Positions 1 through 54,922 of a DNA stretch of 54,922 nucleotides are shown one piece after another. Both the position numbers and the translations under genes were made by a program. The stretch lies in assembly GCA_009380095.1 (NCBI GenBank), contig WHSL01000012.1, positions 1 through 54,922 of the forward strand. Direction: 5' to 3'. Every line of letters begins with the position of its first letter. The first letter of the stretch is position 1. The DNA is from Streptosporangiales bacterium (lineage in GTDB: Bacteria; Actinomycetota; Actinomycetes; Streptosporangiales; Streptosporangiaceae). The notes under the pieces were generated by a model. That model was not told where the DNA came from. It was given only the letters and a program-made list of their open reading frames with translations, and made no database searches.

Positions 1-34
1 CGGGCAGCAGCACGAGCTCCAGCTTGAAGTCCAT
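1..34 (-). CDS. VOC (glyoxalase-fold) protein, N-terminus only
   Basis: Only the first 11 codons lie in the window; the gene runs off the left edge. The translation MDFKLELVLLP is the usual opening of VOC-superfamily (glyoxalase/bleomycin-resistance fold) proteins. The ATG is preceded by a good ribosome site (AAGGAG). The family label comes from this short start alone, so the function is not assignable. Confidence 0.55.
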   Translation of the reverse strand, partial: MDFKLELVLLP

Positions 35-162
35 GATCGATCTCCTTGGTGTCCGGTCGTCGCGGTCACTTCGAGCACGAGCCTGTGGCGTCATGCTCTA
101 CCGGTGGAACGCCGGAGGCCGAGGAAACTCATCGGCGCGCCGATGAGAGGTTTTCGCGCCGC

Positions 163-1002
163 TCAGCCGAGCGCCTCCGCGATCAGCCGGTCGGACAGCT
201 CGCGCAGGCGGCGGCGCGCCTCGGGGTCGGCCGCCTGGGTGTTGGGGGTGGCCTCCCGCATGCCATCGAAGTACCGCCCGCTGACCGTGACCTCCGGGTC
301 CGCGATCAGCCGCAGCGTCGCGTTCCCGCCCTTCCTGACCGTGCTGATCGGCGGGACGCCGGCGCGGCGCACCATCCGGGTGTTCATGAACGTGGCCGGG
401 TGCAGCGCGTTGACCAGGACACCCGCGTCGCGCAGCTCCTCGGCGAGGTCCACGGTGAACATGATCTGCGCGAGCTTGCTCTGCGCGTACGCGCGCATGC
501 CGGAGTAGCCGCGCTCCAGCATCGGGTCGGTGAAGTCGATGGCCTGCTGGCCGGCGGAGGCGACGTTGACGACCCGGGCCGGTGCGGACGCGGTCAGCCG
601 CGGCGTGAGCCGCCGCGCCAGGTGGTATCCGGCCAGGTGGTTGACCGCGAAGCGGAGCTCCACACCGTCCTTGCTGAGCCCCCGGCCGCGCGGCGCGGTG
701 GCGATGCCGGCGTTGCTGACGAACGCGTCCAGCCGGTCCCCGCGCTTCAGCACCTCGTCGGCGAGCCGGTCCACCTCGTGCAGGTCGGCGAGGTCGGCGA
801 GGATCACCTCGGGGTCGTGCCCGGAGGCCGCGCGGACCTCGGCGCGCACCTTGTCGGCACGCTGCCGGTCCCGGCCGTGCAGGATCAGGTCCGCCCCGGC
901 CTCCGCCAGCCGTACGGCCACGTACCGGCCGTGGCCGTCCGTGGACCCGGTGATGAAGATCGTCTTGCCGTCCATCGGCGGCAGCGCGCCGTCCTTGCCC
1001 AT
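163..1002 (-). CDS. short-chain dehydrogenase/reductase (SDR)
   Basis: A 279-aa NAD(P)-dependent oxidoreductase of the classical/extended-loop SDR type, probably cytosolic. The cofactor motif TGSTDGHG lies at residues 18-25 (a variant of TGxxxGxG). NNAG appears as SNAG, followed by the active-site serine in NVASAG and the catalytic YxxxK in AYAQSKLA. These features and the C-terminal loop resemble retinol-dehydrogenase/WW-domain-oxidoreductase-like SDRs, which often act on lipophilic carbonyls or alcohols. I chose ATG 1002 because GGAGGAGG sits 7 nt upstream; an internal ATG at 975 is the alternative. The substrate is unknown. The gene stands alone, divergent from the small gene at 1099. Confidence 0.88.
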   Translation of the reverse strand: MGKDGALPPMDGKTIFITGSTDGHGRYVAVRLAEAGADLILHGRDRQRADKVRAEVRAASGHDPEVILADLADLHEVDRLADEVLKRGDRLDAFVSNAGIATAPRGRGLSKDGVELRFAVNHLAGYHLARRLTPRLTASAPARVVNVASAGQQAIDFTDPMLERGYSGMRAYAQSKLAQIMFTVDLAEELRDAGVLVNALHPATFMNTRMVRRAGVPPISTVRKGGNATLRLIADPEVTVSGRYFDGMREATPNTQAADPEARRRLRELSDRLIAEALG

Positions 1003-1098
1003 CTGCGAGCCTCCTCCGATCACGCCGCTCGGCGGCCCGGCGGATCCGCCGCCTGCCCGGCTATGCTGCCAGCAACGGTGAGCCCTGAGGAGGCCCCC

Positions 1099-1323
1099 AT
1101 GCCCGAGCCCGAGGACGTCATCGTCCCGCTCGGCCCGCCGCGCGACGACACCGAGACCTCGCACGAGCTCGTCGTCCCGCGCCCGCACGAGCTGCTGCGG
1201 AACGGCAAGGTGGCGTTCGAGGTGCGGCCCGGCGGCGACACCGGGTGGCGTCAGGCCGTACCGCTCACCTACGACGTTCCCCTCGACAACCCGAAGTCCC
1301 CCCGCACGGACGAGCCCGCCTGA
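1099..1323 (+). CDS. small hypothetical protein
   Basis: A 74-aa acidic, proline-rich protein beginning MPEPEDVIVPLGPP, with no membrane segment or recognised domain. The ATG has a strong ribosome site (GAGGAGG about 5 nt upstream) and lies divergent to the SDR with a 96-bp gap, which supports it as a real gene. Its last 55 bases overlap, convergently, the 3' end of the TetR gene, so the C-terminal residues of one of the two are constrained by the other. Function unknown. Confidence 0.55.
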   Translation: MPEPEDVIVPLGPPRDDTETSHELVVPRPHELLRNGKVAFEVRPGGDTGWRQAVPLTYDVPLDNPKSPRTDEPA

Positions 1324-1949
1324 CCCGCCTCCCGGGGGAGCAGCCCGGCCTCGCGGTAGACCGCCTCCAGGTAGGCGCGGGCCTTCGCCTCGTCGAGGGC
1401 GCCCGGCCGGACCGCGCGGTAGAGGACCGCGCCCGCCATCATGTCGGTCAGCACGTCGACGTCGGCGTCCGCGGCGAGCAGCCCTTCCGCTTTGGCGCGG
1501 TCCAGCAGGACCGCGGTGGCGCGCCGGCGTGGCAGCACGTACCGCTCCCAGTAGATCTCCATGAGCAGCGGGTACCGGACGGCCGAGCCCAGGATCTGGG
1601 CGACCATGCCGGAGAAGAGGGGGTCGGCGAGCACCGCGGCGGAGGCCGGGATGCTCCGTTCGACCAGGTCCGAGACGGGGTCGCCGTCGCGGGCGTCGTC
1701 CTCGGCGGGGCGGGGGATGCTCGCCAGCGCGGACTCGATCGCCTGGGCGATCAGCTCCTCCTTGGAGTTCCACCTTCGGTAGAGGGTCAGTCGCGCCACC
1801 CCGGCGCGGCGGGCGATTCCTTCCAGGCTCGTCGCGTCGATGCCGCGGTCGGCGAAGAGTTCCAGGGCCGCCTTGAGGATCGCCACGTCGGTGCCGGGGT
1901 CGCGTGGCCGTCCGCGGCCGCGTGTCGTTTTTGTATCAGCCCTGGTCAC
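1269..1949 (-). CDS. TetR/AcrR-family transcriptional regulator
   Basis: A 226-aa TetR repressor. The N-terminal HTH (about residues 20-65) contains LFADRGIDATSLEGIARRAGV followed by TLYRRWNSKEEL, the classical recognition-helix signature. The C-terminal half is a helical ligand-binding domain. The GTG start overlaps the stop of the upstream monooxygenase by 4 nt (GTGA), so the two are cotranscribed and translationally coupled. The likely target is the perfect palindrome in the promoter of that operon at 3575-3586. By analogy with this gene arrangement it should repress the operon until a substrate of the monooxygenase binds; the ligand is unknown. Confidence 0.9.
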   Translation of the reverse strand: MTRADTKTTRGRGRPRDPGTDVAILKAALELFADRGIDATSLEGIARRAGVARLTLYRRWNSKEELIAQAIESALASIPRPAEDDARDGDPVSDLVERSIPASAAVLADPLFSGMVAQILGSAVRYPLLMEIYWERYVLPRRRATAVLLDRAKAEGLLAADADVDVLTDMMAGAVLYRAVRPGALDEAKARAYLEAVYREAGLLPREAGQAGSSVRGDFGLSRGTS

Positions 1950-3544
1950 CGGTTGCGTCCTCCGTCGGCGAGTTCCTCCAGCCGGCGCTCCAGCGCGCTC
2001 CGGTCGGGTGCGCCGCGCCAGGCGAGGTGCCCGTCGGGCCGTACGAGCCAGACCTCCCCGGGCTCGGTCGTGGCGTCGGCCGCATCCGTGCGGGGGGTGA
2101 GTGGGGGGCAGTTCACGCCCAGGCATTTCTCCACGACGGCCGCGCAGGTGGCCGTGGCCCCGGCCGGACCGAGCAGGGCCCAGCCCTCGCGGAGGACCGC
2201 GTACAGGCGCGTACGGCCGCCGCCCGGCCCGGTGCACGGCCGGTCGGGCATCCGGTCGCCGGGCCGGACGCCCCTGGCGAACCGGGCGAAGCGGGACGCG
2301 TCGCCCAGCGGCCCGCGGCGGTAGGTGACCCAGAGCTGGGACGCGATCTCCGTGCCGCGCCGCTGCACCGGCGCGAGGTTCGTGATCGGGACGAAGACGA
2401 GATCCCGCAGCAGCCGCAGCGTCCGTGTGCCGCCGACGAGTACGCGGGTCTGTGCGGTTATGTTCCGCAGCACCTCCGCGGCGAGCGGACGGCGCTCGGC
2501 GGCGTACGTGTCCAACAGGGTGGCGTCCGCGCGGCCCTGGGCCACCAGGGCGAGCTTCCATGCGAGGTTCTCCGCGTCGCCCATGCCCGTGACGATGCCC
2601 TGGCCGCCCATCGGGCTGTGGATGTGCGCCGCGTCGCCGGCCAGCAGGATCCGCCCGTGCCGGTAGTCCGCGGCGAGGCGGCGCTGGATGCGGAAGACCG
2701 AGGTCCACTCGGCGCCGTGGATGCGTACGCCGTGTTCGGCGGCGCGCTCCGGCAGCAGCCGGCGGAACGTGGCGAGGATCGCCTCCTCGTCCGGCTGCGC
2801 GTCCTCCGGGGACGCGTTCTCCGGGGACGCGTTCTCCGGGGACGCGTTCTCCGGAAACACCGTCACGTCGGCCATGAGCCGCCAGAGGTCGTCGGGCCCT
2901 TCGCCGCGCGGTCGCATCGGCAGCGCGAGGAGGATGCCGTCGGAGTGGAACCAGGCGTGCGACCCGGTGCGGTCCCGGTCCCACGCGGCGTGCACGTCGG
3001 CCAGCAGGAACCGCTCCACCACCGGGACGCCGGGGAACGCGATGCCGGCCAGCCGGCGCACGGCGCTGTGCGCGCCGTCGCACCCCGCAACCCAGCCGGC
3101 GCGGAGCGCTCCCCCGTCCGCGAGCTCGGCGGTCACGCCGTCGGCGTCCTCCCGGAGCCCGGTCAGCTCGGTCCCCCAGGCGATCGAGCCGCCCAGCTCG
3201 GTGAGGCGCTCGCGGAGCACGCCCTCGATGTCGGCCTGGGAGACGAACAGCGCGGAGAGCCGGGCGCCGTCGACCTCGTGGAACCGCATGGTGGCCAGCC
3301 GGCGCCGGCCCGCGTACATGCTCATGCGCGTGGCGGCCACGTTGCGCGGCAGATGCTCGCCGGAGACCCCCGTCCGGTCGAGGACCTCGACGCCGCGGGC
3401 ATGCAGGATGTTCGCCCGCGATGTGGTGGCGGGGCCCGTGGCCTTGTCCACGACCCGTACGGATACGCCCTGGGCCAGCAGCCCGCAGGCCAGGGTGAGG
3501 CCGGTGGGCCCGGCGCCGACGACGAGCACCTCGGTGCGATCCAC
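1946..3544 (-). CDS. FAD-dependent aromatic hydroxylase/monooxygenase
   Basis: A 532-aa class A flavoprotein monooxygenase of the PheA/TfdB type (PF01494). The Rossmann GxGxxG is VVGAGPTGL at residues 8-16. The DG motif region is GCDGAHSAVRR, and the FAD-ribose motif is GDAAHIHSPMGGQG near residue 300. A C-terminal thioredoxin-like tail is present, as in phenol and polyketide/antibiotic hydroxylases. It hydroxylates an aromatic or polyketide-like substrate using NAD(P)H and O2. The GTG start at 3544 follows a GAGGGGG ribosome site. It is first in an operon with its TetR regulator. A loop around residues 230-250 carries a run of tandem ASPEN pentapeptides encoded by 15-bp repeats. Substrate unknown. 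Confidence 0.88.
   Translation of the reverse strand: MDRTEVLVVGAGPTGLTLACGLLAQGVSVRVVDKATGPATTSRANILHARGVEVLDRTGVSGEHLPRNVAATRMSMYAGRRRLATMRFHEVDGARLSALFVSQADIEGVLRERLTELGGSIAWGTELTGLREDADGVTAELADGGALRAGWVAGCDGAHSAVRRLAGIAFPGVPVVERFLLADVHAAWDRDRTGSHAWFHSDGILLALPMRPRGEGPDDLWRLMADVTVFPENASPENASPENASPEDAQPDEEAILATFRRLLPERAAEHGVRIHGAEWTSVFRIQRRLAADYRHGRILLAGDAAHIHSPMGGQGIVTGMGDAENLAWKLALVAQGRADATLLDTYAAERRPLAAEVLRNITAQTRVLVGGTRTLRLLRDLVFVPITNLAPVQRRGTEIASQLWVTYRRGPLGDASRFARFARGVRPGDRMPDRPCTGPGGGRTRLYAVLREGWALLGPAGATATCAAVVEKCLGVNCPPLTPRTDAADATTEPGEVWLVRPDGHLAWRGAPDRSALERRLEELADGGRNR
2804..2854. repeat. 15-bp in-frame tandem repeat in the monooxygenase gene
   Basis: Three full copies (2804-2818, 2819-2833, 2834-2848) and a partial fourth of the 15-mer CTCCGGGGACGCGTT. 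On the coding strand they encode repeated N-A-S-P-E. The copies are identical in sequence, so the expansion is recent or maintained by slippage. The length is a multiple of three, so copy-number change keeps the frame. Confidence 0.9.
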
Positions 3545-3563
3545 CGCGGCCCCCTCTCGGGAA

Positions 3564-3591
3564 AATATAAACAGAACAGTACTGTTTACAA
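3564..3591 (-). promoter_or_regulatory. TetR-regulated promoter of the monooxygenase operon
   Basis: Reading on the minus strand, -35 TTGTAA (3586-3591) and -10 TATATT (3564-3569) are separated by 16 bp. The perfect 12-bp palindrome AACAGTACTGTT (3575-3586) fills the spacer and touches the -35, an ideal place for a repressor to block RNA polymerase. The stretch is strikingly AT-rich for this genome. The predicted transcript starts about 13 nt before the GTG of the monooxygenase. Confidence 0.75.
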
Positions 3592-3631
3592 ATTACCACG
3601 AGCACGGCTCATGCCGGTGGGCGGCGGGCCG

Positions 3632-4248
3632 TCAGGGGACGCGGGCGGTCCATTCGGGGGTGGCGAACTTCTCGGCGACGTACTTCTCCGCGCGGCGGAG
3701 CTCGTCGTCGGTGACGTGATCCTCGGTGAGGCCGTAACGGCCGCGGAAGTGGGCGGTCATCCGATCGATGATCTCCTCGCGCGGCAGGCCGGTCTGCCGG
3801 CGCAGCGGGTCCACCCGCTTGCCCGCGCTGGCGATGCCCTTGTCGGAGACCTTCTCCCGGCCGATGCGGAGCACCTGCAGCATCTTGTCCACGTCGATGT
3901 CGTACGACATCGTCACGTGATGCAGCACGGCCAGTCCGACGCGTGCGTCACCGTCCGCCGGACCGCCACGCCCACCGCCTCGGCGGTGAGACCGAGCATG
4001 ACGGTCCCCGGCGGCAGCGCCGCCTGCACCCGGGCGGCGATGTCGCGCGCCTCCAGCCCGGCGGGCAACCCGTCGAGCGCACCGTTGATCGCCTCCAGGG
4101 CGTCGTCCGGCTCGAGGAAGAAGTCGCCGCTGACGCGCGGGTGGCGGAGCAGCCCGTCGATCACTTCGAGGTCCACCACGACGAGCTTGCCGCCCGGGAC
4201 CTTGTACTCACCGTGATTCACGTACACCTCAACCCCGCCGGACCACAT
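3632..4248 (-). pseudogene. lplA: lipoate-protein ligase, catalytic core deleted
   Basis: Two adjacent fragments in different frames match the two ends of the ~350-aa actinobacterial lipoate-protein ligase. The 5' part (4248 to about 3925) encodes the accessory domain, with HGEYKVPGGKLVVVDL and GDFFLEPDDALEAIN. The 3' part (about 3928 to 3632) encodes LHHVTMSYDIDVDKMLQVLR through to the typical ending KFATPEWTARVP. The central LplA catalytic domain (about 190 codons, including the RR-SGGG lipoate/AMP site) is absent, and the join at about 3925-3930 shifts frame. The product cannot be a functional ligase. The 5' end may really begin at GTG 4221. A misassembly is the alternative explanation. 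Confidence 0.8.
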
Positions 4249-4281
4249 CCGCTTCCGCCCTGGTGGGGCCGCGCGGTCCGG

Positions 4282-5076
4282 TCAGGCGGGCCACTCGGGG
4301 CGGCGCTTCTCCATGAAGGCGCGCATGCCCTCCTGCGCCTCCGGGGTCTGGCTGGCCGCCGCCATCACCTCGATCGCGTAGGTGTACGCGTCGGACTCGG
4401 GCCGGTCCAGCTGCGCGTACATGGCCTGCTTCCCCAGCGCCTTGCTGCGCGGGCTGCCCTGGGTGGCCTTCTCCAGCAGGTCCCGCGTGGCCTTCTCCAG
4501 CTCCTCGGCCGGGACCACGCGGTTGACGAGCCCCCAGTCCATCGCCGTGGCGGCGTCTACGACCTCACCGGTGAGGGCCATCTCCATGGCCCGCTTCCGC
4601 CCCACATTGCGCGAGATCGCGACCATCGGGGTGTGGCAGAACCAGCCCCCCTTGCCCCCCGGCGCGGCGAACCCGGCCACATCCGCCGCGACGGCCAGGT
4701 CGCACGTGGCGACGAGCTGGCAGCCGGCCGCGGTGGCGAGCCCATGCACCCGCGCGACCACGACCTGCGGCACCGACTGAATGGTCTCCATCAACTCCCG
4801 GCAGGTCAGCAGCAGGTCACGCGCGGTGGCCAGATCCGCCCCGGCCATGTCCGCGAAGTCATGCCCGGCCGAGAACACCGGCCCGTTCCCGGCGAGCACG
4901 ATCCCGAGCGCGTCGGTCTCCCCGACCTCCCGGAACGCGGCGGTGAGCGCCTTCATGTGCTCCAACGACAACGCATTACGCCGCCGCGGCCGGTTCATCG
5001 TGATCACACGGTACGGACCATCGGACTCGATGAGGACGTCGGGCTGCTGTGCATCCTGGGCTTGTGCGGAACTCAT
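4282..5076 (-). CDS. enoyl-CoA hydratase/isomerase family protein
   Basis: A 264-aa crotonase-fold protein. It shows the CoA/oxyanion-hole segments FSAGHDFADM and the following HGLATAAGCQLVATCDLAVA block, typical of the ECHDC3-like branch. The second catalytic glutamate position is not clearly retained: the region reads PGGKGGWFCHTP. A hydratase activity should therefore not be assumed; isomerase, thioesterase-like or structural roles are possible. ATG 5076 is the first methionine of the conserved part. Upstream bases give only a crowded GCGGAG, so the transcript may be leaderless or the start slightly upstream. Cytosolic, acyl-CoA metabolism. Confidence 0.85.
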   Translation of the reverse strand: MSSAQAQDAQQPDVLIESDGPYRVITMNRPRRRNALSLEHMKALTAAFREVGETDALGIVLAGNGPVFSAGHDFADMAGADLATARDLLLTCRELMETIQSVPQVVVARVHGLATAAGCQLVATCDLAVAADVAGFAAPGGKGGWFCHTPMVAISRNVGRKRAMEMALTGEVVDAATAMDWGLVNRVVPAEELEKATRDLLEKATQGSPRSKALGKQAMYAQLDRPESDAYTYAIEVMAAASQTPEAQEGMRAFMEKRRPEWPA

Positions 5077-5225
5077 GCTCCGCAAGCTACGCCGTACCGC
5101 CCCAGGAGAGAAGGCCACCTGGCCGCCGACGATCTCCCCGGCGCGGGAGGGAGGCCGGGGCCGGCTGCCCACACCCGCCACTGCGGGCGATCCCACGCCG
5201 GGAGGGCCGGGGTTATGCTCGCCGC

Positions 5226-5952
5226 GTGCGAGAGCACCTGGAAAGTCCTCTGCGGATCTGGCTGATCGGTTTCGGCACGGTCGGCAGGTGGGTTGGCCAC
5301 GAGCCTTGAAGCGCAGCGGGAACGGGTCGCGACCCGGTGCGGCCGCGCCGAATCCACGGTGATGTCGGGCACCCCCGTGCTCAGCACCCTGATCGAGGGC
5401 TTGGCGGGGGCCGCACCGTCCGCGGTGCGGGGAGTGCTCAATGCCACCGCCAACTTCATCCTGTCCCAGATGGCGAACGGCCTGTCCTATGCGGACGCGC
5501 TGGCTGAGGCACAGCGCGCCGGGTTGGCCGAGCGGGACCCGGCCGCCGACGTCGAGGGTCAGGACACGGTCGCGAAGGTGATGATCCTCTCGGCGCTGGT
5601 CTTCGGCAGGCAGTTGAGCCGCGACCATGTCACCTGCCGCGGCATCACCGGTATCACCGGCCGGGAGGCCCGCCAGGCGGCGTCGGCCGGAGAGCGGCTC
5701 CGACACGTCGCGACGCTCGCGTTCTCCGGTTCCGAGGGCGCCGGAGAAGTGACCGCCCGCGTGCGGCCCGAAGCCGTTCCCGCCGGTGATCCGCTCGCCC
5801 GCATCGACGGCGTCACCAATGCCCTGGTATGCCAGGCCGACCCGGTCGGAGAGATCACGATCACCGGACCCGGCGCCGGCCCAAGACTCGCAGGCCAGGG
5901 CGTCCTCAGTGACATCCTCGCGGTCACACGGTCACACCCGGCCAACACCTGA
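5226..5952 (+). pseudogene. homoserine dehydrogenase-like gene with frameshift and internal deletion
   Basis: A GTG at 5226 opens a frame reading LRIWLIGFGTVGRW, the NAD(P)-binding start of homoserine dehydrogenase. After TGG a single extra G (about 5289-5292) shifts the frame, which otherwise continues LATSLEAQRERVATRCG. The next residues, RAESTVMSGTPVLSTLIEGLAG, belong about 85 codons further on in the family, so most of the nucleotide-binding domain is missing. The rest (GVLNATANFIL, DPAADVEGQDTVAKV, then the C-terminal part to 5952) is a well-preserved catalytic domain. A gene caller may report 5293-5952 (TTG start, 219 aa) as a protein, but it lacks the cofactor domain. Confidence 0.8.
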
Positions 5953-6025
5953 CCACCTCGAACACCACTTCGACCGCGACCCCCACGACATCACGCACTC
6001 CACCACCCTCCCATCCACGCTGCCT

Positions 6026-6105
6026 CGAGGACCACAAGGGCGCAACGCCCGAGGACCGCAGGGGCGCAACGCGGCGAGGACCACAGGGCGCGCAGCGCCC
6101 GAGGA
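6026..6105. repeat. 24-25 bp tandem repeat downstream of nrdJ
   Basis: Units beginning CGAGGACC start at 6026, 6050, 6075 and 6100, with spacings of 24, 25 and 25 bp. Each unit carries a self-complementary GGGCGCAACGCCC-type core, so each can form a small hairpin. The array abuts the dispersed hairpin element at 6082-6198. The whole 5953-6212 gap between the hom pseudogene and nrdJ consists of these elements and no gene. Confidence 0.75.
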
Positions 6106-6198
6106 CACCGGGGGGTCCGGGGGGTCGTCCCCCCGGGATATATGGACGCGGGCCCCACGGGGAAGGTGCCGAAGGCACCGACCACGCAGGGCCCGGCC
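6082..6198 (-). repeat. dispersed double-hairpin element, copy 1
   Basis: Read on the minus strand just after the nrdJ stop, it runs: a CTGCGTGGTC box, hairpin GGTGCC-TTC-GGCACC, a variable ~25 nt, hairpin CCGGGGGG-ACGA-CCCCCCGG, then GGTGTCCTCGGGCGCTGCG. The same order and orientation relative to transcription occurs after lexA (11755-11870) and after the leuS leader peptide (15832-15906). A role as a terminator or RNA-stabilising 3' end is likely. Confidence 0.75.
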
Positions 6199-6212
6199 CG
6201 CGTCCGGTCCGC

Positions 6213-9065
6213 CTAACTGCAGCCGCTGGTGGAGCCGCAGCCCTCGCAGACGTAGCAGCTGCCCGCGGGGCGCATCTTGGTGCCGCAGGTCATGCAGAGC
6301 GGCGCGTCCGCGGTGCGGCCGAGCTGCAGCTCGGCCAGCTCCATCGTGGTGTGGGCGGACTCCTCGGCGTCCGGGACGGCCTGGGCGGCCTCGGGCGCGG
6401 CGATCTCCTGCGGACGCCGCTCCTGGACCTCGGGCCGGCTCACCGGCGCCGACTGCCGGTAGCCCTCCACCTCGGCCTGCAGGGCCGCCGGGTCCTCACC
6501 CGCCGCCTGCATCGCCCGCTCCTCCGCGGAGAAGATGCCGAGCCCGCTGCGCTCCTCGAACGTGAGGTAGTCCAGCGCCAGCCGGCGGAAGATGTAGTCG
6601 ATCACCGACTGCGCCATGCGGATGTCCGGGTCGTCGGTCAGGCCCGCCGGCTCGAACCGCATGTTGGTGAACTTCTCGACGTAGGTGTCCAGCGGCACCC
6701 CGTACTGCAGGGCGATGGAGATCGCGATGGAGAACGCGTCCATCACCCCGGCCAGGGTGGACCCCTGCTTGCCGAGCTTGAGGAACACCTCGCCGAGCCC
6801 GTCGTCCGGGTAGGAGCCGGCGGTGAGGTAGCCCTCGGCACCGGCCACCGAGAAGGACACGGTCTGGCTCGGGCGCTTCTTCGGCAGCCGCTTACGGACC
6901 GGCCGGTGCACCTCGATGACCTCGGGCTCCGCCTTCTCCTCGGCGGCCTTCCGGCCCCCGCCGTCGGACAGCGGCTGGCCCACCTTGCAGTTGTCGCGGT
7001 AGACGGCGAGCGCCTTCAGGCCGAGCTTCCAGCCCTCGAAGTAGATGTGCTCGAAGTCCTCGATGGTGGCGGACTCGGGCACGTTCACCGTCTTGCTGAT
7101 CGCCCCGGACAGGAACGGCTGCACCGCCGCCATCATCTTCACGTGCCCCATGGGCTCGATGTAGCGCCGGCCCATGGCGCAGTCGAACACCTCGTAGTGC
7201 TCCGGGCGCAGACCCGGGGCGTCCACGACGTGGCCGTGCTCGGCGATGTACTCGACGATCGCCTCGGACTGCTCCTCCTGGTAGCCGAGGTTCATCAGCG
7301 CCCGCGGGATCGTCTGGTTGACGATCTGCATGGACCCGCCGCCCACCAGCTTCTTGAACTTGACCAGCGAGAAGTCCGGCTCGATGCCGGTGGTGTCGCA
7401 GTCCATCATGAAGCCGATGGTGCCGGTGGGCGCGAGCAGGCTGGCCTGGGCGTTGCGCCAGCCGTACCGCTCGCCGATCTTGAGACCGTCCTGCCATGCC
7501 TTGGTGGCCGCCGCGTGGATCGCCGCGTCCATCTCGTGCAGGGTGCGCACGTTGTCGTTGGCGGCGGCGTGCTTGCGCATCACCCGCTTGTGCGCCACCG
7601 CGTTCTTGGCGTAACCCTCATACGCCCCCACCGCGCCGGCGAGCTCCGCCGACCGCTTGTAGGCGGTGCCGGTCATCAGCGAGGTGATGCCGGCGGCCAG
7701 CGCCCGGCCGCCGTCGGAGTCGTACGCGTGGCCGGTCGCCATGAGCAGCGCGCCGAGGTTGGCGTAGCCGATGCCGAGCTGGCGGAACGCCCGCGTGGTG
7801 TCGCCGATCTTCTCCGTCGGGAAGTCCGCGAACGTGATGGAGATGTCCATCGCCGTGATGATCAGCTCGGTCACCTTGACGAAGGTCTCCACGTCGAACG
7901 TGTCGTCCTCGCGGAGGAACTTCAGCAGGTTGATCGAGGCCAGGTTGCAGGAGCTGTTGTCCAGGTGGACGTACTCCGAGCAGGGGTTGCTGGCGCTGAT
8001 CCGGCCGCTCTCCGGCGTGGTGTGCCAGTCGTTGATGGTGTCGTCGTACTGCAGGCCGGGGTCGGCGCACTCCCACGCGGCCTTGGCCATCTCCCGGAAG
8101 ATCGCCTTGGCGTCCACCGTCTCGATGACGTCGCCGGACAGCCGGGCGCGGAGGCCGAACCTGTCCCCGGCGTCCACGGCACGCATGAACTCGTCGGAGA
8201 CGCGCACCGAGTTGTTGGCGTTCTGGTATTGGACGCTGACGATGTCCTTGCCGCCGAGGTCCATGTCGAAGCCGGCGTCGCGGAGGGCGCGGATCTTGTT
8301 CTCTTCGCGGGCCTTGGTCTGGACGAACTCCCCGATGTCGGGGTGGTCCACGTCGAGCACGACCATCTTGGCCGCCCGGCGGGTGGCGCCGCCGGACTTG
8401 ATGGTGCCGGCCGAGGCGTCCGCACCGCGCATGAAGGAAACGGGGCCGCTGGCGGTGCCGCCGGAGGAGAGCAGCTCCTTGCTGGACCGGATGCGGGAGA
8501 GGTTGACACCCGAGCCGGAGCCGCCCTTGAAGATGATCCCCTCTTCCTTGTACCAGTCCAGGATCGACTCCATCGTGTCGTCCACGGACAGGATGAAGCA
8601 GGCCGAGACCTGCTGCGGGGACTTGGTGCCGACGTTGAACCAGACGGGGGAGTTGAAGCTGAAGAGCTGATGGACCAGCGCGTGCTTGAGCTCGTGGTCG
8701 AAGACCTCGGCGTCGTCGTCGGTCGCGAAGTAGCCGTTGGCCCGGCCGGTCTCGGTGTAGACGCCGACGACCCGGTCGATGAGCTGCTTGAGGCTCCACT
8801 CCCGCTCGGGCGTGCCCACGGCACCGCGGAAGTACTTGCTGGTCACGATGTTGGTGGCGTTCATCGACCAGGACGACGGGAACTCCACGCCGCGCTGCTC
8901 GAAGTTGATCGACCCGTCACGCCAGTTGGTCATGACGACGTCGCGGCGCTCCCACTCGATCTCGTCGTAGGGATGCACACCGGGCTTGGTGTGGATCCGG
9001 GCGACCTTCAGCCCGTTGCGGCCCTTGCCACCACGCGTCGCCGCCCCGCTCGTCGTCTCCGTCAT
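6213..9065 (-). CDS. nrdJ: vitamin B12-dependent ribonucleoside-diphosphate reductase (class II)
   Basis: A 950-aa class II ribonucleotide reductase, which makes deoxynucleotides using adenosylcobalamin. Recognisable blocks include the substrate/finger-loop region SNPCSEYVHLDNSSCNLASINL with the NxCxE radical-site residues (NPCSE). FKGGSGSGVNLS, the STLxxxG-like LLAPTGTIGFMMDCDTTGIEPD and the C-terminal Zn-binding cysteines (CMTCG...CYVCEGCG) are also present. Length matches the actinobacterial enzyme. ATG 9065 follows GGGGGAGG; an in-frame ATG at 9158 directly after the nrdR stop is an alternative. It lies downstream of nrdR in the same operon, so it should be repressed through the NrdR boxes at 9790-9835. 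Its 3' end runs into the hairpin repeat at 6082-6198. Confidence 0.96.
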   Translation of the reverse strand: MTETTSGAATRGGKGRNGLKVARIHTKPGVHPYDEIEWERRDVVMTNWRDGSINFEQRGVEFPSSWSMNATNIVTSKYFRGAVGTPEREWSLKQLIDRVVGVYTETGRANGYFATDDDAEVFDHELKHALVHQLFSFNSPVWFNVGTKSPQQVSACFILSVDDTMESILDWYKEEGIIFKGGSGSGVNLSRIRSSKELLSSGGTASGPVSFMRGADASAGTIKSGGATRRAAKMVVLDVDHPDIGEFVQTKAREENKIRALRDAGFDMDLGGKDIVSVQYQNANNSVRVSDEFMRAVDAGDRFGLRARLSGDVIETVDAKAIFREMAKAAWECADPGLQYDDTINDWHTTPESGRISASNPCSEYVHLDNSSCNLASINLLKFLREDDTFDVETFVKVTELIITAMDISITFADFPTEKIGDTTRAFRQLGIGYANLGALLMATGHAYDSDGGRALAAGITSLMTGTAYKRSAELAGAVGAYEGYAKNAVAHKRVMRKHAAANDNVRTLHEMDAAIHAAATKAWQDGLKIGERYGWRNAQASLLAPTGTIGFMMDCDTTGIEPDFSLVKFKKLVGGGSMQIVNQTIPRALMNLGYQEEQSEAIVEYIAEHGHVVDAPGLRPEHYEVFDCAMGRRYIEPMGHVKMMAAVQPFLSGAISKTVNVPESATIEDFEHIYFEGWKLGLKALAVYRDNCKVGQPLSDGGGRKAAEEKAEPEVIEVHRPVRKRLPKKRPSQTVSFSVAGAEGYLTAGSYPDDGLGEVFLKLGKQGSTLAGVMDAFSIAISIALQYGVPLDTYVEKFTNMRFEPAGLTDDPDIRMAQSVIDYIFRRLALDYLTFEERSGLGIFSAEERAMQAAGEDPAALQAEVEGYRQSAPVSRPEVQERRPQEIAAPEAAQAVPDAEESAHTTMELAELQLGRTADAPLCMTCGTKMRPAGSCYVCEGCGSTSGCS

Positions 9066-9158
9066 GTCCTCCCCCTTCTCGGCCCCGCCGGGACCAACGC
9101 CCTCAACCTCGTCCGCCGCTGTGCTGTTCCTGCGCGGACGCCTACTTCGGCTGACCAT

Positions 9159-9662
9159 CTACGTCCTCTTCGCTGCATGCGGAGCCGCCTGCGGTGCGGG
9201 CGCGCCACCCTCCCCCGCGCGGACCGCGCGCAGGGACTCGATCTCGGCCTCGAAGTCGGACAGCGTCTCGAAGCTCCGGTAGACCGAGGCGAATCGTAGG
9301 TAGGCGACCTCATCGAGCTCGCGGAGCGGCCCCAGGATGGCGAGGCCGATCTCGTGCGCGGGAACCTCCGCGTTGCCCCGTGCCCGGATCGTCTCCTCCA
9401 CGCACTGGCCGAGCAGCGCCAAGGCGTCCTCGCCGACCGGACGCCCCTGGCAGGCCTTCCGGACCCCGCCGATGATCTTCTGGCGGGAGAACGGCTCGGT
9501 GACGCCACTACGCTTGGCGACCATCAGCAGGACGGATTCCTGGGTGGTGAACCGGCGGCCACAGTCCTGGCAAGTGCGCCTGCGCCGGATCGCCGTGCCG
9601 TCGTCGGAGGCACGGCTGTCGATCACCCGGCTGTCAGGATGGCGGCAGAACGGGCAGTGCAT
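9159..9662 (-). CDS. nrdR: NrdR transcriptional repressor of ribonucleotide reductase genes
   Basis: A 167-aa NrdR. Its N-terminal zinc ribbon has cysteines at 3, 6, 31 and 34 (CPFC ... CQDC), followed by the ATP-cone domain ([21 protein letters not shown] onward) that senses ATP/dATP. It binds paired NrdR boxes and shuts down RNR genes when dATP is high. ATG 9662 gives the canonical MHCPFC start with GGGGGAG 10 nt upstream. It is first gene of nrdRJ, 93 nt before nrdJ. The C-terminal alanine/proline-rich tail after about residue 145 is variable in the family. Confidence 0.96.
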
Positions 9663-9789
9663 GACGCGACCACTCCCCCTTCGCTTCCCCGTATGACGAC
9701 CGCATGGTGTCGACTCCCCCATGCCACCGCGGCTCGCCGTTCCCCACGTTGGGCGCTACCCACAGTGTACGACTCTCAACACTGAGAAA

Positions 9790-9835
9790 CACAATTTGTA
9801 GGGAACTCACACCGCTGTAACTACTAGATGTTGTG
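9790..9835 (-). promoter_or_regulatory. pair of NrdR boxes upstream of nrdRJ
   Basis: Two imperfect palindromes, CACAATTTGTAGGG (9790-9803) and TACTAGATGTTGTG (9822-9835), each match 10 of 14 positions of the CACTATATATAGTG-type NrdR box. Their centres are 32 bp apart, about three helical turns, the spacing typical of NrdR operators. They lie about 130-175 bp upstream of the nrdR start, in an unusually AT-rich patch. Autoregulation of nrdRJ is the expected role. Confidence 0.7.
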
Positions 9836-9950
9836 GTTAACCTACGGCGGCTCGAGGGCGCTCGCAAGTCGGTGCCCCGGGCCGGAGGGGAAGACGCAGG
9901 TCACCTCGGCGAGTCGCACTCAGCGGGCGTGTCGCGCGCCGGAACTCCCC

Positions 9951-9997
9951 CGGGGGGGCGTCCCCCGGTCCGCGCCGCGTCATGCCGAGCGCGGCGC
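9951..9997 (-). terminator. hairpins downstream of the LysM gene
   Basis: Just past the LysM-gene stop, on its strand, come a perfect stem GCGCCGCG/CGCGGCGC (9972-9979 with 9990-9997, 10-nt loop) and a G5-7/C5 hairpin at 9951-9967. No U-tract follows, which is usual for actinobacterial terminators. Nothing else is recognisable between 9837 and 10023. Confidence 0.5.
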
Positions 9998-10023
9998 GAT
10001 AGATCATCAACTCTGAGCCGGCC

Positions 10024-10776
10024 CTAGCGGGCGGGGAGAACAAGCCGTTGACCAGGCTGAACAAGCGTGCCCTCGAGTCCGTTGAGGTCACGGATCCGCG
10101 CCACGGTGACACGCGGGTCGACCTCGGGACGGGTCCGCTCGGCGACCGCCCACAGCGTGTCGCCGTTCTGCACGTAGGTGCTCTCGGCGCCGGCGGCCGT
10201 ACTCGCCGCGCTCACCGCGCGGGTGCCGACCCAGAACGCGCCGAGCAGCACGGCCGCGATGAGGCCCACGACCACCAGCCGCCCTCTCCGCGTGAGGTGG
10301 ACCGCCCCGCCCTCCCGGACCTCAGGCCCCGGCCGCACATCCTCCGCCGGACGCCCCAACCGAACAGGGCGCGTCCCACGAGACGCCCGGACCGAGCCCA
10401 CGGCCCGGCCTCCGCCGCCGGCCGCCTCGCCGCCGCCCAGGCGATCCACGGACCCCGAAGCGCGGCCACCACCCAGAGGGGCCGCGGACCCCGGAACTCG
10501 GCGACCCCCCAGGGAAGCCGCGGAGCCCGGAGCCCGTCCGCCATCCAGGGACACGGTGGCCAAGATCGGCCGATCCCGCACCCACCAGTCGGGCTCAGCG
10601 GCCCCACCGCCCGCCGCCCGGGCGACCCGGCCGGGCTGCGTGGCGGCGCGCCCGGCCCCACGGCCGGCCCACTCGGGCTCTTCGACGGCCCAGTCGAAAA
10701 GTTCGGACGACTCGCCCGCGGCGCCGTCGCCGAGGCGGGGGCGGGGCACCGGTGCGGTGCGGGGGTGCGCGTGCAT
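10024..10776 (-). CDS. LysM-domain membrane protein, SOS-regulated division-suppressor candidate
   Basis: A 250-aa protein with three parts: a long low-complexity Gly/Ala/Arg-rich cytoplasmic N-terminus (about 1-160), one transmembrane helix (LVVVGLIAAVLLGAFWVGTR), and an extracytoplasmic C-terminal LysM domain (YVQNGDTLWAVAERTRP ... LVQPGQRLVLPAR) that binds peptidoglycan. Its position divergent from lexA and next to nrdR matches mycobacterial Rv2719c (ChiZ), an SOS-induced cell-wall protein affecting division. ATG 10776 follows GGAGGT. Three LexA boxes lie in the 204-bp divergent region, so induction by DNA damage is expected. Hydrolase activity is not evident from the sequence; division inhibition is inferred from synteny. 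Confidence 0.85.
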   Translation of the reverse strand: MHAHPRTAPVPRPRLGDGAAGESSELFDWAVEEPEWAGRGAGRAATQPGRVARAAGGGAAEPDWWVRDRPILATVSLDGGRAPGSAASLGGRRVPGSAAPLGGGRASGSVDRLGGGEAAGGGGRAVGSVRASRGTRPVRLGRPAEDVRPGPEVREGGAVHLTRRGRLVVVGLIAAVLLGAFWVGTRAVSAASTAAGAESTYVQNGDTLWAVAERTRPEVDPRVTVARIRDLNGLEGTLVQPGQRLVLPAR

Positions 10777-10803
10777 GGTGACCTCCAAGCGACTCGACCA
10801 AGA

Positions 10804-10835
10804 TCGAACCCGTGTTCGATCGAACGCCTGTACGA
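10804..10835. promoter_or_regulatory. tandem LexA (SOS) boxes
   Basis: TCGAACCCGTGTTCGA at 10804-10819 is a perfect actinobacterial SOS box (TCGAAC-N4-GTTCGA). It is immediately followed by TCGAACGCCTGTACGA at 10820-10835 with one mismatch. The pair is 28 bp upstream of the LysM gene start and probably controls it; LexA binding on one face of two adjoining sites suggests tight repression. Confidence 0.9.
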
Positions 10836-10870
10836 GTTCTACCGCACGCCACCGACATTTTCACGGAATC

Positions 10871-10886
10871 TCGAACACTTGTTTGA
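10871..10886. promoter_or_regulatory. third LexA (SOS) box, lexA-proximal
   Basis: TCGAACACTTGTTTGA matches the SOS consensus with one mismatch and lies 95 bp upstream of the lexA start. It is the likely autoregulatory operator of lexA. Confidence 0.85.
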
Positions 10887-10980
10887 TCTCGAGGGTCGCA
10901 GCCGCTAGCGTCGCTACCACGACGTGGGCCGGAGACGGCCGGTCCGCGACACGCCGAAGCAACCGGCTAGGAGGCCGACC

Positions 10981-11739
10981 GTGTCGCCGAAGACGAACGA
11001 CCCGACGAGCGCGTCCGGCGCCAAGGGCGACGACGCGGACAACGTTCTCGAGCTGCCGGAGGTCCCGGCCGATCTCAGCGGCCTCACGACGCGCCAGCGC
11101 TGTGTGCTCGAGGTGATCCGCGACTCCGTCGAGCGGCGCGGCTACCCGCCGTCGATGCGCGAGATCGGTGACGCCGTGGGCCTCACGAGCACCTCCAGCG
11201 TCGCCCACCAGCTCTCCGCGCTGCAGCGCAAGGGCTATCTGCGCCGCGACCCCAACCGCCCGCGCGCGGTGGAGATCCGCATCCCGGGACAGCCCCGGGT
11301 GCGCACGCCCGACGTCCCCGACAACTCGGTCTACGACCCGGCCGCGGAGGATCGCGGCGGCCCGCGGCCCGCGTTCGTCCCGGTCGTCGGCCGCATCGCC
11401 GCCGGTGGCCCGATCCTCGCGGAGGAGGCCATCGAGGACGTCTACGCACTCCCCCGGCAGCTCGTCGGGCAGGGCACGCTGTTCCTGCTCAAGGTCGTCG
11501 GAGACTCGATGATCGACGCCGCCATCGCGGACGGTGACTGGGTCGTGGTGCGCCAGCAACCCGTGGCGGAGAACGGCGACATCGTCGCGGCGATGATCGA
11601 CGGCGAGGCCACGGTGAAGACGTTCAAGCGCGACGACGGGCACGTCTGGCTGCTGCCGCACAACGAGGCGTACGAGCCGATCCCCGGCGACGAGGCCACC
11701 ATCCTCGGCCGCGTCGTCACCGTGCTGCGCCGCGTCTGA
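10981..11739 (+). CDS. lexA: LexA, SOS-response repressor
   Basis: A 252-aa LexA. The winged HTH (about residues 37-90) includes [24 protein letters not shown]. The self-cleavage site is A141-G142 (RIAAGG), and the catalytic dyad is Ser176 (GDSM) and Lys213 (TVK). RecA-ssDNA triggers autocleavage, which frees the SOS boxes. GTG 10981 is chosen because AGGAGG lies 6 nt upstream, whereas the longer frame from 10924 has no such site and adds a non-conserved arginine-rich stretch. It is divergent from the LysM gene, with operators at 10804-10886. The hairpin repeat copy 2 follows its stop and probably ends the transcript. Confidence 0.97.
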
Positions 11740-11754
11740 GCGAAGGCGGAACCG

Positions 11755-11870
11755 GGGCCGGGTCCTGCGTGGTCGGTGCCTGCGGCACCTTCCCGTCGGG
11801 CCCCGGTTCATTTTGCCCGGGGGGACGACCCCCCGGACCCCCCGGTGTCCTCGGGCGCTGCGCGCCCTGT
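11755..11870 (+). repeat. dispersed double-hairpin element, copy 2
   Basis: It begins 16 nt after the lexA stop and carries hairpin GGTGCC-TGC-GGCACC and hairpin CCGGGGGG-ACGA-CCCCCCGG. Flanks CTGCGTGGTC and GGTGTCCTCGGGCGCTGCG are nearly identical to copy 1 after nrdJ. The remainder of the gap to 12037 is GC-rich with no gene. Confidence 0.75.
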
Positions 11871-12037
11871 GGCCGCGGCGTCCGTCCTCGTCGGTACCGT
11901 CCCCGTCGGGCCCGTCTCCATCGGTTCTGGCCCGTCGGTCCTTGTCCCGGCGGTTGCTGGCCCCTGGGTGCTGGTTACCGTGGGGGCGCGGTGGCATTCG
12001 GTTGGGCGGGTGCCGGAGGGTCGATTGGGAGGCGCTC

Positions 12038-13219
12038 GTGGTTGTGCGGCCGGAGCCTTTGAATGAGCTGGATCGGGTGGGGCTGGGCGACCTTGTTGGG
12101 CGGCCGGGGATCAAGTGGGCTGGGGCCCGCGGTGGTGAGATCGCCGCCTGGGTCGCGGATATGGACTTTCCTGTGGCTGCGGAGATCCGGGCGGCGCTGG
12201 TCGATCGGGTGGAGCGGGACCTTGGGTATCCGGTGTGGCTGCATACGCCTGGTGGGGCGCTTGGGGAGCCGTTCGCCGCGCGGATGGCCGGGCGGTATGG
12301 CTGGCGTCCCGACCCGGGGCATGTGCGCGAGTTCAGTGACATCAACCAGGCGTTGCAGGTGGTGCTCGATGCCGCCACTCGGCCCGGTGACCGGGTGGCC
12401 CTGCATACCCCTGCCTATCACCCGTTCCTTGGGACTCTGGAGGAGATGGAGCGGCCGCTGCTGCCCGTGCCGATGGTCCCGGCGGGTGACGGCTGGGGGT
12501 TCGACCTCGATCGGCTCGACGCGGAGGTGGCGTCCGGCGGGTGCCGGGCGCTGCTGTTGGTCAACCCGCAGAACCCGACGGGGCGGGCGTTCACCCGCGC
12601 GGAGCTGACCGGTCTCGCCGAGCTCGCCGAACGTCACGACCTGCTGGTGCTCTCGGACGAGATCCATGCGGACCTGACGTACGCGCCGCACGAGCACATC
12701 CCGTTCGCCTCGCTCTCCCCCGAGGCCGCCGCCCGTACCGTGACGCTGACCTCGGCCACCAAGGCGTTCAACCTGGCGGGGCTGCGCTGCGCCGTGGCGC
12801 ATATCGGCGCGGCGGAGGTGCGGGCCGCGCTGGCGGCGCGTCCCCGGCATCTGGGCGGTGAGGTGGGCGTGATGGGGGTGATCGCCACGGCGGCGGCCTG
12901 GGCGGAGGGCGACGCGTGGCTCGCCGACGTGCTCGCCGTGCTGGACCGCAACCGGCGGCTGCTCGCGGACGCGCTGCCGCGTGAGGTGGGCTACCGTGTC
13001 CCGGATGCCACCTATCTGGCCTGGCTCGACGTCGGTGCGCTCGGGCTCGGTGAGGACCCGGGCAAGTTCTTCGCCGACCAGGCCCGGGTGCTGGTGAACT
13101 CCGGGCCGGCCTTCGGGCCCGGCGGCGACGGCTTCGTCCGCCTCAACTTCGCCACCTCCGGCGCGGTGCTGGCGGAGATCCTGGACCGGGTCGCCACGGC
13201 TCTGGAGCACCGCGGCTGA
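12038..13219 (+). CDS. MalY/PatB-type PLP aminotransferase (cystathionine beta-lyase-like)
   Basis: A 393-aa fold-type I PLP enzyme. It shows the N-terminal WVADMDFPVA motif diagnostic of MalY/PatB C-S lyases, the PLP-phosphate and ring contacts NPQNPTGRAF and SDEIHADL, and the Schiff-base lysine in TSATKAFNLAG. The C-terminus has the substrate-carboxylate arginine in GFVRLNFATS. Members cleave cystathionine or cysteine S-conjugates to pyruvate, ammonia and a thiol, or act as transaminases. GTG 12038 has GGGAGG 5 nt upstream. It is monocistronic and convergent with leuS. The first ~80 codons use more T-ended and G-ended codons than its neighbours. Confidence 0.9.
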   Translation: MVVRPEPLNELDRVGLGDLVGRPGIKWAGARGGEIAAWVADMDFPVAAEIRAALVDRVERDLGYPVWLHTPGGALGEPFAARMAGRYGWRPDPGHVREFSDINQALQVVLDAATRPGDRVALHTPAYHPFLGTLEEMERPLLPVPMVPAGDGWGFDLDRLDAEVASGGCRALLLVNPQNPTGRAFTRAELTGLAELAERHDLLVLSDEIHADLTYAPHEHIPFASLSPEAAARTVTLTSATKAFNLAGLRCAVAHIGAAEVRAALAARPRHLGGEVGVMGVIATAAAWAEGDAWLADVLAVLDRNRRLLADALPREVGYRVPDATYLAWLDVGALGLGEDPGKFFADQARVLVNSGPAFGPGGDGFVRLNFATSGAVLAEILDRVATALEHRG

Positions 13220-13237
13220 CCCGGGGGGTGCGCCCGG

Positions 13238-15730
13238 TCAGCCGGGGACGATGTTGACCAGCTTGGGGGCGCGGACGATGACCTTGCGCGGCGGCGCCCC
13301 GTTCAGGTAGCCCTGCACCTTCTCCGAGGCCAGCGCCAGCGCCTCCAGGTCGGCGTCGGCGATGTCCGGCGGCACCTCCAGCCGGTCGCGGACCTTCCCG
13401 GCCACCTGGACCACGCAGGTCACGGACTCCCGCACCAGCAGCTCGGGCGAGGCCACCGGCCAGCCGGCCCGCGCCACGCTGGGCTCGTGGCCCAGCCGGT
13501 GCCAGCCCTCCTCCGTGGTGTACGGCGCGTACATCGACAGCATGACCGCCAGCGCCTCCGCCGCCTCGCGTACCGCCGGGTCCCCCGCGCCCGGGCCGGC
13601 GTCGATCGCCCGCCGGGCGGCACTGGTCAGCTCCATCAGGCGCGCCACCGCCACGTTGAACCGCTGCCCCTCGACCAGGCGGGTGACCTCGTCGATGGTG
13701 CGGTGGGTGACCTTGCGCAGCTCGACGTCACCCGCGGCGAAGTCCACTCCCGGCGCCGAGCCCGCACCGGCCTCGGCGAACACACGGAACGCCCGGCCCA
13801 GGAACTTCGCGGACGCGGCCGGCGAGACGTCGGCCCAGTCGATGTCGTCCTCGGGCGGACCGGCGAAGATCATCGTCAGCCGTACGGCGTCCACGCCGTG
13901 CGCGTCGATCTCCGCGCCCAGGTCCACGCCGTTGCCCAGGGACTTCGACATCGCCTTGCCCTGGTTGATGACCTGCCCCTGGTTCAGCAGCCGGGTGAAC
14001 GGCTCCGTGAAGCTCACCATCCCCATGTCGTACAGCACCTTGGTGAAGAAGCGGCTGTACAGCAGGTGCAGGATGGCGTGCTCGACACCGCCGACGTACT
14101 GGTCGATGGGCCCCCACTTGGCGACCTCGGCCTCGTCGAACGGGCCGCCGGTGAAGTGCGGCGAGCAGTACCGCAGGTAGTACCAGGACGAGTCGACGAA
14201 CGTGTCCATGGTGTCGGTGTCCCGTTTGGCCGGGCCGCCGCACTTCGGGCAGTCCACGTTCACCCAGGACTTGGCCGCCGCCAGCGGCGACTCGCCCTTG
14301 GGCGCCAGGTCGGCGCCGCGCAGGTCCTCCGGCAGCGTGACCGGCAGCTGGTCGTCCGGGACCGGGACCTCGCCGCACGCCTCGCAGTGGATGATCGGGA
14401 TCGGCGTGCCCCAGAAGCGCTGCCGGGACAGCAGCCAGTCGCGCAGCCGGTAGTTGACCGCGCCGGTGCCGGTGCCGCGCTCCTCCAACACCTCGATGAT
14501 CTTGGCGATCGCGTCGCCCTTGTTCAGCCCGTCGATCGCCGGGGAGTTCACCAGCATGCCGTCGCCGGTGGTGGCGACGCCGCTGTCGGTGGGGTCGGCC
14601 TCGCCGGTGTCCACGACGACCCGGACGGGCAGCTCGAACCTCCGGGCGAAGTCCAGGTCGCGCTGGTCATGCGCGGGGACGGCCATGATCGCGCCATGAC
14701 CGTAGTCGGCCAGCACGTAGTCGGCCGCCCAGACCGGGATGCGCTCGCCGTTGACCGGGTTCAGCGCGTACCGGCCCAGGAAGACCCCGCTCTTCTCCTT
14801 CTCGGTGGACTGCCGCTCGATGTCGGACAGCCGTGCCACCTCGGCCTTGTACGCCTCGAATGCCTCACGCTGCTCGGGCGCGCAGATCTCCTCGGCCAGC
14901 GCCGCGTCCGGCGCGACGACCATGAACGTGGCGCCGTACAGCGTGTCCGGCCGCGTGGTGAAGACGTGCACCGGCTCGTCGCGGGCCTCGATGGCGAACG
15001 CGACGTCGGCGCCGGTGGACCGGCCGATCCAGTTGCGCTGCATCAGCAGCACGCGCTCGGGCCAGCCCCCCTCCAGCTGCTTCATGTCCTCCAGCAGCCG
15101 GTCCGCGTACTCGGTGATCTTGAAATACCACTGCGTCAGGCTGCGCCGTACGACCTCGTAGCCGCAGCGCTCGCACCGGCCGGCGATGACCTGCTCGTTG
15201 GCCAGCACCGTCTGGTCGTTGGGGCACCAGTTGACCAGGCCGCCCTTGCGGTAGGCCAGGCCGCGCTCATAGAAGCGCAGGAACAGCCACTGGTTCCAGT
15301 GGTAATACTCCGGGTCGCTGGTGTGCAGCCGGCGGGACCAGTCGAAGGAGGTCGCGTACCGGCGGAAGGACGCGGCCTGGGTGTCGATGTTGGAGTACGT
15401 CCACTCGGACGGGTGGGTGCCGGCCCGGATGGCCGCGTTCTCGGCGGGCAGGCCGAAGGAGTCCCAGCCGATCGGGTGCAGCACGTTGTGCCCGCGCTGG
15501 AACCAGTACCGCGCCACCGCGTCGCCAATGGCGAACGCCTCGGCGTGCCCCATGTGGAGGTCGCCCGAGGGGTACGGGAACATGTCCAGGATGTAGGTGC
15601 GCGGCCGGTCGTCGCCCGGCTCCTCGCTCGCCCGGAACGGGTTCAGCTCCGCCCAGGCTGCCTGCCACTTGTCCTGGACGGTCCGCGGGTCGAAGGGGTC
15701 GGCCGCGGAGCTGCCGTCGACGGCTGTCAT
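13238..15730 (-). CDS. leuS: leucyl-tRNA synthetase
   Basis: An 830-aa class I synthetase that charges tRNA-Leu. HMGH (variant of HIGH) is at residues 59-62, and the KMSKS loop appears as [12 protein letters not shown]1 editing domain lies between, with [18 protein letters not shown] and the [16 protein letters not shown] block. The length is normal. ATG 15730 gives [15 protein letters not shown], matching the family's start; the frame stays open upstream but there it overlaps the terminator and repeat of the leader. Expression is very probably controlled by leucine-dependent attenuation in the 228-nt leader (see 15791-15958). Confidence 0.97.
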
Positions 15731-15790
15731 CGGTTGTGTCCTCACCGGTCTGTTCCTTGCGGTCGGCCTTCTCGAGCGCCGGTCGCCCAT

Positions 15791-15816
15791 AAAAAGACCC
15801 CTCGACACGCGAGGGG
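15791..15816 (-). terminator. intrinsic terminator in the leuS leader (attenuator)
   Basis: On the minus strand: stem CCCCTCG, loop CGTGT, stem CGAGGGG, then TCTTTTT. This is a textbook Rho-independent terminator, rare in such a GC-rich genome. It is placed between the leader peptide and the leuS start (61 nt before the ATG), where termination would silence leuS. Confidence 0.9.
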
Positions 15817-15831
15817 TTGCCGCGCTGACTG

Positions 15832-15906
15832 CCGGGGGTCCGGGGGTCGCCCCCCGGGCCAACACTGCGGGCAACAGGGAAGGTGCCGGAAGGCACCGAC
15901 CATGCG
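15832..15906 (-). repeat. dispersed double-hairpin element, copy 3
   Basis: Hairpin GGTGCC-TTCC-GGCACC and a G/C hairpin (GGGGGGCGACCCCC type) lie in the same order as copies 1 and 2, starting 17 nt after the stop of the leuS leader peptide. It is shorter and more diverged than the others and lacks the TCCTCGGGCGCTGCG tail. It may act as the mid-leader hairpin of the attenuator. Confidence 0.65.
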
Positions 15907-15922
15907 AGCCCGCCTCGGCTCG

Positions 15923-15958
15923 TCAACGCGGCTGGCTAAGGAGCAACCGCGACCGCAT
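15923..15958 (-). CDS. leuS leader peptide MRSRLLLSQPR
   Basis: An 11-codon reading frame whose codons 5-7 are TTG CTC CTT, three consecutive leucines that include codons rare in this genome. It ends in TGA 17 nt before the first leader hairpin. A candidate -10 TACCCT (15965-15970) puts the transcription start exactly on the A of the ATG, so the peptide would be translated from a leaderless RNA. Slow decoding under leucine or charged-tRNA shortage would let the leader fold away from the terminator at 15791-15816. The peptide itself needs no further role. Confidence 0.8.
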   Translation of the reverse strand: MRSRLLLSQPR

Positions 15959-16013
15959 GGTCACAGGGTAGCGCAGTGACCGACAGGTCCGGCGGGATCG
16001 TCGCCTTACCGGT

Positions 16014-16652
16014 ATGCGGGACACGCCCCACGGCGGGTTCCATCAAACCAACCACGACCCATTGAATTCGGTGGACTTCCAGAAGTCCGACGCCCTCGGC
16101 CGCGCCGCGCGGGCCGGCTACACCGGCAAGGTCACCGTCGTCCGCGACCTCGGCAACACCAGCTACGGCAAGTACGTGGTGATCGACCACGGCGGCGGCT
16201 GGACCACCCTGTACGCGCACCTCAACTCGTTCGCCGTCTCCGTCGGCACCAGCGTCACGACCGGCGCGCGGATCGGCGCGGTGGGCAGCACCGGCGGCTC
16301 CACCGGGCCGCACCTGCACTTCGAGGAACGGTACAACGGTTCCGCGCAGCGGGTGGTGGTGGACGGCAAGTCCATCGCCTACTACGGGGACACCAGCGTC
16401 ACCAGCCAGAACTGCAGCGGCGGCGGGGCGGTGGGGACCGTACGGACCTCCGGCGCCAACCTGACGGTCCGCTCCGGCCCGGGCACCTCTTACAGCTCGG
16501 CGGGCTCGCCGGCCAACGGCGCCACGGCCAACATCTCCTGCCAGACCAACGGCGAGACGGTGACCGGCACGTTCGGCACGTCGAAGATCTGGGACAAGAT
16601 CGGCGCCGGCAAGTACGTCTCCGACGCCTACGTCTACACCGGCTCCGACGGT
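16014..16652 (+). pseudogene. M23 peptidase with SH3b domain, truncated at both ends
   Basis: This encodes most of a secreted LytM/M23 peptidoglycan endopeptidase. The first zinc motif is [11 protein letters not shown] (His and Asp ligands) and the second is HLHFEE, followed by an SH3-like domain ([22 protein letters not shown] ... [14 protein letters not shown]). The signal peptide is absent: the frame starts only about 14 residues before the first zinc ligand, next to the leuS promoter. The normal C-terminal residues are missing too, since the frame runs straight into the signal-peptide tail of an amidohydrolase at about 16652. The catalytic residues survive, but without export the product should be inactive. 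Confidence 0.7.
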
Positions 16653-17478
16653 ACGGGCGCCGCGGCCATCGCCGGCCTCGGCGTGCCGGCCGGCCCGGCG
16701 CACGCGGCCACCGGCCCGCCGGGCCAAGCCGGGCCGCCCACAGCCCGGGACGGATCCGGGGGCCTCGCCCTGGTGAACGGCAAGATCCTCACCCAGGACG
16801 GCAAGGGCACGGTCGCCGCGGACGTCCTGATCCGGGCCGGCAGGTTCGCCGAGGTCGGCCGGGGCCTGCGGGCGCGCGCGGGCGGCATGCGCGTGATCGA
16901 CCTGAGGGGCCGTACGGTCGTCCCCGGGATCATCGACAACCACAACCACCTCGTGCTGATGGGGCTGCGGCCCGGCTTCCACACGCCGCTGGAGAACGCG
17001 GGCTCGATCGCCGATGCGCTGGCGACGCTCAAGGAAGCTGAAGGCGCTCGGCGGTGGCCTGTCCCTCACCGGCTGGCGCTACCTGGCCGGAACCGCGGAG
17101 AACAACGGCCCGCCGTTCCGTACGATCCTCGACAGCGGAATCCACGCCGGCATGAGCTCCGACGGCATGCAGATCGCGCCGATGAATCCATGGCTGCACA
17201 TGTACTACGCGACGACCGGCAGGAACGCCACAGGCGACCTGATCAACGACGGGCAGCAGATCACCCGCGACGAGGTGCTGCGCCTGTACACGGCGGACAA
17301 CGGCTGGTTCACCCGAGAAGAGGACGTGACCGGCACCATCGAGCCGGGCAGGTACGGCGATCTCGCCGTGCCCAGCGACGACTACCGGACGGTGCCCGAC
17401 GAAGGGCTCAAACGGATCCGGTCGGTACTGACCGTGGTGGGCGGCCGGGTCGTCCACGACGCCGGGTCGCTCCGCTGA
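16653..17478 (+). pseudogene. exported amidohydrolase (YtcJ-like), 5' loss and large internal deletion
   Basis: The fragment begins with the end of a signal sequence ([17 protein letters not shown]). It continues with the amidohydrolase N-terminus, [15 protein letters not shown], then [14 protein letters not shown] with the HxH metal pair. At about 17030 the family sequence jumps roughly 350 codons and changes frame. It resumes as [34 protein letters not shown], then [29 protein letters not shown] to the end at 17478. The middle of the TIM barrel, with most metal ligands, is gone. The 16014 frame read mechanically ends at 17519 in nonsense. Confidence 0.78.
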
Positions 17479-17515
17479 CACTGCCGGCGGAGCCCCGGCC
17501 GGTGGAGATCACCGC

Positions 17516-19063
17516 CTAACGCAGCTCGCGCTTGAGGATCTTGCCGGTGGCGGTCATCGGCAGGCTGTCCACGAACTCCACCACCCGGGGGTACTTGTAC
17601 GCGGCCATCTGGTCCTTGGCCCAGGTGATCAGCGCGTCCTCGGTGAGGGTGGAGCCGGGCGTGCGGATCACGTACGCCTTGATCTCCTCGCCGTGGCTCT
17701 CGTGCGGGAACCCGAGCACCGCGGCCAGGCTGACCTCGGGGTGCGTCATGAGCACCTCCTCGATCTCCCGGGGGTACACGTTGAACCCGCCCCGGATGAT
17801 CATGTCCTTGGCGCGGTCCACGATGAAGTAGAAGCCGTCGGCGTCGCGGGTGGCGATGTCACCGCTGCGGAACCAGCCGTCGCGCATCACCTCCGCGGTG
17901 GCCTCGGGGCGGTTGTAGTACCCCTTCATGACGTTGTGGCCCTTGATGGCGATCTCGCCCGGGCCCTCACCCTCGACGTCGTTCCACTCCTCGTCGACGA
18001 GCTTCATCTGTACGCCCCAGATCGGGAAGCCGACGGAGCCCGGCTTGGTGGGCTTGTGCCGCTGGTTGAAGGACGCGACGGGGCTGGTCTCCGAGAGGCC
18101 GTACCCCTCGAGGATCTTGACGCCGAACACGCTCTCCACGTCCTTGAGCACCTCGAGCGGGAGCGCCGAACCGCCGGAGACCGCGGTGTGCAGGTTCGCC
18201 GCGATGCCCTTGATGTCGTGGGAGTCACGGTCCTCGGCGGTCAGCAGCGCCCAGTACATGGTGGGGACGCCGGCGAACGTGGTGACCTTCTCCTGCTCCA
18301 TCAGGCCGAGCGCGGCGGTCGGCTCGAAGCGCGGCATCAGCACGAGGGTGGCGCGGCGGCGGAAGCCGGTGTTCATCACGACCGTCTGGCCGAAGGAGTG
18401 GAACAGCGGGAGCGCGCCGAGCAGCACGTCGTGGCCGCTGTCATCGAACATGTCGTCCGAGACCATCGCGTTGATCAGCATGTTGGCGTGGCTCAGCTCG
18501 GCGCCCTTGGGCCGGCCGGTGGTGCCGCTGGTGTAGAGGATGACCGCGGTGTCGGTCGGCTCGGTGACGATGGTGTCGAACGTGCCGGGCATGCCGTCCA
18601 GCGCCGCCCAGAACGACTCGGCGCCGGGGATCGTGGACTCCTTGGCGCCGGCGGTCGCGGGCAGCGCGATGAACATCTCGCACCCCTCGACCTCGTCGAA
18701 GCCCTGCTTGCCGCGCTCACCCAGCGGCAGCTCGGGGGTGCCCTCGAAGCAGAAGAAGGCCTTCGCCTCGGAGTCGGCCAGATGGTACGCGATCTCCGGC
18801 CCGGTGAGCAGCACGTTCAGCGGGACCACCGCGGCGCCCGCCTTCAGCGCGCCGAAGTAGACGAACGGGAAGTACGGCAGGTTGGGACAGGCCAGGGCCA
18901 CCCGGTCCCCCGGGCGGATGCCGCGCGCGACGAGCAGCGAGGCGACCTGATTCGCCAGCATGTCGACCAGCGAGTACGGGAGACGGAGGTCGCCGAAGAC
19001 CACGGCCTCGCGGTCCGGCGCCTCACGGGCACTGTCCTCGAGCACGACGGCAAGGTTGAGCAT
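17516..19063 (-). CDS. long-chain acyl-CoA synthetase / AMP-dependent ligase
   Basis: A 515-aa adenylate-forming enzyme that activates a carboxylic acid to its CoA thioester via an acyl-AMP. Motifs in order: P-loop [16 protein letters not shown] (A3), GYGLSETSP (A5), the A7/A8 hinge [26 protein letters not shown] split around Asp/Arg, and the A10 lysine in TGKILKREL. Substrate class (medium/long-chain or aromatic) is not resolved. ATG 19063 has AGGAGG 8 nt upstream and a predicted 94-nt leader from the palindromic divergent promoter at 19164-19200. It is monocistronic. Confidence 0.92.
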
Positions 19064-19163
19064 TTTTCTGGCCTCCTGGAATCCGGCACGCACCCCCGCG
19101 GTAGCGCCATCCTCACGTACGTGCCCGCATGCTGCCAAGACCCCTCGACGGACAGCGTACGTA

Positions 19164-19200
19164 AAGATATGTTGACACGCCTTCGTCGTCAACATATATT
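19164..19200. promoter_or_regulatory. palindromic divergent promoter, both directions with 17-bp spacing
   Basis: Arms ATATGTTGAC (19167-19176) and GTCAACATAT (19188-19197) form a perfect 10-bp inverted repeat with 11-bp spacer. Plus strand: -35 TTGACA (19172-19177), -10 TATATT (19195-19200), spacer 17, predicted start at 19207, which is the G of the downstream GTG (leaderless). Minus strand: -35 TTGACG (19187-19192), -10 TATCTT (19164-19169), spacer 17, feeding the acyl-CoA synthetase. The two promoters interlock, so polymerase can occupy only one at a time, and a repressor on the palindrome would block both. Confidence 0.8.
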
Positions 19201-19206
19201 GACGCG

Positions 19207-19425
19207 GTGACCGAACGACAGGTACTTGCCGAGGCGGCGAGCACGAGAGACCCGCGCACCGGGCTGCGCGCGGTGGTCGCACTGCGCAAGCTCGTCGAGC
19301 GGCTGGAGGCGCTGCACGTCCGCAACGCCCGCGATCAGGGCTGGTCCTGGCAGGCGATCGCGGACGAGCTCGGCGTCACCCGGCAGGCCGTCCACCAGAA
19401 GCACGCGCGCAAGAAGCGTCAGTAG
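19207..19425 (+). CDS. small helix-turn-helix protein
   Basis: A 72-aa protein with a C-terminal HTH (WSWQAIADELGVTRQAVHQKH, residues 46-66) resembling sigma-70 region 4 or AsnC-type helices. The basic tail ARKKRQ fits DNA contact. A helical N-terminal half precedes it. The GTG coincides with the predicted transcription start, so the mRNA is leaderless. It sits 13 nt before the Clp-N gene and is cotranscribed. Autoregulation through the palindrome 19167-19197 is plausible but unproven; the partner gene may modulate its stability or activity. Confidence 0.85.
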   Translation: MTERQVLAEAASTRDPRTGLRAVVALRKLVERLEALHVRNARDQGWSWQAIADELGVTRQAVHQKHARKKRQ

Positions 19426-19438
19426 GAGGGAGCCGGCG

Positions 19439-20020
19439 ATGTTCGAGAAGTTCACCAAGGCCGCGCGCACCGCGGTGATCAGCGCGGTTGAGGAGGCCGA
19501 GCGACGGGATGACCCGGAGGTGACCCCGGACCACCTGCTGAGGGCGCTTGCCCGAGACCGGCAGGGCCTGGCCGGGCGCTTGATCGGCAAGGCCGGGGTG
19601 ACGCCGGCGGAGCTGACCCCGGGCGCCGAGGGCGAGGCCGGAGACGCAGCCGCCCGGGCGGGGCTGACCGGTGAGGAGATCGACGCGCTGCGCTCGGTCG
19701 GCATCGACGCGGACGAGATCGTCCGGCGGGTCGAGGGGAGCTTCGGCGAAGGCGCTTTGGCGGAGGCCCCGCCGTCACCCCGCCGGGGGCGGCGCTTCTT
19801 CGGCCAGCACAAGCCATTCACCAAGGGTGCGAAGCGCGCGCTGGAGAACACGCTGCGGGAGGCCAAGGCGCTGCGTCACAACTATCTCGGCACCGAGCAC
19901 ATCCTCCTCGCGCTGCTCTCCCCGCACGTCGACTGCGCCGGCACCGAGGTGCTCATCCGGCACGGCCTCACCTACGAGGAGGCGCGGCGCCGCATGCTCG
20001 AGGAACTCTTGAGCGCCTAA
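19439..20020 (+). CDS. double Clp-N domain protein (no ATPase)
   Basis: A 193-aa protein with two Clp N-terminal repeats (about residues 1-85, EKFTKAARTAVISAVEEAERR...TPDHLLRAL; and 125-193, FTKGAKRALENTLREAK...LGTEHILLALL). A charged linker (PSPRRGRRFFG) joins them. ClpA/ClpC N-domains bind adaptors and substrates; here no AAA+ or protease module follows, so it may act as an adaptor, decoy or partner of the upstream HTH protein. The ATG has AGGAGG upstream. It forms a two-gene operon with the HTH gene, a pairing I recognise in other actinobacteria but whose function I cannot name. Confidence 0.88.
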   Translation: MFEKFTKAARTAVISAVEEAERRDDPEVTPDHLLRALARDRQGLAGRLIGKAGVTPAELTPGAEGEAGDAAARAGLTGEEIDALRSVGIDADEIVRRVEGSFGEGALAEAPPSPRRGRRFFGQHKPFTKGAKRALENTLREAKALRHNYLGTEHILLALLSPHVDCAGTEVLIRHGLTYEEARRRMLEELLSA

Positions 20021-20041
20021 CCGCCGCCCCTCCGGGGAGTC

Positions 20042-20088
20042 GGCTGGGGGTGCGGCGCGCCGTCCCGGGGCAGATCCGCTCCCCAGCC
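20042..20088. terminator. bidirectional terminator-like hairpin
   Basis: Arms GGCTGGGG (20042-20049) and CCCCAGCC (20081-20088) enclose further GCGG/CCGC pairing. The hairpin lies between the convergent Clp-N gene and the LuxR fragment, 22 nt after the Clp-N stop. No U-tract. Confidence 0.5.
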
Positions 20089-20183
20089 AACTCCCCAAGC
20101 GATCGGGCGGTCCCGCGGAAAGCACGGCGGGTCCAGGGCACCGGTGGTGTCACCTCGGATCGGCTCGGCCATCGCTCGGCCGC

Positions 20184-20476
20184 TCAGCCCAGCAGGCCGG
20201 ACTCCCAGGCCCAGGCGGCGACCTCGACCCGGTTCCGGGCGCCGAGCTTGCGGTACACGCTGCCGAGGTGGGACTTGACCGTGGAGGCGGCGACGACGAG
20301 GTCGGCGGCGATCTCCTCGTTGGTGCGGCCGCGGGCCACCCGGCGCACCACATCGAGCTCGCGGACGGTCAGCGGCTCCTCCGGCTCGCGCGCCGCCGCG
20401 GCCCGGGCCGAAGGCCGCGCCAGCTGCGCGAGCAGCCGGACCGTGATGGAGGGTGAGACGAGGGACTCGCCGTTGG
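20184..20476 (-). pseudogene. LuxR-family response regulator, receiver domain lost
   Basis: The fragment encodes the linker and GerE-type HTH of a NarL/FixJ response regulator: GESLVSPSITVRLL, then LTVRELDVVRRVARGRTNEEIAADL and ASTVKSHLGSVYRKLGARNRVE, ending normally. Upstream of GESLV the frame has no homology to a receiver domain and enters low-complexity sequence about 50 bp from the start of the oppositely oriented permease. The receiver (about 120 codons) has therefore been deleted. No partner kinase is nearby. If translated at all it would be an unregulated DNA-binding stub. Confidence 0.75.
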
Positions 20477-20526
20477 CGGCGGCGGGACGGCCGCCTGGTG
20501 GTGCCGGCCGCGGCGGGGGCGGCGTG

Positions 20527-22512
20527 ATGCGCACGATCTTCGAGCTCTCCTGGCGTCTGCTGCGCGGCGGGGGCCGCGGCAGCCTGCTGAGCACACTCCT
20601 CACCGCCGCCGCGGTGGCGGTCTGCACCGGGCTCCTGATGTTCGCGCTCGGGGCGAACAGCGCCTTCGGGCAGCGCGCCGACGCCGATGCCTGGCGGCAC
20701 CCGGTCCCCGCGCGGGACGGCGCCGCCCTCGAGGCCCTGTCCACCGACTCCGTGCGCGGCACGCCGATCAGCATCGTGGATCTGGCCGCCCGCGGAGACG
20801 CGCCACCGGTGCCACCCGGCCTCGACCACTTCCCCGAGCCGGGTGAGGTACTGGTGTCGCCGGCCCTGGCCGACCTGATGAAACGGCTGCCCGCCGAGGA
20901 GCTGAGGGACAGGTTCCCCGCGGCCCCCTCCGGGCTGCTCGGGAAGGAGGCCGTCGCCCACCCCAGCGAGCTCGTCGCCGTGGTCGGCCGCTCCGCCGGG
21001 GATCCGGTGATGACGGCGACCCGTGAGGCGTCCATCGGGGTCGGCCTCGTGGAGATCCCGACGCCGATCGACTCCTACGCGACCGGTGCGGTCTCCAACA
21101 CCACGACCATCTATCAGGTCCTCGCGCTCATCGCGTCCGCGCTGATGGTGGTGCCGCTGCTGGTCTTCGGCGGTGCGGCGGCGCGGCTCACGGTCGCCCG
21201 CCGGGATCAGCGGCTGGCCGCGCTCCGGCTGGTCGGGGCGACGCCCGGCCAGGTCGTGGGGATCACCGTGGCCGAGGCGGTGCTGACGGCGGTGGCGGGC
21301 AGCGTCGTCGGGCTGCTGCTCTACGCGGTCGCGACGCCGGCGTTGGCACAGATCCCGATCGCCGGTGGGGTGTGGTTCACCGGCGATCTCTGGCCGGCGT
21401 GGTGGCAGGTGGCCGCGGTGCTGGCCGGGGTCCCGCTGCTGACCGGGCTGAGCGCGGTGATCGGGCTGCGCCGGGTGGTGGTGACGCCACTGGGCGTGGC
21501 GGCGCGGGTGACGCCGCCGCGCATGAAGGCCGTGCGGCTGCTGGTGTTCGCCGCCGTGCTCATCGTCTTCGGCTTCGTGAGCGGCGGGCTCACCGGCATG
21601 GGCACCGCCGGGGCCATTGTGCTCGTCGTGCTGATCGCGTTCGCGTTCCTCGGCATGAACCTCGTCGGGCCATGGGTCGTCGGGCTGATCGGGCGCATCA
21701 CCGCACGGGTGGCGCGGAGCCCCACCCGCCTGCTGGCCGGGCGGCGGCTGGTGGACGACCCCCGGGCGGCCTGGCGCACCGTCGCCGGGGTGGTGCTCAC
21801 CGGTTTCGTCGCCGGGTTCCTCTGCCTGATGAATCCCGGGGAGGCGGTCCCCGACTCACCACGAGGGCAGCTCCAGCTCGCCGTCCCCGCCGCCAAGGCA
21901 CCCGGGCTCGCCGCGGAAGCGCGCGACCGGCTCTCCGGCACCGGCGCGAAGGTCACCATCAGCGAAGGCCCGGCACCCGACGGCGGTTCCGGTGGGCGGG
22001 TGGACGATGTGATGATCACGGTGCCTGGCGGTGCCGGCGACCTCGATCGTGCGCGCGCCGCGCTGGCCGGGATCGTCCCAGGGACGGTCGCCGTGGCCAT
22101 GACCGACGACGCGGCCAACCGCTACCTGCTGGAGGATCTGCGCACCGGATCGCTCACCGTGCTCGTGGTGTCGTTCCTGATCGCCATCACCAGCGCGGGG
22201 ATCACCGGCGCGTCGGCCGTGCTCGACCGCCGGCAGACCTACGCCGCGCTGCGGCTGATGGGCACGCCGCTGACCGTGCTGAACCGGGCGCGCCGTCAGG
22301 AGACGCTGATCCCGCTCACGGTGATGGGCGGGGGGTCGGTGCTGACCGGGCTGTTCTTCGCGGCCCCCTTCGCCGCGGGATTCGGCGCCGCCGGGGCGGT
22401 CACGATGCTGGCCTTCGTGGCCGTCGGGTTCGCCGGGGTGCTCGGCGCGAACGCGCTGAGCACCCCGCTGCTCCGCGCGGTCACCCGCGACCCCGTCCCT
22501 CAGGAGAGCTGA
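20527..22512 (+). CDS. ABC transporter permease, FtsX/MacB-like
   Basis: A 661-aa membrane protein. It has an N-terminal TM helix (LLSTLLTAAAVAVCTGLLMFALG) and an extracytoplasmic domain (about 45-190). A three-helix FtsX block follows (ALIASALMVVPLLVFGGAAARLTVARRDQRLAALRLVGAT, with the coupling-helix LRLVGATPGQV), then further TM helices, and a second FtsX block at the C-terminus (ALRLMGTPLTVL). Such permeases export lipids or antimicrobial peptides with a cognate ATPase, yet none is adjacent: the DNA directly upstream is the LuxR pseudogene. The ATPase was probably lost in the same deletion, leaving an orphan permease that might use an ATPase encoded elsewhere. The start ATG 20527 is preceded by a G-rich stretch. 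Confidence 0.85.
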   Translation: MRTIFELSWRLLRGGGRGSLLSTLLTAAAVAVCTGLLMFALGANSAFGQRADADAWRHPVPARDGAALEALSTDSVRGTPISIVDLAARGDAPPVPPGLDHFPEPGEVLVSPALADLMKRLPAEELRDRFPAAPSGLLGKEAVAHPSELVAVVGRSAGDPVMTATREASIGVGLVEIPTPIDSYATGAVSNTTTIYQVLALIASALMVVPLLVFGGAAARLTVARRDQRLAALRLVGATPGQVVGITVAEAVLTAVAGSVVGLLLYAVATPALAQIPIAGGVWFTGDLWPAWWQVAAVLAGVPLLTGLSAVIGLRRVVVTPLGVAARVTPPRMKAVRLLVFAAVLIVFGFVSGGLTGMGTAGAIVLVVLIAFAFLGMNLVGPWVVGLIGRITARVARSPTRLLAGRRLVDDPRAAWRTVAGVVLTGFVAGFLCLMNPGEAVPDSPRGQLQLAVPAAKAPGLAAEARDRLSGTGAKVTISEGPAPDGGSGGRVDDVMITVPGGAGDLDRARAALAGIVPGTVAVAMTDDAANRYLLEDLRTGSLTVLVVSFLIAITSAGITGASAVLDRRQTYAALRLMGTPLTVLNRARRQETLIPLTVMGGGSVLTGLFFAAPFAAGFGAAGAVTMLAFVAVGFAGVLGANALSTPLLRAVTRDPVPQES

Positions 22513-22708
22513 TGGGCGGGGCGGCGAGGAACCCGGCGCCGCCCCGCCGCCGGCCGGCCCCCGGGGAGAGGGGTGACCGGGGGCCGGCCGGGGCCGCGGT
22601 GCCCGACGGGCGGCCGGCTGCGGTGCCCGGCGGGCGGCCGACTGCGGCGCCCGGGAGGCGGTCGGGGGGACCGGCGGTCGACCGGGGGGCGAGCCGGCCG
22701 CCGGTCGG

Positions 22709-25039
22709 TCAAGCGGCGGGTGGGGTGGCGTCCCGGGCGGCGTCGAGGGCGGTGAGCACGCGTTCCGGGGTGAGGGGGAGCTCCTCGAGCCGGACGCCGA
22801 CGGCGTCGGCGACCGCGTTGGCGATCGTGGCGGCCGAGGGGCCGCAGGGCGGCTCGCCGATGCCCCTCGCCCCGAGCGGGCCCTTGCCCTCGCCGCTCTC
22901 CACGATGATCACCTGCACGTCGGGCAGGTCCATCGACGTCGGCATCAGGTAGCCGGCGAACAGCGTGGACTGCGGGTTGCCGTCCACCACCGGCACGTCC
23001 TCACCGAGGGCGTAACCGAGGCCCTGGTAGGCACCGCCCTGGATCTGGCCCTCCACCCGCATCGGGTTGATGGCGCGCCCCACGTCGTGCGCCGCCGTGT
23101 ACTTCAGCACCCGGATCTCGCCGGTCTCGGTGTCCACCTCCACCTCGGCGGCGTGCGTGCCGAAGGTGTAGTCGGGGAAGCTGTGGCCCTGCCCGCGGTC
23201 CGGGTCGAAGGCCCCGGTCTCGGCCCGCCACTCCCCCAGGTGCGCGGCGGAGACGGCCCGGGCCTCACCGGCGGCGACGAGCTCGGCCAGGCTGAGCGTG
23301 CCGCCGTCCGGCGCCGACACCGACCCGCCGGCGAAGACCAGCGACTCGGGGGCGGCGCCGAGCACCTCGGCCGCCACCGGCAGCAGCCGGTCGCGCAGCT
23401 CGTAGGCCGTCTGCAGCGTCGCGTTGCCCGACATGTAGAGCTGCCGGGTGGCGTAGGTGCCGCCGGCGAGCGGCGTGAGCTGGGTGTCGCCGATGTGGAT
23501 GCTGATCCGGTCCAGAGGCACCCCGAGCACCTCGGAGGCGATCTGGCACAGCGACGCCGCCTGGCCGCCGCCGAGGTCGGTGACGCCCGTCCGGATCAGC
23601 AGGGTGCCGTCCCGTTCCAGGCTCATCCAGCAGGCGGCCTTGTCGCGGAACCAGATCGTCCGGCCGTACGGCTGCATGTTGGACGCGAACCCGCGGCCCA
23701 CCTTGCGGCCGGGCGCGCTCGGCGGCGACGGCTCACCGAGCGCCTCCAGCGCGCGGCGCTGCGTCTCCCGCACCGCGACCGCGGTGCCGACCGTCTCCCC
23801 CGTGGGGATGGTGTCGCCGCGCTCCAGATAGTTGCGCTCCCGCACGGTCTCCCGGGGCAGCCCGAGCTCCGCGGCGAGCCGGTCCATCTGCGACTCGTAC
23901 CCCAGGGTGACCTGCATGGCGCCGAAGCCGCGGAACGCGCTGGACGGCATCGTGTTGGTGAACACCGCCCGCGCCCGCACCGACGCCGCGGGGGTGCGGT
24001 AGGGGCCGCACGCCAGCGCCGCCCCGGCGAACAGCACCCGCGCCGACAGGTACGGGTAGGCGCCGGCGTCGCCGACGATGTCCACCCGCTGGGCGAGGAT
24101 GGTCCCGTCCGACCGGGCCGCCGTCTCGTACCGCATGGTGAACGGGTGCCGCTTCGTGCTGGCCAGGATGGACTCCTGCCGTTCCCACACCATGCGCACC
24201 GGCCGCCGGGTGGCGGCCACCAGCAGCGCCAGGTATGGCTCGACGGTCATGTCCTCCTTGCCGCCGAACCCGCCGCCCATGTAGGAGCTGATCACCCGCA
24301 CCTTGTTCTCCGGCAGCGCCAGCATCGCCGCCAGGTGCGCGGCGTGCTCGATCACCTGGGTGGCCACCCGGAGCGTGATCACTCCGGAGGTGTCCACCCA
24401 GCCCACGCCGGCCTCGGGCTCCATGTACGCGTGCTCCACCCGCTGGCTGCGGTAGGTGCCGCGCACCACCACGTCGGCGGAGGCGAAGGCCGCGTCCACG
24501 TCGCCACGGCCGATGTTCCAGGTGATCAGCGTGTTGCCCGCGTCGTGCACCAGGGGCGCGCCGTCGGCCAGCGCCGCCTCGGCGTCGAACACGCCCGGCA
24601 GCTCGTCGTACTCCACGTCGATCAGCTCGGCGGCATCCTCGGCGGCCTGCGGCGTCCGGGCCGCGATCAGCGCGACCGGCTCGCCCGCGTACCGGATCCG
24701 GTCCTCGGCCAGCACCGGCATGCTCACCGAGAGCTCGCCGAGCCCGCCGGAGGCGCGCTCCACGATGTGGTTCCACGGCACGTCCGCGGCGGTCAGCACG
24801 GCCACCACGCCGGGCACCGCGGCGGCGGTCTTGGTGTCCACGGCGGTGATCCGCGCGGACGGCACCATGGCCCGCACGACCTTGCCGTGCAGCATGCCCG
24901 GCATACGCCAGTCCGCCGCGTACATCAGGCTGCCCTTGACCTTGTCGACGAAGTCGTGGTGCGCCGGCGACGTGCCGACGATCCGCATGCTCTCGGTCCC
25001 CGCGGCCGCGGCCCCGGGCTCGCTTCGGGTCTCGCTCAT
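22709..25039 (-). CDS. molybdenum hydroxylase large subunit (xanthine dehydrogenase family)
   Basis: A 776-aa molybdopterin-binding subunit. It contains GGGFGGKEDMTVEP, AFRGFGAMQVT, the later MPT-binding segments (TDLGGGQ) and the catalytic glutamate motif GARGIGEPP. The CO-dehydrogenase active-site loop AYxCSFR is absent, so it hydroxylates an organic substrate (aldehyde, N-heterocycle or acyl-CoA) rather than oxidising CO. The ATG overlaps the stop of the small subunit (ATGA). It is the last gene of the catabolic run. The 196 bp beyond it to the permease (22513-22708) is G/C-rich low-complexity DNA with no gene. Confidence 0.93.
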   Translation of the reverse strand: MSETRSEPGAAAAGTESMRIVGTSPAHHDFVDKVKGSLMYAADWRMPGMLHGKVVRAMVPSARITAVDTKTAAAVPGVVAVLTAADVPWNHIVERASGGLGELSVSMPVLAEDRIRYAGEPVALIAARTPQAAEDAAELIDVEYDELPGVFDAEAALADGAPLVHDAGNTLITWNIGRGDVDAAFASADVVVRGTYRSQRVEHAYMEPEAGVGWVDTSGVITLRVATQVIEHAAHLAAMLALPENKVRVISSYMGGGFGGKEDMTVEPYLALLVAATRRPVRMVWERQESILASTKRHPFTMRYETAARSDGTILAQRVDIVGDAGAYPYLSARVLFAGAALACGPYRTPAASVRARAVFTNTMPSSAFRGFGAMQVTLGYESQMDRLAAELGLPRETVRERNYLERGDTIPTGETVGTAVAVRETQRRALEALGEPSPPSAPGRKVGRGFASNMQPYGRTIWFRDKAACWMSLERDGTLLIRTGVTDLGGGQAASLCQIASEVLGVPLDRISIHIGDTQLTPLAGGTYATRQLYMSGNATLQTAYELRDRLLPVAAEVLGAAPESLVFAGGSVSAPDGGTLSLAELVAAGEARAVSAAHLGEWRAETGAFDPDRGQGHSFPDYTFGTHAAEVEVDTETGEIRVLKYTAAHDVGRAINPMRVEGQIQGGAYQGLGYALGEDVPVVDGNPQSTLFAGYLMPTSMDLPDVQVIIVESGEGKGPLGARGIGEPPCGPSAATIANAVADAVGVRLEELPLTPERVLTALDAARDATPPAA

Positions 25040-25536
25040 GATTCCGCCCGCTCCCCCGCGTACGCCTCGATCGCGTCGAGGATCTTCGTGTATCCGGTGC
25101 AGCGGCAGAGGTTCCCGGCCAGGCGGCCGCGGATGGTGTCGCGGTCCGGCCGGGGCTCCTCGCGCAGCAGTTCCTCGGCGGCCAGCAGCATGCCCGGCGT
25201 GCAGAAGCCGCACTGCGCGGCGCCGTTACGGAGGAACGACTCCTGCAGGGGGTGCAGTTCGGAGCCGGGCTCGCCGGCCGGCGCGGACGGCAGGCTCCGC
25301 AGGCCACGGACCGTCCGCACGTCCCGGCCGTCGAGCCGCACCGCGAGCAGCAGGCAGCCGTTGACGACCTCCCCGTCGAGCTGCACGGTGCAGGTGCCGC
25401 AGACACCCTCGCCGCAGCCGTACCTGACCTCGCCCGCGCCGAACTCCTCACGCAGCACGTCCAGCGCGGTCTCGTATGGGAACACCCACGCCTCACATTC
25501 GGCGCCGTTCAGGGTGAACGTGATCCGTGTCTTCAT
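25036..25536 (-). CDS. molybdenum hydroxylase [2Fe-2S] small subunit
   Basis: A 166-aa iron-sulfur subunit. The plant-type cluster is CGEGVCGTCTV plus a later Cys, and the second cluster is CGFCTPGM with CRCTGY. It passes electrons from the molybdenum centre to the FAD subunit. ATG 25536 overlaps the FAD-subunit stop (ATGA), and its own stop overlaps the large-subunit start, so the three are translationally coupled. Length and motif order are normal for XdhC/CoxS-type subunits. Confidence 0.94.
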   Translation of the reverse strand: MKTRITFTLNGAECEAWVFPYETALDVLREEFGAGEVRYGCGEGVCGTCTVQLDGEVVNGCLLLAVRLDGRDVRTVRGLRSLPSAPAGEPGSELHPLQESFLRNGAAQCGFCTPGMLLAAEELLREEPRPDRDTIRGRLAGNLCRCTGYTKILDAIEAYAGERAES

Positions 25537-26435
25537 CGGGTCTCCCCTTCGTTCCCCGCTCGCGCCGCGCCCCGCTCCGCCTGCGCGGCGGCGGTGGTGA
25601 GCGCGCGGCGGGTCAGCACCTCCGCCACACGCACCCGGTACGCGCCCGAGGCCTGCACGTCGTCCGGTGGGTCCAGCCCTTCGACGGCGGCCCGTGCCGC
25701 CGTCGCGTAGGTCGCGGGCGTGGCGGGCGCGCCGAGCAGCGCGCGCTCGGCCGCCTCCGCGCGGACCGGCCGCTCCGCCATCCCGCACAGCGCCAGGGTC
25801 GCGCCGCCGACGGTGCCATCGGGGTCCAGGGTGAGCACCGCCGCCACGCCCGCCACCGCGAAGTCGCCGGCCCGCCGGGTCAGCTCGGTGAACGTGCCGG
25901 CCGTGCGCGCGCCGGGGACCGGCAGGTGCACCGCCGTCACCACCTCCAGCTCGTCGAGGACGGTCGTGAAGTACGAGGTGAAGAAGTCGGCGGCGGGGAT
26001 CCGGCGGGTCCCGTCCGGGCCGGTGGCCTCGATCTCGGCGGACAGCGCGAGCATCACGGCGGGCAGCTCGGCCGCCGGGTCGGCGTGCGCGAGGCTGCCG
26101 CCGATCGTGCCGAGGTTGCGCACCCGCGGGTTGCCGATCAGCCCGGCCGCCTCCGAGAGCATCGGGCAGACCCGGCGCACCAGCGGGGACGCGGCCAGGT
26201 CGCGATGCCGGGTGAGCGCCGGGACGCGCAGCCGGTCACCGTCCAGCGTGATCTCCTCGGCCGCCGCCGCGGAGATGTCGATCAACACCGAGGGCCGGGC
26301 CAGCCGCAGGTTGAGCATGGGCAGCAGGCTCTGCCCGCCGGCCAGCAGCTTGGCCTCCTCGCCGTGCTCCGCGAGCAGCCGCACGGCGTCCGCGAAGGAA
26401 TCCGCCCGGACGTAGTCGAAGGGTGCCATCACCAT
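25533..26435 (-). CDS. molybdenum hydroxylase FAD-binding medium subunit
   Basis: A 300-aa CoxM/XdhB-type flavoprotein. FAD motifs are AGGQSLLPMLNLRLARP (about residues 32-48) and TIGGSLAHADPAAELP (about 112-127), with the CO_deh_flav_C domain at the end. It reoxidises the iron-sulfur subunit. ATG 26435 or 26429 are both possible (MVMAPF). It lies 10 nt after the CoA-transferase beta gene and leads the medium-small-large order usual for this family. Confidence 0.94.
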   Translation of the reverse strand: MVMAPFDYVRADSFADAVRLLAEHGEEAKLLAGGQSLLPMLNLRLARPSVLIDISAAAAEEITLDGDRLRVPALTRHRDLAASPLVRRVCPMLSEAAGLIGNPRVRNLGTIGGSLAHADPAAELPAVMLALSAEIEATGPDGTRRIPAADFFTSYFTTVLDELEVVTAVHLPVPGARTAGTFTELTRRAGDFAVAGVAAVLTLDPDGTVGGATLALCGMAERPVRAEAAERALLGAPATPATYATAARAAVEGLDPPDDVQASGAYRVRVAEVLTRRALTTAAAQAERGAARAGNEGETR

Positions 26436-26445
26436 GGGGACGCTC

Positions 26446-27222
26446 CTACTCGCCGAGGGTCTCGCCGTCGGGGTCGAGCTCGCGCAGCGCGAGCAGGATC
26501 TCCTCCCCGGGCGGGGGCAGCTCGTACACCTCGGGGTGCACGGGCAGCTCGAAGCCGGTGCGCGCGGCGACGTCCGCGACGGTCACACCGGGCTGCAGCG
26601 CGCGCAGCCGCATGTGCCCGGAGTCGTCGAAGTCGAGCAGCGCCAGGTCGGTGACGACCCGGGTGGGGCCGCGCGAGATCAGCCCGGCGCGCTGCCGGGA
26701 CCCGTCGCCGGTCAGATGCCCGGGGCTGGTCACGAAGTCGACCTTCTCCACGAACCGGCGCGGCTCGTGCTGGGTCACCACGAGCACCTCGTTGCAGAGC
26801 GAGGCGATGTCGTTGGCCCCACCGGTGCCCGGCAGGCGCACCGTGGGCTTGGCCCGGTCACCGATCACGCTGGTGTTGATGTTGCCGTACCTGTCGATCT
26901 GCGCGGCCCCGAGGAAGCCGTAGTCGAAGTACCCACGCTGCGCGTACAGGAAGATGTCGGTGATCGTGGTGAGCATGGCCGCGCCGCGCGAGGCGCGCAC
27001 GTCGTTGGTGGAGATGGGCAGCCGGCCGGGGGCGATCTCCGGCCCGATGATGCCGCCCTCCAGCACCACGGTGAGGTTCGGCGCATGGCTGCGCTTGGCC
27101 GCGGCCGAGGCCACCAGGGGCATGCCGACGCCCGCGAAGATCACCCGGCCGTCCTCGAGCAGGCCGGACGCGGTGGCGGCCATCAGCTCCGACGTCGTGT
27201 ACTCGGTGGTGGGAGTGCTCAT
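26446..27222 (-). CDS. CoA-transferase beta subunit, IpdB-like
   Basis: A 258-aa class I CoA-transferase-fold subunit. GVGMPLVASAAAKRSHAPNL and LEGGIIGP lie near the N-terminus, and DYGFLGAAQIDRYGNINTS, GTGGANDIASLCNEV in the middle. The glutaconate/acetate-type SENG catalytic motif is absent. This, with the sequence style of both subunits, resembles IpdB, whose complex IpdAB opens the last steroid ring as a CoA-dependent hydrolase. Start ATG 27222 overlaps the alpha-subunit stop (ATGA). The assignment to ring cleavage is inferred from family and context. Confidence 0.88.
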   Translation of the reverse strand: MSTPTTEYTTSELMAATASGLLEDGRVIFAGVGMPLVASAAAKRSHAPNLTVVLEGGIIGPEIAPGRLPISTNDVRASRGAAMLTTITDIFLYAQRGYFDYGFLGAAQIDRYGNINTSVIGDRAKPTVRLPGTGGANDIASLCNEVLVVTQHEPRRFVEKVDFVTSPGHLTGDGSRQRAGLISRGPTRVVTDLALLDFDDSGHMRLRALQPGVTVADVAARTGFELPVHPEVYELPPPGEEILLALRELDPDGETLGE

Positions 27223-28169
27223 CGGGTGCTCAGCTCCCTCGCACTGGCCTCGCGTTCGGCCAGCCGCTCCGCGCCCACCAGGCCGAGGAAGCCGGCGAAG
27301 TCGCGCTGGGAGTGCACGTGCCGGTCCAGGTAGTCGCGGACCGCCGCGGTACCGCCGGCCTTGATCGCGTCCACGTAGGAGGTGAAGTGGTCGTAGTCGG
27401 CCTCGTACCGGTCGTGGCAGTCGTGCGGGTACGAGCCGTACGGCGCCTCCACCACCGCGTCGACGACGAAGTGCGGCAGCGCGGTGGAGGCCGCCCCGGC
27501 CACGATCTCCTCCGGCTCGGCGATCCGCTCCGCGCTGACGATCACCGTGCTGGCGGCCCGCGCCATGTCCACGTCCATGTGGGTGGACCCGTCGATCCGC
27601 GCGTTGCCGTACCGGTCCACGCTGTGCGCGTGGATCAGCGCCACGTCCGGGTTGATCGCCGGAAGCAGCAGCAGCGTGTCCCCGGTGAACGGGCACTCGG
27701 CCTCCCGCGCGGCGGTGCCGGCGGGCAGGTCCGAGCCGAGCATCGTGTACGTGGGCAGGTACGGCACGCCCATCGCGCCGGCCTTGTACCGCATCCCCAG
27801 CGACAGGTGGCTGAGCTCCTCGTACTCGATGTGGCCGCCCTCGACGTACTCCCGCAGCACCCGGGACAGCCCCCAGCGCAGGCCGATCGCCAGCCAGCTG
27901 GTGATGACCCGGTCCGCGGCCCCCGCCACCATGAGCAGCTCGCACTCCTGGCTGGCCAGCGGGCGGGACACGGTCAGGCCGGTGCGGCGCTGCCGGATCA
28001 GCTCGAAGACCAGGGCCATGGGCGTGCGGGAGAAACAGGTCCCGCCGAGCGCGACGTGGTCGCCGTCGCGCACCAGGGCCATCGCCTCCGCCGCGGACAT
28101 GATCTTGGAGGTTTCCGGGGTGACGCGCTCCTCGCGCAGCCGCCGGGCCTCCCGTACGGTCTCAGGCAC
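27219..28169 (-). CDS. CoA-transferase alpha subunit, IpdA-like
   Basis: A 316-aa partner of the preceding subunit. SAAEAMALVRDGDHVALGG opens the CoA-transferase fold; GGHIEYEELSHLSLGMRYKAGAMGVPYLP and HAHSVDRYGNARIDG are typical of IpdA-like and glutaconate-CoA-transferase alpha chains. GTG 28169 follows GGAGGA, and the 5' end overlaps the LLM gene by 8 nt. The pair probably transfers CoA to, or hydrolytically cleaves, a cyclic keto-acyl-CoA made by the neighbouring enzymes. Confidence 0.88.
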   Translation of the reverse strand: MPETVREARRLREERVTPETSKIMSAAEAMALVRDGDHVALGGTCFSRTPMALVFELIRQRRTGLTVSRPLASQECELLMVAGAADRVITSWLAIGLRWGLSRVLREYVEGGHIEYEELSHLSLGMRYKAGAMGVPYLPTYTMLGSDLPAGTAAREAECPFTGDTLLLLPAINPDVALIHAHSVDRYGNARIDGSTHMDVDMARAASTVIVSAERIAEPEEIVAGAASTALPHFVVDAVVEAPYGSYPHDCHDRYEADYDHFTSYVDAIKAGGTAAVRDYLDRHVHSQRDFAGFLGLVGAERLAEREASARELSTR

Positions 28170-29154
28170 GCGTGTGCTCCTCCGTCACGATCGTCTCCAC
28201 CTGATCACCCATGCCGCGCAGCAGCGGCAGGACCTCCTCCGCGATCAGCCGCACCTGCTCCGGCCGATACTCGTGCGGCACCAGGCAGATGTGCTGCGCC
28301 CCCGCGGCGATGTGCTCCGCGAGCTGCTCGGCGCACTCCGCCGGGGTGCCCCGGATCGCGCTGTCCGGGGTGGACTCGCTCCACTCCGGGCAGTCGAAGT
28401 ACTCCGCGACGAAGTCCCGCGCCAGCCGGTCGCATTCGTCGTAGGAGTCGCCCACGCAGATCGGCAGCTGCGCCACGTTGGTCAGCGCCGCCGGGTCGCG
28501 TCCGGCCTCCTCCGCGAAGTTCTGGATCTTCGTCCAGGAACGCTGGAAGGAGTCGGGCCGGTAGAAGTACGTGAGCCAGCCGTCGCCCTTGGTGGCCACC
28601 CGGCGCAGCACCTTGTCCACGTACCCGCCGATCAGCAGCCGGGGCCGCGGCCGGCTCGGCGGCAGCGGGAGCATGCGCACGCGGCGCAGGTCCATGTCGT
28701 CGTACGTGCCGGTGACCGACTCCTCCTCCCAGAGCCGGGTGAGCACCTCGAGGTTCCGCTCGAAGATCTTCCCCCGCTTGCGGAACGGGATCCCGGCCGC
28801 CTCGAACTCGCGCTCGTACCAGCCCGAGGCGGCGCCGAGCACCAGCCGGCCGCCGGAGATCGTGTCCAGCGTGCCGGTCACCTTGGCCAGCACCACCGGG
28901 TTGCGCAGCGGCAGTACGAGCACGCCGGTGCCGAGCAGCACCCGCGAGGTGTGGGCGGCGATGGCGGTGAGCGTGGACAGCGACTCCAGGAACGGGAACG
29001 GCCTTCCCGCGCCCAGCAGCAGGTGGTCCCAGGCCCACAGCGAGTCGAAGCCGAGGGCCTCCGCGGTGGTCGCGTACTCCACGATCGCCGCGATGTCCGG
29101 GTCCTTCCGTGCCGGGGTGAAGTTCTCGATCGCGAGGCCGAACTGCACGGTCAT
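28162..29154 (-). CDS. LLM-class (F420-type) oxidoreductase
   Basis: A 330-aa luciferase-like TIM-barrel protein. GFDSLWAWDHLLL, the cofactor-region TISGGRLVLGAASGWYEREFEAAGIPF and PRLLIGGYVDKVLRRVATKGDGW are hallmarks of actinobacterial F420-dependent LLM enzymes. It may dehydrogenate, reduce or oxygenate an intermediate of the cluster's pathway. F420 versus FMN use cannot be settled from sequence alone. ATG 29154 with GAGAGGA upstream. It lies between the transporter and the CoA-transferase genes on the same strand. Confidence 0.9.
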   Translation of the reverse strand: MTVQFGLAIENFTPARKDPDIAAIVEYATTAEALGFDSLWAWDHLLLGAGRPFPFLESLSTLTAIAAHTSRVLLGTGVLVLPLRNPVVLAKVTGTLDTISGGRLVLGAASGWYEREFEAAGIPFRKRGKIFERNLEVLTRLWEEESVTGTYDDMDLRRVRMLPLPPSRPRPRLLIGGYVDKVLRRVATKGDGWLTYFYRPDSFQRSWTKIQNFAEEAGRDPAALTNVAQLPICVGDSYDECDRLARDFVAEYFDCPEWSESTPDSAIRGTPAECAEQLAEHIAAGAQHICLVPHEYRPEQVRLIAEEVLPLLRGMGDQVETIVTEEHTRA

Positions 29155-29199
29155 CTGGGTCCTCTCGAACGTTCCGTACGGGGCGAGATGCGGGGCCGG

Positions 29200-30423
29200 T
29201 CAGTAGGGCGGCTCACCGGTGCCGACGAGCGTGACCTTGCCCTTGTCGATCCGGGTGAGGTAGACCGGCGGCACGGTCTGGTTGCGCAGGTTCTGCCAGT
29301 TCTGGAAGCGGATGTCGCCGTACACCACGCCCTTGGTGCTGACCTTGGTGAGCGCGTCGCGCACCGCGGTCCGGTCCGACGGGTCCTTGGCGGCGCGCAT
29401 CGCCTCGGCGATCACCTTGATCCCCTGGTATCCCCGGACGCCCTCGGTGATCTGGCCGTAGTTCAGGCCCTTGGCCTTCCAGGCCGCCACGAAGGCCGCG
29501 GCACCCTTGGGGTCGGCCGCCGCCGACGGGTCGAAGAACGGGAAGAACGTGGTCGCGTACGTGCCCTCGGCGACGCTCTCCCCGGCCAGCTCGAGCAGTT
29601 GCAGCGGGCTGTTGGAGCCGCCGGTGGTGATGATCCGGGCCTTGGCGTTCTGGCCCTTGGCCTCCTTGAGCAGCAGCGCGATCTGCGCGACGTCGGTGGT
29701 CACGACCCAGGTGTCCGCGCCGGAGCCGATGGCCTGCGTGACCTGGCTGGACAGGGACTGCGCCGTCTGGTCGAACTTGGCCGTGCCCGTGTTCGTCACG
29801 CCCGCCTCGGTGAGCAGCTCACCGTAGTGCTTGGCGGCGCCGAGGCCGAAGTCGTTGTTCACGGACAGGAAGAAGACCTTCTTCACGCCCTCCTCGCGGA
29901 GCAGGTCGCGGGTGGCGTGCGCCTCCATGTTGGAGGTGGGTGAGATCCGGAAGGTCCAGTCGTTGCCGGACTCCTTGGGGTCGGTGACCTTGTCGCTGCT
30001 CGAGGTCTCCACCAGCAGCGGCACCTGGGCACGGGAGGTCACCGGGGAGATCGCCAGCGTGCAGGACGAGCCCCAGCCGCCCATGACCGCCGTGGCCTGG
30101 CTCTGGTTGACGAGCTTCTGCGCGACGTTCACGCAGGTCGCCGGGTCGTTGGCGTCGTCCTGGACGTCGAGGCGGATCTTCCGGCCGTCGACCCCGCCGG
30201 CCTTGTTGATCTCCTCGGCGGCGATCTTGGCGCCGGCCGCGACGGACTGGCCGGCGTCGGCGACCGGCCCGGTCAGCGGCTGGGCCACGCCGATCACCAG
30301 GTCGCCGCCGCCGGGGCCGCTCTGCGCCTCGTCGTCGGAGCCGGGCAGCAGGGCCGAGCACCCGGTGGCCGCGACGGCCAGCATGACGGCGAGCAGCGCG
30401 CGGAGTGTGCGTCGAGGTTTCAT
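29200..30423 (-). CDS. ABC transporter substrate-binding lipoprotein (branched-chain amino-acid type)
   Basis: A 407-aa periplasmic-binding-fold lipoprotein. The signal peptide MKPRRTLRALLAVMLAVAATG ends at lipobox Cys22, and type I LivJ/LivK domains follow (VIGVAQPLTGPVADAGQSVAAGAKIAAEEINKAGG). Anchored outside the membrane, it captures the substrate for LivHMGF. The neighbouring degradative genes suggest an aromatic, alicyclic or steroid-like acid rather than an amino acid, as in other Liv-type systems within catabolic clusters. ATG 30423, AAGGAG upstream. Last gene of the transporter block. Confidence 0.93.
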   Translation of the reverse strand: MKPRRTLRALLAVMLAVAATGCSALLPGSDDEAQSGPGGGDLVIGVAQPLTGPVADAGQSVAAGAKIAAEEINKAGGVDGRKIRLDVQDDANDPATCVNVAQKLVNQSQATAVMGGWGSSCTLAISPVTSRAQVPLLVETSSSDKVTDPKESGNDWTFRISPTSNMEAHATRDLLREEGVKKVFFLSVNNDFGLGAAKHYGELLTEAGVTNTGTAKFDQTAQSLSSQVTQAIGSGADTWVVTTDVAQIALLLKEAKGQNAKARIITTGGSNSPLQLLELAGESVAEGTYATTFFPFFDPSAAADPKGAAAFVAAWKAKGLNYGQITEGVRGYQGIKVIAEAMRAAKDPSDRTAVRDALTKVSTKGVVYGDIRFQNWQNLRNQTVPPVYLTRIDKGKVTLVGTGEPPY

Positions 30424-30438
30424 GGGTTCTCCTTGTCC

Positions 30439-31143
30439 TCAGCCCCCGAGATAGGCGCGCTGAATGGCGGCGCTTCCCGCCAGTTCGGCCGCGCTTCCGG
30501 TGTGCGTGATCCGACCGCGTTCGAGTACGTAGCCGCGGTCCGCGACGTCGAGGGCGAGTTCGGCGTTCTGCTCCACGAGCAGTACCGTGCGGCCGCCGTC
30601 GCGCAGCGCCGCGGTGGTGGCCAGCACCTGCTCGACGAGCACCGGCGCGAGGCCGAGGGACGGCTCGTCGAGCATGATGAGGGCGGGGTCGGCCATGATC
30701 GCCCGCCCGATGGCGAGCATCTGCTGTTCGCCCCCGGAAAGGCTCCCGGCCGGTTGCGCCGCACGCTCGGCGAGCCGCGGGAACAGCTCGTACACCTCTG
30801 TGAGGTGCTCGCGCTCGGCGGCCCGCGCACGCCGTACGTGCCCGCCCATCCGCAGGTTGTCCGCCACGCTGAGGGCGGGGAACACCCGCCGCCCCTCAGG
30901 GGCGTGCACGATCCCCGCGGCGACGACCTTGTCGGCGCGCAGCCCGGTGATGTCCCGTCCTTCCAGCTCCACCCGCCCGGCGATCGCGGGCAGCAGCCCG
31001 GACACCGTCTTGAGCAGGGTGGACTTCCCCGCGCCGTTGCTGCCGATGATCGTGACGAGCTCGCCGCGATAGACCTCCAAGTCCACCCCGTGCAGCGCGT
31101 GCGCCCGGCCGTAGCCGGCCACCAGCCCGGTGACGGTCAGCAT
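30439..31143 (-). CDS. ABC transporter ATPase, LivF-like
   Basis: A 234-aa ATPase: Walker A GSNGAGKST, signature LSGGEQQ, Walker B ALIMLDEPS and the H-loop region. The VHAPEGRRVFPALSV segment is characteristic of LivF. It powers import with LivG. ATG 31143 is chosen over an in-frame GTG at 31164 because AAGGA lies 7 nt upstream and the latter sits inside the LivG gene. Confidence 0.94.
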   Translation of the reverse strand: MLTVTGLVAGYGRAHALHGVDLEVYRGELVTIIGSNGAGKSTLLKTVSGLLPAIAGRVELEGRDITGLRADKVVAAGIVHAPEGRRVFPALSVADNLRMGGHVRRARAAEREHLTEVYELFPRLAERAAQPAGSLSGGEQQMLAIGRAIMADPALIMLDEPSLGLAPVLVEQVLATTAALRDGGRTVLLVEQNAELALDVADRGYVLERGRITHTGSAAELAGSAAIQRAYLGG

Positions 31144-31153
31144 GCGCTGTCCT

Positions 31154-31924
31154 TCAGCTAGCACGGTGCCTCTCTCCCAGGTAGGCGGCGCGTACCTGGG
31201 GCGAGGCCTGCACCTCGCGCGGCGTGCCGTCGGCGATCTTGGTGCCGGCGCTGAGCACGGCGACCCGGGTGGCGAGCCCCATCACGAACCGCATGTCGTG
31301 TTCCACCAGGAGGATCCCGGTGCCGTCGGCGGCGACCTCACTGAGCAGTTCGGCCATCTGGTCCGTCTCGGTGGCGTTGAGCCCGGCGGTGGGCTCGTCC
31401 AGCAGCAGGAAGCGCGGCCGGGCCGCCAGCGCCACGCCGACGGCGAGGAAGCGCTGCCGCCCGTACGGGAGCGTGCCCGCGGGCCGCCGGGGGTCGCCGA
31501 GCCGCAGCCGGGCGATCAGTTCGGCGGCGGCGGTGCCGACCGCGGTGCCGCGGGAGGAGGGCCCGCGGGCCGCCCGGCGCCGCCGCGCGCCCAGGTCAGT
31601 CGGGCGGCGGTACAGGGCGACCCGCAGGTTCTCCTCGACCGTGAGGCGCGGGAAGATGCTCTTGCGCTGGAAGGTACGGACCACGCCGTGCACGGCGATC
31701 TCGTGCGGCTGCAGCCCGAGCAGGGAGCGCCCGGCCAGCCGTACGGAGCCCGCCTCGGCGGCGACGAAGCCGGTGATGGCGTTGAAGGCGGTGGACTTGC
31801 CCGCGCCGTTCGGCCCGATCAGCGCGGTCACCTGGGCGGCGGGCAGGTCCAGGTCGAGCCCGTCGACCGCCTTCAGCGCGTCGAACCGCACGCTCAGGTC
31901 CCGTACCTCGAGGACGTCGTTCAC
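31154..31924 (-). CDS. ABC transporter ATPase, LivG-like
   Basis: A 256-aa ATPase: Walker A GPNGAGKST, Walker B FLLLDEPTAG, VRTFQRKSIFPRLTVEENL (Q-loop region of LivG). The signature is a degenerate LPYGRQR in place of LSYGQQR. An arginine-rich insert (ARRRRAARGPSSRG) sits in the helical domain. The GTG start overlaps the LivM stop (GTGA), so it is translationally coupled. Confidence 0.92.
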   Translation of the reverse strand: MNDVLEVRDLSVRFDALKAVDGLDLDLPAAQVTALIGPNGAGKSTAFNAITGFVAAEAGSVRLAGRSLLGLQPHEIAVHGVVRTFQRKSIFPRLTVEENLRVALYRRPTDLGARRRRAARGPSSRGTAVGTAAAELIARLRLGDPRRPAGTLPYGRQRFLAVGVALAARPRFLLLDEPTAGLNATETDQMAELLSEVAADGTGILLVEHDMRFVMGLATRVAVLSAGTKIADGTPREVQASPQVRAAYLGERHRAS

Positions 31925-32973
31925 CGGACCGGTTCCTCCTCGGTGTGCCGTACGGGAGCCGGTTCGGGCTCCTCCGGTTCGTCGTCGGCGTCCGCCGGCC
32001 GGCGCCGCTCCCGTACCGCGGCGACGACGCTCCCCCACAGCCCGCGCGGCAGGAAGCGGACCAGCAGGACGAGCAGGACGCCGTAGATGACGAGCCGCCA
32101 CTGGTCGCCGAAGCGCAGCACCTCCGGGAGCGCGGTGAACGCGACCGCGCCGATGACCGGCCCGGCGATCGTGCCGAGGCCGCCGCCGATCACCATGAGC
32201 AGCGTGTTGATCATGATCGGGAAGCCGAACACCTCGGGAGAGATGAAGCCGACCGTGTGCGCGTACAGGGAGCCGGCCACGCCCGCCAGGGCGGCGCCGG
32301 TGACGAAGGCGAGGTTGGCCCCGCGGGCGGTGTCGATGCCGACGGCGCGGGCGAGGTTCTCGTTCTCCGCCATCGCGCGCAGCCCGAAGCCGAGGCCGCT
32401 GTGCGAGATGCGCGCCACGACGTACACGGTGATCGCCGCGACCACCAGCACCACCGGATAGGCCTCCTCCGGGGAGATGAGCTTCACCGACCCGGCGCCG
32501 ATGGGCGGGATCTGCCCGAAGCCGGCCGGGCCTCCCGTCAGCGACACCCAGTTGAGCGCCACCTGATAGCCGATCTGGCCGAACGCGAACGTGGCGATGA
32601 CGAAGAAGGCGGTACGCAGCCGCAGCGTGATCTTGCCGACCAGCCAGCCGAACAGCGCCGCCACCACGATCGCGGCGGCCACCCCCACCGGCATGGGCAG
32701 CCCGGCGTTCACCGTGAGCAGCGCGGTGGTGTACGCGCCGAGCCCGTAGAAGCCCTGGTGACCGAGGCTGAGCAGGCCGGAGTAGCCGAGCAGCAGGTTC
32801 AGCCCGGCCGCCATGATCACGTAGATGGTGGCGAGCACGACGACCTGGTCCAGGTACGGGCCGCCCTTCGTGCCGGCCACCCAGAGCGCGTACAGCAGCA
32901 CGAGGAACCCGAGCGGGCGCAGCCTCGAGAGCGTCTTCCGGCTCATCACCGCACTCATTCCGCCGCCACTCAC
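31921..32973 (-). CDS. ABC transporter permease, LivM-like
   Basis: A 350-aa polytopic permease with about eight to ten TM helices. The Liv-permease signature GYSGLLSLGHQGFYGLGAY is present, as is the EAA-like cytoplasmic loop region GFGLRAMAENENLARAVGID. The C-terminal cytoplasmic tail is unusually long, charged and proline-rich (RRRPADADDEPEEPEPAPVRHTEE). GTG 32973 overlaps the LivH stop (GTGA) with GGGAGG upstream; ATG 32958 is the alternative. Confidence 0.92.
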   Translation of the reverse strand: MSGGGMSAVMSRKTLSRLRPLGFLVLLYALWVAGTKGGPYLDQVVVLATIYVIMAAGLNLLLGYSGLLSLGHQGFYGLGAYTTALLTVNAGLPMPVGVAAAIVVAALFGWLVGKITLRLRTAFFVIATFAFGQIGYQVALNWVSLTGGPAGFGQIPPIGAGSVKLISPEEAYPVVLVVAAITVYVVARISHSGLGFGLRAMAENENLARAVGIDTARGANLAFVTGAALAGVAGSLYAHTVGFISPEVFGFPIMINTLLMVIGGGLGTIAGPVIGAVAFTALPEVLRFGDQWRLVIYGVLLVLLVRFLPRGLWGSVVAAVRERRRPADADDEPEEPEPAPVRHTEEEPVR

Positions 32974-33869
32974 TCCGCCACGACCTCCCGTCGTCCGAAC
33001 AGGCCCTGGGGCCGCAGCATCAGCACCACGACCAGCACCATCAGGCCGACCGCGTCCTGCAGGCCGCTGGACAGGTAGCCCGCGGCGAGGCTCTCCGCGA
33101 CCCCGAGGAGCAGGCCGCCGACGACCGCGCCGGGGAAGGAGCCGAGGCCGCCGAGGATGACCACGACGAACGCCTTGGCCGTGGCCAGGCCGCCCATCGC
33201 GGGGGTGATCTGGAAGATGGTGGCGATCAGCACGCCGGAGATCGCGGCGAGCGCGGCGCCGAACGCGAACGTCATGCCGTACACCCGGTTCACGTTCACG
33301 CCCATCAGCCAGGCGGCCGCCGGGTCCTGGAAGGTGGCCCGCATGGACAGCCCGGCGCGGGTGCGGTTGAGGAACAGGTGCGCCCCCACGATCACCACCG
33401 CCGCGAGCGCGACGACCAGCAGCAGCTGCGGCCGGGTGCGCATGAAGCCGAGGTTTAGGCTGTCGCCCGAGGCGGGCGAGCCCATCGTCTTGGGCACCGG
33501 GTTCCAGATGATCGTGGCGAGGTTCTGCAGCGCGATGGAGAGCCCGATGGTGGCGAGCATGGGCATCGCGATCTCGTCGTGCCGGCGCAGCGCCCGGAGC
33601 AGGAACCGGTCGGCCAGCAGCCCGAGCGCCGCGGCGCCCAGCGCGGCCCCGGCCAGCCCCAGCCAGAACGGCCACCCGGCCAGCACGATGAACGTGTACG
33701 CAAAGAACGCGCCGACCATATAGAATTCGCCGTGCGCGAAATTCACCACGTTCATGTAGCCGAAGATCAGGGTGAGCCCGAGCGCCATCAGCGCGTAGAT
33801 CGCACCGAGCGCCAACCCGTTGCCGAAGTACTGGCTGAACTCGGCGAAGACCGCCACCATCCACCCCAC
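32970..33869 (-). CDS. ABC transporter permease, LivH-like
   Basis: A 299-aa permease. GLALGAIYALMALGLTLIFGYMNVVNFAHGEFYMVGAFFAY is the conserved LivH N-terminal helix pair; about eight TM segments in all. It is first gene of the transporter block. GTG 33869 is given; ATG 33860 (MVAVFAEFSQ) is equally possible. A perfect 10-bp inverted repeat lies 32 bp upstream and may be the control site of the whole downstream operon. Confidence 0.92.
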   Translation of the reverse strand: MGWMVAVFAEFSQYFGNGLALGAIYALMALGLTLIFGYMNVVNFAHGEFYMVGAFFAYTFIVLAGWPFWLGLAGAALGAAALGLLADRFLLRALRRHDEIAMPMLATIGLSIALQNLATIIWNPVPKTMGSPASGDSLNLGFMRTRPQLLLVVALAAVVIVGAHLFLNRTRAGLSMRATFQDPAAAWLMGVNVNRVYGMTFAFGAALAAISGVLIATIFQITPAMGGLATAKAFVVVILGGLGSFPGAVVGGLLLGVAESLAAGYLSSGLQDAVGLMVLVVVLMLRPQGLFGRREVVAE

Positions 33870-33900
33870 ATCCCGGAAACGCCGATTTCACACGGCCGAG

Positions 33901-33927
33901 ACAATTCGCCTTTCGGCGGCGAATTGT
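33901..33927. promoter_or_regulatory. perfect inverted repeat upstream of the transporter operon
   Basis: ACAATTCGCC (33901-33910) and GGCGAATTGT (33918-33927) are exact reverse complements separated by TTTCGGC. It lies between the PucR gene and livH, both on the minus strand. As DNA it is a good operator for a dimeric regulator such as the PucR protein encoded just upstream. As RNA it would be a stable stem in the livH leader or an end for the pucR transcript. There is no U-tract. Confidence 0.6.
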
Positions 33928-34022
33928 TCATCGCGCACCGACGCTAATTCCGAACGCGGGGGCGGGCATTGTGGACGGCGCCAAAGGACCCCGCCGGGTC
34001 ATGTCACCGAGAGCCAAAGACC

Positions 34023-35759
34023 TCAGCGGCGCAGGTCGTGGATCTGCATGATCTGCAGCGCGATGGACAGCCGCTGGCAGAGATGCCGGTCGAAGGTGAA
34101 CGGGCCGAGCAGCCGCTCCAGCTTCGCGATCCGGTACCGCACCGTGTTGTAGTGGAAGTGCAGCTCCTTGGCGGCGGCCGCGGCGTTGAGGTTGCAGTCG
34201 ATCAGTACGGTCAGCGTGTTCAGCAGGTCGTCGCTCTCCCGCTCGCCCCGGCCCAGCACCGGGCCCAGCGTGTCGGACACGAAGGAGCGCAGCTCCTCGG
34301 TGTCCTCGATGACGCTGAGCAGGCGGAACACGCCGAGCCCGTCGTACAGGGTGACCTCGCCGGGCCCCCGGGTGGCCGCGCCGAACTTCACCGCCCGCCC
34401 GGCCTGCCGGTACGCCTCCGGCAGCTGGGCCAGGTCCGGGACCGCGCGGCTCACCCCGTAGCAGAGCCGCTGCCGTACCACCGCCATCCCCTCGGCCACG
34501 TCGGAGGCCAGCTCTCCGATGGCGTTGGCGGGGCAGGCCGCGCGGACGATCGCCACCAGCTCGTCGCCGAACGCGGCCGCGGCCGCCGTACGGTCCCGCG
34601 TGTGCACCGCGGCGAGCCAGGCGTCGGAGAGCCGCGCCTGCCGGCGGTCCCGTTCGATGGCCGGCAGCCCGGTCTCATCGTGCTCGGGGTGCCGCTCGGC
34701 GACGATCACCGCGAGCGGCCCGTCCAGCTCCCAGCCGAGCACGCGCCCGCGCGCGACCGCGTCCCGCTGCGGCGCGCCGCGCCCGACCAGCAGGTCGTGC
34801 AGGAAGTCCGACTGATACTTGCGCTCCACGGCCGCCACCGCGAGCTTCTTCGTCATGTCCAGCGCGGCCACGGTGGCGGCGCGCTCCTGGATGATCAGCG
34901 TGTCGTCGGGCAGCGGGCCGCCGGTCTCGATCACCACGATCCGGCCGAGTCGCAGCGCCCCGGTGGATATCGGGTACGCGCCGATGCGCGGCCGGAGCGG
35001 GTCGGCGTCGCGCGGCGCCGTGCCGTCCGGGCCGGGCTCGTACGCGCCCTCGAACAGGGCGGTGTACTCGTCAAGCCGGAGCCGTTCGTCCGCATCCAGG
35101 ATGCCGAGCGCGGCGAGCCGGCCCCGTACGGCCGCCAGCCCCGTCTCGGCGAGGATGCGGTCGTCCCCGTCCAGGACCGCCACCGCGTTGCCGAGCAGCC
35201 CGGCGAGCTCGTCGGTGATCTCCGTCAGCCCGCCGCCGTCCAGCACGATCTGCACGAACGCCCGGTTGACCTCCTCCGACCGGGTGAGGATCGCGGCCTG
35301 CCGGTTGGCGATGTCGGTCAGCACCTGGCTGACGATGTCGTCGAAGCGCACCTGGTGCGGGATCTCCAGCAGGGGGAACGCGAGCTCGTCGGCGCGGCGC
35401 AGCACCGCGGCCGGGATCCGGTCGATGTACTTGCCGAGCTTCACCCCGAGCGAGGCGAGGTCGTGCACGTCCAGCTCGGTCACCAGTCCGGCGAACACGT
35501 CGGGATCCCGGGGCAGCGGGTAGCTGGTGGTGAGCAGCAGCTCGTTCTCCTGCACCCACGGGACGATCTCCGGCGTGGTCATCATGTTGATCCGCCGGAC
35601 CATCCGGTCCAGGCCCTCGGCGCCGGCCAGCACCTTGGTGCCGTCCAGCGTGGAGAGCCGGAGCAGCTGCCGTACGGGCATTCCGCGCAGCAGGGTGCGG
35701 GCACCGGCCGAATCCGTACGGGCCGGTGTCCGTCCAGCGTCCCGCTGAATCGGCGGCAT
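34023..35759 (-). CDS. PucR/CdaR-family transcriptional regulator
   Basis: A 578-aa regulator. The N-terminal PucR sensory domain (about 30-150) contains TTPEIVPWVQENELLLTTSY. A GGDEF-like middle domain follows, and the C-terminal HTH_30 contains DDLLNTLTVLIDCNLNAAAAAKELHFHYNTVRYRIAKLERLLG. Such proteins activate catabolic operons in response to a pathway metabolite. Its place between the P450 genes and the transporter suggests it controls the cluster. ATG 35759 (MPPIQRDAG) has GGTGAGGG just upstream; the upstream in-frame residues look non-coding. Palindromes at 33901-33927 and 35813-35826 are candidate targets. Confidence 0.9.
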   Translation of the reverse strand: MPPIQRDAGRTPARTDSAGARTLLRGMPVRQLLRLSTLDGTKVLAGAEGLDRMVRRINMMTTPEIVPWVQENELLLTTSYPLPRDPDVFAGLVTELDVHDLASLGVKLGKYIDRIPAAVLRRADELAFPLLEIPHQVRFDDIVSQVLTDIANRQAAILTRSEEVNRAFVQIVLDGGGLTEITDELAGLLGNAVAVLDGDDRILAETGLAAVRGRLAALGILDADERLRLDEYTALFEGAYEPGPDGTAPRDADPLRPRIGAYPISTGALRLGRIVVIETGGPLPDDTLIIQERAATVAALDMTKKLAVAAVERKYQSDFLHDLLVGRGAPQRDAVARGRVLGWELDGPLAVIVAERHPEHDETGLPAIERDRRQARLSDAWLAAVHTRDRTAAAAAFGDELVAIVRAACPANAIGELASDVAEGMAVVRQRLCYGVSRAVPDLAQLPEAYRQAGRAVKFGAATRGPGEVTLYDGLGVFRLLSVIEDTEELRSFVSDTLGPVLGRGERESDDLLNTLTVLIDCNLNAAAAAKELHFHYNTVRYRIAKLERLLGPFTFDRHLCQRLSIALQIMQIHDLRR

Positions 35760-35812
35760 ACCCTCACCTTCGCCCTTTCGGGGAAGGTAACCGTGTCGCG
35801 GGCCCACGTCCA

Positions 35813-35826
35813 GGGGTGATCACCCC
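35813..35826. promoter_or_regulatory. 14-bp palindrome upstream of the PucR gene
   Basis: GGGGTGATCACCCC is a perfect palindrome 54 bp upstream of the regulator's ATG, the right distance for an operator. A hairpin CCCCC/GGGGG at 35862-35883 just after the last P450 gene may separate the two transcripts. Confidence 0.5.
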
Positions 35827-35882
35827 ACGGTGAGCCCCCCGCAACACCAGCGACACCTCCGACCCCCACAACAAATTGGGGG

Positions 35883-37145
35883 TTACCAGTCGCAGTCGAG
35901 GTGTTTGACGCCTTCGATGATGATGGAGCGGAGGTATTCGGGCTCGCCGGCGCGGATCTCGGGGATGCGGGTGAAGAGTTCGCGGAACATGACGGTGATC
36001 TCGCGGCGGGCGAGGTGGGCGCCGAGGCAGTAGTGCGGGCCGGGACCGCCGAACGCGACGTGCGGGTTGGGGTTGCGCAGGATGTCGAACTCGTCGGGGC
36101 GTTCGAAGACCGCCTCGTCCCGGTTCGCGGAGCCGTAGTAGAGCATCACCTTGTCGCCACGCCGGTACGTGTGCCCGTTCATCTCGTGGTCCCGGGTGAC
36201 GTTGCGGCGGAACGCCTTCACCGGGCTGGAGTAGCGGATGATCTCCTCGGTCGCGGTGCCGATCCGCCCCTCGAAGTCCTCCAGCAGCAGCGCCCGCTGG
36301 TCCGGGAACCGGGTGAAGAAGTTCAGCCCGTGCGCGATCGCGTTGCGGGTGGTCTCGTTGCCGGCCACCACCAGCAGCAGGAAGAACGAGCCGAACTCCT
36401 GCGCGGTCAGCGACTCGCCGTCCACGTTCGTGTTGACCAGCGCCGAGGTGAGGTCGTCGGTCGGCGTACGCTGCCGTTCCTTGCCCAGCCGCATCGCCAG
36501 CGAGTAGAGCGCGCGGCCCGTACGGACCAGCTGCACCAGCACCGGCAGCGTGTGCCGCAGCGAGTAGTCGGGGTCGTGCCCGGTGTACTCCGGGTCCGTG
36601 AAGCCGAGCATCACGTTGGTGAGGTCGAAGACCCGCTCGTGCATCTCCTTCGGGATGCCCATCATGTCGCAGATGACCTGGATGGGCAGGCGCGCCGCGA
36701 CGTGCGGCACGAAGTCGCACGGCCCGCGGGCGATGAGGTCGTCGACGATCTCCTCGGCGATCGTCTGGACCTGGTCCTCCATCCGGGCCAGCATCCTCGG
36801 CGAGAACGCGCGGGACACCACGCGGCGGATCTGCGCGTGCCGCGGATCGTCCATGTTGATCATCGACCCGACGTACTTCGCCAGGTACGCCGGCGTGTCG
36901 ATGGAGGTGGTGGCGGTGGGCTCGCTGCTGAAGACCTCGGGCGTACGGCTCGCCTCGACCACGTCCGCGTGCCGGACCAGCGCCCAGAAGCCCTTGCCGC
37001 GCGGCACCAGCGGCACCTTCGGCTCCGGGAAGAACACCGGGCCGGGCAGTCGGCGCAGCTCGGCGAGGGCGGCGAGCCGCACCTCCGGCGGCTTCTTCAG
37101 GAACTCGACGTCCGCCAGGTCGAAGGAGACCGTGTCCGTGCTCAT
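35883..37145 (-). CDS. cytochrome P450 (CYP125/142-like), paralog A
   Basis: A 420-aa soluble bacterial P450. The I-helix is AGNETTRNAI with the acid-alcohol pair, the K-helix ExxR is EEIIRYSSPV, and the heme-ligand loop FGGPGPHYCLGAHLAR places Cys near 373. These motifs and MDDPRHAQIRRVVSRAFSPRML are close to the CYP125/CYP142/CYP124 group, which hydroxylates steroid side chains and branched lipids. It needs ferredoxin and reductase from elsewhere; none is in the window. It is the most diverged of the four tandem copies. Its ATG overlaps the stop of copy B by one base. Substrate unknown. Confidence 0.93.
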   Translation of the reverse strand: MSTDTVSFDLADVEFLKKPPEVRLAALAELRRLPGPVFFPEPKVPLVPRGKGFWALVRHADVVEASRTPEVFSSEPTATTSIDTPAYLAKYVGSMINMDDPRHAQIRRVVSRAFSPRMLARMEDQVQTIAEEIVDDLIARGPCDFVPHVAARLPIQVICDMMGIPKEMHERVFDLTNVMLGFTDPEYTGHDPDYSLRHTLPVLVQLVRTGRALYSLAMRLGKERQRTPTDDLTSALVNTNVDGESLTAQEFGSFFLLLVVAGNETTRNAIAHGLNFFTRFPDQRALLLEDFEGRIGTATEEIIRYSSPVKAFRRNVTRDHEMNGHTYRRGDKVMLYYGSANRDEAVFERPDEFDILRNPNPHVAFGGPGPHYCLGAHLARREITVMFRELFTRIPEIRAGEPEYLRSIIIEGVKHLDCDW

Positions 37146-38395
37146 CAGGCCACCTCACACCGCAGGTGCTTGACTCCGTTGATGAAGTCCGACAGCAGTT
37201 GGTCGGGCTCGCCCACCGCGCGCAGCCCGGGCGCGCGGGCGAACAGCTCGCGGAACATCACGGTGATCTCCCGCCGGGCCAGGTGCGCGCCGAGGCAGAA
37301 GTGCGGGCCCGGGCCGCCGAACCCGACGTGCGGGTTGGGATCGCGGGTGATGTCGAACGTGTACGGATCGTCGAACACCGACTCGTCGCGGTTGGCCGAC
37401 CAGTAGTACAGCGCGACCTTGTCGCCCTCCTTGAACGGGTTGCCGTTCAGCACGAAGTCGCGGGTCAGCGTGCGGCGCATGTACATCACCGGCGAGGCGT
37501 ACCGGACGATCTCCTCCACCGCGCCGGGCGCGTACCGCTCGAAGTCCGACGCCCACAGCTCGCGCTGGTCCGGGTGGTCGGTGAGCAGCTTGAGCCCGTG
37601 GCTGATGGCGTTGCGGGTGGTCTCGTTGCCGGCCACCGCGAGCAGGATGAAGAACGAGCCGAGCTCCGCGTCGTCCAGCGACTCGCCGTCCACGTTCGCG
37701 TTGGCCAGCGCGGAGGTGAGGTCCTCGGTCGGGTTGGCGCGGCGCTCCGCGGCCATCTCCCCGACCAGCGCGGCGAGCTCCGCGCCCGCGGTGAGCAGCT
37801 GGCCGAGCTGGTCCTCCTGGGACACGTACTCCTGGTCGCCGCCGCCGAGGATGACGTTGGAGCGGGTGAACACGAAGTCGAACTTCGACTCGGGGATGCC
37901 CATCATGTCGCAGATGATCTTCAGGGGGAGCTTGGCCGCGACCTCGGTGACGAAGTCGCACGACCCCTTCTCCAGCAGGTCGTCCACGATCACGGCGGCG
38001 GCGCGCTGGACGTCTTCCTCGAGCTTGGCGAGCATCTTCGGGGTGAACCCGCGGGAGACGATGCGGCGCAGCCGGGCGTGCCGCGGGTCGTCCATGTTGA
38101 TCATCGACCCGAAGAACTCGTTGAACTCCGTCGGCAGGTCGAAGATCGAGGTGGAGGCGGGCACCGAGCTGAACACCTCGGGGTTGCGGCTGGCCTCCAC
38201 GATGTCCGCGTGGTGGACGAGCGCGTAGAAGCCCGGGCCGGGCTCGATGCCCTCCAGCTCGGGCTCGGGGAAGAACCGCGGCGCCCGGTGGGCCCGCAGC
38301 GCCGCGAACGCCGCCTCGCGCGTCGCCAGCGGAGCCGCCCAGAACTCCTCCATGGACAGGTCGACGGAATCCAGGTCCAGCGGCTCAACGGTCAT
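37145..38395 (-). CDS. cytochrome P450 (CYP125/142-like), paralog B
   Basis: A 416-aa P450 closely similar to paralog C over its whole length. It has AGNETTRNAISHGLKLLTD in the I-helix, EEIVRYASPVMYMRR for ExxR, and FGGPGPHFCLGAHLAR with Cys367. The N-terminus MTVEPLDLDSVDLSMEEFWAAPL recurs in variant form in C and D, marking recent tandem duplication. ATG 38395 lies 48 nt after C; the gene is translationally coupled to A. Confidence 0.93.
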   Translation of the reverse strand: MTVEPLDLDSVDLSMEEFWAAPLATREAAFAALRAHRAPRFFPEPELEGIEPGPGFYALVHHADIVEASRNPEVFSSVPASTSIFDLPTEFNEFFGSMINMDDPRHARLRRIVSRGFTPKMLAKLEEDVQRAAAVIVDDLLEKGSCDFVTEVAAKLPLKIICDMMGIPESKFDFVFTRSNVILGGGDQEYVSQEDQLGQLLTAGAELAALVGEMAAERRANPTEDLTSALANANVDGESLDDAELGSFFILLAVAGNETTRNAISHGLKLLTDHPDQRELWASDFERYAPGAVEEIVRYASPVMYMRRTLTRDFVLNGNPFKEGDKVALYYWSANRDESVFDDPYTFDITRDPNPHVGFGGPGPHFCLGAHLARREITVMFRELFARAPGLRAVGEPDQLLSDFINGVKHLRCEVA

Positions 38396-38443
38396 CGAAA
38401 CCCCTCCCGGTAGAACGCCCCTCGGAACACCATCAGAACGCGG

Positions 38444-39694
38444 TCAAAAGGCACAGTCCAGGTGCTTGATCCCATTGATGAAGTTGGACCGCAGCCGCGC
38501 CGGCTCGCCTGCCGCGTGGATCTGCGGCACCCGGGCGAACAGCTCACGGAACATGACCGTGATCTCCCGCCGGGCCAGGTGCGCCCCCAGGCAGTAGTGC
38601 GGACCGGGCCCGCCGAACCCGACGTGGTTGTTCGGCTCACGCATGATGTCGAAGTCGTACGGGTCCGCGAAGACCGACTCGTCCCGGTTCGCCGACCAGT
38701 AGAACATGGCGACCTTGTCGCCGGCCGTGAGGGGGAACCCGTTCAGTACGTGGTCCCGGGTGAGCGTGCGGCGCATGTAGATGACCGGGGACGCGTACCG
38801 GACGATCTCCTCCACCGCGCCGGGCAGCCGGCCCTCGACGTCGTCCAGCATCAGGTCGCGCTGGCCGGGGAAGTCGGTGAGCAGTTTGAGCCCGTGGCTG
38901 ATCGCGTTGCGGGTGGTCTCGTTGCCGGCGACCGCGAGCAGGATGAAGAACGACCCCAGCTCCTGGTCGGTCAGCGACTCGCCGTCCACGTTCGCGTTGG
39001 CCAGCGCGGAGGTGAGGTCCTCGGTGGGCTGCGCCCGGCGCGCCGCGGCGAGCTCGCCGAGCAGGGCGACCAGGTCGGCGCCCGCGCCGAGCGAGGCCTC
39101 GACCCGGCGACGGGGGTCCACGTACTCCTCGTCACCGCCGGCCAGGATGATGTTGGAGCGGGTGAACACGAAGTCGTACTGCGACTCGGGGATGCCCATC
39201 ATGTCGCAGATGATCTTCAGCGGGAGCGGGGCCGCCACCTCGGTGACGAAGTCGCAGGGGCCCTTCTCCAGCAGCTCGTCGACGATCGCGGCGGCCGACG
39301 TCTGCACGCCGGCCTCGAGCTGCTTGAGCATGCGCGGGGTGAAGCCGCGCGAGACGATGCGCCGCAGCCGGGCGTGCCGCGGGTCGTCCATGCTGATCAT
39401 CGACCCGAAGAACTCACTGAACTCCGGCGGCGGGTCGAGCAGCGAGGTGGAGCTCGGCACCGAGCTGTAGATCTCGGGGTTGCGGCTCGCCTCCACGATG
39501 TCGGCGTGCCGGACCAGGGCGTAGAAGCCCGGCCCCTTCTCCATGCCGGGGAAGTCGGGCTCGGCGAAGAAGCGTGGCTCGGGGTGCCCCCGGAGCGCCG
39601 CGAACGCGGACTCGCGTACGTCGAGCGGTTCGGACCAGAACTCCTCGATGGAGGAGATGTCGACCTGGTCGATGTCCATCGGCACGACGCTCAT
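38444..39694 (-). CDS. cytochrome P450 (CYP125/142-like), paralog C
   Basis: A 416-aa P450 with AGNETTRNAISHG, EEIVRYASPVIYMRR and FGGPGPHYCLGAHLAR (Cys368). The F-G region, which shapes the substrate pocket, differs from B (GGDEEYVDPRRRVEASLGAG versus GGDQEYVSQEDQLGQLLTAG). The copies may therefore act on different positions or substrates. ATG 39694, 21 nt after the stop of D. Confidence 0.93.
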   Translation of the reverse strand: MSVVPMDIDQVDISSIEEFWSEPLDVRESAFAALRGHPEPRFFAEPDFPGMEKGPGFYALVRHADIVEASRNPEIYSSVPSSTSLLDPPPEFSEFFGSMISMDDPRHARLRRIVSRGFTPRMLKQLEAGVQTSAAAIVDELLEKGPCDFVTEVAAPLPLKIICDMMGIPESQYDFVFTRSNIILAGGDEEYVDPRRRVEASLGAGADLVALLGELAAARRAQPTEDLTSALANANVDGESLTDQELGSFFILLAVAGNETTRNAISHGLKLLTDFPGQRDLMLDDVEGRLPGAVEEIVRYASPVIYMRRTLTRDHVLNGFPLTAGDKVAMFYWSANRDESVFADPYDFDIMREPNNHVGFGGPGPHYCLGAHLARREITVMFRELFARVPQIHAAGEPARLRSNFINGIKHLDCAF

Positions 39695-39715
39695 GGGGGC
39701 CTCCGAATCACACGC

Positions 39716-40966
39716 CTAGAAGTCGCACGGCAGGCGTTTGATGCCGTTGATGAAGCTGGAGTACAGCCGGTCGGGCTCGCCGGCGGTGATCTGCGGCACC
39801 CGGGTCAGCAGCTCACGGAGCATCACCGTGATCTCCCTCCGGGCGAGGTGCGCGCCGAGGCAGAAGTGCGGCCCCGGGCCGCCGAAGCCGACGTGCGGAT
39901 TCGGCTTGCGCAGGATGTCGAACTCGTCCGGCCGCTCGAAGACGGTCTCGTCCCGGTTGGCCGAGCCGTAGTAGAGCAGCGCCTTGTCCCCGGCCTTGTA
40001 CGAGAAGCCGTTCATCTCGACGTCCTCGGCGGCGGTACGGCGCATCCAGATGACCGGCGAGGCGTACCTGACGATCTCCTCGACGGCTCCGGGCAGCCGC
40101 TCCTCCATGTCCTCCAGCAGCAGCTTGCGCTGCTCGGGGAAGTCGGTGAACAGCTTGAGCGCGTGCGAGATCGCGTTGCGGGTGGTCTCGTTGCCGGCCA
40201 CCGCGAGCAGCACGAAGAACGAGCCGACCTCCTGGTCGGTCAGCGACTCCCCGTCCACGTTCGCGTTGACCAGGGCGGAGGTGAGGTCGTCCCCGGGCGA
40301 CTTGCGCCGGTCGTCGGCAAGCTCAGAGAGAATGCCGGCCAGCTCGCCGCCCGCGGTGAGCAGCTTCACGGTGATCTCGTCGAAGTCGTCCCCGAGCAGG
40401 TCGGGGTCGACGCCGGCGAGCACGATGTTGGAGTTCTCGAAGACGCTCTGGTGGTACTTCTCCGGGATCCCCATCATGTCGCAGATGATCTTCAACGGGA
40501 GCTTCGCGGCGACCTCGGTGACGAAGTCGCACGGGCCCTTCTCCAGCAGCTCGTCCACGATCGTGACCGCCGACTGCTGGACGTTGTCCTCGAGCTGCTT
40601 GAGCATGCGCGGCGTGAAGCCGCGGGAGACGATGCGCCGCAGCCGGGCGTGCCGCGGGTCGTCCATGTTGATCAGGGAGCCGAAGAAGTCGTTGAACTCC
40701 ACCGGCAGGTCGGGGATGCTGATCGCGCTCGGCTCCGAACGCCAGACGTCCGGACGCCGGCTGGCCTCCACCACGTCGGCGTGCTTGACGAACGCGTAGA
40801 AGCCCGGGCCCGGCGGGATCGTGCCGAACGGGACCTCCTGGTAGAACTGCGGCTCTGGCTGCGCTCGCAGCAGGGCGAACGCCTGTTCGCGGGTCTCCAG
40901 CGGCAGACCCCAGAACTCGTGGTCTGCGATGGTGCAGTCGCTCAGGGAGATCGGCTCCGCGGTCAC
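39716..40966 (-). CDS. cytochrome P450 (CYP125/142-like), paralog D
   Basis: A 416-aa P450, first of the four in transcription order. AGNETTRNAISHALKLF, EEIVRYASPVIWMRR and FGGPGPHFCLGAHLAR (Cys369) are intact. GTG 40966 is chosen because it gives the same length and N-terminal pattern as B and C; the longer frame from 41017 adds unrelated residues. A promoter with an operator-like palindrome lies at 41017-41045. Confidence 0.92.
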   Translation of the reverse strand: MTAEPISLSDCTIADHEFWGLPLETREQAFALLRAQPEPQFYQEVPFGTIPPGPGFYAFVKHADVVEASRRPDVWRSEPSAISIPDLPVEFNDFFGSLINMDDPRHARLRRIVSRGFTPRMLKQLEDNVQQSAVTIVDELLEKGPCDFVTEVAAKLPLKIICDMMGIPEKYHQSVFENSNIVLAGVDPDLLGDDFDEITVKLLTAGGELAGILSELADDRRKSPGDDLTSALVNANVDGESLTDQEVGSFFVLLAVAGNETTRNAISHALKLFTDFPEQRKLLLEDMEERLPGAVEEIVRYASPVIWMRRTAAEDVEMNGFSYKAGDKALLYYGSANRDETVFERPDEFDILRKPNPHVGFGGPGPHFCLGAHLARREITVMLRELLTRVPQITAGEPDRLYSSFINGIKRLPCDF

Positions 40967-41016
40967 GGGAGCGCACCGCCTTCCGGGGGGACAGGGGCCG
41001 GTGGCCCTCACGGGCA

Positions 41017-41045
41017 ATCGTTGACAAAGTGGCCACTTACGTCAA
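41017..41045 (-). promoter_or_regulatory. promoter with central palindrome before the P450 operon
   Basis: On the minus strand, -35 TTGACG (41040-41045) and a weaker -10 AACGAT (41017-41022) are 17 bp apart. The spacer holds the perfect 12-bp palindrome AAGTGGCCACTT (41027-41038), placed like a repressor operator. Neither TetR gene nor PucR can be linked to it from sequence. Confidence 0.6.
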
Positions 41046-41059
41046 GGGCGGGGCTTACC

Positions 41060-41932
41060 CTAACGGGCCACCCAGTCCAAGATCAGGCGGTTGACCGCTT
41101 TGGCACGTTCCAGGTGCAGGAAATGGCCGGCGTCCGGCACGACCTCCACCCGCGACCCCGGGCCCAGGTGCGCCCCGGCGTCCTCGGTGAGCCCGACGCC
41201 CAGGCAGCCGTCGTCCCGTCCGTGCAGGTAGAGCAGGGGTACGTCCGGCACCTGCGAGGCCGCGGCCTGGGCGCGCTCGTACGCCGGGTTGGGCGGCGTG
41301 GCGCCGAACATCGCCCGGTAGTAGCCCAGTGCGGCGCCGAGGTTGGCGGGCTCGCGCAGCGCCGCCTTCACGTACGCGACGTCCTCGCGCGCGTCGTAGC
41401 CCGGGGACCAGTCCCGCCACAGGCCGTCGATGAACGCCATGTCGTCCGCGGTGACCGCGATCTCGGCCAGCGGGGTCTGGAACACGAACATGTAGAAGGA
41501 GCGCTTGAGCAGCTCGTAGGTGAGGAAGCCGGTCATCAGCGAGACGGGCGGCGGGACCGCCATGGTCACCGCGCGGCGCCACCGGCGCGGCTCCAGGGCC
41601 GCCGCCGCGTAGGTGGCGGTCGCGCCCCAGTCGTGCCCGATGAGCACGGCGTCGCCGTCGCCGCCGAACGCCTCGTGCAGCGCGACCGCGTCCGTGCCCA
41701 GCGCGCCCGTCTGGTACGTGGCGTCCTCCGGCACCGCGGTGGGCGCGTACCCGCGCATGAACGGCGCGACGGCGCGGTAGCCGGCCGCCGCCAGCTCGGG
41801 CAGCAGGTGCCGGAACGTGTACGCCGTGTCCGGGAAGCCGTGCAGGCAGAGCGCCAGCGGGCCGGTGTCGCCCGCCGCCAGATACCCGAACTCGACGCCG
41901 CCCGCCGTGATGGTGCGGATGTCACTCGTCAT
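41060..41932 (-). CDS. alpha/beta hydrolase (epoxide-hydrolase/dehalogenase-like)
   Basis: A 290-aa alpha/beta-fold hydrolase. The oxyanion motif is HGFPDTAYTFRHL, the nucleophile elbow is GHDWGA (Asp nucleophile, as in epoxide hydrolases and haloalkane dehalogenases), a cap domain follows, and the catalytic His lies in DAGHFLHLERA. An Asp nucleophile makes epoxide or C-X hydrolysis more likely than ester hydrolysis. It is upstream of and codirectional with the P450 genes; opening an epoxide made by a P450 is a reasonable guess. Confidence 0.9.
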   Translation of the reverse strand: MTSDIRTITAGGVEFGYLAAGDTGPLALCLHGFPDTAYTFRHLLPELAAAGYRAVAPFMRGYAPTAVPEDATYQTGALGTDAVALHEAFGGDGDAVLIGHDWGATATYAAAALEPRRWRRAVTMAVPPPVSLMTGFLTYELLKRSFYMFVFQTPLAEIAVTADDMAFIDGLWRDWSPGYDAREDVAYVKAALREPANLGAALGYYRAMFGATPPNPAYERAQAAASQVPDVPLLYLHGRDDGCLGVGLTEDAGAHLGPGSRVEVVPDAGHFLHLERAKAVNRLILDWVAR

Positions 41933-41983
41933 GGCGGGGACCGTAACACCATCGGTGTCACGATCCCAGGGTGCGGTCCTGCG

Positions 41984-42403
41984 CTACTCCGGAAGATCAT
42001 CGAGGGCGCGGAGCGTGGGGACGAGGTCGGCGGAGGGGACCAGCTGCGCGGTCAGCGCCGCCGTGTACGCCCCCAGCAGGTGCAGCACGGTGGTGGTGTC
42101 CGCCGCCCCCCGGGGGTCGTCCGGCCCGGCCTCGTCGAGCGCGGTCAGCACCGCCAGCTCGTACTCCGGCTCCAGCAGCCCGGCCACCCGGTGCGCGATG
42201 GCCTCGCGGGCCTGCTCGGGAGTGATCTTCAGGCCGGCCTCGGCGAACCGCAGGGTCAGGAACGCGGACAGCGTCTTCAGCTCGGAGGCGACCCGTTCCG
42301 CCTGGTCCGGCGGCAGGGCCGCCACCAGTTCGGCCACCCGTGGCGAACGCTCGGCGTACGCCACGGCCAGCTCGATGGCGGCGGCCCTGGACGAGTTGCT
42401 CAT
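41984..42403 (-). CDS. conserved-looking hypothetical helical protein
   Basis: A 139-aa, mostly helical protein, Ala/Leu-rich, without TM helices or known motifs (starts MSNSSRAAAIELAVAYAERSPRV). ATG 42403 has TGGAGG close upstream. It lies 49 nt after tmsB, separated by a strong hairpin, on the same strand. A link to fatty-acid methylation is possible only by position. Confidence 0.7.
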   Translation of the reverse strand: MSNSSRAAAIELAVAYAERSPRVAELVAALPPDQAERVASELKTLSAFLTLRFAEAGLKITPEQAREAIAHRVAGLLEPEYELAVLTALDEAGPDDPRGAADTTTVLHLLGAYTAALTAQLVPSADLVPTLRALDDLPE

Positions 42404-42422
42404 GCCTCCACTATGCCGGGCT

Positions 42423-42443
42423 CCCCCCGCGGGACGCGGGGGG
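42423..42443 (-). terminator. GC hairpin after tmsB
   Basis: CCCCCCGC (42423-42430) and GCGGGGGG (42436-42443) with a 5-nt loop form a very stable stem 10 nt beyond the tmsB stop. No U-tract; may end or stabilise the tmsAB transcript. Confidence 0.5.
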
Positions 42444-42452
42444 GGACCCGCC

Positions 42453-43724
42453 CTACACCGGGAACGGAGGCTCGAACGCGGGACGCAGCGGCATGCCGGA
42501 CTCGCCCTTGTCGCCGAGCCGGACCCCGAGCACCTGGTGCAGCTGCACCACGTTGTGCTCGAAGCCGAGCCGGCAGCCCGCCATGTAGAGCCGCCACACC
42601 CGGGCGGTGCCCTGCCCCACCTCGGCGACGGCCTCGTCCCAGTTGGCGTCGAGGTTGGCGCACCACGCGGTGAGCGTCTTGGCGTAGTGCTCGCGCAGGT
42701 TCTCCTCGTGCCGGATCTCGAAGCCGTGGTCGTTCATCGTGGAGATGATGTGCCCCGGCCCCTCCAGCTCGCCGTCCGGGAAGACGTACCGGTTGATCAC
42801 GCCGTCCTTGTTGATGGACTTTTCCTTGTTGGTCGGCCGGGTGATGCAGTGGTTGAGCAGCCGCCCTTCCGGCTTGAGCTTCGCGCGCAGACTCTCGAAG
42901 TACGACGGCAGGTTGGCCTTGCCGATGTGCTCGGTGAGGCCGATCGAGCTGACCGCGTCGTACTCCCCGTCCGGCACGTCCCGGTAGTCGAGGTGCCGTA
43001 CCTCGGCCAGCTCGGACAGACCGGCCTCGGCGATGGCCTTGTTGGCCCATTCGGCCTGCTGCTTGGAGAGCGTCACGCCGAGCGCCCGTACGCCGTAGTG
43101 CTTCGCGGCGTGCATGACCATGCCGCCCCAGCCGCACCCCACGTCGAGCAGCCGCATGCCCTCGTGCAGCCCGAGCTTCCGGGCCACCAGGTCGAACTTG
43201 TGGGACTGGGCCTCCTCCAGAGTGGCGTCCTCGCTCGGGTACGCCGCGCAGGTGTAGGCCATGGACGGGCCGAGCACCAGCTCATAGAAGCGGTTCGACA
43301 CGTCGTAGTGGTGCGAGATCACCTCGGCGTCGCGGCCCTTGGTGTGCCGCCACAGCCCCCGGGTGAGCAGCCGCTGCGGCCGCATCTCCTGCGGCGGTGG
43401 TGGCACCCGGTTGACGATCTTCACCCAGCCCACTTCTCTGATGATCTTTAGTCGGTCCGCCCAGGACACGTCGCCGAGCGCCATGTCCGACATCCGAGCG
43501 AGGGTGGTGTACATGTCACCCTCGATGTCGAGCGCGCCGGCCACGTACGCGCGGGCGAGCCCCAGCGCGCCCGGCGCCTGGGCCAGATAGTTGACCGCGA
43601 GTGGAGTCTTCACCACCACGGACAGCTCCGCACCGGACCGACCGGCCCGGCTTCCGTCGTAGGCGCGGAACTCCACGGGCGCGTCGGGCCCGGCGACCCG
43701 CTCGAACACCTCCGCCAGCCGCAT
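42453..43724 (-). CDS. tmsB: SAM-dependent fatty-acyl methyltransferase (CFA-synthase family), 10-methylene step
   Basis: A 423-aa cyclopropane-synthase-family enzyme. The helical N-terminal domain is followed by ISHHYDVSNRFYELVLGPSMAYTCAAY, the SAM-binding GxGxG LLDVGCGWGGM, and the C-terminal lipid-binding part including GHIISTMNDHGFEIRHEENLREHY. With the FAD oxidoreductase upstream it matches the tmsB/bfaB-tmsA/bfaA pair of actinomycetes. There the methyltransferase adds a methylene to C10 of an oleoyl phospholipid and the partner reduces it to 10-methylstearate (tuberculostearic acid). ATG 43724 follows GAGAAGG. It acts at the membrane surface. Confidence 0.85.
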   Translation of the reverse strand: MRLAEVFERVAGPDAPVEFRAYDGSRAGRSGAELSVVVKTPLAVNYLAQAPGALGLARAYVAGALDIEGDMYTTLARMSDMALGDVSWADRLKIIREVGWVKIVNRVPPPPQEMRPQRLLTRGLWRHTKGRDAEVISHHYDVSNRFYELVLGPSMAYTCAAYPSEDATLEEAQSHKFDLVARKLGLHEGMRLLDVGCGWGGMVMHAAKHYGVRALGVTLSKQQAEWANKAIAEAGLSELAEVRHLDYRDVPDGEYDAVSSIGLTEHIGKANLPSYFESLRAKLKPEGRLLNHCITRPTNKEKSINKDGVINRYVFPDGELEGPGHIISTMNDHGFEIRHEENLREHYAKTLTAWCANLDANWDEAVAEVGQGTARVWRLYMAGCRLGFEHNVVQLHQVLGVRLGDKGESGMPLRPAFEPPFPV

Positions 43725-43842
43725 TGCCTTCTCCTCTCCCCTGCCACGGGCTCCGGCGACCCCCCACGTCACGGCCGGTCGCGGCTGCTTGCAACCCTTC
43801 CCCGCCGGCAGGCCGTCTTCACGGCCGGGGGCATGCGGTGGG

Positions 43843-45249
43843 TCAGCGGTTCCCTACGCACTTGGCGTAGAGGTCAAGCAGCCGGCCGTCGGGGTCGTGG
43901 GCCCGCTTGAGTTCTCGGTAGGCGTCGCCGTTGTAGTGACGCCAGAATTCGTCCTCGGTATAGAAGGCCTCGGAGTAGAGGGACTTGTGCCCGCCCAGCC
44001 CCGTCACCGCGTCCTCGACGAGCCGGTTGTGGTGGCCCGGCCGCAGGCCGTGGCGGGTGGGCACGGTGCCCCAGAACCCGAAGTTCACATAGAGCCGCCC
44101 CGACTCCAGCGGGTAGAGCGGCCATGGCTTCCCGCCGTCGGCGGCGGGTTCGCGTACGCGCAGCGGGCACATCCAGATCGGCGTCATGCCGATCTCGCGG
44201 TGGAAGAACTCCAGGAACTCCGCCCCGCGCTCCACCGGGACCTCGATGTCCTGGATGACGGGCTCGTTGGGCGGGTTTCCCTTGCGCCGCTCCAGGCGGT
44301 CCGTGAGGCCGTACCTGCGGTCCAGGGCGACCAGCCTGCGGTAGACGTCCGAACGCTGGTAGCGCTTCGGCCAGACGGCCCGTACGGCGGGGTGCTGCAC
44401 GCCGAACGCGCGGGAGCACCAGAACCAGTCGGTGTCCCAGCGCCAGAGGTAGTCGCGGACGGTCAGGTAGTCGCCCGGGCCCTTGCCGCTGTACCGCGGG
44501 ATGGACTTGTAGTAGATCTGCCGGCCCGTGTAGTCGCTGGTGAACGGGGCGCGGTCGGTGAAGGCGCCGAGCGTGAGGTAGAGCTCGTCCGGACCGAAGA
44601 CCGTGCCGTCGACGAAGTCCACGTGGCGGCCCTCGTACTCGCCGTCGGCGCAGATCTCTTCCGCGGCCCGCATGCATTCGGCCGCGTCGGCGAACCTGAT
44701 GTGGCGCAGGTGGACGTACGGCTTCACCGGCGCGAGCTCGATGCGCAGGCGCAGGCTGTAGCCGAGGGTGCCGTAGGAGTTCGGGAAGCCGTAGAACAGG
44801 TCGCGGTGCTCGCCCTCGCGGCTCGCGACCACGACGTCGCCGGAGCCGGTGAGGATCTCCAGCTCCTGGACGGACTCGTGCGGCAGGCCGTCGCGGAACG
44901 AGCTCGACTCGATGCCCAGGCCGGTGACCGCGCCGCCCAGCGTGATCGTCTTCAGCTGCGGGACGACCAACGGCATCAGGCCGTGCGGGAGGGTGGCGTC
45001 GACCAGGTCCTCGTACGTGGTCATGCCGCCGACCTCGGCGGTGCGCGTCTTCGGGTCGACGCTGAGCACGTGGTCGAAGGCGGAGACGTCCAGCCTTGCC
45101 GTGCGCGCGTCGTCGCGGAAGCGGAAGAGGTTGGAGGTGCGCTTCGCCAGCCGCACGGGGGCGTCGTGCGGGAGCGCGGCATACTGCCGGCGGAGCTCCT
45201 CGACGGCGCGACGGTGGACGGTGAGCTGATCGACGGCCAGGCGGTTCAC
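43843..45249 (-). CDS. tmsA: FAD-linked oxidoreductase, 10-methylene-to-10-methyl reductase
   Basis: A 468-aa PCMH-type (FAD_binding_4) flavoprotein with FRFRDDARTARLDVSAFDHVL, TAEVGGMTTYEDLVDATLPHGLMPLVVPQLKTITLGGAVTG and a long C-terminal domain resembling DHCR24-like reductases. Adjacent to and codirectional with tmsB, it is the expected NADPH-dependent reductase that completes 10-methyl fatty acids. GTG 45249 (VNRLAVDQLTV) fits the family start; no ribosome site is visible, and a TTGACT at about 45285 may be its -35, so it could be near-leaderless. Confidence 0.82.
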   Translation of the reverse strand: MNRLAVDQLTVHRRAVEELRRQYAALPHDAPVRLAKRTSNLFRFRDDARTARLDVSAFDHVLSVDPKTRTAEVGGMTTYEDLVDATLPHGLMPLVVPQLKTITLGGAVTGLGIESSSFRDGLPHESVQELEILTGSGDVVVASREGEHRDLFYGFPNSYGTLGYSLRLRIELAPVKPYVHLRHIRFADAAECMRAAEEICADGEYEGRHVDFVDGTVFGPDELYLTLGAFTDRAPFTSDYTGRQIYYKSIPRYSGKGPGDYLTVRDYLWRWDTDWFWCSRAFGVQHPAVRAVWPKRYQRSDVYRRLVALDRRYGLTDRLERRKGNPPNEPVIQDIEVPVERGAEFLEFFHREIGMTPIWMCPLRVREPAADGGKPWPLYPLESGRLYVNFGFWGTVPTRHGLRPGHHNRLVEDAVTGLGGHKSLYSEAFYTEDEFWRHYNGDAYRELKRAHDPDGRLLDLYAKCVGNR

Positions 45250-45951
45250 GTCTTGACACGGTAAACCCCCGCCAGGCCCGGAGCCAGTCAACGCGCCCGG
45301 GGACATATGTAGACACCACATGAATTACCTCACGGTTCTCCCTGGGAATAACCCACGGCCGGAACCGGCCGCGCCTCGCGCCCCCCCTCCGCCCCCGAAT
45401 CCGGGCCCGACTCCGCCCGCCGAGACTGGTTCGCCGCAGCCGTCGGTGGAGGCAGGGGTGGGTCCCCGTCGGGCCGCCGGGAAAGGGGGGCGCCTCCCCG
45501 TGCGTGGTGAGGCACAGCGCGTGTTCGAGAGGAGTGGGGGTTACTGGCGTGGACGTCGGGGGGTCGGAGTGCGTGGGAGCGGCGACGGATGGTCGTCTCC
45601 GGGCGGAGCCGGGCGGAGCACGGCGGAGCACGGCGTCCCCTCCGGGCGGAGCACGGCGCTGGGCGGAGCACGGCGCTGGGCGGAGCACGCCCCTCCGGGC
45701 GGTGGCAGACGCCGCGCAAGTCCCTGCGGGCGGATGGGATCAGGGGGCGTTACCGACGGGGTGGCGGGTGTGGGTGGGCGGAAGTGGTTCACCGCCCTCG
45801 GCCGCCGACACCGGGCAGAGGCTTCCCGGCGGGGTCACGAGTGGAGTGGGGTGGGCGGAAGTGGTTCACCGCCCTCGGCGGCCGGCGGCGGGCAGAGGTT
45901 TCCCGGCGGGGTGGCGGATGGGGGTGGGGTCGGCGGAATAGGCTGCGTGGC
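45250..45951. other. 702-bp non-coding, repeat-rich stretch
   Basis: No gene is supported here on either strand; open frames across it are low-complexity. It holds the divergent promoters of tmsA and the racemase-like gene. Repeats of GGGCGGAGCACGGCGCT-type words occupy about 45600-45710, and a 77-bp-period direct repeat occupies 45774-45912. Confidence 0.7.
45774..45912. repeat. 77-bp-period direct repeat before the racemase gene
   Basis: Copies at 45774-45835 and 45851-45912 share an identical opening beginning GTGGGCGGAAGTGGTTCACC for 29 nt, a diverged 10-nt middle, and a nearly identical GGGCAGAGG(C/T)TTCCCGGCGGGGT end. Part of a third copy (GGGGTGGCGG...GTGGGCGG) lies just before the first. 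The repeats end about 40 bp before the GTG. Confidence 0.75.
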
Positions 45952-46767
45952 GTGCGGATCGCTGTGATCGACTCCGGGCTGGGGCTGCTGTCCACCGCCG
46001 CCGCGCTGCGCCGGGCGTGTCCCGAGGCCGGCCTCGTGCTGTCCATGGATCCCGACGGGATGCCGTGGGGGCCCCGGCCCTCCTCGGAGATCGTCGAGCT
46101 GGCGCTGAAGGGGGCGCGGGCGGCGGCCGCGTACACGCCCGACGTGCTCGTCGTCGCCTGCAACACCGCGTCGGTGCACGCGCTGGGCCGGCTACGGGCG
46201 GAGTTCGAGCCGGACGTGCCGGTGATCGGGACGGTCCCAGCGATCAAGCCCGCCGCCGCGACGGGCGGGCCCGTCGCAGTCTGGGCGACGGTGGCGACGA
46301 CCGGGAGCGCGTATCAGCGCGACCTGATCGCCCGGTTCGCCTCGGGGGTCGAGGTGACCCCGGTGGCGTGTCCCGGGCTGGCCGAGGCGCTGGAGCGCGG
46401 CGCGCGGCCGGAGATCGCCACAGCCCTGGAGCGGGCGGCCGCAGCCACACCGGAGTCCGCACGCGCCGTGGTGCTCGGCTGCACCCACTACGACCTCGTC
46501 GCCAACGAGATCGCCGCCCTACTCCCCGGACACCCCCACCTCTTCACCGCCGCCGAAGCCGTCGCCACCCAAACCCTCCGCCGCGCCACCACCACCGCGC
46601 CCGGCTCCGCGCTGGAGGCGGCCGCAACGCCATCGGTATCGGCATCCGCGTCGGCATCCGCGTCCGAGGCGGACACCCGCGGCGACCTGATCATCCTGAC
46701 CAGCGGCCGCCCCGGCGCCCTGCCTCCCGTGACCCTCGACTACCCAGCCGGACGAGAACTCGCCTGA
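45952..46767 (+). CDS. Asp/Glu racemase family protein (MurI-like)
   Basis: A 271-aa racemase-fold protein. DSGLGLL occupies the place of the MurI DSGVGGL. The two catalytic cysteines are in ACNTAS (about residue 68) and GCTHYDL (about residue 177). Both acid/base cysteines are present, so amino-acid racemase activity is likely, but several glutamate-racemase positions differ and the true murI may lie elsewhere. The C-terminal linker contains SASASASASEAD, a simple-sequence expansion. The GTG at 45952 matches the family start; no clear ribosome site. Confidence 0.75.
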   Translation: MRIAVIDSGLGLLSTAAALRRACPEAGLVLSMDPDGMPWGPRPSSEIVELALKGARAAAAYTPDVLVVACNTASVHALGRLRAEFEPDVPVIGTVPAIKPAAATGGPVAVWATVATTGSAYQRDLIARFASGVEVTPVACPGLAEALERGARPEIATALERAAAATPESARAVVLGCTHYDLVANEIAALLPGHPHLFTAAEAVATQTLRRATTTAPGSALEAAATPSVSASASASASEADTRGDLIILTSGRPGALPPVTLDYPAGRELA

Positions 46768-46945
46768 CCGACCACCACCAACACCATCCGGGCAGGCCAG
46801 CCCTCTGGCGCCCGGCCGCGGCGGCGTGCCGGCGGGGGCGTCGAGCCGGTCGGGGCGCCGATGGGAGCCGCGTACCGGCTGCCCCGCGGGGGCGTGCTGG
46901 CGGGGTGGCGGGGCGGGGTGGGGGTCGGTTGGCGGGCGGGGGCCG

Positions 46946-48502
46946 TTAGATCGCGGTGGTGGCGGGGTTGGGGCGGGGGTCGGGGATGGGGGTCCAGCGG
47001 CCGTCGATTACGGCGTAGTCCCAGTCGGGGGCGGTGGTGGCGAGGCGGCGTAGGGCGGAGACCAGGCGGGCGACGTGCTCGGGGCGGGTGCCGGCGCCGA
47101 GGCTGGCGCGGACCGCCGCGCCCGTGCCCTCCGGGAGCAGTCCGCGGGTGAGCGGGTGCGCGCAGAACAGTCCGTCTCGGACGCCGATGCCGTACTCCGC
47201 GGACAGCACCGCGGCGAGCCGTCCCGCCTCCCAGCCGTCCAGGGTGAACGCCACGATGCCGACCCGCGCCGCGTCCGGGCCGAACAGCCGAAGTTCGCGC
47301 AGCCCGGGGACGGTGGCCAGCCCCTCGCGGAGGCTGCGCAGCAGCCGTCCCTCGGCGGCGCGCAGCTCGGCGAAGTCGCGCTGCAGGGCCGTACAGGCCG
47401 CGGCGATGGCGACCGCGCCGAGCACGTTGGGACTGCCCGCCTCATGCCGCGCCTCGGGATCCGCCGCCCACTCCACCCCAAGCCTCCCGCCGGCCCCGGC
47501 CTCAGCCGCTGGAAGCGCGCCGGCCTCGACCTCGGCCGCGAGGGTCGCGTCGGCCCCCGCGGCCGGGGTCGCGCCGGCCTCGGCCGCGGGGATCGCGCCG
47601 GCCCCCGCCGCAGGGGTCGCGCCGACTCCGGCCGCATGGGACGCACCGGCTCCGCCCGCAGAGGGCGCGGTGCGGGTGACGGAGCGGGTGGCGCCGCCGC
47701 CGTGGAGGTACGGGTCCGCGGCCGCGAGCCAGTCGGCGCGTCCGGCGAGGACACCGGCGCCGAACGGCGCGTACAGCTTGTGGCCGGAGAACGCCAGGTA
47801 GTCGATGCCGGTACCGGCCAGGTCGACCCGCCGGTGCGGTACGAGCTGCGCCGCGTCCACCGCGATCCGCGCGCCGTACGCGTGCGCCACCTCGGTGAGC
47901 TCCTGCACCGGCCACAGCTCGCCGGTGACGTTGGACGCACCGGTCACGCAGAGCAGCCGGGGGCCGGCGGGCGCGGAGCGGAGCGCGTCCGCGGCCGCCT
48001 CCACCGCCGCGCGCGGCGAGTCCGGCAGCGGCAGCCGTACGGTCCGCGCGGCCGCGTCCCACGGCAGCAGGTTGGCGTGGTGCTCGGCGTCGAAGACGAC
48101 CACGGTGCACCCGTCGGGCAGCGCCCGGGCGAGCAGGTTGAGGCCGTCCGTGGTGTTCCGCGTGAAGATCACCGCGTCGTCCGCGCGGCAGCCGAGGAAG
48201 CCGGCCACCACCGCGCGGGCACGGCCGTACACCCGCGTGCTCACCTGGGAGGCGAAACCCGCCCCCCGGTGCACGCTGGCGTACCAGGGCAGCGCCGCCT
48301 CGACCGCCTCGCGGACGGCCTCCAGCGCGGGCGCGCTCGCCGCGTAGTCGAAGTTGGCGTACCCCACCCACTCGCCGTTGACCAGCGGAACCTTGAGGTC
48401 GGCGCCGACCACGGCGGTCGCGTGGTCAGCGGGCTGCGGCGCGGCGGCCTGACGGGCGGAACGGACGGTGGATGACTCGACGAGAGCCGGCAACCGGGAC
48501 AC
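46946..48502 (-). CDS. class V aminotransferase / cysteine-desulfurase-like, SAM-riboswitch controlled
   Basis: A 518-aa PLP enzyme of the NifS/CsdA fold. It has NFDYAASAPALEAV, a FTRNTTDGLNLLA contact, DAEHHANLLPW, VDAAQLVPH, and the Schiff-base lysine in AFSGHKLYAPFG; EAGSPNVLGAVAIAAAC follows. Between the last two motifs an Ala/Gly/Pro-rich insert of about 60 residues (repeats such as AGATPAAGA) enlarges the normal ~450-aa protein. GTG 48502 is given; TTG 48493 is better spaced from GGAGGT. It is preceded by a SAM-IV riboswitch, so it is repressed by S-adenosylmethionine, which points to sulfur amino-acid metabolism rather than Fe-S assembly. Confidence 0.85.
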   Translation of the reverse strand: MSRLPALVESSTVRSARQAAAPQPADHATAVVGADLKVPLVNGEWVGYANFDYAASAPALEAVREAVEAALPWYASVHRGAGFASQVSTRVYGRARAVVAGFLGCRADDAVIFTRNTTDGLNLLARALPDGCTVVVFDAEHHANLLPWDAAARTVRLPLPDSPRAAVEAAADALRSAPAGPRLLCVTGASNVTGELWPVQELTEVAHAYGARIAVDAAQLVPHRRVDLAGTGIDYLAFSGHKLYAPFGAGVLAGRADWLAAADPYLHGGGATRSVTRTAPSAGGAGASHAAGVGATPAAGAGAIPAAEAGATPAAGADATLAAEVEAGALPAAEAGAGGRLGVEWAADPEARHEAGSPNVLGAVAIAAACTALQRDFAELRAAEGRLLRSLREGLATVPGLRELRLFGPDAARVGIVAFTLDGWEAGRLAAVLSAEYGIGVRDGLFCAHPLTRGLLPEGTGAAVRASLGAGTRPEHVARLVSALRRLATTAPDWDYAVIDGRWTPIPDPRPNPATTAI

Positions 48503-48577
48503 CTCCGGAGGGTCGGGGACCCCCAGGTAGGTGTGCTGCGGAGGGTCCGCGCTTGCCGCGCACGGTCGTGTCGCGGC

Positions 48578-48660
48578 CCGGTCGTCACCCGGGGCACCCC
48601 ACCGCGGAGCGAGGGTTGCCGGCCAGCAAGCCGGGGCTTGACGCTGGCACTCATGACCTG
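48578..48660 (-). ncRNA. SAM-IV riboswitch aptamer
   Basis: On the minus strand the RNA begins CAGGTCATGAGTGCCAGCG and continues with CAAGCCCCGGCTTGCTGGCC, CGGCAACCCTC, CGCGGTGGGGTGCCCCGGG and closes TGACGACC. This order is the SAM-IV consensus known from actinomycetes. The predicted transcription start coincides with its first base. The 75 nt between aptamer and start codon contain two GACCCTCCG words, either of which can pair with the GGAGG ribosome site, so translational control is likely. Confidence 0.88.
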
Positions 48661-48666
48661 TCGCAG

Positions 48667-48696
48667 AGATTAGCGCATCCGCCCGATCTCGCCCAA
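48667..48696 (-). promoter_or_regulatory. promoter of the SAM-IV riboswitch transcript
   Basis: -35 TTGGGC (48691-48696), 18-bp spacer, -10 TAATCT (48667-48672). The start is predicted at 48660, the first base of the aptamer. Confidence 0.65.
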
Positions 48697-48735
48697 CCCA
48701 CCCCGGAACCCTCCGGCAACCGAAGAGCCGCGAGG

Positions 48736-51129
48736 TCAGAGGCCGTAGTCGGTGATGATCTTCTCGTGTCGCGCGGGGTCGGCGCCGGCGGCGCGGGCCA
48801 GGTCCACCCAGGCGAGCGGCCCGTCCCAGGCCGCGGTGAGCTCGGTGAGCGCGCGGTCGGCCTCCGCCGGATCCGTGCCGGGGGGCAGCGCGAGCAACCC
48901 GTACACCCCCGGGTGCACGGTGCCCTCGGGCCCGGTGACCCGGTAGCCCCCGTCATCCTCCGGCAGCAGGTAGTCCCAGGTCGGCCAGGAGCGCTCGGCG
49001 AGCGCCTGGCGGAACTCCTGCCACGGCCCGTCCCCCGGATACACCCCGTCGTAGACGAAGCTGCTGAACCCGGCGTCCTCCAGCACGGTCAGCCGCGCGA
49101 ACAGCGGCACGTACGCCGCCCGCTCCTCGGGCTCCTCCGGCACCGGCTCCATCGGGGCGGGCTCGAACAGCACGAGGTCACCCGCGTTGATCCCCTGCCC
49201 CTGCGGCAGCACCTGGGCGACCCGCGCGGTGGCCGGGCCGGTACGCAGTGCCAGCGCCTCCCGGACCTCCCCGACCGGGTCGGGGAAGGCCACCCGCACG
49301 GGATGCCACTGCTCGTCGATCGGCCCCTCACCGGCGTCCACGTCCAGCTCCAGAGCCGCGGCGGCGGCCCGTACGTCCGCCCAGGCCCCGGCGGCCGTGC
49401 CCGCCACGGCGAGCGCCCACCAGTCGGTGGGCTCGGGCTCCTGCTGCAGGTCCACGATCTCCCGGCGGAGCCGGTGCGCGGCCGCCCAGTCGCCGCGCTC
49501 GGTCACGAGGTCCGCCCACAGTCGCCGCGCGTTGAGCGCCCCCGGGTCCAGCTCGGCGACGGCCGCGCACTCCTCGACCGCGCCCTCGGCCTCGCCCTGG
49601 GCGGCGCGCAGCCGCGCCCGGACCCAGTGCCCGAGCACCGGTGCGCGCTCGCCCGCCAGGCCGGCCAGCCGCTCCAGCCCGTCCGCGTCGCCGGCCCGGA
49701 GCAGCGTCTCCAGCTGGGGCAGCACGTACCCGGGGTCGCCAGGGTCGTCCTCGACCGCGGCCCAGAGCGGCCCGACGGCCAGCTCGGCGAGCTCCAACGC
49801 GGCGGTGGACTGCCCGTACGCGGTCAGCAGCTCCGCGTCCCGCGGCGCCTCGCGCAGCGCGACGGCTATCAGCGCGGCGTGCCGCTCCGGGTCCGGCACC
49901 TCGTCGGCTCGCAGGTACGCCACCAGCTCCTTGGCCGGTACGGGGAGCTCCGGCTCCGGCAGCGCCTCCAGCGCCTCGGCCACCTCGGCGATGTCGTCGG
50001 CCAGATCCTCGGTCAGGTCGGCGGCGGCGCGCTCCGCCGCCGCGCCGTCACCGGCCGCGTCGCCCGGCGTGTCACCACCCGCGTACGCGCGGCGCAGTCG
50101 GGCCAGCGCCTCCTCGGCATGCCGCAGCGCCCACTCCGCCGGCGGCCGGGCCTCGCGCTCGGCGGCGAGCCGCCCGGCGGCCAGCGCCATCTCCAGGCCG
50201 GGCCGCATCGACCCGGCGCGCTCGAAGTACGTCACCCAGGAGGTGAGCAGGCGGCCCAGCGTCCAGTCGTTGGGGTGCGCGCCGAGCGCGACGAGGTTCT
50301 CCACCGCGTCGGCCCAGTCGGCCCGCAGGTCGGGGGTGGCGTCGGCGAGCTCCGGCGCGGGCAGTGCGGCCAGGGCGTCGGCCGTCTCGGCCTGCCCCGT
50401 ACGGGCCATCCAGGCGAGCAGCCGCGCGCGAGCGAAGGCCACGGACCGGCGCACGTCCACCGCCTGCCCGGACGGCAGCTCCGCCAGCGCCTGCTCCAGC
50501 TGCATCACCAGGTCAAGGCCCTGGGCGGGCAGGTCGAGGTCACGCAGCGCGCGCAGGTACCCGAACGCGTACCAGGGAGGAGGACGGTGGCCTGCGGCCA
50601 CCATCGTCTCGGTCGCCTGGTTCAGGTGGTCGATGGCCGCCTCGGCGCGGCCCTCGTCAGCCATCACCTCGGCCATCGCGCGCGTCAGGCAGGCGTGGCA
50701 GGTGCGCTCCACACCGACCCGGCTCAGCCCGTCGGAGATCAGCTCCGCCCGCGCCCCCGCCGTGCCGGGGCCGTCGATGTTCACCTGAGCGGTGACGAGG
50801 TCGAGGATCGCGCACACCGACTGCGGGCAGGCGTCCGCATCCTCGTCGGCCGTGTCGGCGACCAGCGCGCCCGCCTCCTCCAGCGCGGCGGCGCCCTCCT
50901 TCCGGGCGTTGACCCGGGCGTAGAGCCGCCAGTGGCGCACGTACGCCTCGATGCCGGGCACGCCCGCGTCGGCCGCCTCCGCCAGCACCCCGGGGGCCAG
51001 CGCGTCGATCTGCGCGACGTTGCCCGCCATGGCCTGCTCGGGGATCGCGCCGAGCGCGGCGGCGAGCCCGTCGCGGCCCTTAGCCACGAGATCTTCCCTG
51101 GTGGCCGCGGCCCACTCCCAGATCTCCAC
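48736..51129 (-). CDS. large acidic helical-repeat protein of unknown function
   Basis: A 797-aa protein rich in Ala, Glu, Asp and Leu, with many TPR-like helical pairs in the middle (AELDPGALNARRLWADLVTERGDWAAAHRLRREIVDL and similar). A CHACL pair lies near residue 160. A C-terminal segment alternates beta-strand-like stretches (LVLFEPAPMEPVPEEP, SFVYDGVYPGDGPWQEFRQAL). No signal peptide or TM helix. GTG 51129 has GGGGAG 4 nt upstream; longer frames add non-conserved residues. I do not recognise the family. It resembles actinobacterial proteins annotated only as tetratricopeptide-containing, and may be a scaffold. Confidence 0.75.
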   Translation of the reverse strand: MEIWEWAAATREDLVAKGRDGLAAALGAIPEQAMAGNVAQIDALAPGVLAEAADAGVPGIEAYVRHWRLYARVNARKEGAAALEEAGALVADTADEDADACPQSVCAILDLVTAQVNIDGPGTAGARAELISDGLSRVGVERTCHACLTRAMAEVMADEGRAEAAIDHLNQATETMVAAGHRPPPWYAFGYLRALRDLDLPAQGLDLVMQLEQALAELPSGQAVDVRRSVAFARARLLAWMARTGQAETADALAALPAPELADATPDLRADWADAVENLVALGAHPNDWTLGRLLTSWVTYFERAGSMRPGLEMALAAGRLAAEREARPPAEWALRHAEEALARLRRAYAGGDTPGDAAGDGAAAERAAADLTEDLADDIAEVAEALEALPEPELPVPAKELVAYLRADEVPDPERHAALIAVALREAPRDAELLTAYGQSTAALELAELAVGPLWAAVEDDPGDPGYVLPQLETLLRAGDADGLERLAGLAGERAPVLGHWVRARLRAAQGEAEGAVEECAAVAELDPGALNARRLWADLVTERGDWAAAHRLRREIVDLQQEPEPTDWWALAVAGTAAGAWADVRAAAAALELDVDAGEGPIDEQWHPVRVAFPDPVGEVREALALRTGPATARVAQVLPQGQGINAGDLVLFEPAPMEPVPEEPEERAAYVPLFARLTVLEDAGFSSFVYDGVYPGDGPWQEFRQALAERSWPTWDYLLPEDDGGYRVTGPEGTVHPGVYGLLALPPGTDPAEADRALTELTAAWDGPLAWVDLARAAGADPARHEKIITDYGL

Positions 51130-51289
51130 GCTGCTCCCCTCGCTCGGATGACCAGCGTAGAGCCACCGGGGGGTGACGGCGCGGCGCCCGGCGAAACCGC
51201 CGCCGGGGAATCGGGTGGGGAGAAGGGAACCCTGGCACCCGGTGTCCTCGTTATCCTGACGCCACCGCTGTACGAGAGGGCCTTCATCC

Positions 51290-51631
51290 ATGAAATGGCG
51301 TGACCGCTTCGGGCTCCGGCGCGCTCGGGGTTCCGCGAAGGTGACCAGGTTCGATCGTCAGGCCACCGACGCCGACATCGAGGCCCTGGTGGCGTTCGCC
51401 CGTGACCGCAGGGGCGTGGAGTTCTTCGTCGAGCCGGAGACGTTCGCGACCGACACCACCGCCGTCGCTGTGGCGGACGACGGGGAGTGGATCCGCCGCC
51501 GGGTCGGGTCGCCCGACGTCATCCGCAAGGTGGCGCACAACCTCGCACTGCCGGCGTACGACGTGCAGATCGTCGGTTATCCCCAGCGCATGCGGGAGTG
51601 GACCGCGCGGAACAAGGACAGCCGCAGCTGA
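51290..51631 (+). CDS. conserved hypothetical protein
   Basis: A 113-aa basic protein. A conserved-looking core reads ALVAFARDRRGVEFFVEPETFATDTTAVAVADDGEWIRRRVGSPDVIRKVAHNLALPAYDVQIVGYPQRM. I recognise this style from actinobacterial proteins of unknown function that may bind an oxidised or nucleotide ligand. No TM helix. Divergent from the 797-aa protein gene by 160 bp. Confidence 0.75.
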   Translation: MKWRDRFGLRRARGSAKVTRFDRQATDADIEALVAFARDRRGVEFFVEPETFATDTTAVAVADDGEWIRRRVGSPDVIRKVAHNLALPAYDVQIVGYPQRMREWTARNKDSRS

Positions 51632-51669
51632 CCACGCGCCGGTCCGGCCGCCCACTCCGCCGCCGCACC

Positions 51670-51846
51670 GGCGGTGCGGCGCAGGTCTGGGTTGAGACGG
51701 GCGTGGAACAGCCGGAGGCGCTGGACCTATACCGCAGCAGCGGATACGAGACAATCCCCCCATACGGGCCACATGTGGACGCGGCGCTCCGCGTCCACCT
51801 TGGCAAGCGCCCCGCCACCAGGGAGGTCTGGCGTCGCTCGGCCTGA
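51670..51846 (+). pseudogene. GNAT acetyltransferase, C-terminal remnant
   Basis: The frame ending at 51846 reads VWVETGVEQPEALDLYRSSGYETIPPYGPHVD, the last strand-helix segment of GNAT acetyltransferases with the usual EALxLYRxxGY motif. The acetyl-CoA-binding Q/RxxGxG/A core and the N-terminal half are missing; upstream in this frame is the out-of-frame 3' end of the previous gene. It is a gene remnant. Confidence 0.65.
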
Positions 51847-51899
51847 GGTCCCAGATCGTCTGCGACCCGGGACCGATGTTGATATTTCATATGTGGACG

Positions 51900-51913
51900 T
51901 AACGTTGACGTTA
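51900..51913 (+). promoter_or_regulatory. -10 element and inverted repeat at the flavin-reductase start
   Basis: TAACG (51900-51904), TTGA, CGTTA (51909-51913) form an inverted repeat ending on the ATG. TAACGT (51900-51905) is a -10 placed so that transcription begins within a base of the start codon. The upstream 51877-51899 stretch is AT-rich (TTGATATTTCATATG). Confidence 0.5.
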
Positions 51914-52491
51914 TGGACGATCCCCTCGCGGCCATCGAACCCGCTGTCCCCGGCCGGCGTCCCCCGCTTCGACTGATCGACGAGGAGGCCCCCGCACGGG
52001 CCACGGAGGTGTCCCCCGAGACGTTCCGCTCCGCGATGGCCCGGCTGGCCGGGGCCGTCACGCTGGTCACGGCCCGGCACGAGGGCGCCGACGTGGGCAT
52101 GACCGCGACCGCGTTCCTGCCCGTGTCCGCCGAGCCGCCGCTCGTCCTGGTGAGCGTGGGCCGGCCCGCCCGGATGCACCGGGTGCTGCGGGCCACCTCG
52201 TACTGGGGCGTGTCCCTGCTGGCGCGGCACCAGCGGGACCTCGCCGCGAACTTCGCGCGGCCCAGCGCGGACGACGATGGCACCCGTTTCGACGGCCTGC
52301 CGCTGCTCCGCGGTCCGCACACCGGCGTCTCCCTGGTCGACGGCGCGCTCGCGCGGTTCGAGTGCCGTACGTACCGGATGGTGGACGCCGGTGACCACAT
52401 TCTGATCGTCGGGGCCGTCCTCGGCGTGGACCTTGCCTCCGGCGGGGAGCCCCTGCTGTACTTCGAGCGCGACTACCGCACGCTTTCCTAG
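51913..52491 (+). CDS. flavin reductase-like (FMN split-barrel) protein
   Basis: A 192-aa HpaC/flavin_Reduct-type protein. VSPETFRSAMARLAGAVTLVTA, then GMTATAFLPVSAEPPLVLVSVGRPARMH (flavin-phosphate site) and DHILIVGAVLGVDL near the C-terminus are the usual blocks. It reduces FMN/FAD with NAD(P)H to feed a two-component monooxygenase. The partner oxygenase is not next door; the single-component FAD monooxygenase at 1946-3544 would not need it. The mRNA is nearly leaderless. About 25 N-terminal residues precede the domain. Confidence 0.88.
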   Translation: MDDPLAAIEPAVPGRRPPLRLIDEEAPARATEVSPETFRSAMARLAGAVTLVTARHEGADVGMTATAFLPVSAEPPLVLVSVGRPARMHRVLRATSYWGVSLLARHQRDLAANFARPSADDDGTRFDGLPLLRGPHTGVSLVDGALARFECRTYRMVDAGDHILIVGAVLGVDLASGGEPLLYFERDYRTLS

Positions 52492-52715
52492 CCCTGTCCC
52501 AGCCGTCGTACCGGGCGGCCGAAGACCGCCGGGCCCGGCACATCCGCGCGTTGTGCCGATGCGCCGCGGCGGCACCGCCGGAAGCCCTATGGTGATCTCT
52601 AAATGTGCCGCGTAGCCCTGGGTTTGACATCGCGCCGGCGAAATCGGTCAGCCGACCTCATTCCGTCGCGGGCCGTGACCCCGCATACTCTGCCTTGAGG
52701 GCATAGGGGGAGCCG

Positions 52716-53237
52716 ATGAAGCGCGAGACCATGGCGCTGTGTTACGGATGCGGTGCTTTGCACCGGGTCGATCCACGGCTTGGCCAGGGGGAAGCCACCA
52801 ACGGTGACGATTCGCAACGCTGTGTCGTCTGGCGGAGCTGTCCGACCTGTGACAGCCGGATGCGGCGCGCGCGCACCCGCTCGGCCACGCTGAGTGAGGA
52901 GTGGTGCGACGCGCTGGAGTCGCTCGAGGAGGAGTCCGCCGAGTGGCTCGCCGCCGAGATCGACCAGTTGCGGTCGTGCGGGGTCGACGTGCTGATTGGT
53001 GACGTGCCGCAGTTCGGGCCGGGCAGCCCTGTCGGGATGGTGGCCAAGCGGCTCGACGACGGCTCGTTCTCGGTGGTGCTCGACTCCACGGCCAGCGTCG
53101 CCGCGCAGCGCAAACTGCTCGACCGGCTGTGGGGCGAGCTCAGTACCGGCGAGACCGAGGACCGGTGGCACGTCCTGCCCGGGGGGCAGCACCCGGAGTA
53201 CGCGTTCCGCCTCTTCAGCTGCCGCGTCCGAAGCTGA
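52716..53237 (+). CDS. putative zinc-ribbon hypothetical protein
   Basis: A 173-aa protein with CYGC (residues 9-12) and CPTC (about 42-45), a four-cysteine arrangement suited to one zinc. An acidic middle (ESLEEESAEWLAAEIDQL) and a C-terminal alpha/beta part without known motif follow. ATG 52716 follows GGGGGAG. Function unknown. The 224 bp upstream hold no gene. Confidence 0.75.
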   Translation: MKRETMALCYGCGALHRVDPRLGQGEATNGDDSQRCVVWRSCPTCDSRMRRARTRSATLSEEWCDALESLEEESAEWLAAEIDQLRSCGVDVLIGDVPQFGPGSPVGMVAKRLDDGSFSVVLDSTASVAAQRKLLDRLWGELSTGETEDRWHVLPGGQHPEYAFRLFSCRVRS

Positions 53238-53330
53238 CCCCGCCCCGCGCTGCCCCGCCTCAGGTCAGGCATGGCAGCCGGCCGTCGCCGGGGCGGGTGG
53301 GCCGACTGCTGTGATCCGTGGCTCGGTGCG

Positions 53331-53507
53331 TCAGATCAGGACGTAGGCGAGCACCCCGAGAGCGACGACGACCAGCACGGCAACGCCGATCAGCAGGCCG
53401 GTTCGGGAGCCCGTGGGGGCCTCCACCGGGCGCTGCGGCTCCTCCTCGACGAAGGCCCGGAAGGCCTGCGTGCTCCCTGCGGGGTCCACATCATGGTTCT
53501 CAGACAT
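53331..53507 (-). CDS. small single-pass membrane protein
   Basis: A 58-aa protein: an acidic N-terminal 38 residues (MSENHDVDPAGSTQAFRAF...), then one TM helix GLLIGVAVLVVVALGVLAYVLI that ends the protein, so it is C-terminally anchored with the charged part probably in the cytoplasm. ATG 53507 has AAGGTG 8 nt upstream. Convergent with the zinc-ribbon gene. Function unknown. Confidence 0.65.
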   Translation of the reverse strand: MSENHDVDPAGSTQAFRAFVEEEPQRPVEAPTGSRTGLLIGVAVLVVVALGVLAYVLI

Positions 53508-53682
53508 GCGGAGCACCTTACCGACCTCGCGAGAAGATGTATCCCGCACGTGCCGATCCGTCTCCAACCGGCAACTCCACACCCTCCACTTCCCGCGCTC
53601 CGTCTCGACCTCATGGATACACCCCGATTTGAGGGTCTGTCGCCAGAGTGCGGGCATGTTCGCCGCGAAGTTTACATAGGAG

Positions 53683-53702
53683 CTTCAACGATACTGTTGA
53701 AG
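53683..53702 (+). promoter_or_regulatory. inverted repeat at the erythromycin-esterase start
   Basis: CTTCAAC (53683-53689) and GTTGAAG (53696-53702) flank GATACT, which could be a -10. The right arm ends two bases before the ATG at 53705 and overlaps the only ribosome-site-like GAAGG. It could be an operator for a dimeric repressor or an RNA stem hiding the start. Confidence 0.6.
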
Positions 53703-53704
53703 GT

Positions 53705-54883
53705 ATGGATATCAGGGACACAGCTGGTCCGCTCGACGGCGCGGGCGTCTCGGCGTTCCTCCGGTCACTTTCCGCCAAGCCCTTGCTGCTCGGCCTGGGC
53801 GAGGCCAGGCACTTCGTGGGAGAGCTGGGCGAACTGCGCAACGAGATCTTCCGACACCTCGTCGAGCACGAGGGCTACCGGTCGTTCGCCATGGAGAGCG
53901 ACTGCCTCCGGGGCCTCGTGGTGGACGACCACATCACGACGGGGACTGGCACGCTCGACGACGTCATGGAACGCGGCTTCAGCCACGATTTCGGCACGTC
54001 ACCGGCCATCCGCGAGCTCGTACGCTGGATGCGCGCATACAACGAGGAGCATGACGAGAAGCTCCGCTTCTTCGGCTTCGACGGTCCGCTGGAGTATTGG
54101 GCCGAGAGCCCGCGTCAGGCGCTCACCGCCCTCTACACCCTGCTCGACGGCCCGCTCCCCTGTACCAGGGAAACCCTCGACACGCTGCTCGGCCCGGACG
54201 ACCGATGGACGAACGAGGCCACGGTCATGGACCCGTCCCAGTCGATCGGCCGGTCCGCCGACGCCCAGCGGCTGCGACTGATCGCCGACGACCTGGTGGC
54301 GCTGCTCGACACACAGGCGCCGCAGCTGAGCGCGGAGGACAGGGAGCGGGCGGCACTGTACGGGCGCACCGCCGTCGGCCTGCTCCGCTATCACCACTGG
54401 ATGGCCGACACGTCCCCGGCGCGGGTGGGGCGGTTGTCGGGCCTGCGGGACGCGATGATGGCCGCCAACCTGCGCGCCGTCGCCGAGTGCGGCCCGGCGC
54501 TGGTCTTCACCCACAACCTCCACCTGCAGCGGAACAAGAGCCTCATGCGGTTCGGCGACCAGCAGCTGGAGTGGTGGAGTGCGGGGGCGATCATCGAGGC
54601 GCACCTGGGCGACCGGTACGCCTGGCTGGCCTCCGCCTTCGGCACGGTCGGCGACGACACCCCGGCCTCGGACACCGTCGAGGGCATCCTGTCCACGCTC
54701 CCGTGGGACCACTCTCTCGTCGACGCCCGCCGCCTGGCCGACGCCGTGGCCGTCACGGAGCCGGCCCCGCGCGTCTCCCACGATTTCGCCTATTTCCCGC
54801 TGGACCCGGCCCGGCTCCGCACGATCGACGGGGTCGTCTTCCTCAAGCAGGCCGTCAGGCTGGAAGGCTGGACCGGCAGCTAA
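53705..54883 (+). CDS. erythromycin esterase family protein
   Basis: A 393-aa protein of the Ere/succinoglycan-biosynthesis-like family (PF05139). Conserved points visible are LGLGEARHFVGELGELRNEIFRHLV (the catalytic-His region), YRSFAMESD with Glu-Ser-Asp, FFGFDGP, and LVFTHNLHLQRN with further active-site His. True Ere enzymes hydrolyse the macrolide lactone, but most family members have unknown substrates, so resistance should not be assumed. ATG 53705 sits inside a regulatory inverted repeat. The last 39 bases of the window after the stop hold nothing recognisable. Confidence 0.85.
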   Translation: MDIRDTAGPLDGAGVSAFLRSLSAKPLLLGLGEARHFVGELGELRNEIFRHLVEHEGYRSFAMESDCLRGLVVDDHITTGTGTLDDVMERGFSHDFGTSPAIRELVRWMRAYNEEHDEKLRFFGFDGPLEYWAESPRQALTALYTLLDGPLPCTRETLDTLLGPDDRWTNEATVMDPSQSIGRSADAQRLRLIADDLVALLDTQAPQLSAEDRERAALYGRTAVGLLRYHHWMADTSPARVGRLSGLRDAMMAANLRAVAECGPALVFTHNLHLQRNKSLMRFGDQQLEWWSAGAIIEAHLGDRYAWLASAFGTVGDDTPASDTVEGILSTLPWDHSLVDARRLADAVAVTEPAPRVSHDFAYFPLDPARLRTIDGVVFLKQAVRLEGWTGS

Positions 54884-54922
54884 CCTCGCGCGGCAGCCGA
54901 CCTCGCACGGCACCTGTCGCAC

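Follow-up and report, generated by a model that had tools for sequence, protein, structure and literature searches.

The leuS locus and its upstream region

The window analysed here, a 54,922-nucleotide stretch of a Streptosporangiales contig considered at its full length, carries the leucine–tRNA ligase gene leuS on its reverse strand (13238–15730). The encoded protein scores 939 bits against TIGR00396, for which the cut-off is 548.4, and among the matches listed the closest named relatives for leuS come from Microbispora, Microtetraspora and their kin. The start codon of the gene is the ATG at 15730, with the start ATGACAGC being kept in four related loci (L016, L026, L031 and L037); because of this conservation, an alternative in-frame start at 15790, directly after a T-run, was rejected.

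Upstream of leuS and on the same strand lies a short ORF of 11 codons plus stop (15923–15958), which reads ATG CGG TCG CGG TTG CTC CTT AGC CAG CCG CGT TGA from 15958 to 15923 and encodes the peptide MRSRLLLSQPR. Similar peptides, MRSRLLLSRPR and MRSRLLLSPPR, are found in its kin. The three consecutive Leu codons TTG CTC CTT (15938–15946) are the candidate sensor codons. A −10 box, TACCCT (15965–15970), is situated 6 nt 5′ of the ATG, which would place a leaderless transcription start at 15958. An initial annotation of this DNA had pointed out the 11-residue ORF with its Leu codons behind TACCCT, and these are indeed present in the sequence as described.

Between the ORF and leuS there is an intrinsic terminator, comprising the hairpin ACCCCTCG-CGTGT-CGAGGGGT (15797–15817) and a CTTTTT tract (15791–15796). 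It is found by a terminator scan, by folding and by the covariation described below, and is the sole terminator-like site in the region 15600–16200, where 0.4 such sites would be expected from shuffled sequences. The T-run ends 60 nt from the leuS ATG, and not the 61 nt given by the initial annotation, which had correctly recognised the terminator itself.

The 228-nt leader folds more stably than its shuffled counterparts (z = −4.33; 0 of 200 shuffles were as stable), and the fold contains a helix that the initial annotation had missed, here termed P1. The 5′ arm, GCCGCGTTGAC (15922–15932), begins 5 nt past the last Leu codon and so takes in the end of the ORF; it pairs with the 3′ arm, GTCAGCGCGGC (15819–15829), and these arms form the two sides of a proposed antiterminator. 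A single unpaired base, 15818, separates P1 from the terminator, and within the P1 loop there is a two-hairpin repeat of about 88 nt (15831–15918). The best structure predicted for the complete leader additionally brings the opening codons of the ORF (15957–15949) into pairing with 15758–15767, which lies between the terminator and leuS. This pairing is independent of P1, and would be expected to impede a ribosome on the finished read-through RNA.

No Rfam family, T-box included, matches the leader at gathering scores, the only match in the window being a SAM-IV riboswitch located elsewhere (48544–48658, reverse strand, 105.3 bits). A more permissive Rfam search (E ≤ 0.5) of the leader elements of seven loci likewise gave no match to the elements, with two matches falling outside them. 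The ORF at 16014–17519 (forward strand), which is divergent from leuS, looks composite, resembling M23-type peptidases, GsmA and amidohydrolases in turn, all far below the cut-offs. A frame at 17014–17478 is amidohydrolase-like by eye and has no NCBIfam match.

Conservation of the leader in leuS upstream regions

The upstream regions of leuS were collected from 50 of 61 genomes of the family (30 loci plus 20 fetched, with the source genome included) and from 80 named loci. One locus, L066, was removed as its upstream DNA is lacking, giving 129 upstream regions. Removal of duplicates left 120 distinct upstreams and 80 distinct leaders. The loci L001–L008, which derive from a search with the repeat, were excluded from this set. 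A leader was defined as a short ORF with three consecutive Leu codons (LLL) behind a TAnnnT box. By this definition, 87 of the 129 upstreams have a leader, as do 83 of the 120 distinct ones, the window included. When the same triple test was applied to the 120 distinct upstreams with other amino acids, AAA was found in 4 and PPP in 1, and none of the other 17 amino acids gave any hit.

The remaining 42 of the 129 upstreams have no LLL leader. Among them, 17 match the covariance model R1 (E ≤ 0.0082), which was built from the leuS leaders of the window's family and of the named loci and includes no named Streptomyces; these 17 have fewer or interrupted Leu codons, or appear to be decaying. The terminator finder gave a score of at least 15 in all 87 LLL leaders and at least 20 in 86 of them, compared to 38 and 6, respectively, of 261 shuffled sequences. 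A score of at least 20 was also reached in 14 of the 17 upstreams with an R1 match but no LLL. In the 25 upstreams with neither LLL nor R1 match, which include those of the named genera Nocardiopsis, Streptomonospora, Murinocardiopsis, Thermobifida and Microbispora, not one reaches a score of 15.

We see, then, that leader and terminator are retained or lost as a pair. The comparative test proposed by the initial annotation supports its reading of the leaderless Leu-codon peptide and terminator as a leuS attenuator, in that ORF, Leu codons and −10 box recur together in the distinct upstreams.

Promoter spacing and sensor codons

The distance from the −10 box to the leader start codon is 6 nt in 77 of the 80 distinct leaders and 7 nt in two, and was scored as 0 in one, perhaps as an artefact of the search pattern, a spacing of 4–9 nt having been allowed when leaders were selected. 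It is by its fixed position that the −10 box is supported. No clear −35 box is seen: in 66 of 80 related leaders, TTGACA is matched at 2–3 of 6 positions at best, and a sigma-70 promoter scan gave no site at the leuS leader. A Shine–Dalgarno-like motif, sought as five 5-mers before the leader start, occurs in none of the 80 distinct leaders. The fixed 6-nt spacing and the lack of such a motif are what leaderless translation would show.

The choice of Leu codons in the leaders is far from that in the genes they precede. At the third Leu position, 70 of 80 leaders have CTT; at the second, CTT is used in 44, CTC in 27 and CTG in 9. For the named loci, CTT accounts for 90 of 192 leader Leu codons versus 53 of 4670 in 70 leuS reading frames, which were taken from stop to stop and hence contain some codons from further upstream. 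Of the 62 Leu codons of leuS in the window, 60 are CTG, 1 is CTC, 1 is TTG and none is CTT, and none of the sensor codons in the leader is CTG. CTC is less rare when three reading frames of the window are pooled (CTG 117, CTC 38, TTG 10, CTT 5, TTA 1). It has been predicted that rarely used regulatory codons make attenuation sensitive (PMC1183508), and the enrichment of CTT in the leaders fits this expectation for regulatory codons.

Covariation and geometry of P1 and the terminator

An alignment, A1, was made of 45 leaders including the window; L115 was left out, the terminator finder having picked another hairpin there. Standard pairs occupy 95.6% of the cells of P1 and the terminator, and changes on both sides are seen in 11 of the 19 pairs. 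Cells with a double change number 77, where shuffles give 19.3 and structures slid along the alignment no more than 16. RNAalifold independently recovers both helices. The window itself scores just 45.6 bits with R1 despite being one of the rows of the model, presumably due to the repeat insertion.

These data bear on two readings in which the leader is not a transcription attenuator. In one, the short ORF is a chance occurrence and the terminator does no more than close a transcript coming from upstream. A terminator-like site is no great rarity, given the shuffled expectation for such a region stated above, but the closest long ORF upstream that has family matches (16014–17519) is on the opposite strand, LLL leaders recur at fixed spacing in 83 of 120 distinct upstreams, and both helices covary. 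We give this reading practically no credence. The other invokes translational control, as in the LEU element of leuA, whereby the run of Leu codons would be paired with the leuS ribosome-binding site. The CTCCTT of the sensor run is akin to an anti-Shine–Dalgarno sequence, and such a stem is proposed for leuA in PMC1262725. This would not account for the covarying terminator in leuS leaders, the Leu codons vary at synonymous sites (as in the counts for the second codon above), and the full leader fold, computed for the window only, has no pairing between the Leu codons and the leuS Shine–Dalgarno sequence. Translational control of this kind is therefore very unlikely.

In 65 of 80 leaders P1 begins 4–5 nt past the last Leu codon (0–13 nt searched), and the gap between P1 and the terminator is 0–1 nt in 76 of 80 (0–5 nt searched). 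The loop of P1 measures 3–30 nt in 78 of the 80 leaders; the two longer ones are those of the window (92 nt) and L138 (99 nt). When P1 is fully extended, it shares bases with the terminator in 25 leaders (27 if bulged extensions are allowed), abuts it in 37 and stops 1–2 nt short of it in 18, the window being among these last.

An antiterminator that shares bases with its terminator was thus not retained as the general design, as overlap by 1 nt or more is limited to 25 of 80 leaders, the window not among them. Since P1 adjoins the terminator with no base in common, exclusion by base pairing would not account for switching in the window. The initial annotation had recommended looking for conserved LLL codons together with a terminator/antiterminator pair. 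The codons are borne out in 83 of the 120 distinct upstreams, and a base-sharing pair was not found in the window.

Ribosome position and a model for attenuation

The 80 leaders were folded with a ribosome at different positions, modelled by barring all bases from pairing as far as 12 nt from where the A-site codon begins. A study of ilvB1 uses a 26-nt footprint centred on the codon (PMC13236596). The mean probability of the eight likeliest P1 pairs exceeds 0.5 in 79 of 80 leaders when the A site holds the first or second Leu codon, in 68 when it holds the third, and in none when it holds the stop codon. The order in which P1 is predicted to form across these ribosome positions is that expected of an antiterminator. 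The probability of the terminator falls below 0.5 in only 4 of 80 leaders in the free state, in 1 each with Leu1, Leu2 or Leu3 in the A site, and in 2 with the stop codon there. As the terminator is likely (P ≥ 0.5) in 76–79 of 80 leaders wherever the ribosome stands, P1 and terminator are thermodynamically compatible, and a thermodynamic switch between them was rejected for the same reason. We also considered an anti-antiterminator hairpin over the Leu codons, which was not kept, its signal being weak: 57 of 80 leaders exceed the mean of their own shuffles (0.647 versus 0.572), with a mean MFE z of −0.68.

Overall, we put the probability of the explanation set out below, a ribosome-mediated transcription attenuator for leuS, at roughly 0.85. 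The start site, the stalling, the direction of the response, the role of P1 as antiterminator and the dependence of leuS on charged tRNA-Leu are elements of a model that we infer as follows. Transcription would begin at or next to the ATG, such that a ribosome could load straight onto the leaderless ORF. Under a shortage of Leu-tRNA, the ribosome would stall with its A site on a Leu codon, and a stall at the first or second of these would leave the 5′ arm of P1 free. P1 could then form beside the terminator and impede it, allowing RNA polymerase to read into leuS. With an ample supply of Leu-tRNA, the ribosome would reach the stop codon and cover the 5′ arm, so that P1 could not form, the terminator would form alone and leuS would be turned down. 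The cell would thus most likely make more leucyl-tRNA synthetase when charged leucine tRNA runs short.

How a helix might impede a neighbour with which it shares no base is a matter for conjecture, and our guess is a steric block next to the RNA exit channel, for example with P1 keeping the 5′ arm from being drawn in. Hindrance by position is suggested by the terminator being predicted beside P1 in nearly all leaders while bases are shared in only 25 of 80. The antiterminator role is itself proposed for P1, in line with the published models for ilvBNC and ilvB1.

The same attenuator could in principle work with P1 in the opposite role, aiding termination, in which case a late stall within the Leu run would prevent P1 and leave a poor terminator. 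In its favour, the two helices can coexist and are placed next to each other in the manner of a coaxial stack, and when the A site holds the third Leu codon, P1 stays at or below 0.5 in 12 of the 80 leaders, as this arrangement would have it. The leucine-rich state is harder to reconcile with it: a ribosome at the stop codon masks P1 in 80 of 80 leaders, which would give read-through in times of plenty. The ilvB models of Corynebacterium glutamicum and Mycobacterium tuberculosis, moreover, assign the antiterminator role to the hairpin formed on stalling. We consider a P1 that aids termination unlikely, and retain P1 as the putative antiterminator.

A repeat inserted in the P1 loop

The repeat at 15918–15831 is found at 18 further places in the genome at E ≤ 1e-3 (19 with the copy in the leader), and eight copies were aligned. 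Within the window, copies lie at 15831–15918, 6111–6195 and 11749–11842. The element is GC-rich and forms two hairpins, GGTGCC-GGCACC followed by CCCGGGGG-CCCCCGG. The similarly long loop of L138 has only short pieces in common with it, the best being 85% over 20 nt.

The initial annotation had taken this repeat for a single hairpin embedded as the middle one of the attenuator, but it is two hairpins in the loop of P1. A working part for the repeat in the attenuator was rejected given the loops of 3–30 nt in 78 of 80 leaders, and it is not a functional middle hairpin, since in 78 of the 79 further distinct leaders the loop is too short to contain it. The P1 loop has instead been expanded by a natural insertion, with both arms still paired.

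The same design upstream of other genes

Whatever the downstream gene, R1 matches 166 of 296 genomes of the class (149 of the 267 of good quality). We classified 111 elements, namely 110 among the matches listed in this class-wide search, which had stricter filters, plus L170. Of these, 76 precede leuS and 5 precede ilvB (by tblastn; one ilvB was confirmed by NCBIfam), counts that do not represent independent events, as two of the 76 leuS elements equal rows of A1 and others are near-duplicates. A further 28 elements precede genes matching a citramalate synthase (cimA) seed, 26 of them with 64–100% identity. The motif EGGWPG is present in 25 of these 26 cimA genes, the other being cut by the contig end, and four were checked against TIGR00977. 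The two seed matches at only 31–33% identity are leuA, in L208 and in L180 (TIGR00973, 667.9 bits). Another locus, L241, runs off its contig. Five elements, L175, L195, L207 and L213 (no terminator found) and L217 (contig end), are counted within the 111 and are absent from the geometry.

The sensor codons differ according to the gene. Two Leu codons in succession are present in 74 of 76 leuS elements (one exception has a single Leu and the other is cut off), two Ile codons in 26 of 26 cimA elements, and mixed Ile, Leu and Val codons in 5 of 5 ilvB elements; among the ORFs starting within a 26-nt stretch, the script takes the one with the longest I/L/V run, a choice biased towards runs though not towards Ile at the expense of Leu. 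The helices of the cimA leaders also covary: they are 95.7% paired, and double-change cells number 51 against 20.0 in shuffles, while the number of pair types is not above that in shuffles (21 versus 22.3). The source genome has such a cimA leader itself, VPYCLNIIGGRAG, with ATT ATT followed by P1 and a terminator (L170, G000:C329:12079-12196; 35.9 bits; TIGR00977). In seven genomes of the family (G006, G021, G029, G041, G044, G045 and G055) the leuS upstream has no R1 match and a cimA element is present.

Leucine biosynthesis genes also appear in this collection. In L180 (G094:C27:88769-88880), a leader MTNLLLT with P1 and terminator precedes leuA, behind which there is a leuB-like frame; in having P1 and terminator it differs from the terminator-less LEU element. 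L207 (G223:C53:72295-72407) has the LEU-type leader MRTVLLLLSGRDETSF before leuC (TIGR00170, 448.1 bits, a 300-aa piece), and both this element and L208, before leuA, look like LEU-type leaders rather than members of the leuS/cimA design.

A description of a cimA leader was not found by text searches of open-access literature, subscription papers being mostly outside this scope, so this is no proof of novelty; the two papers that came up are, by their titles, on other subjects, and the word 'citramalate' is absent from the main texts of PMC8079986, PMC10272879 and PMC11109978. Tentatively, and with more doubt than confidence, we suggest that a single attenuator chassis might serve branched-chain genes throughout the class. 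It would consist of a leaderless start, 2–4 sensor codons, P1 at a distance of a few nt past them and a terminator 0–1 nt behind P1, with the target set by swapped codons (Leu codons before leuS and leuA, Ile codons before cimA, and a mix of Ile, Leu and Val codons before ilvB) and with P1 acting mainly as a steric antiterminator.

Comparison with known attenuators

In the trp, his and leu attenuators of Escherichia coli, regulatory codons, hairpins and an intrinsic terminator are combined such that the position of the ribosome is the signal. Their leader peptides have a ribosome-binding site, and the antiterminator shares a strand with the terminator. For the trp and his attenuators, regulatory codons and ribosome position are treated in PMC1183508.

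The initial annotation had judged the combination at leuS worth study; attenuation by a leuS leader had been proposed before. Classical attenuators were predicted before leuS of Streptomyces coelicolor and Streptomyces avermitilis in 2005, with the antiterminators underlined in a figure (PMC1262725). In 2021, leuL2 of Streptomyces lividans TK24, with the peptide MRAVRLLLSEPR, was reported before leuS as a leaderless transcript followed by a hairpin and U stretch (PMC8079986). R1 recovers this exact peptide in 13 of the 111 elements (e.g. L142 and L151–L154), with P1 and terminator and before leuS, and we take these 13 as probably Streptomyces on the identity of the peptide. The window and the Streptomyces leuS leaders have in common a Leu-rich leader, a peptide of the form R-LLL-S-x-PR, a terminator and leuS downstream. 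The window differs from leuL2 in its genus, in its peptide and in the 92-nt P1 loop that comes from the two-hairpin repeat. In short, attenuation by a leuS leader is already known from Streptomyces, and the window is a further case, from another genus and with an inserted repeat. The arrangement is widespread in actinomycetes.

Two other systems resemble the window in having a leader with branched-chain codons and an antiterminator hairpin that forms on stalling, namely ilvBNC of C. glutamicum (PMC11857589) and ilvB1 of M. tuberculosis (PMC13236596). For ilvBNC, the stall-formed antiterminator hairpin has mutational support, and the transcription start lies one base away from the start codon of the leader (PMC11857589). 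For ilvB1, replacing the regulatory codons abolishes induction, and a ribosome at the stop codon masks the antiterminator (PMC13236596). The antiterminator and terminator of ilvBNC overlap by a boundary trinucleotide, whereas P1 and terminator in the window have no common base. Differently from both systems, the gene that the leader in the window would regulate encodes a tRNA synthetase, and the sensor codons are for Leu only.

The LEU element of actinobacterial leuA also has a run of Leu codons, as in the leader of the window (PMC1262725). The S. lividans example, leuL1, is described as having no typical terminator (PMC8079986). The leader of the window differs in that a terminator is present and in that its best fold has no stem between the Leu run and a ribosome-binding site. 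As told in PMC1262725, codon changes in S. coelicolor had no effect for ilvB, and for leuA had an effect inconsistent with classical attenuation. By analogy, these results would count against the attenuator reading of the leuS leader.

Taken together, our data extend a known form of control of an essential tRNA synthetase, one that has received little study, to a group far wider than the two Streptomyces of the 2005 prediction, and give the leuS leader a covarying structure and a covariance model. They also indicate that in genomes of high GC content leucine would be sensed through a rare codon, CTT. The P1/terminator design with its exchanged sensor codons, of which the source genome also has an Ile version before cimA, provides a ready test of how an antiterminator that would merely stand beside its terminator could work.
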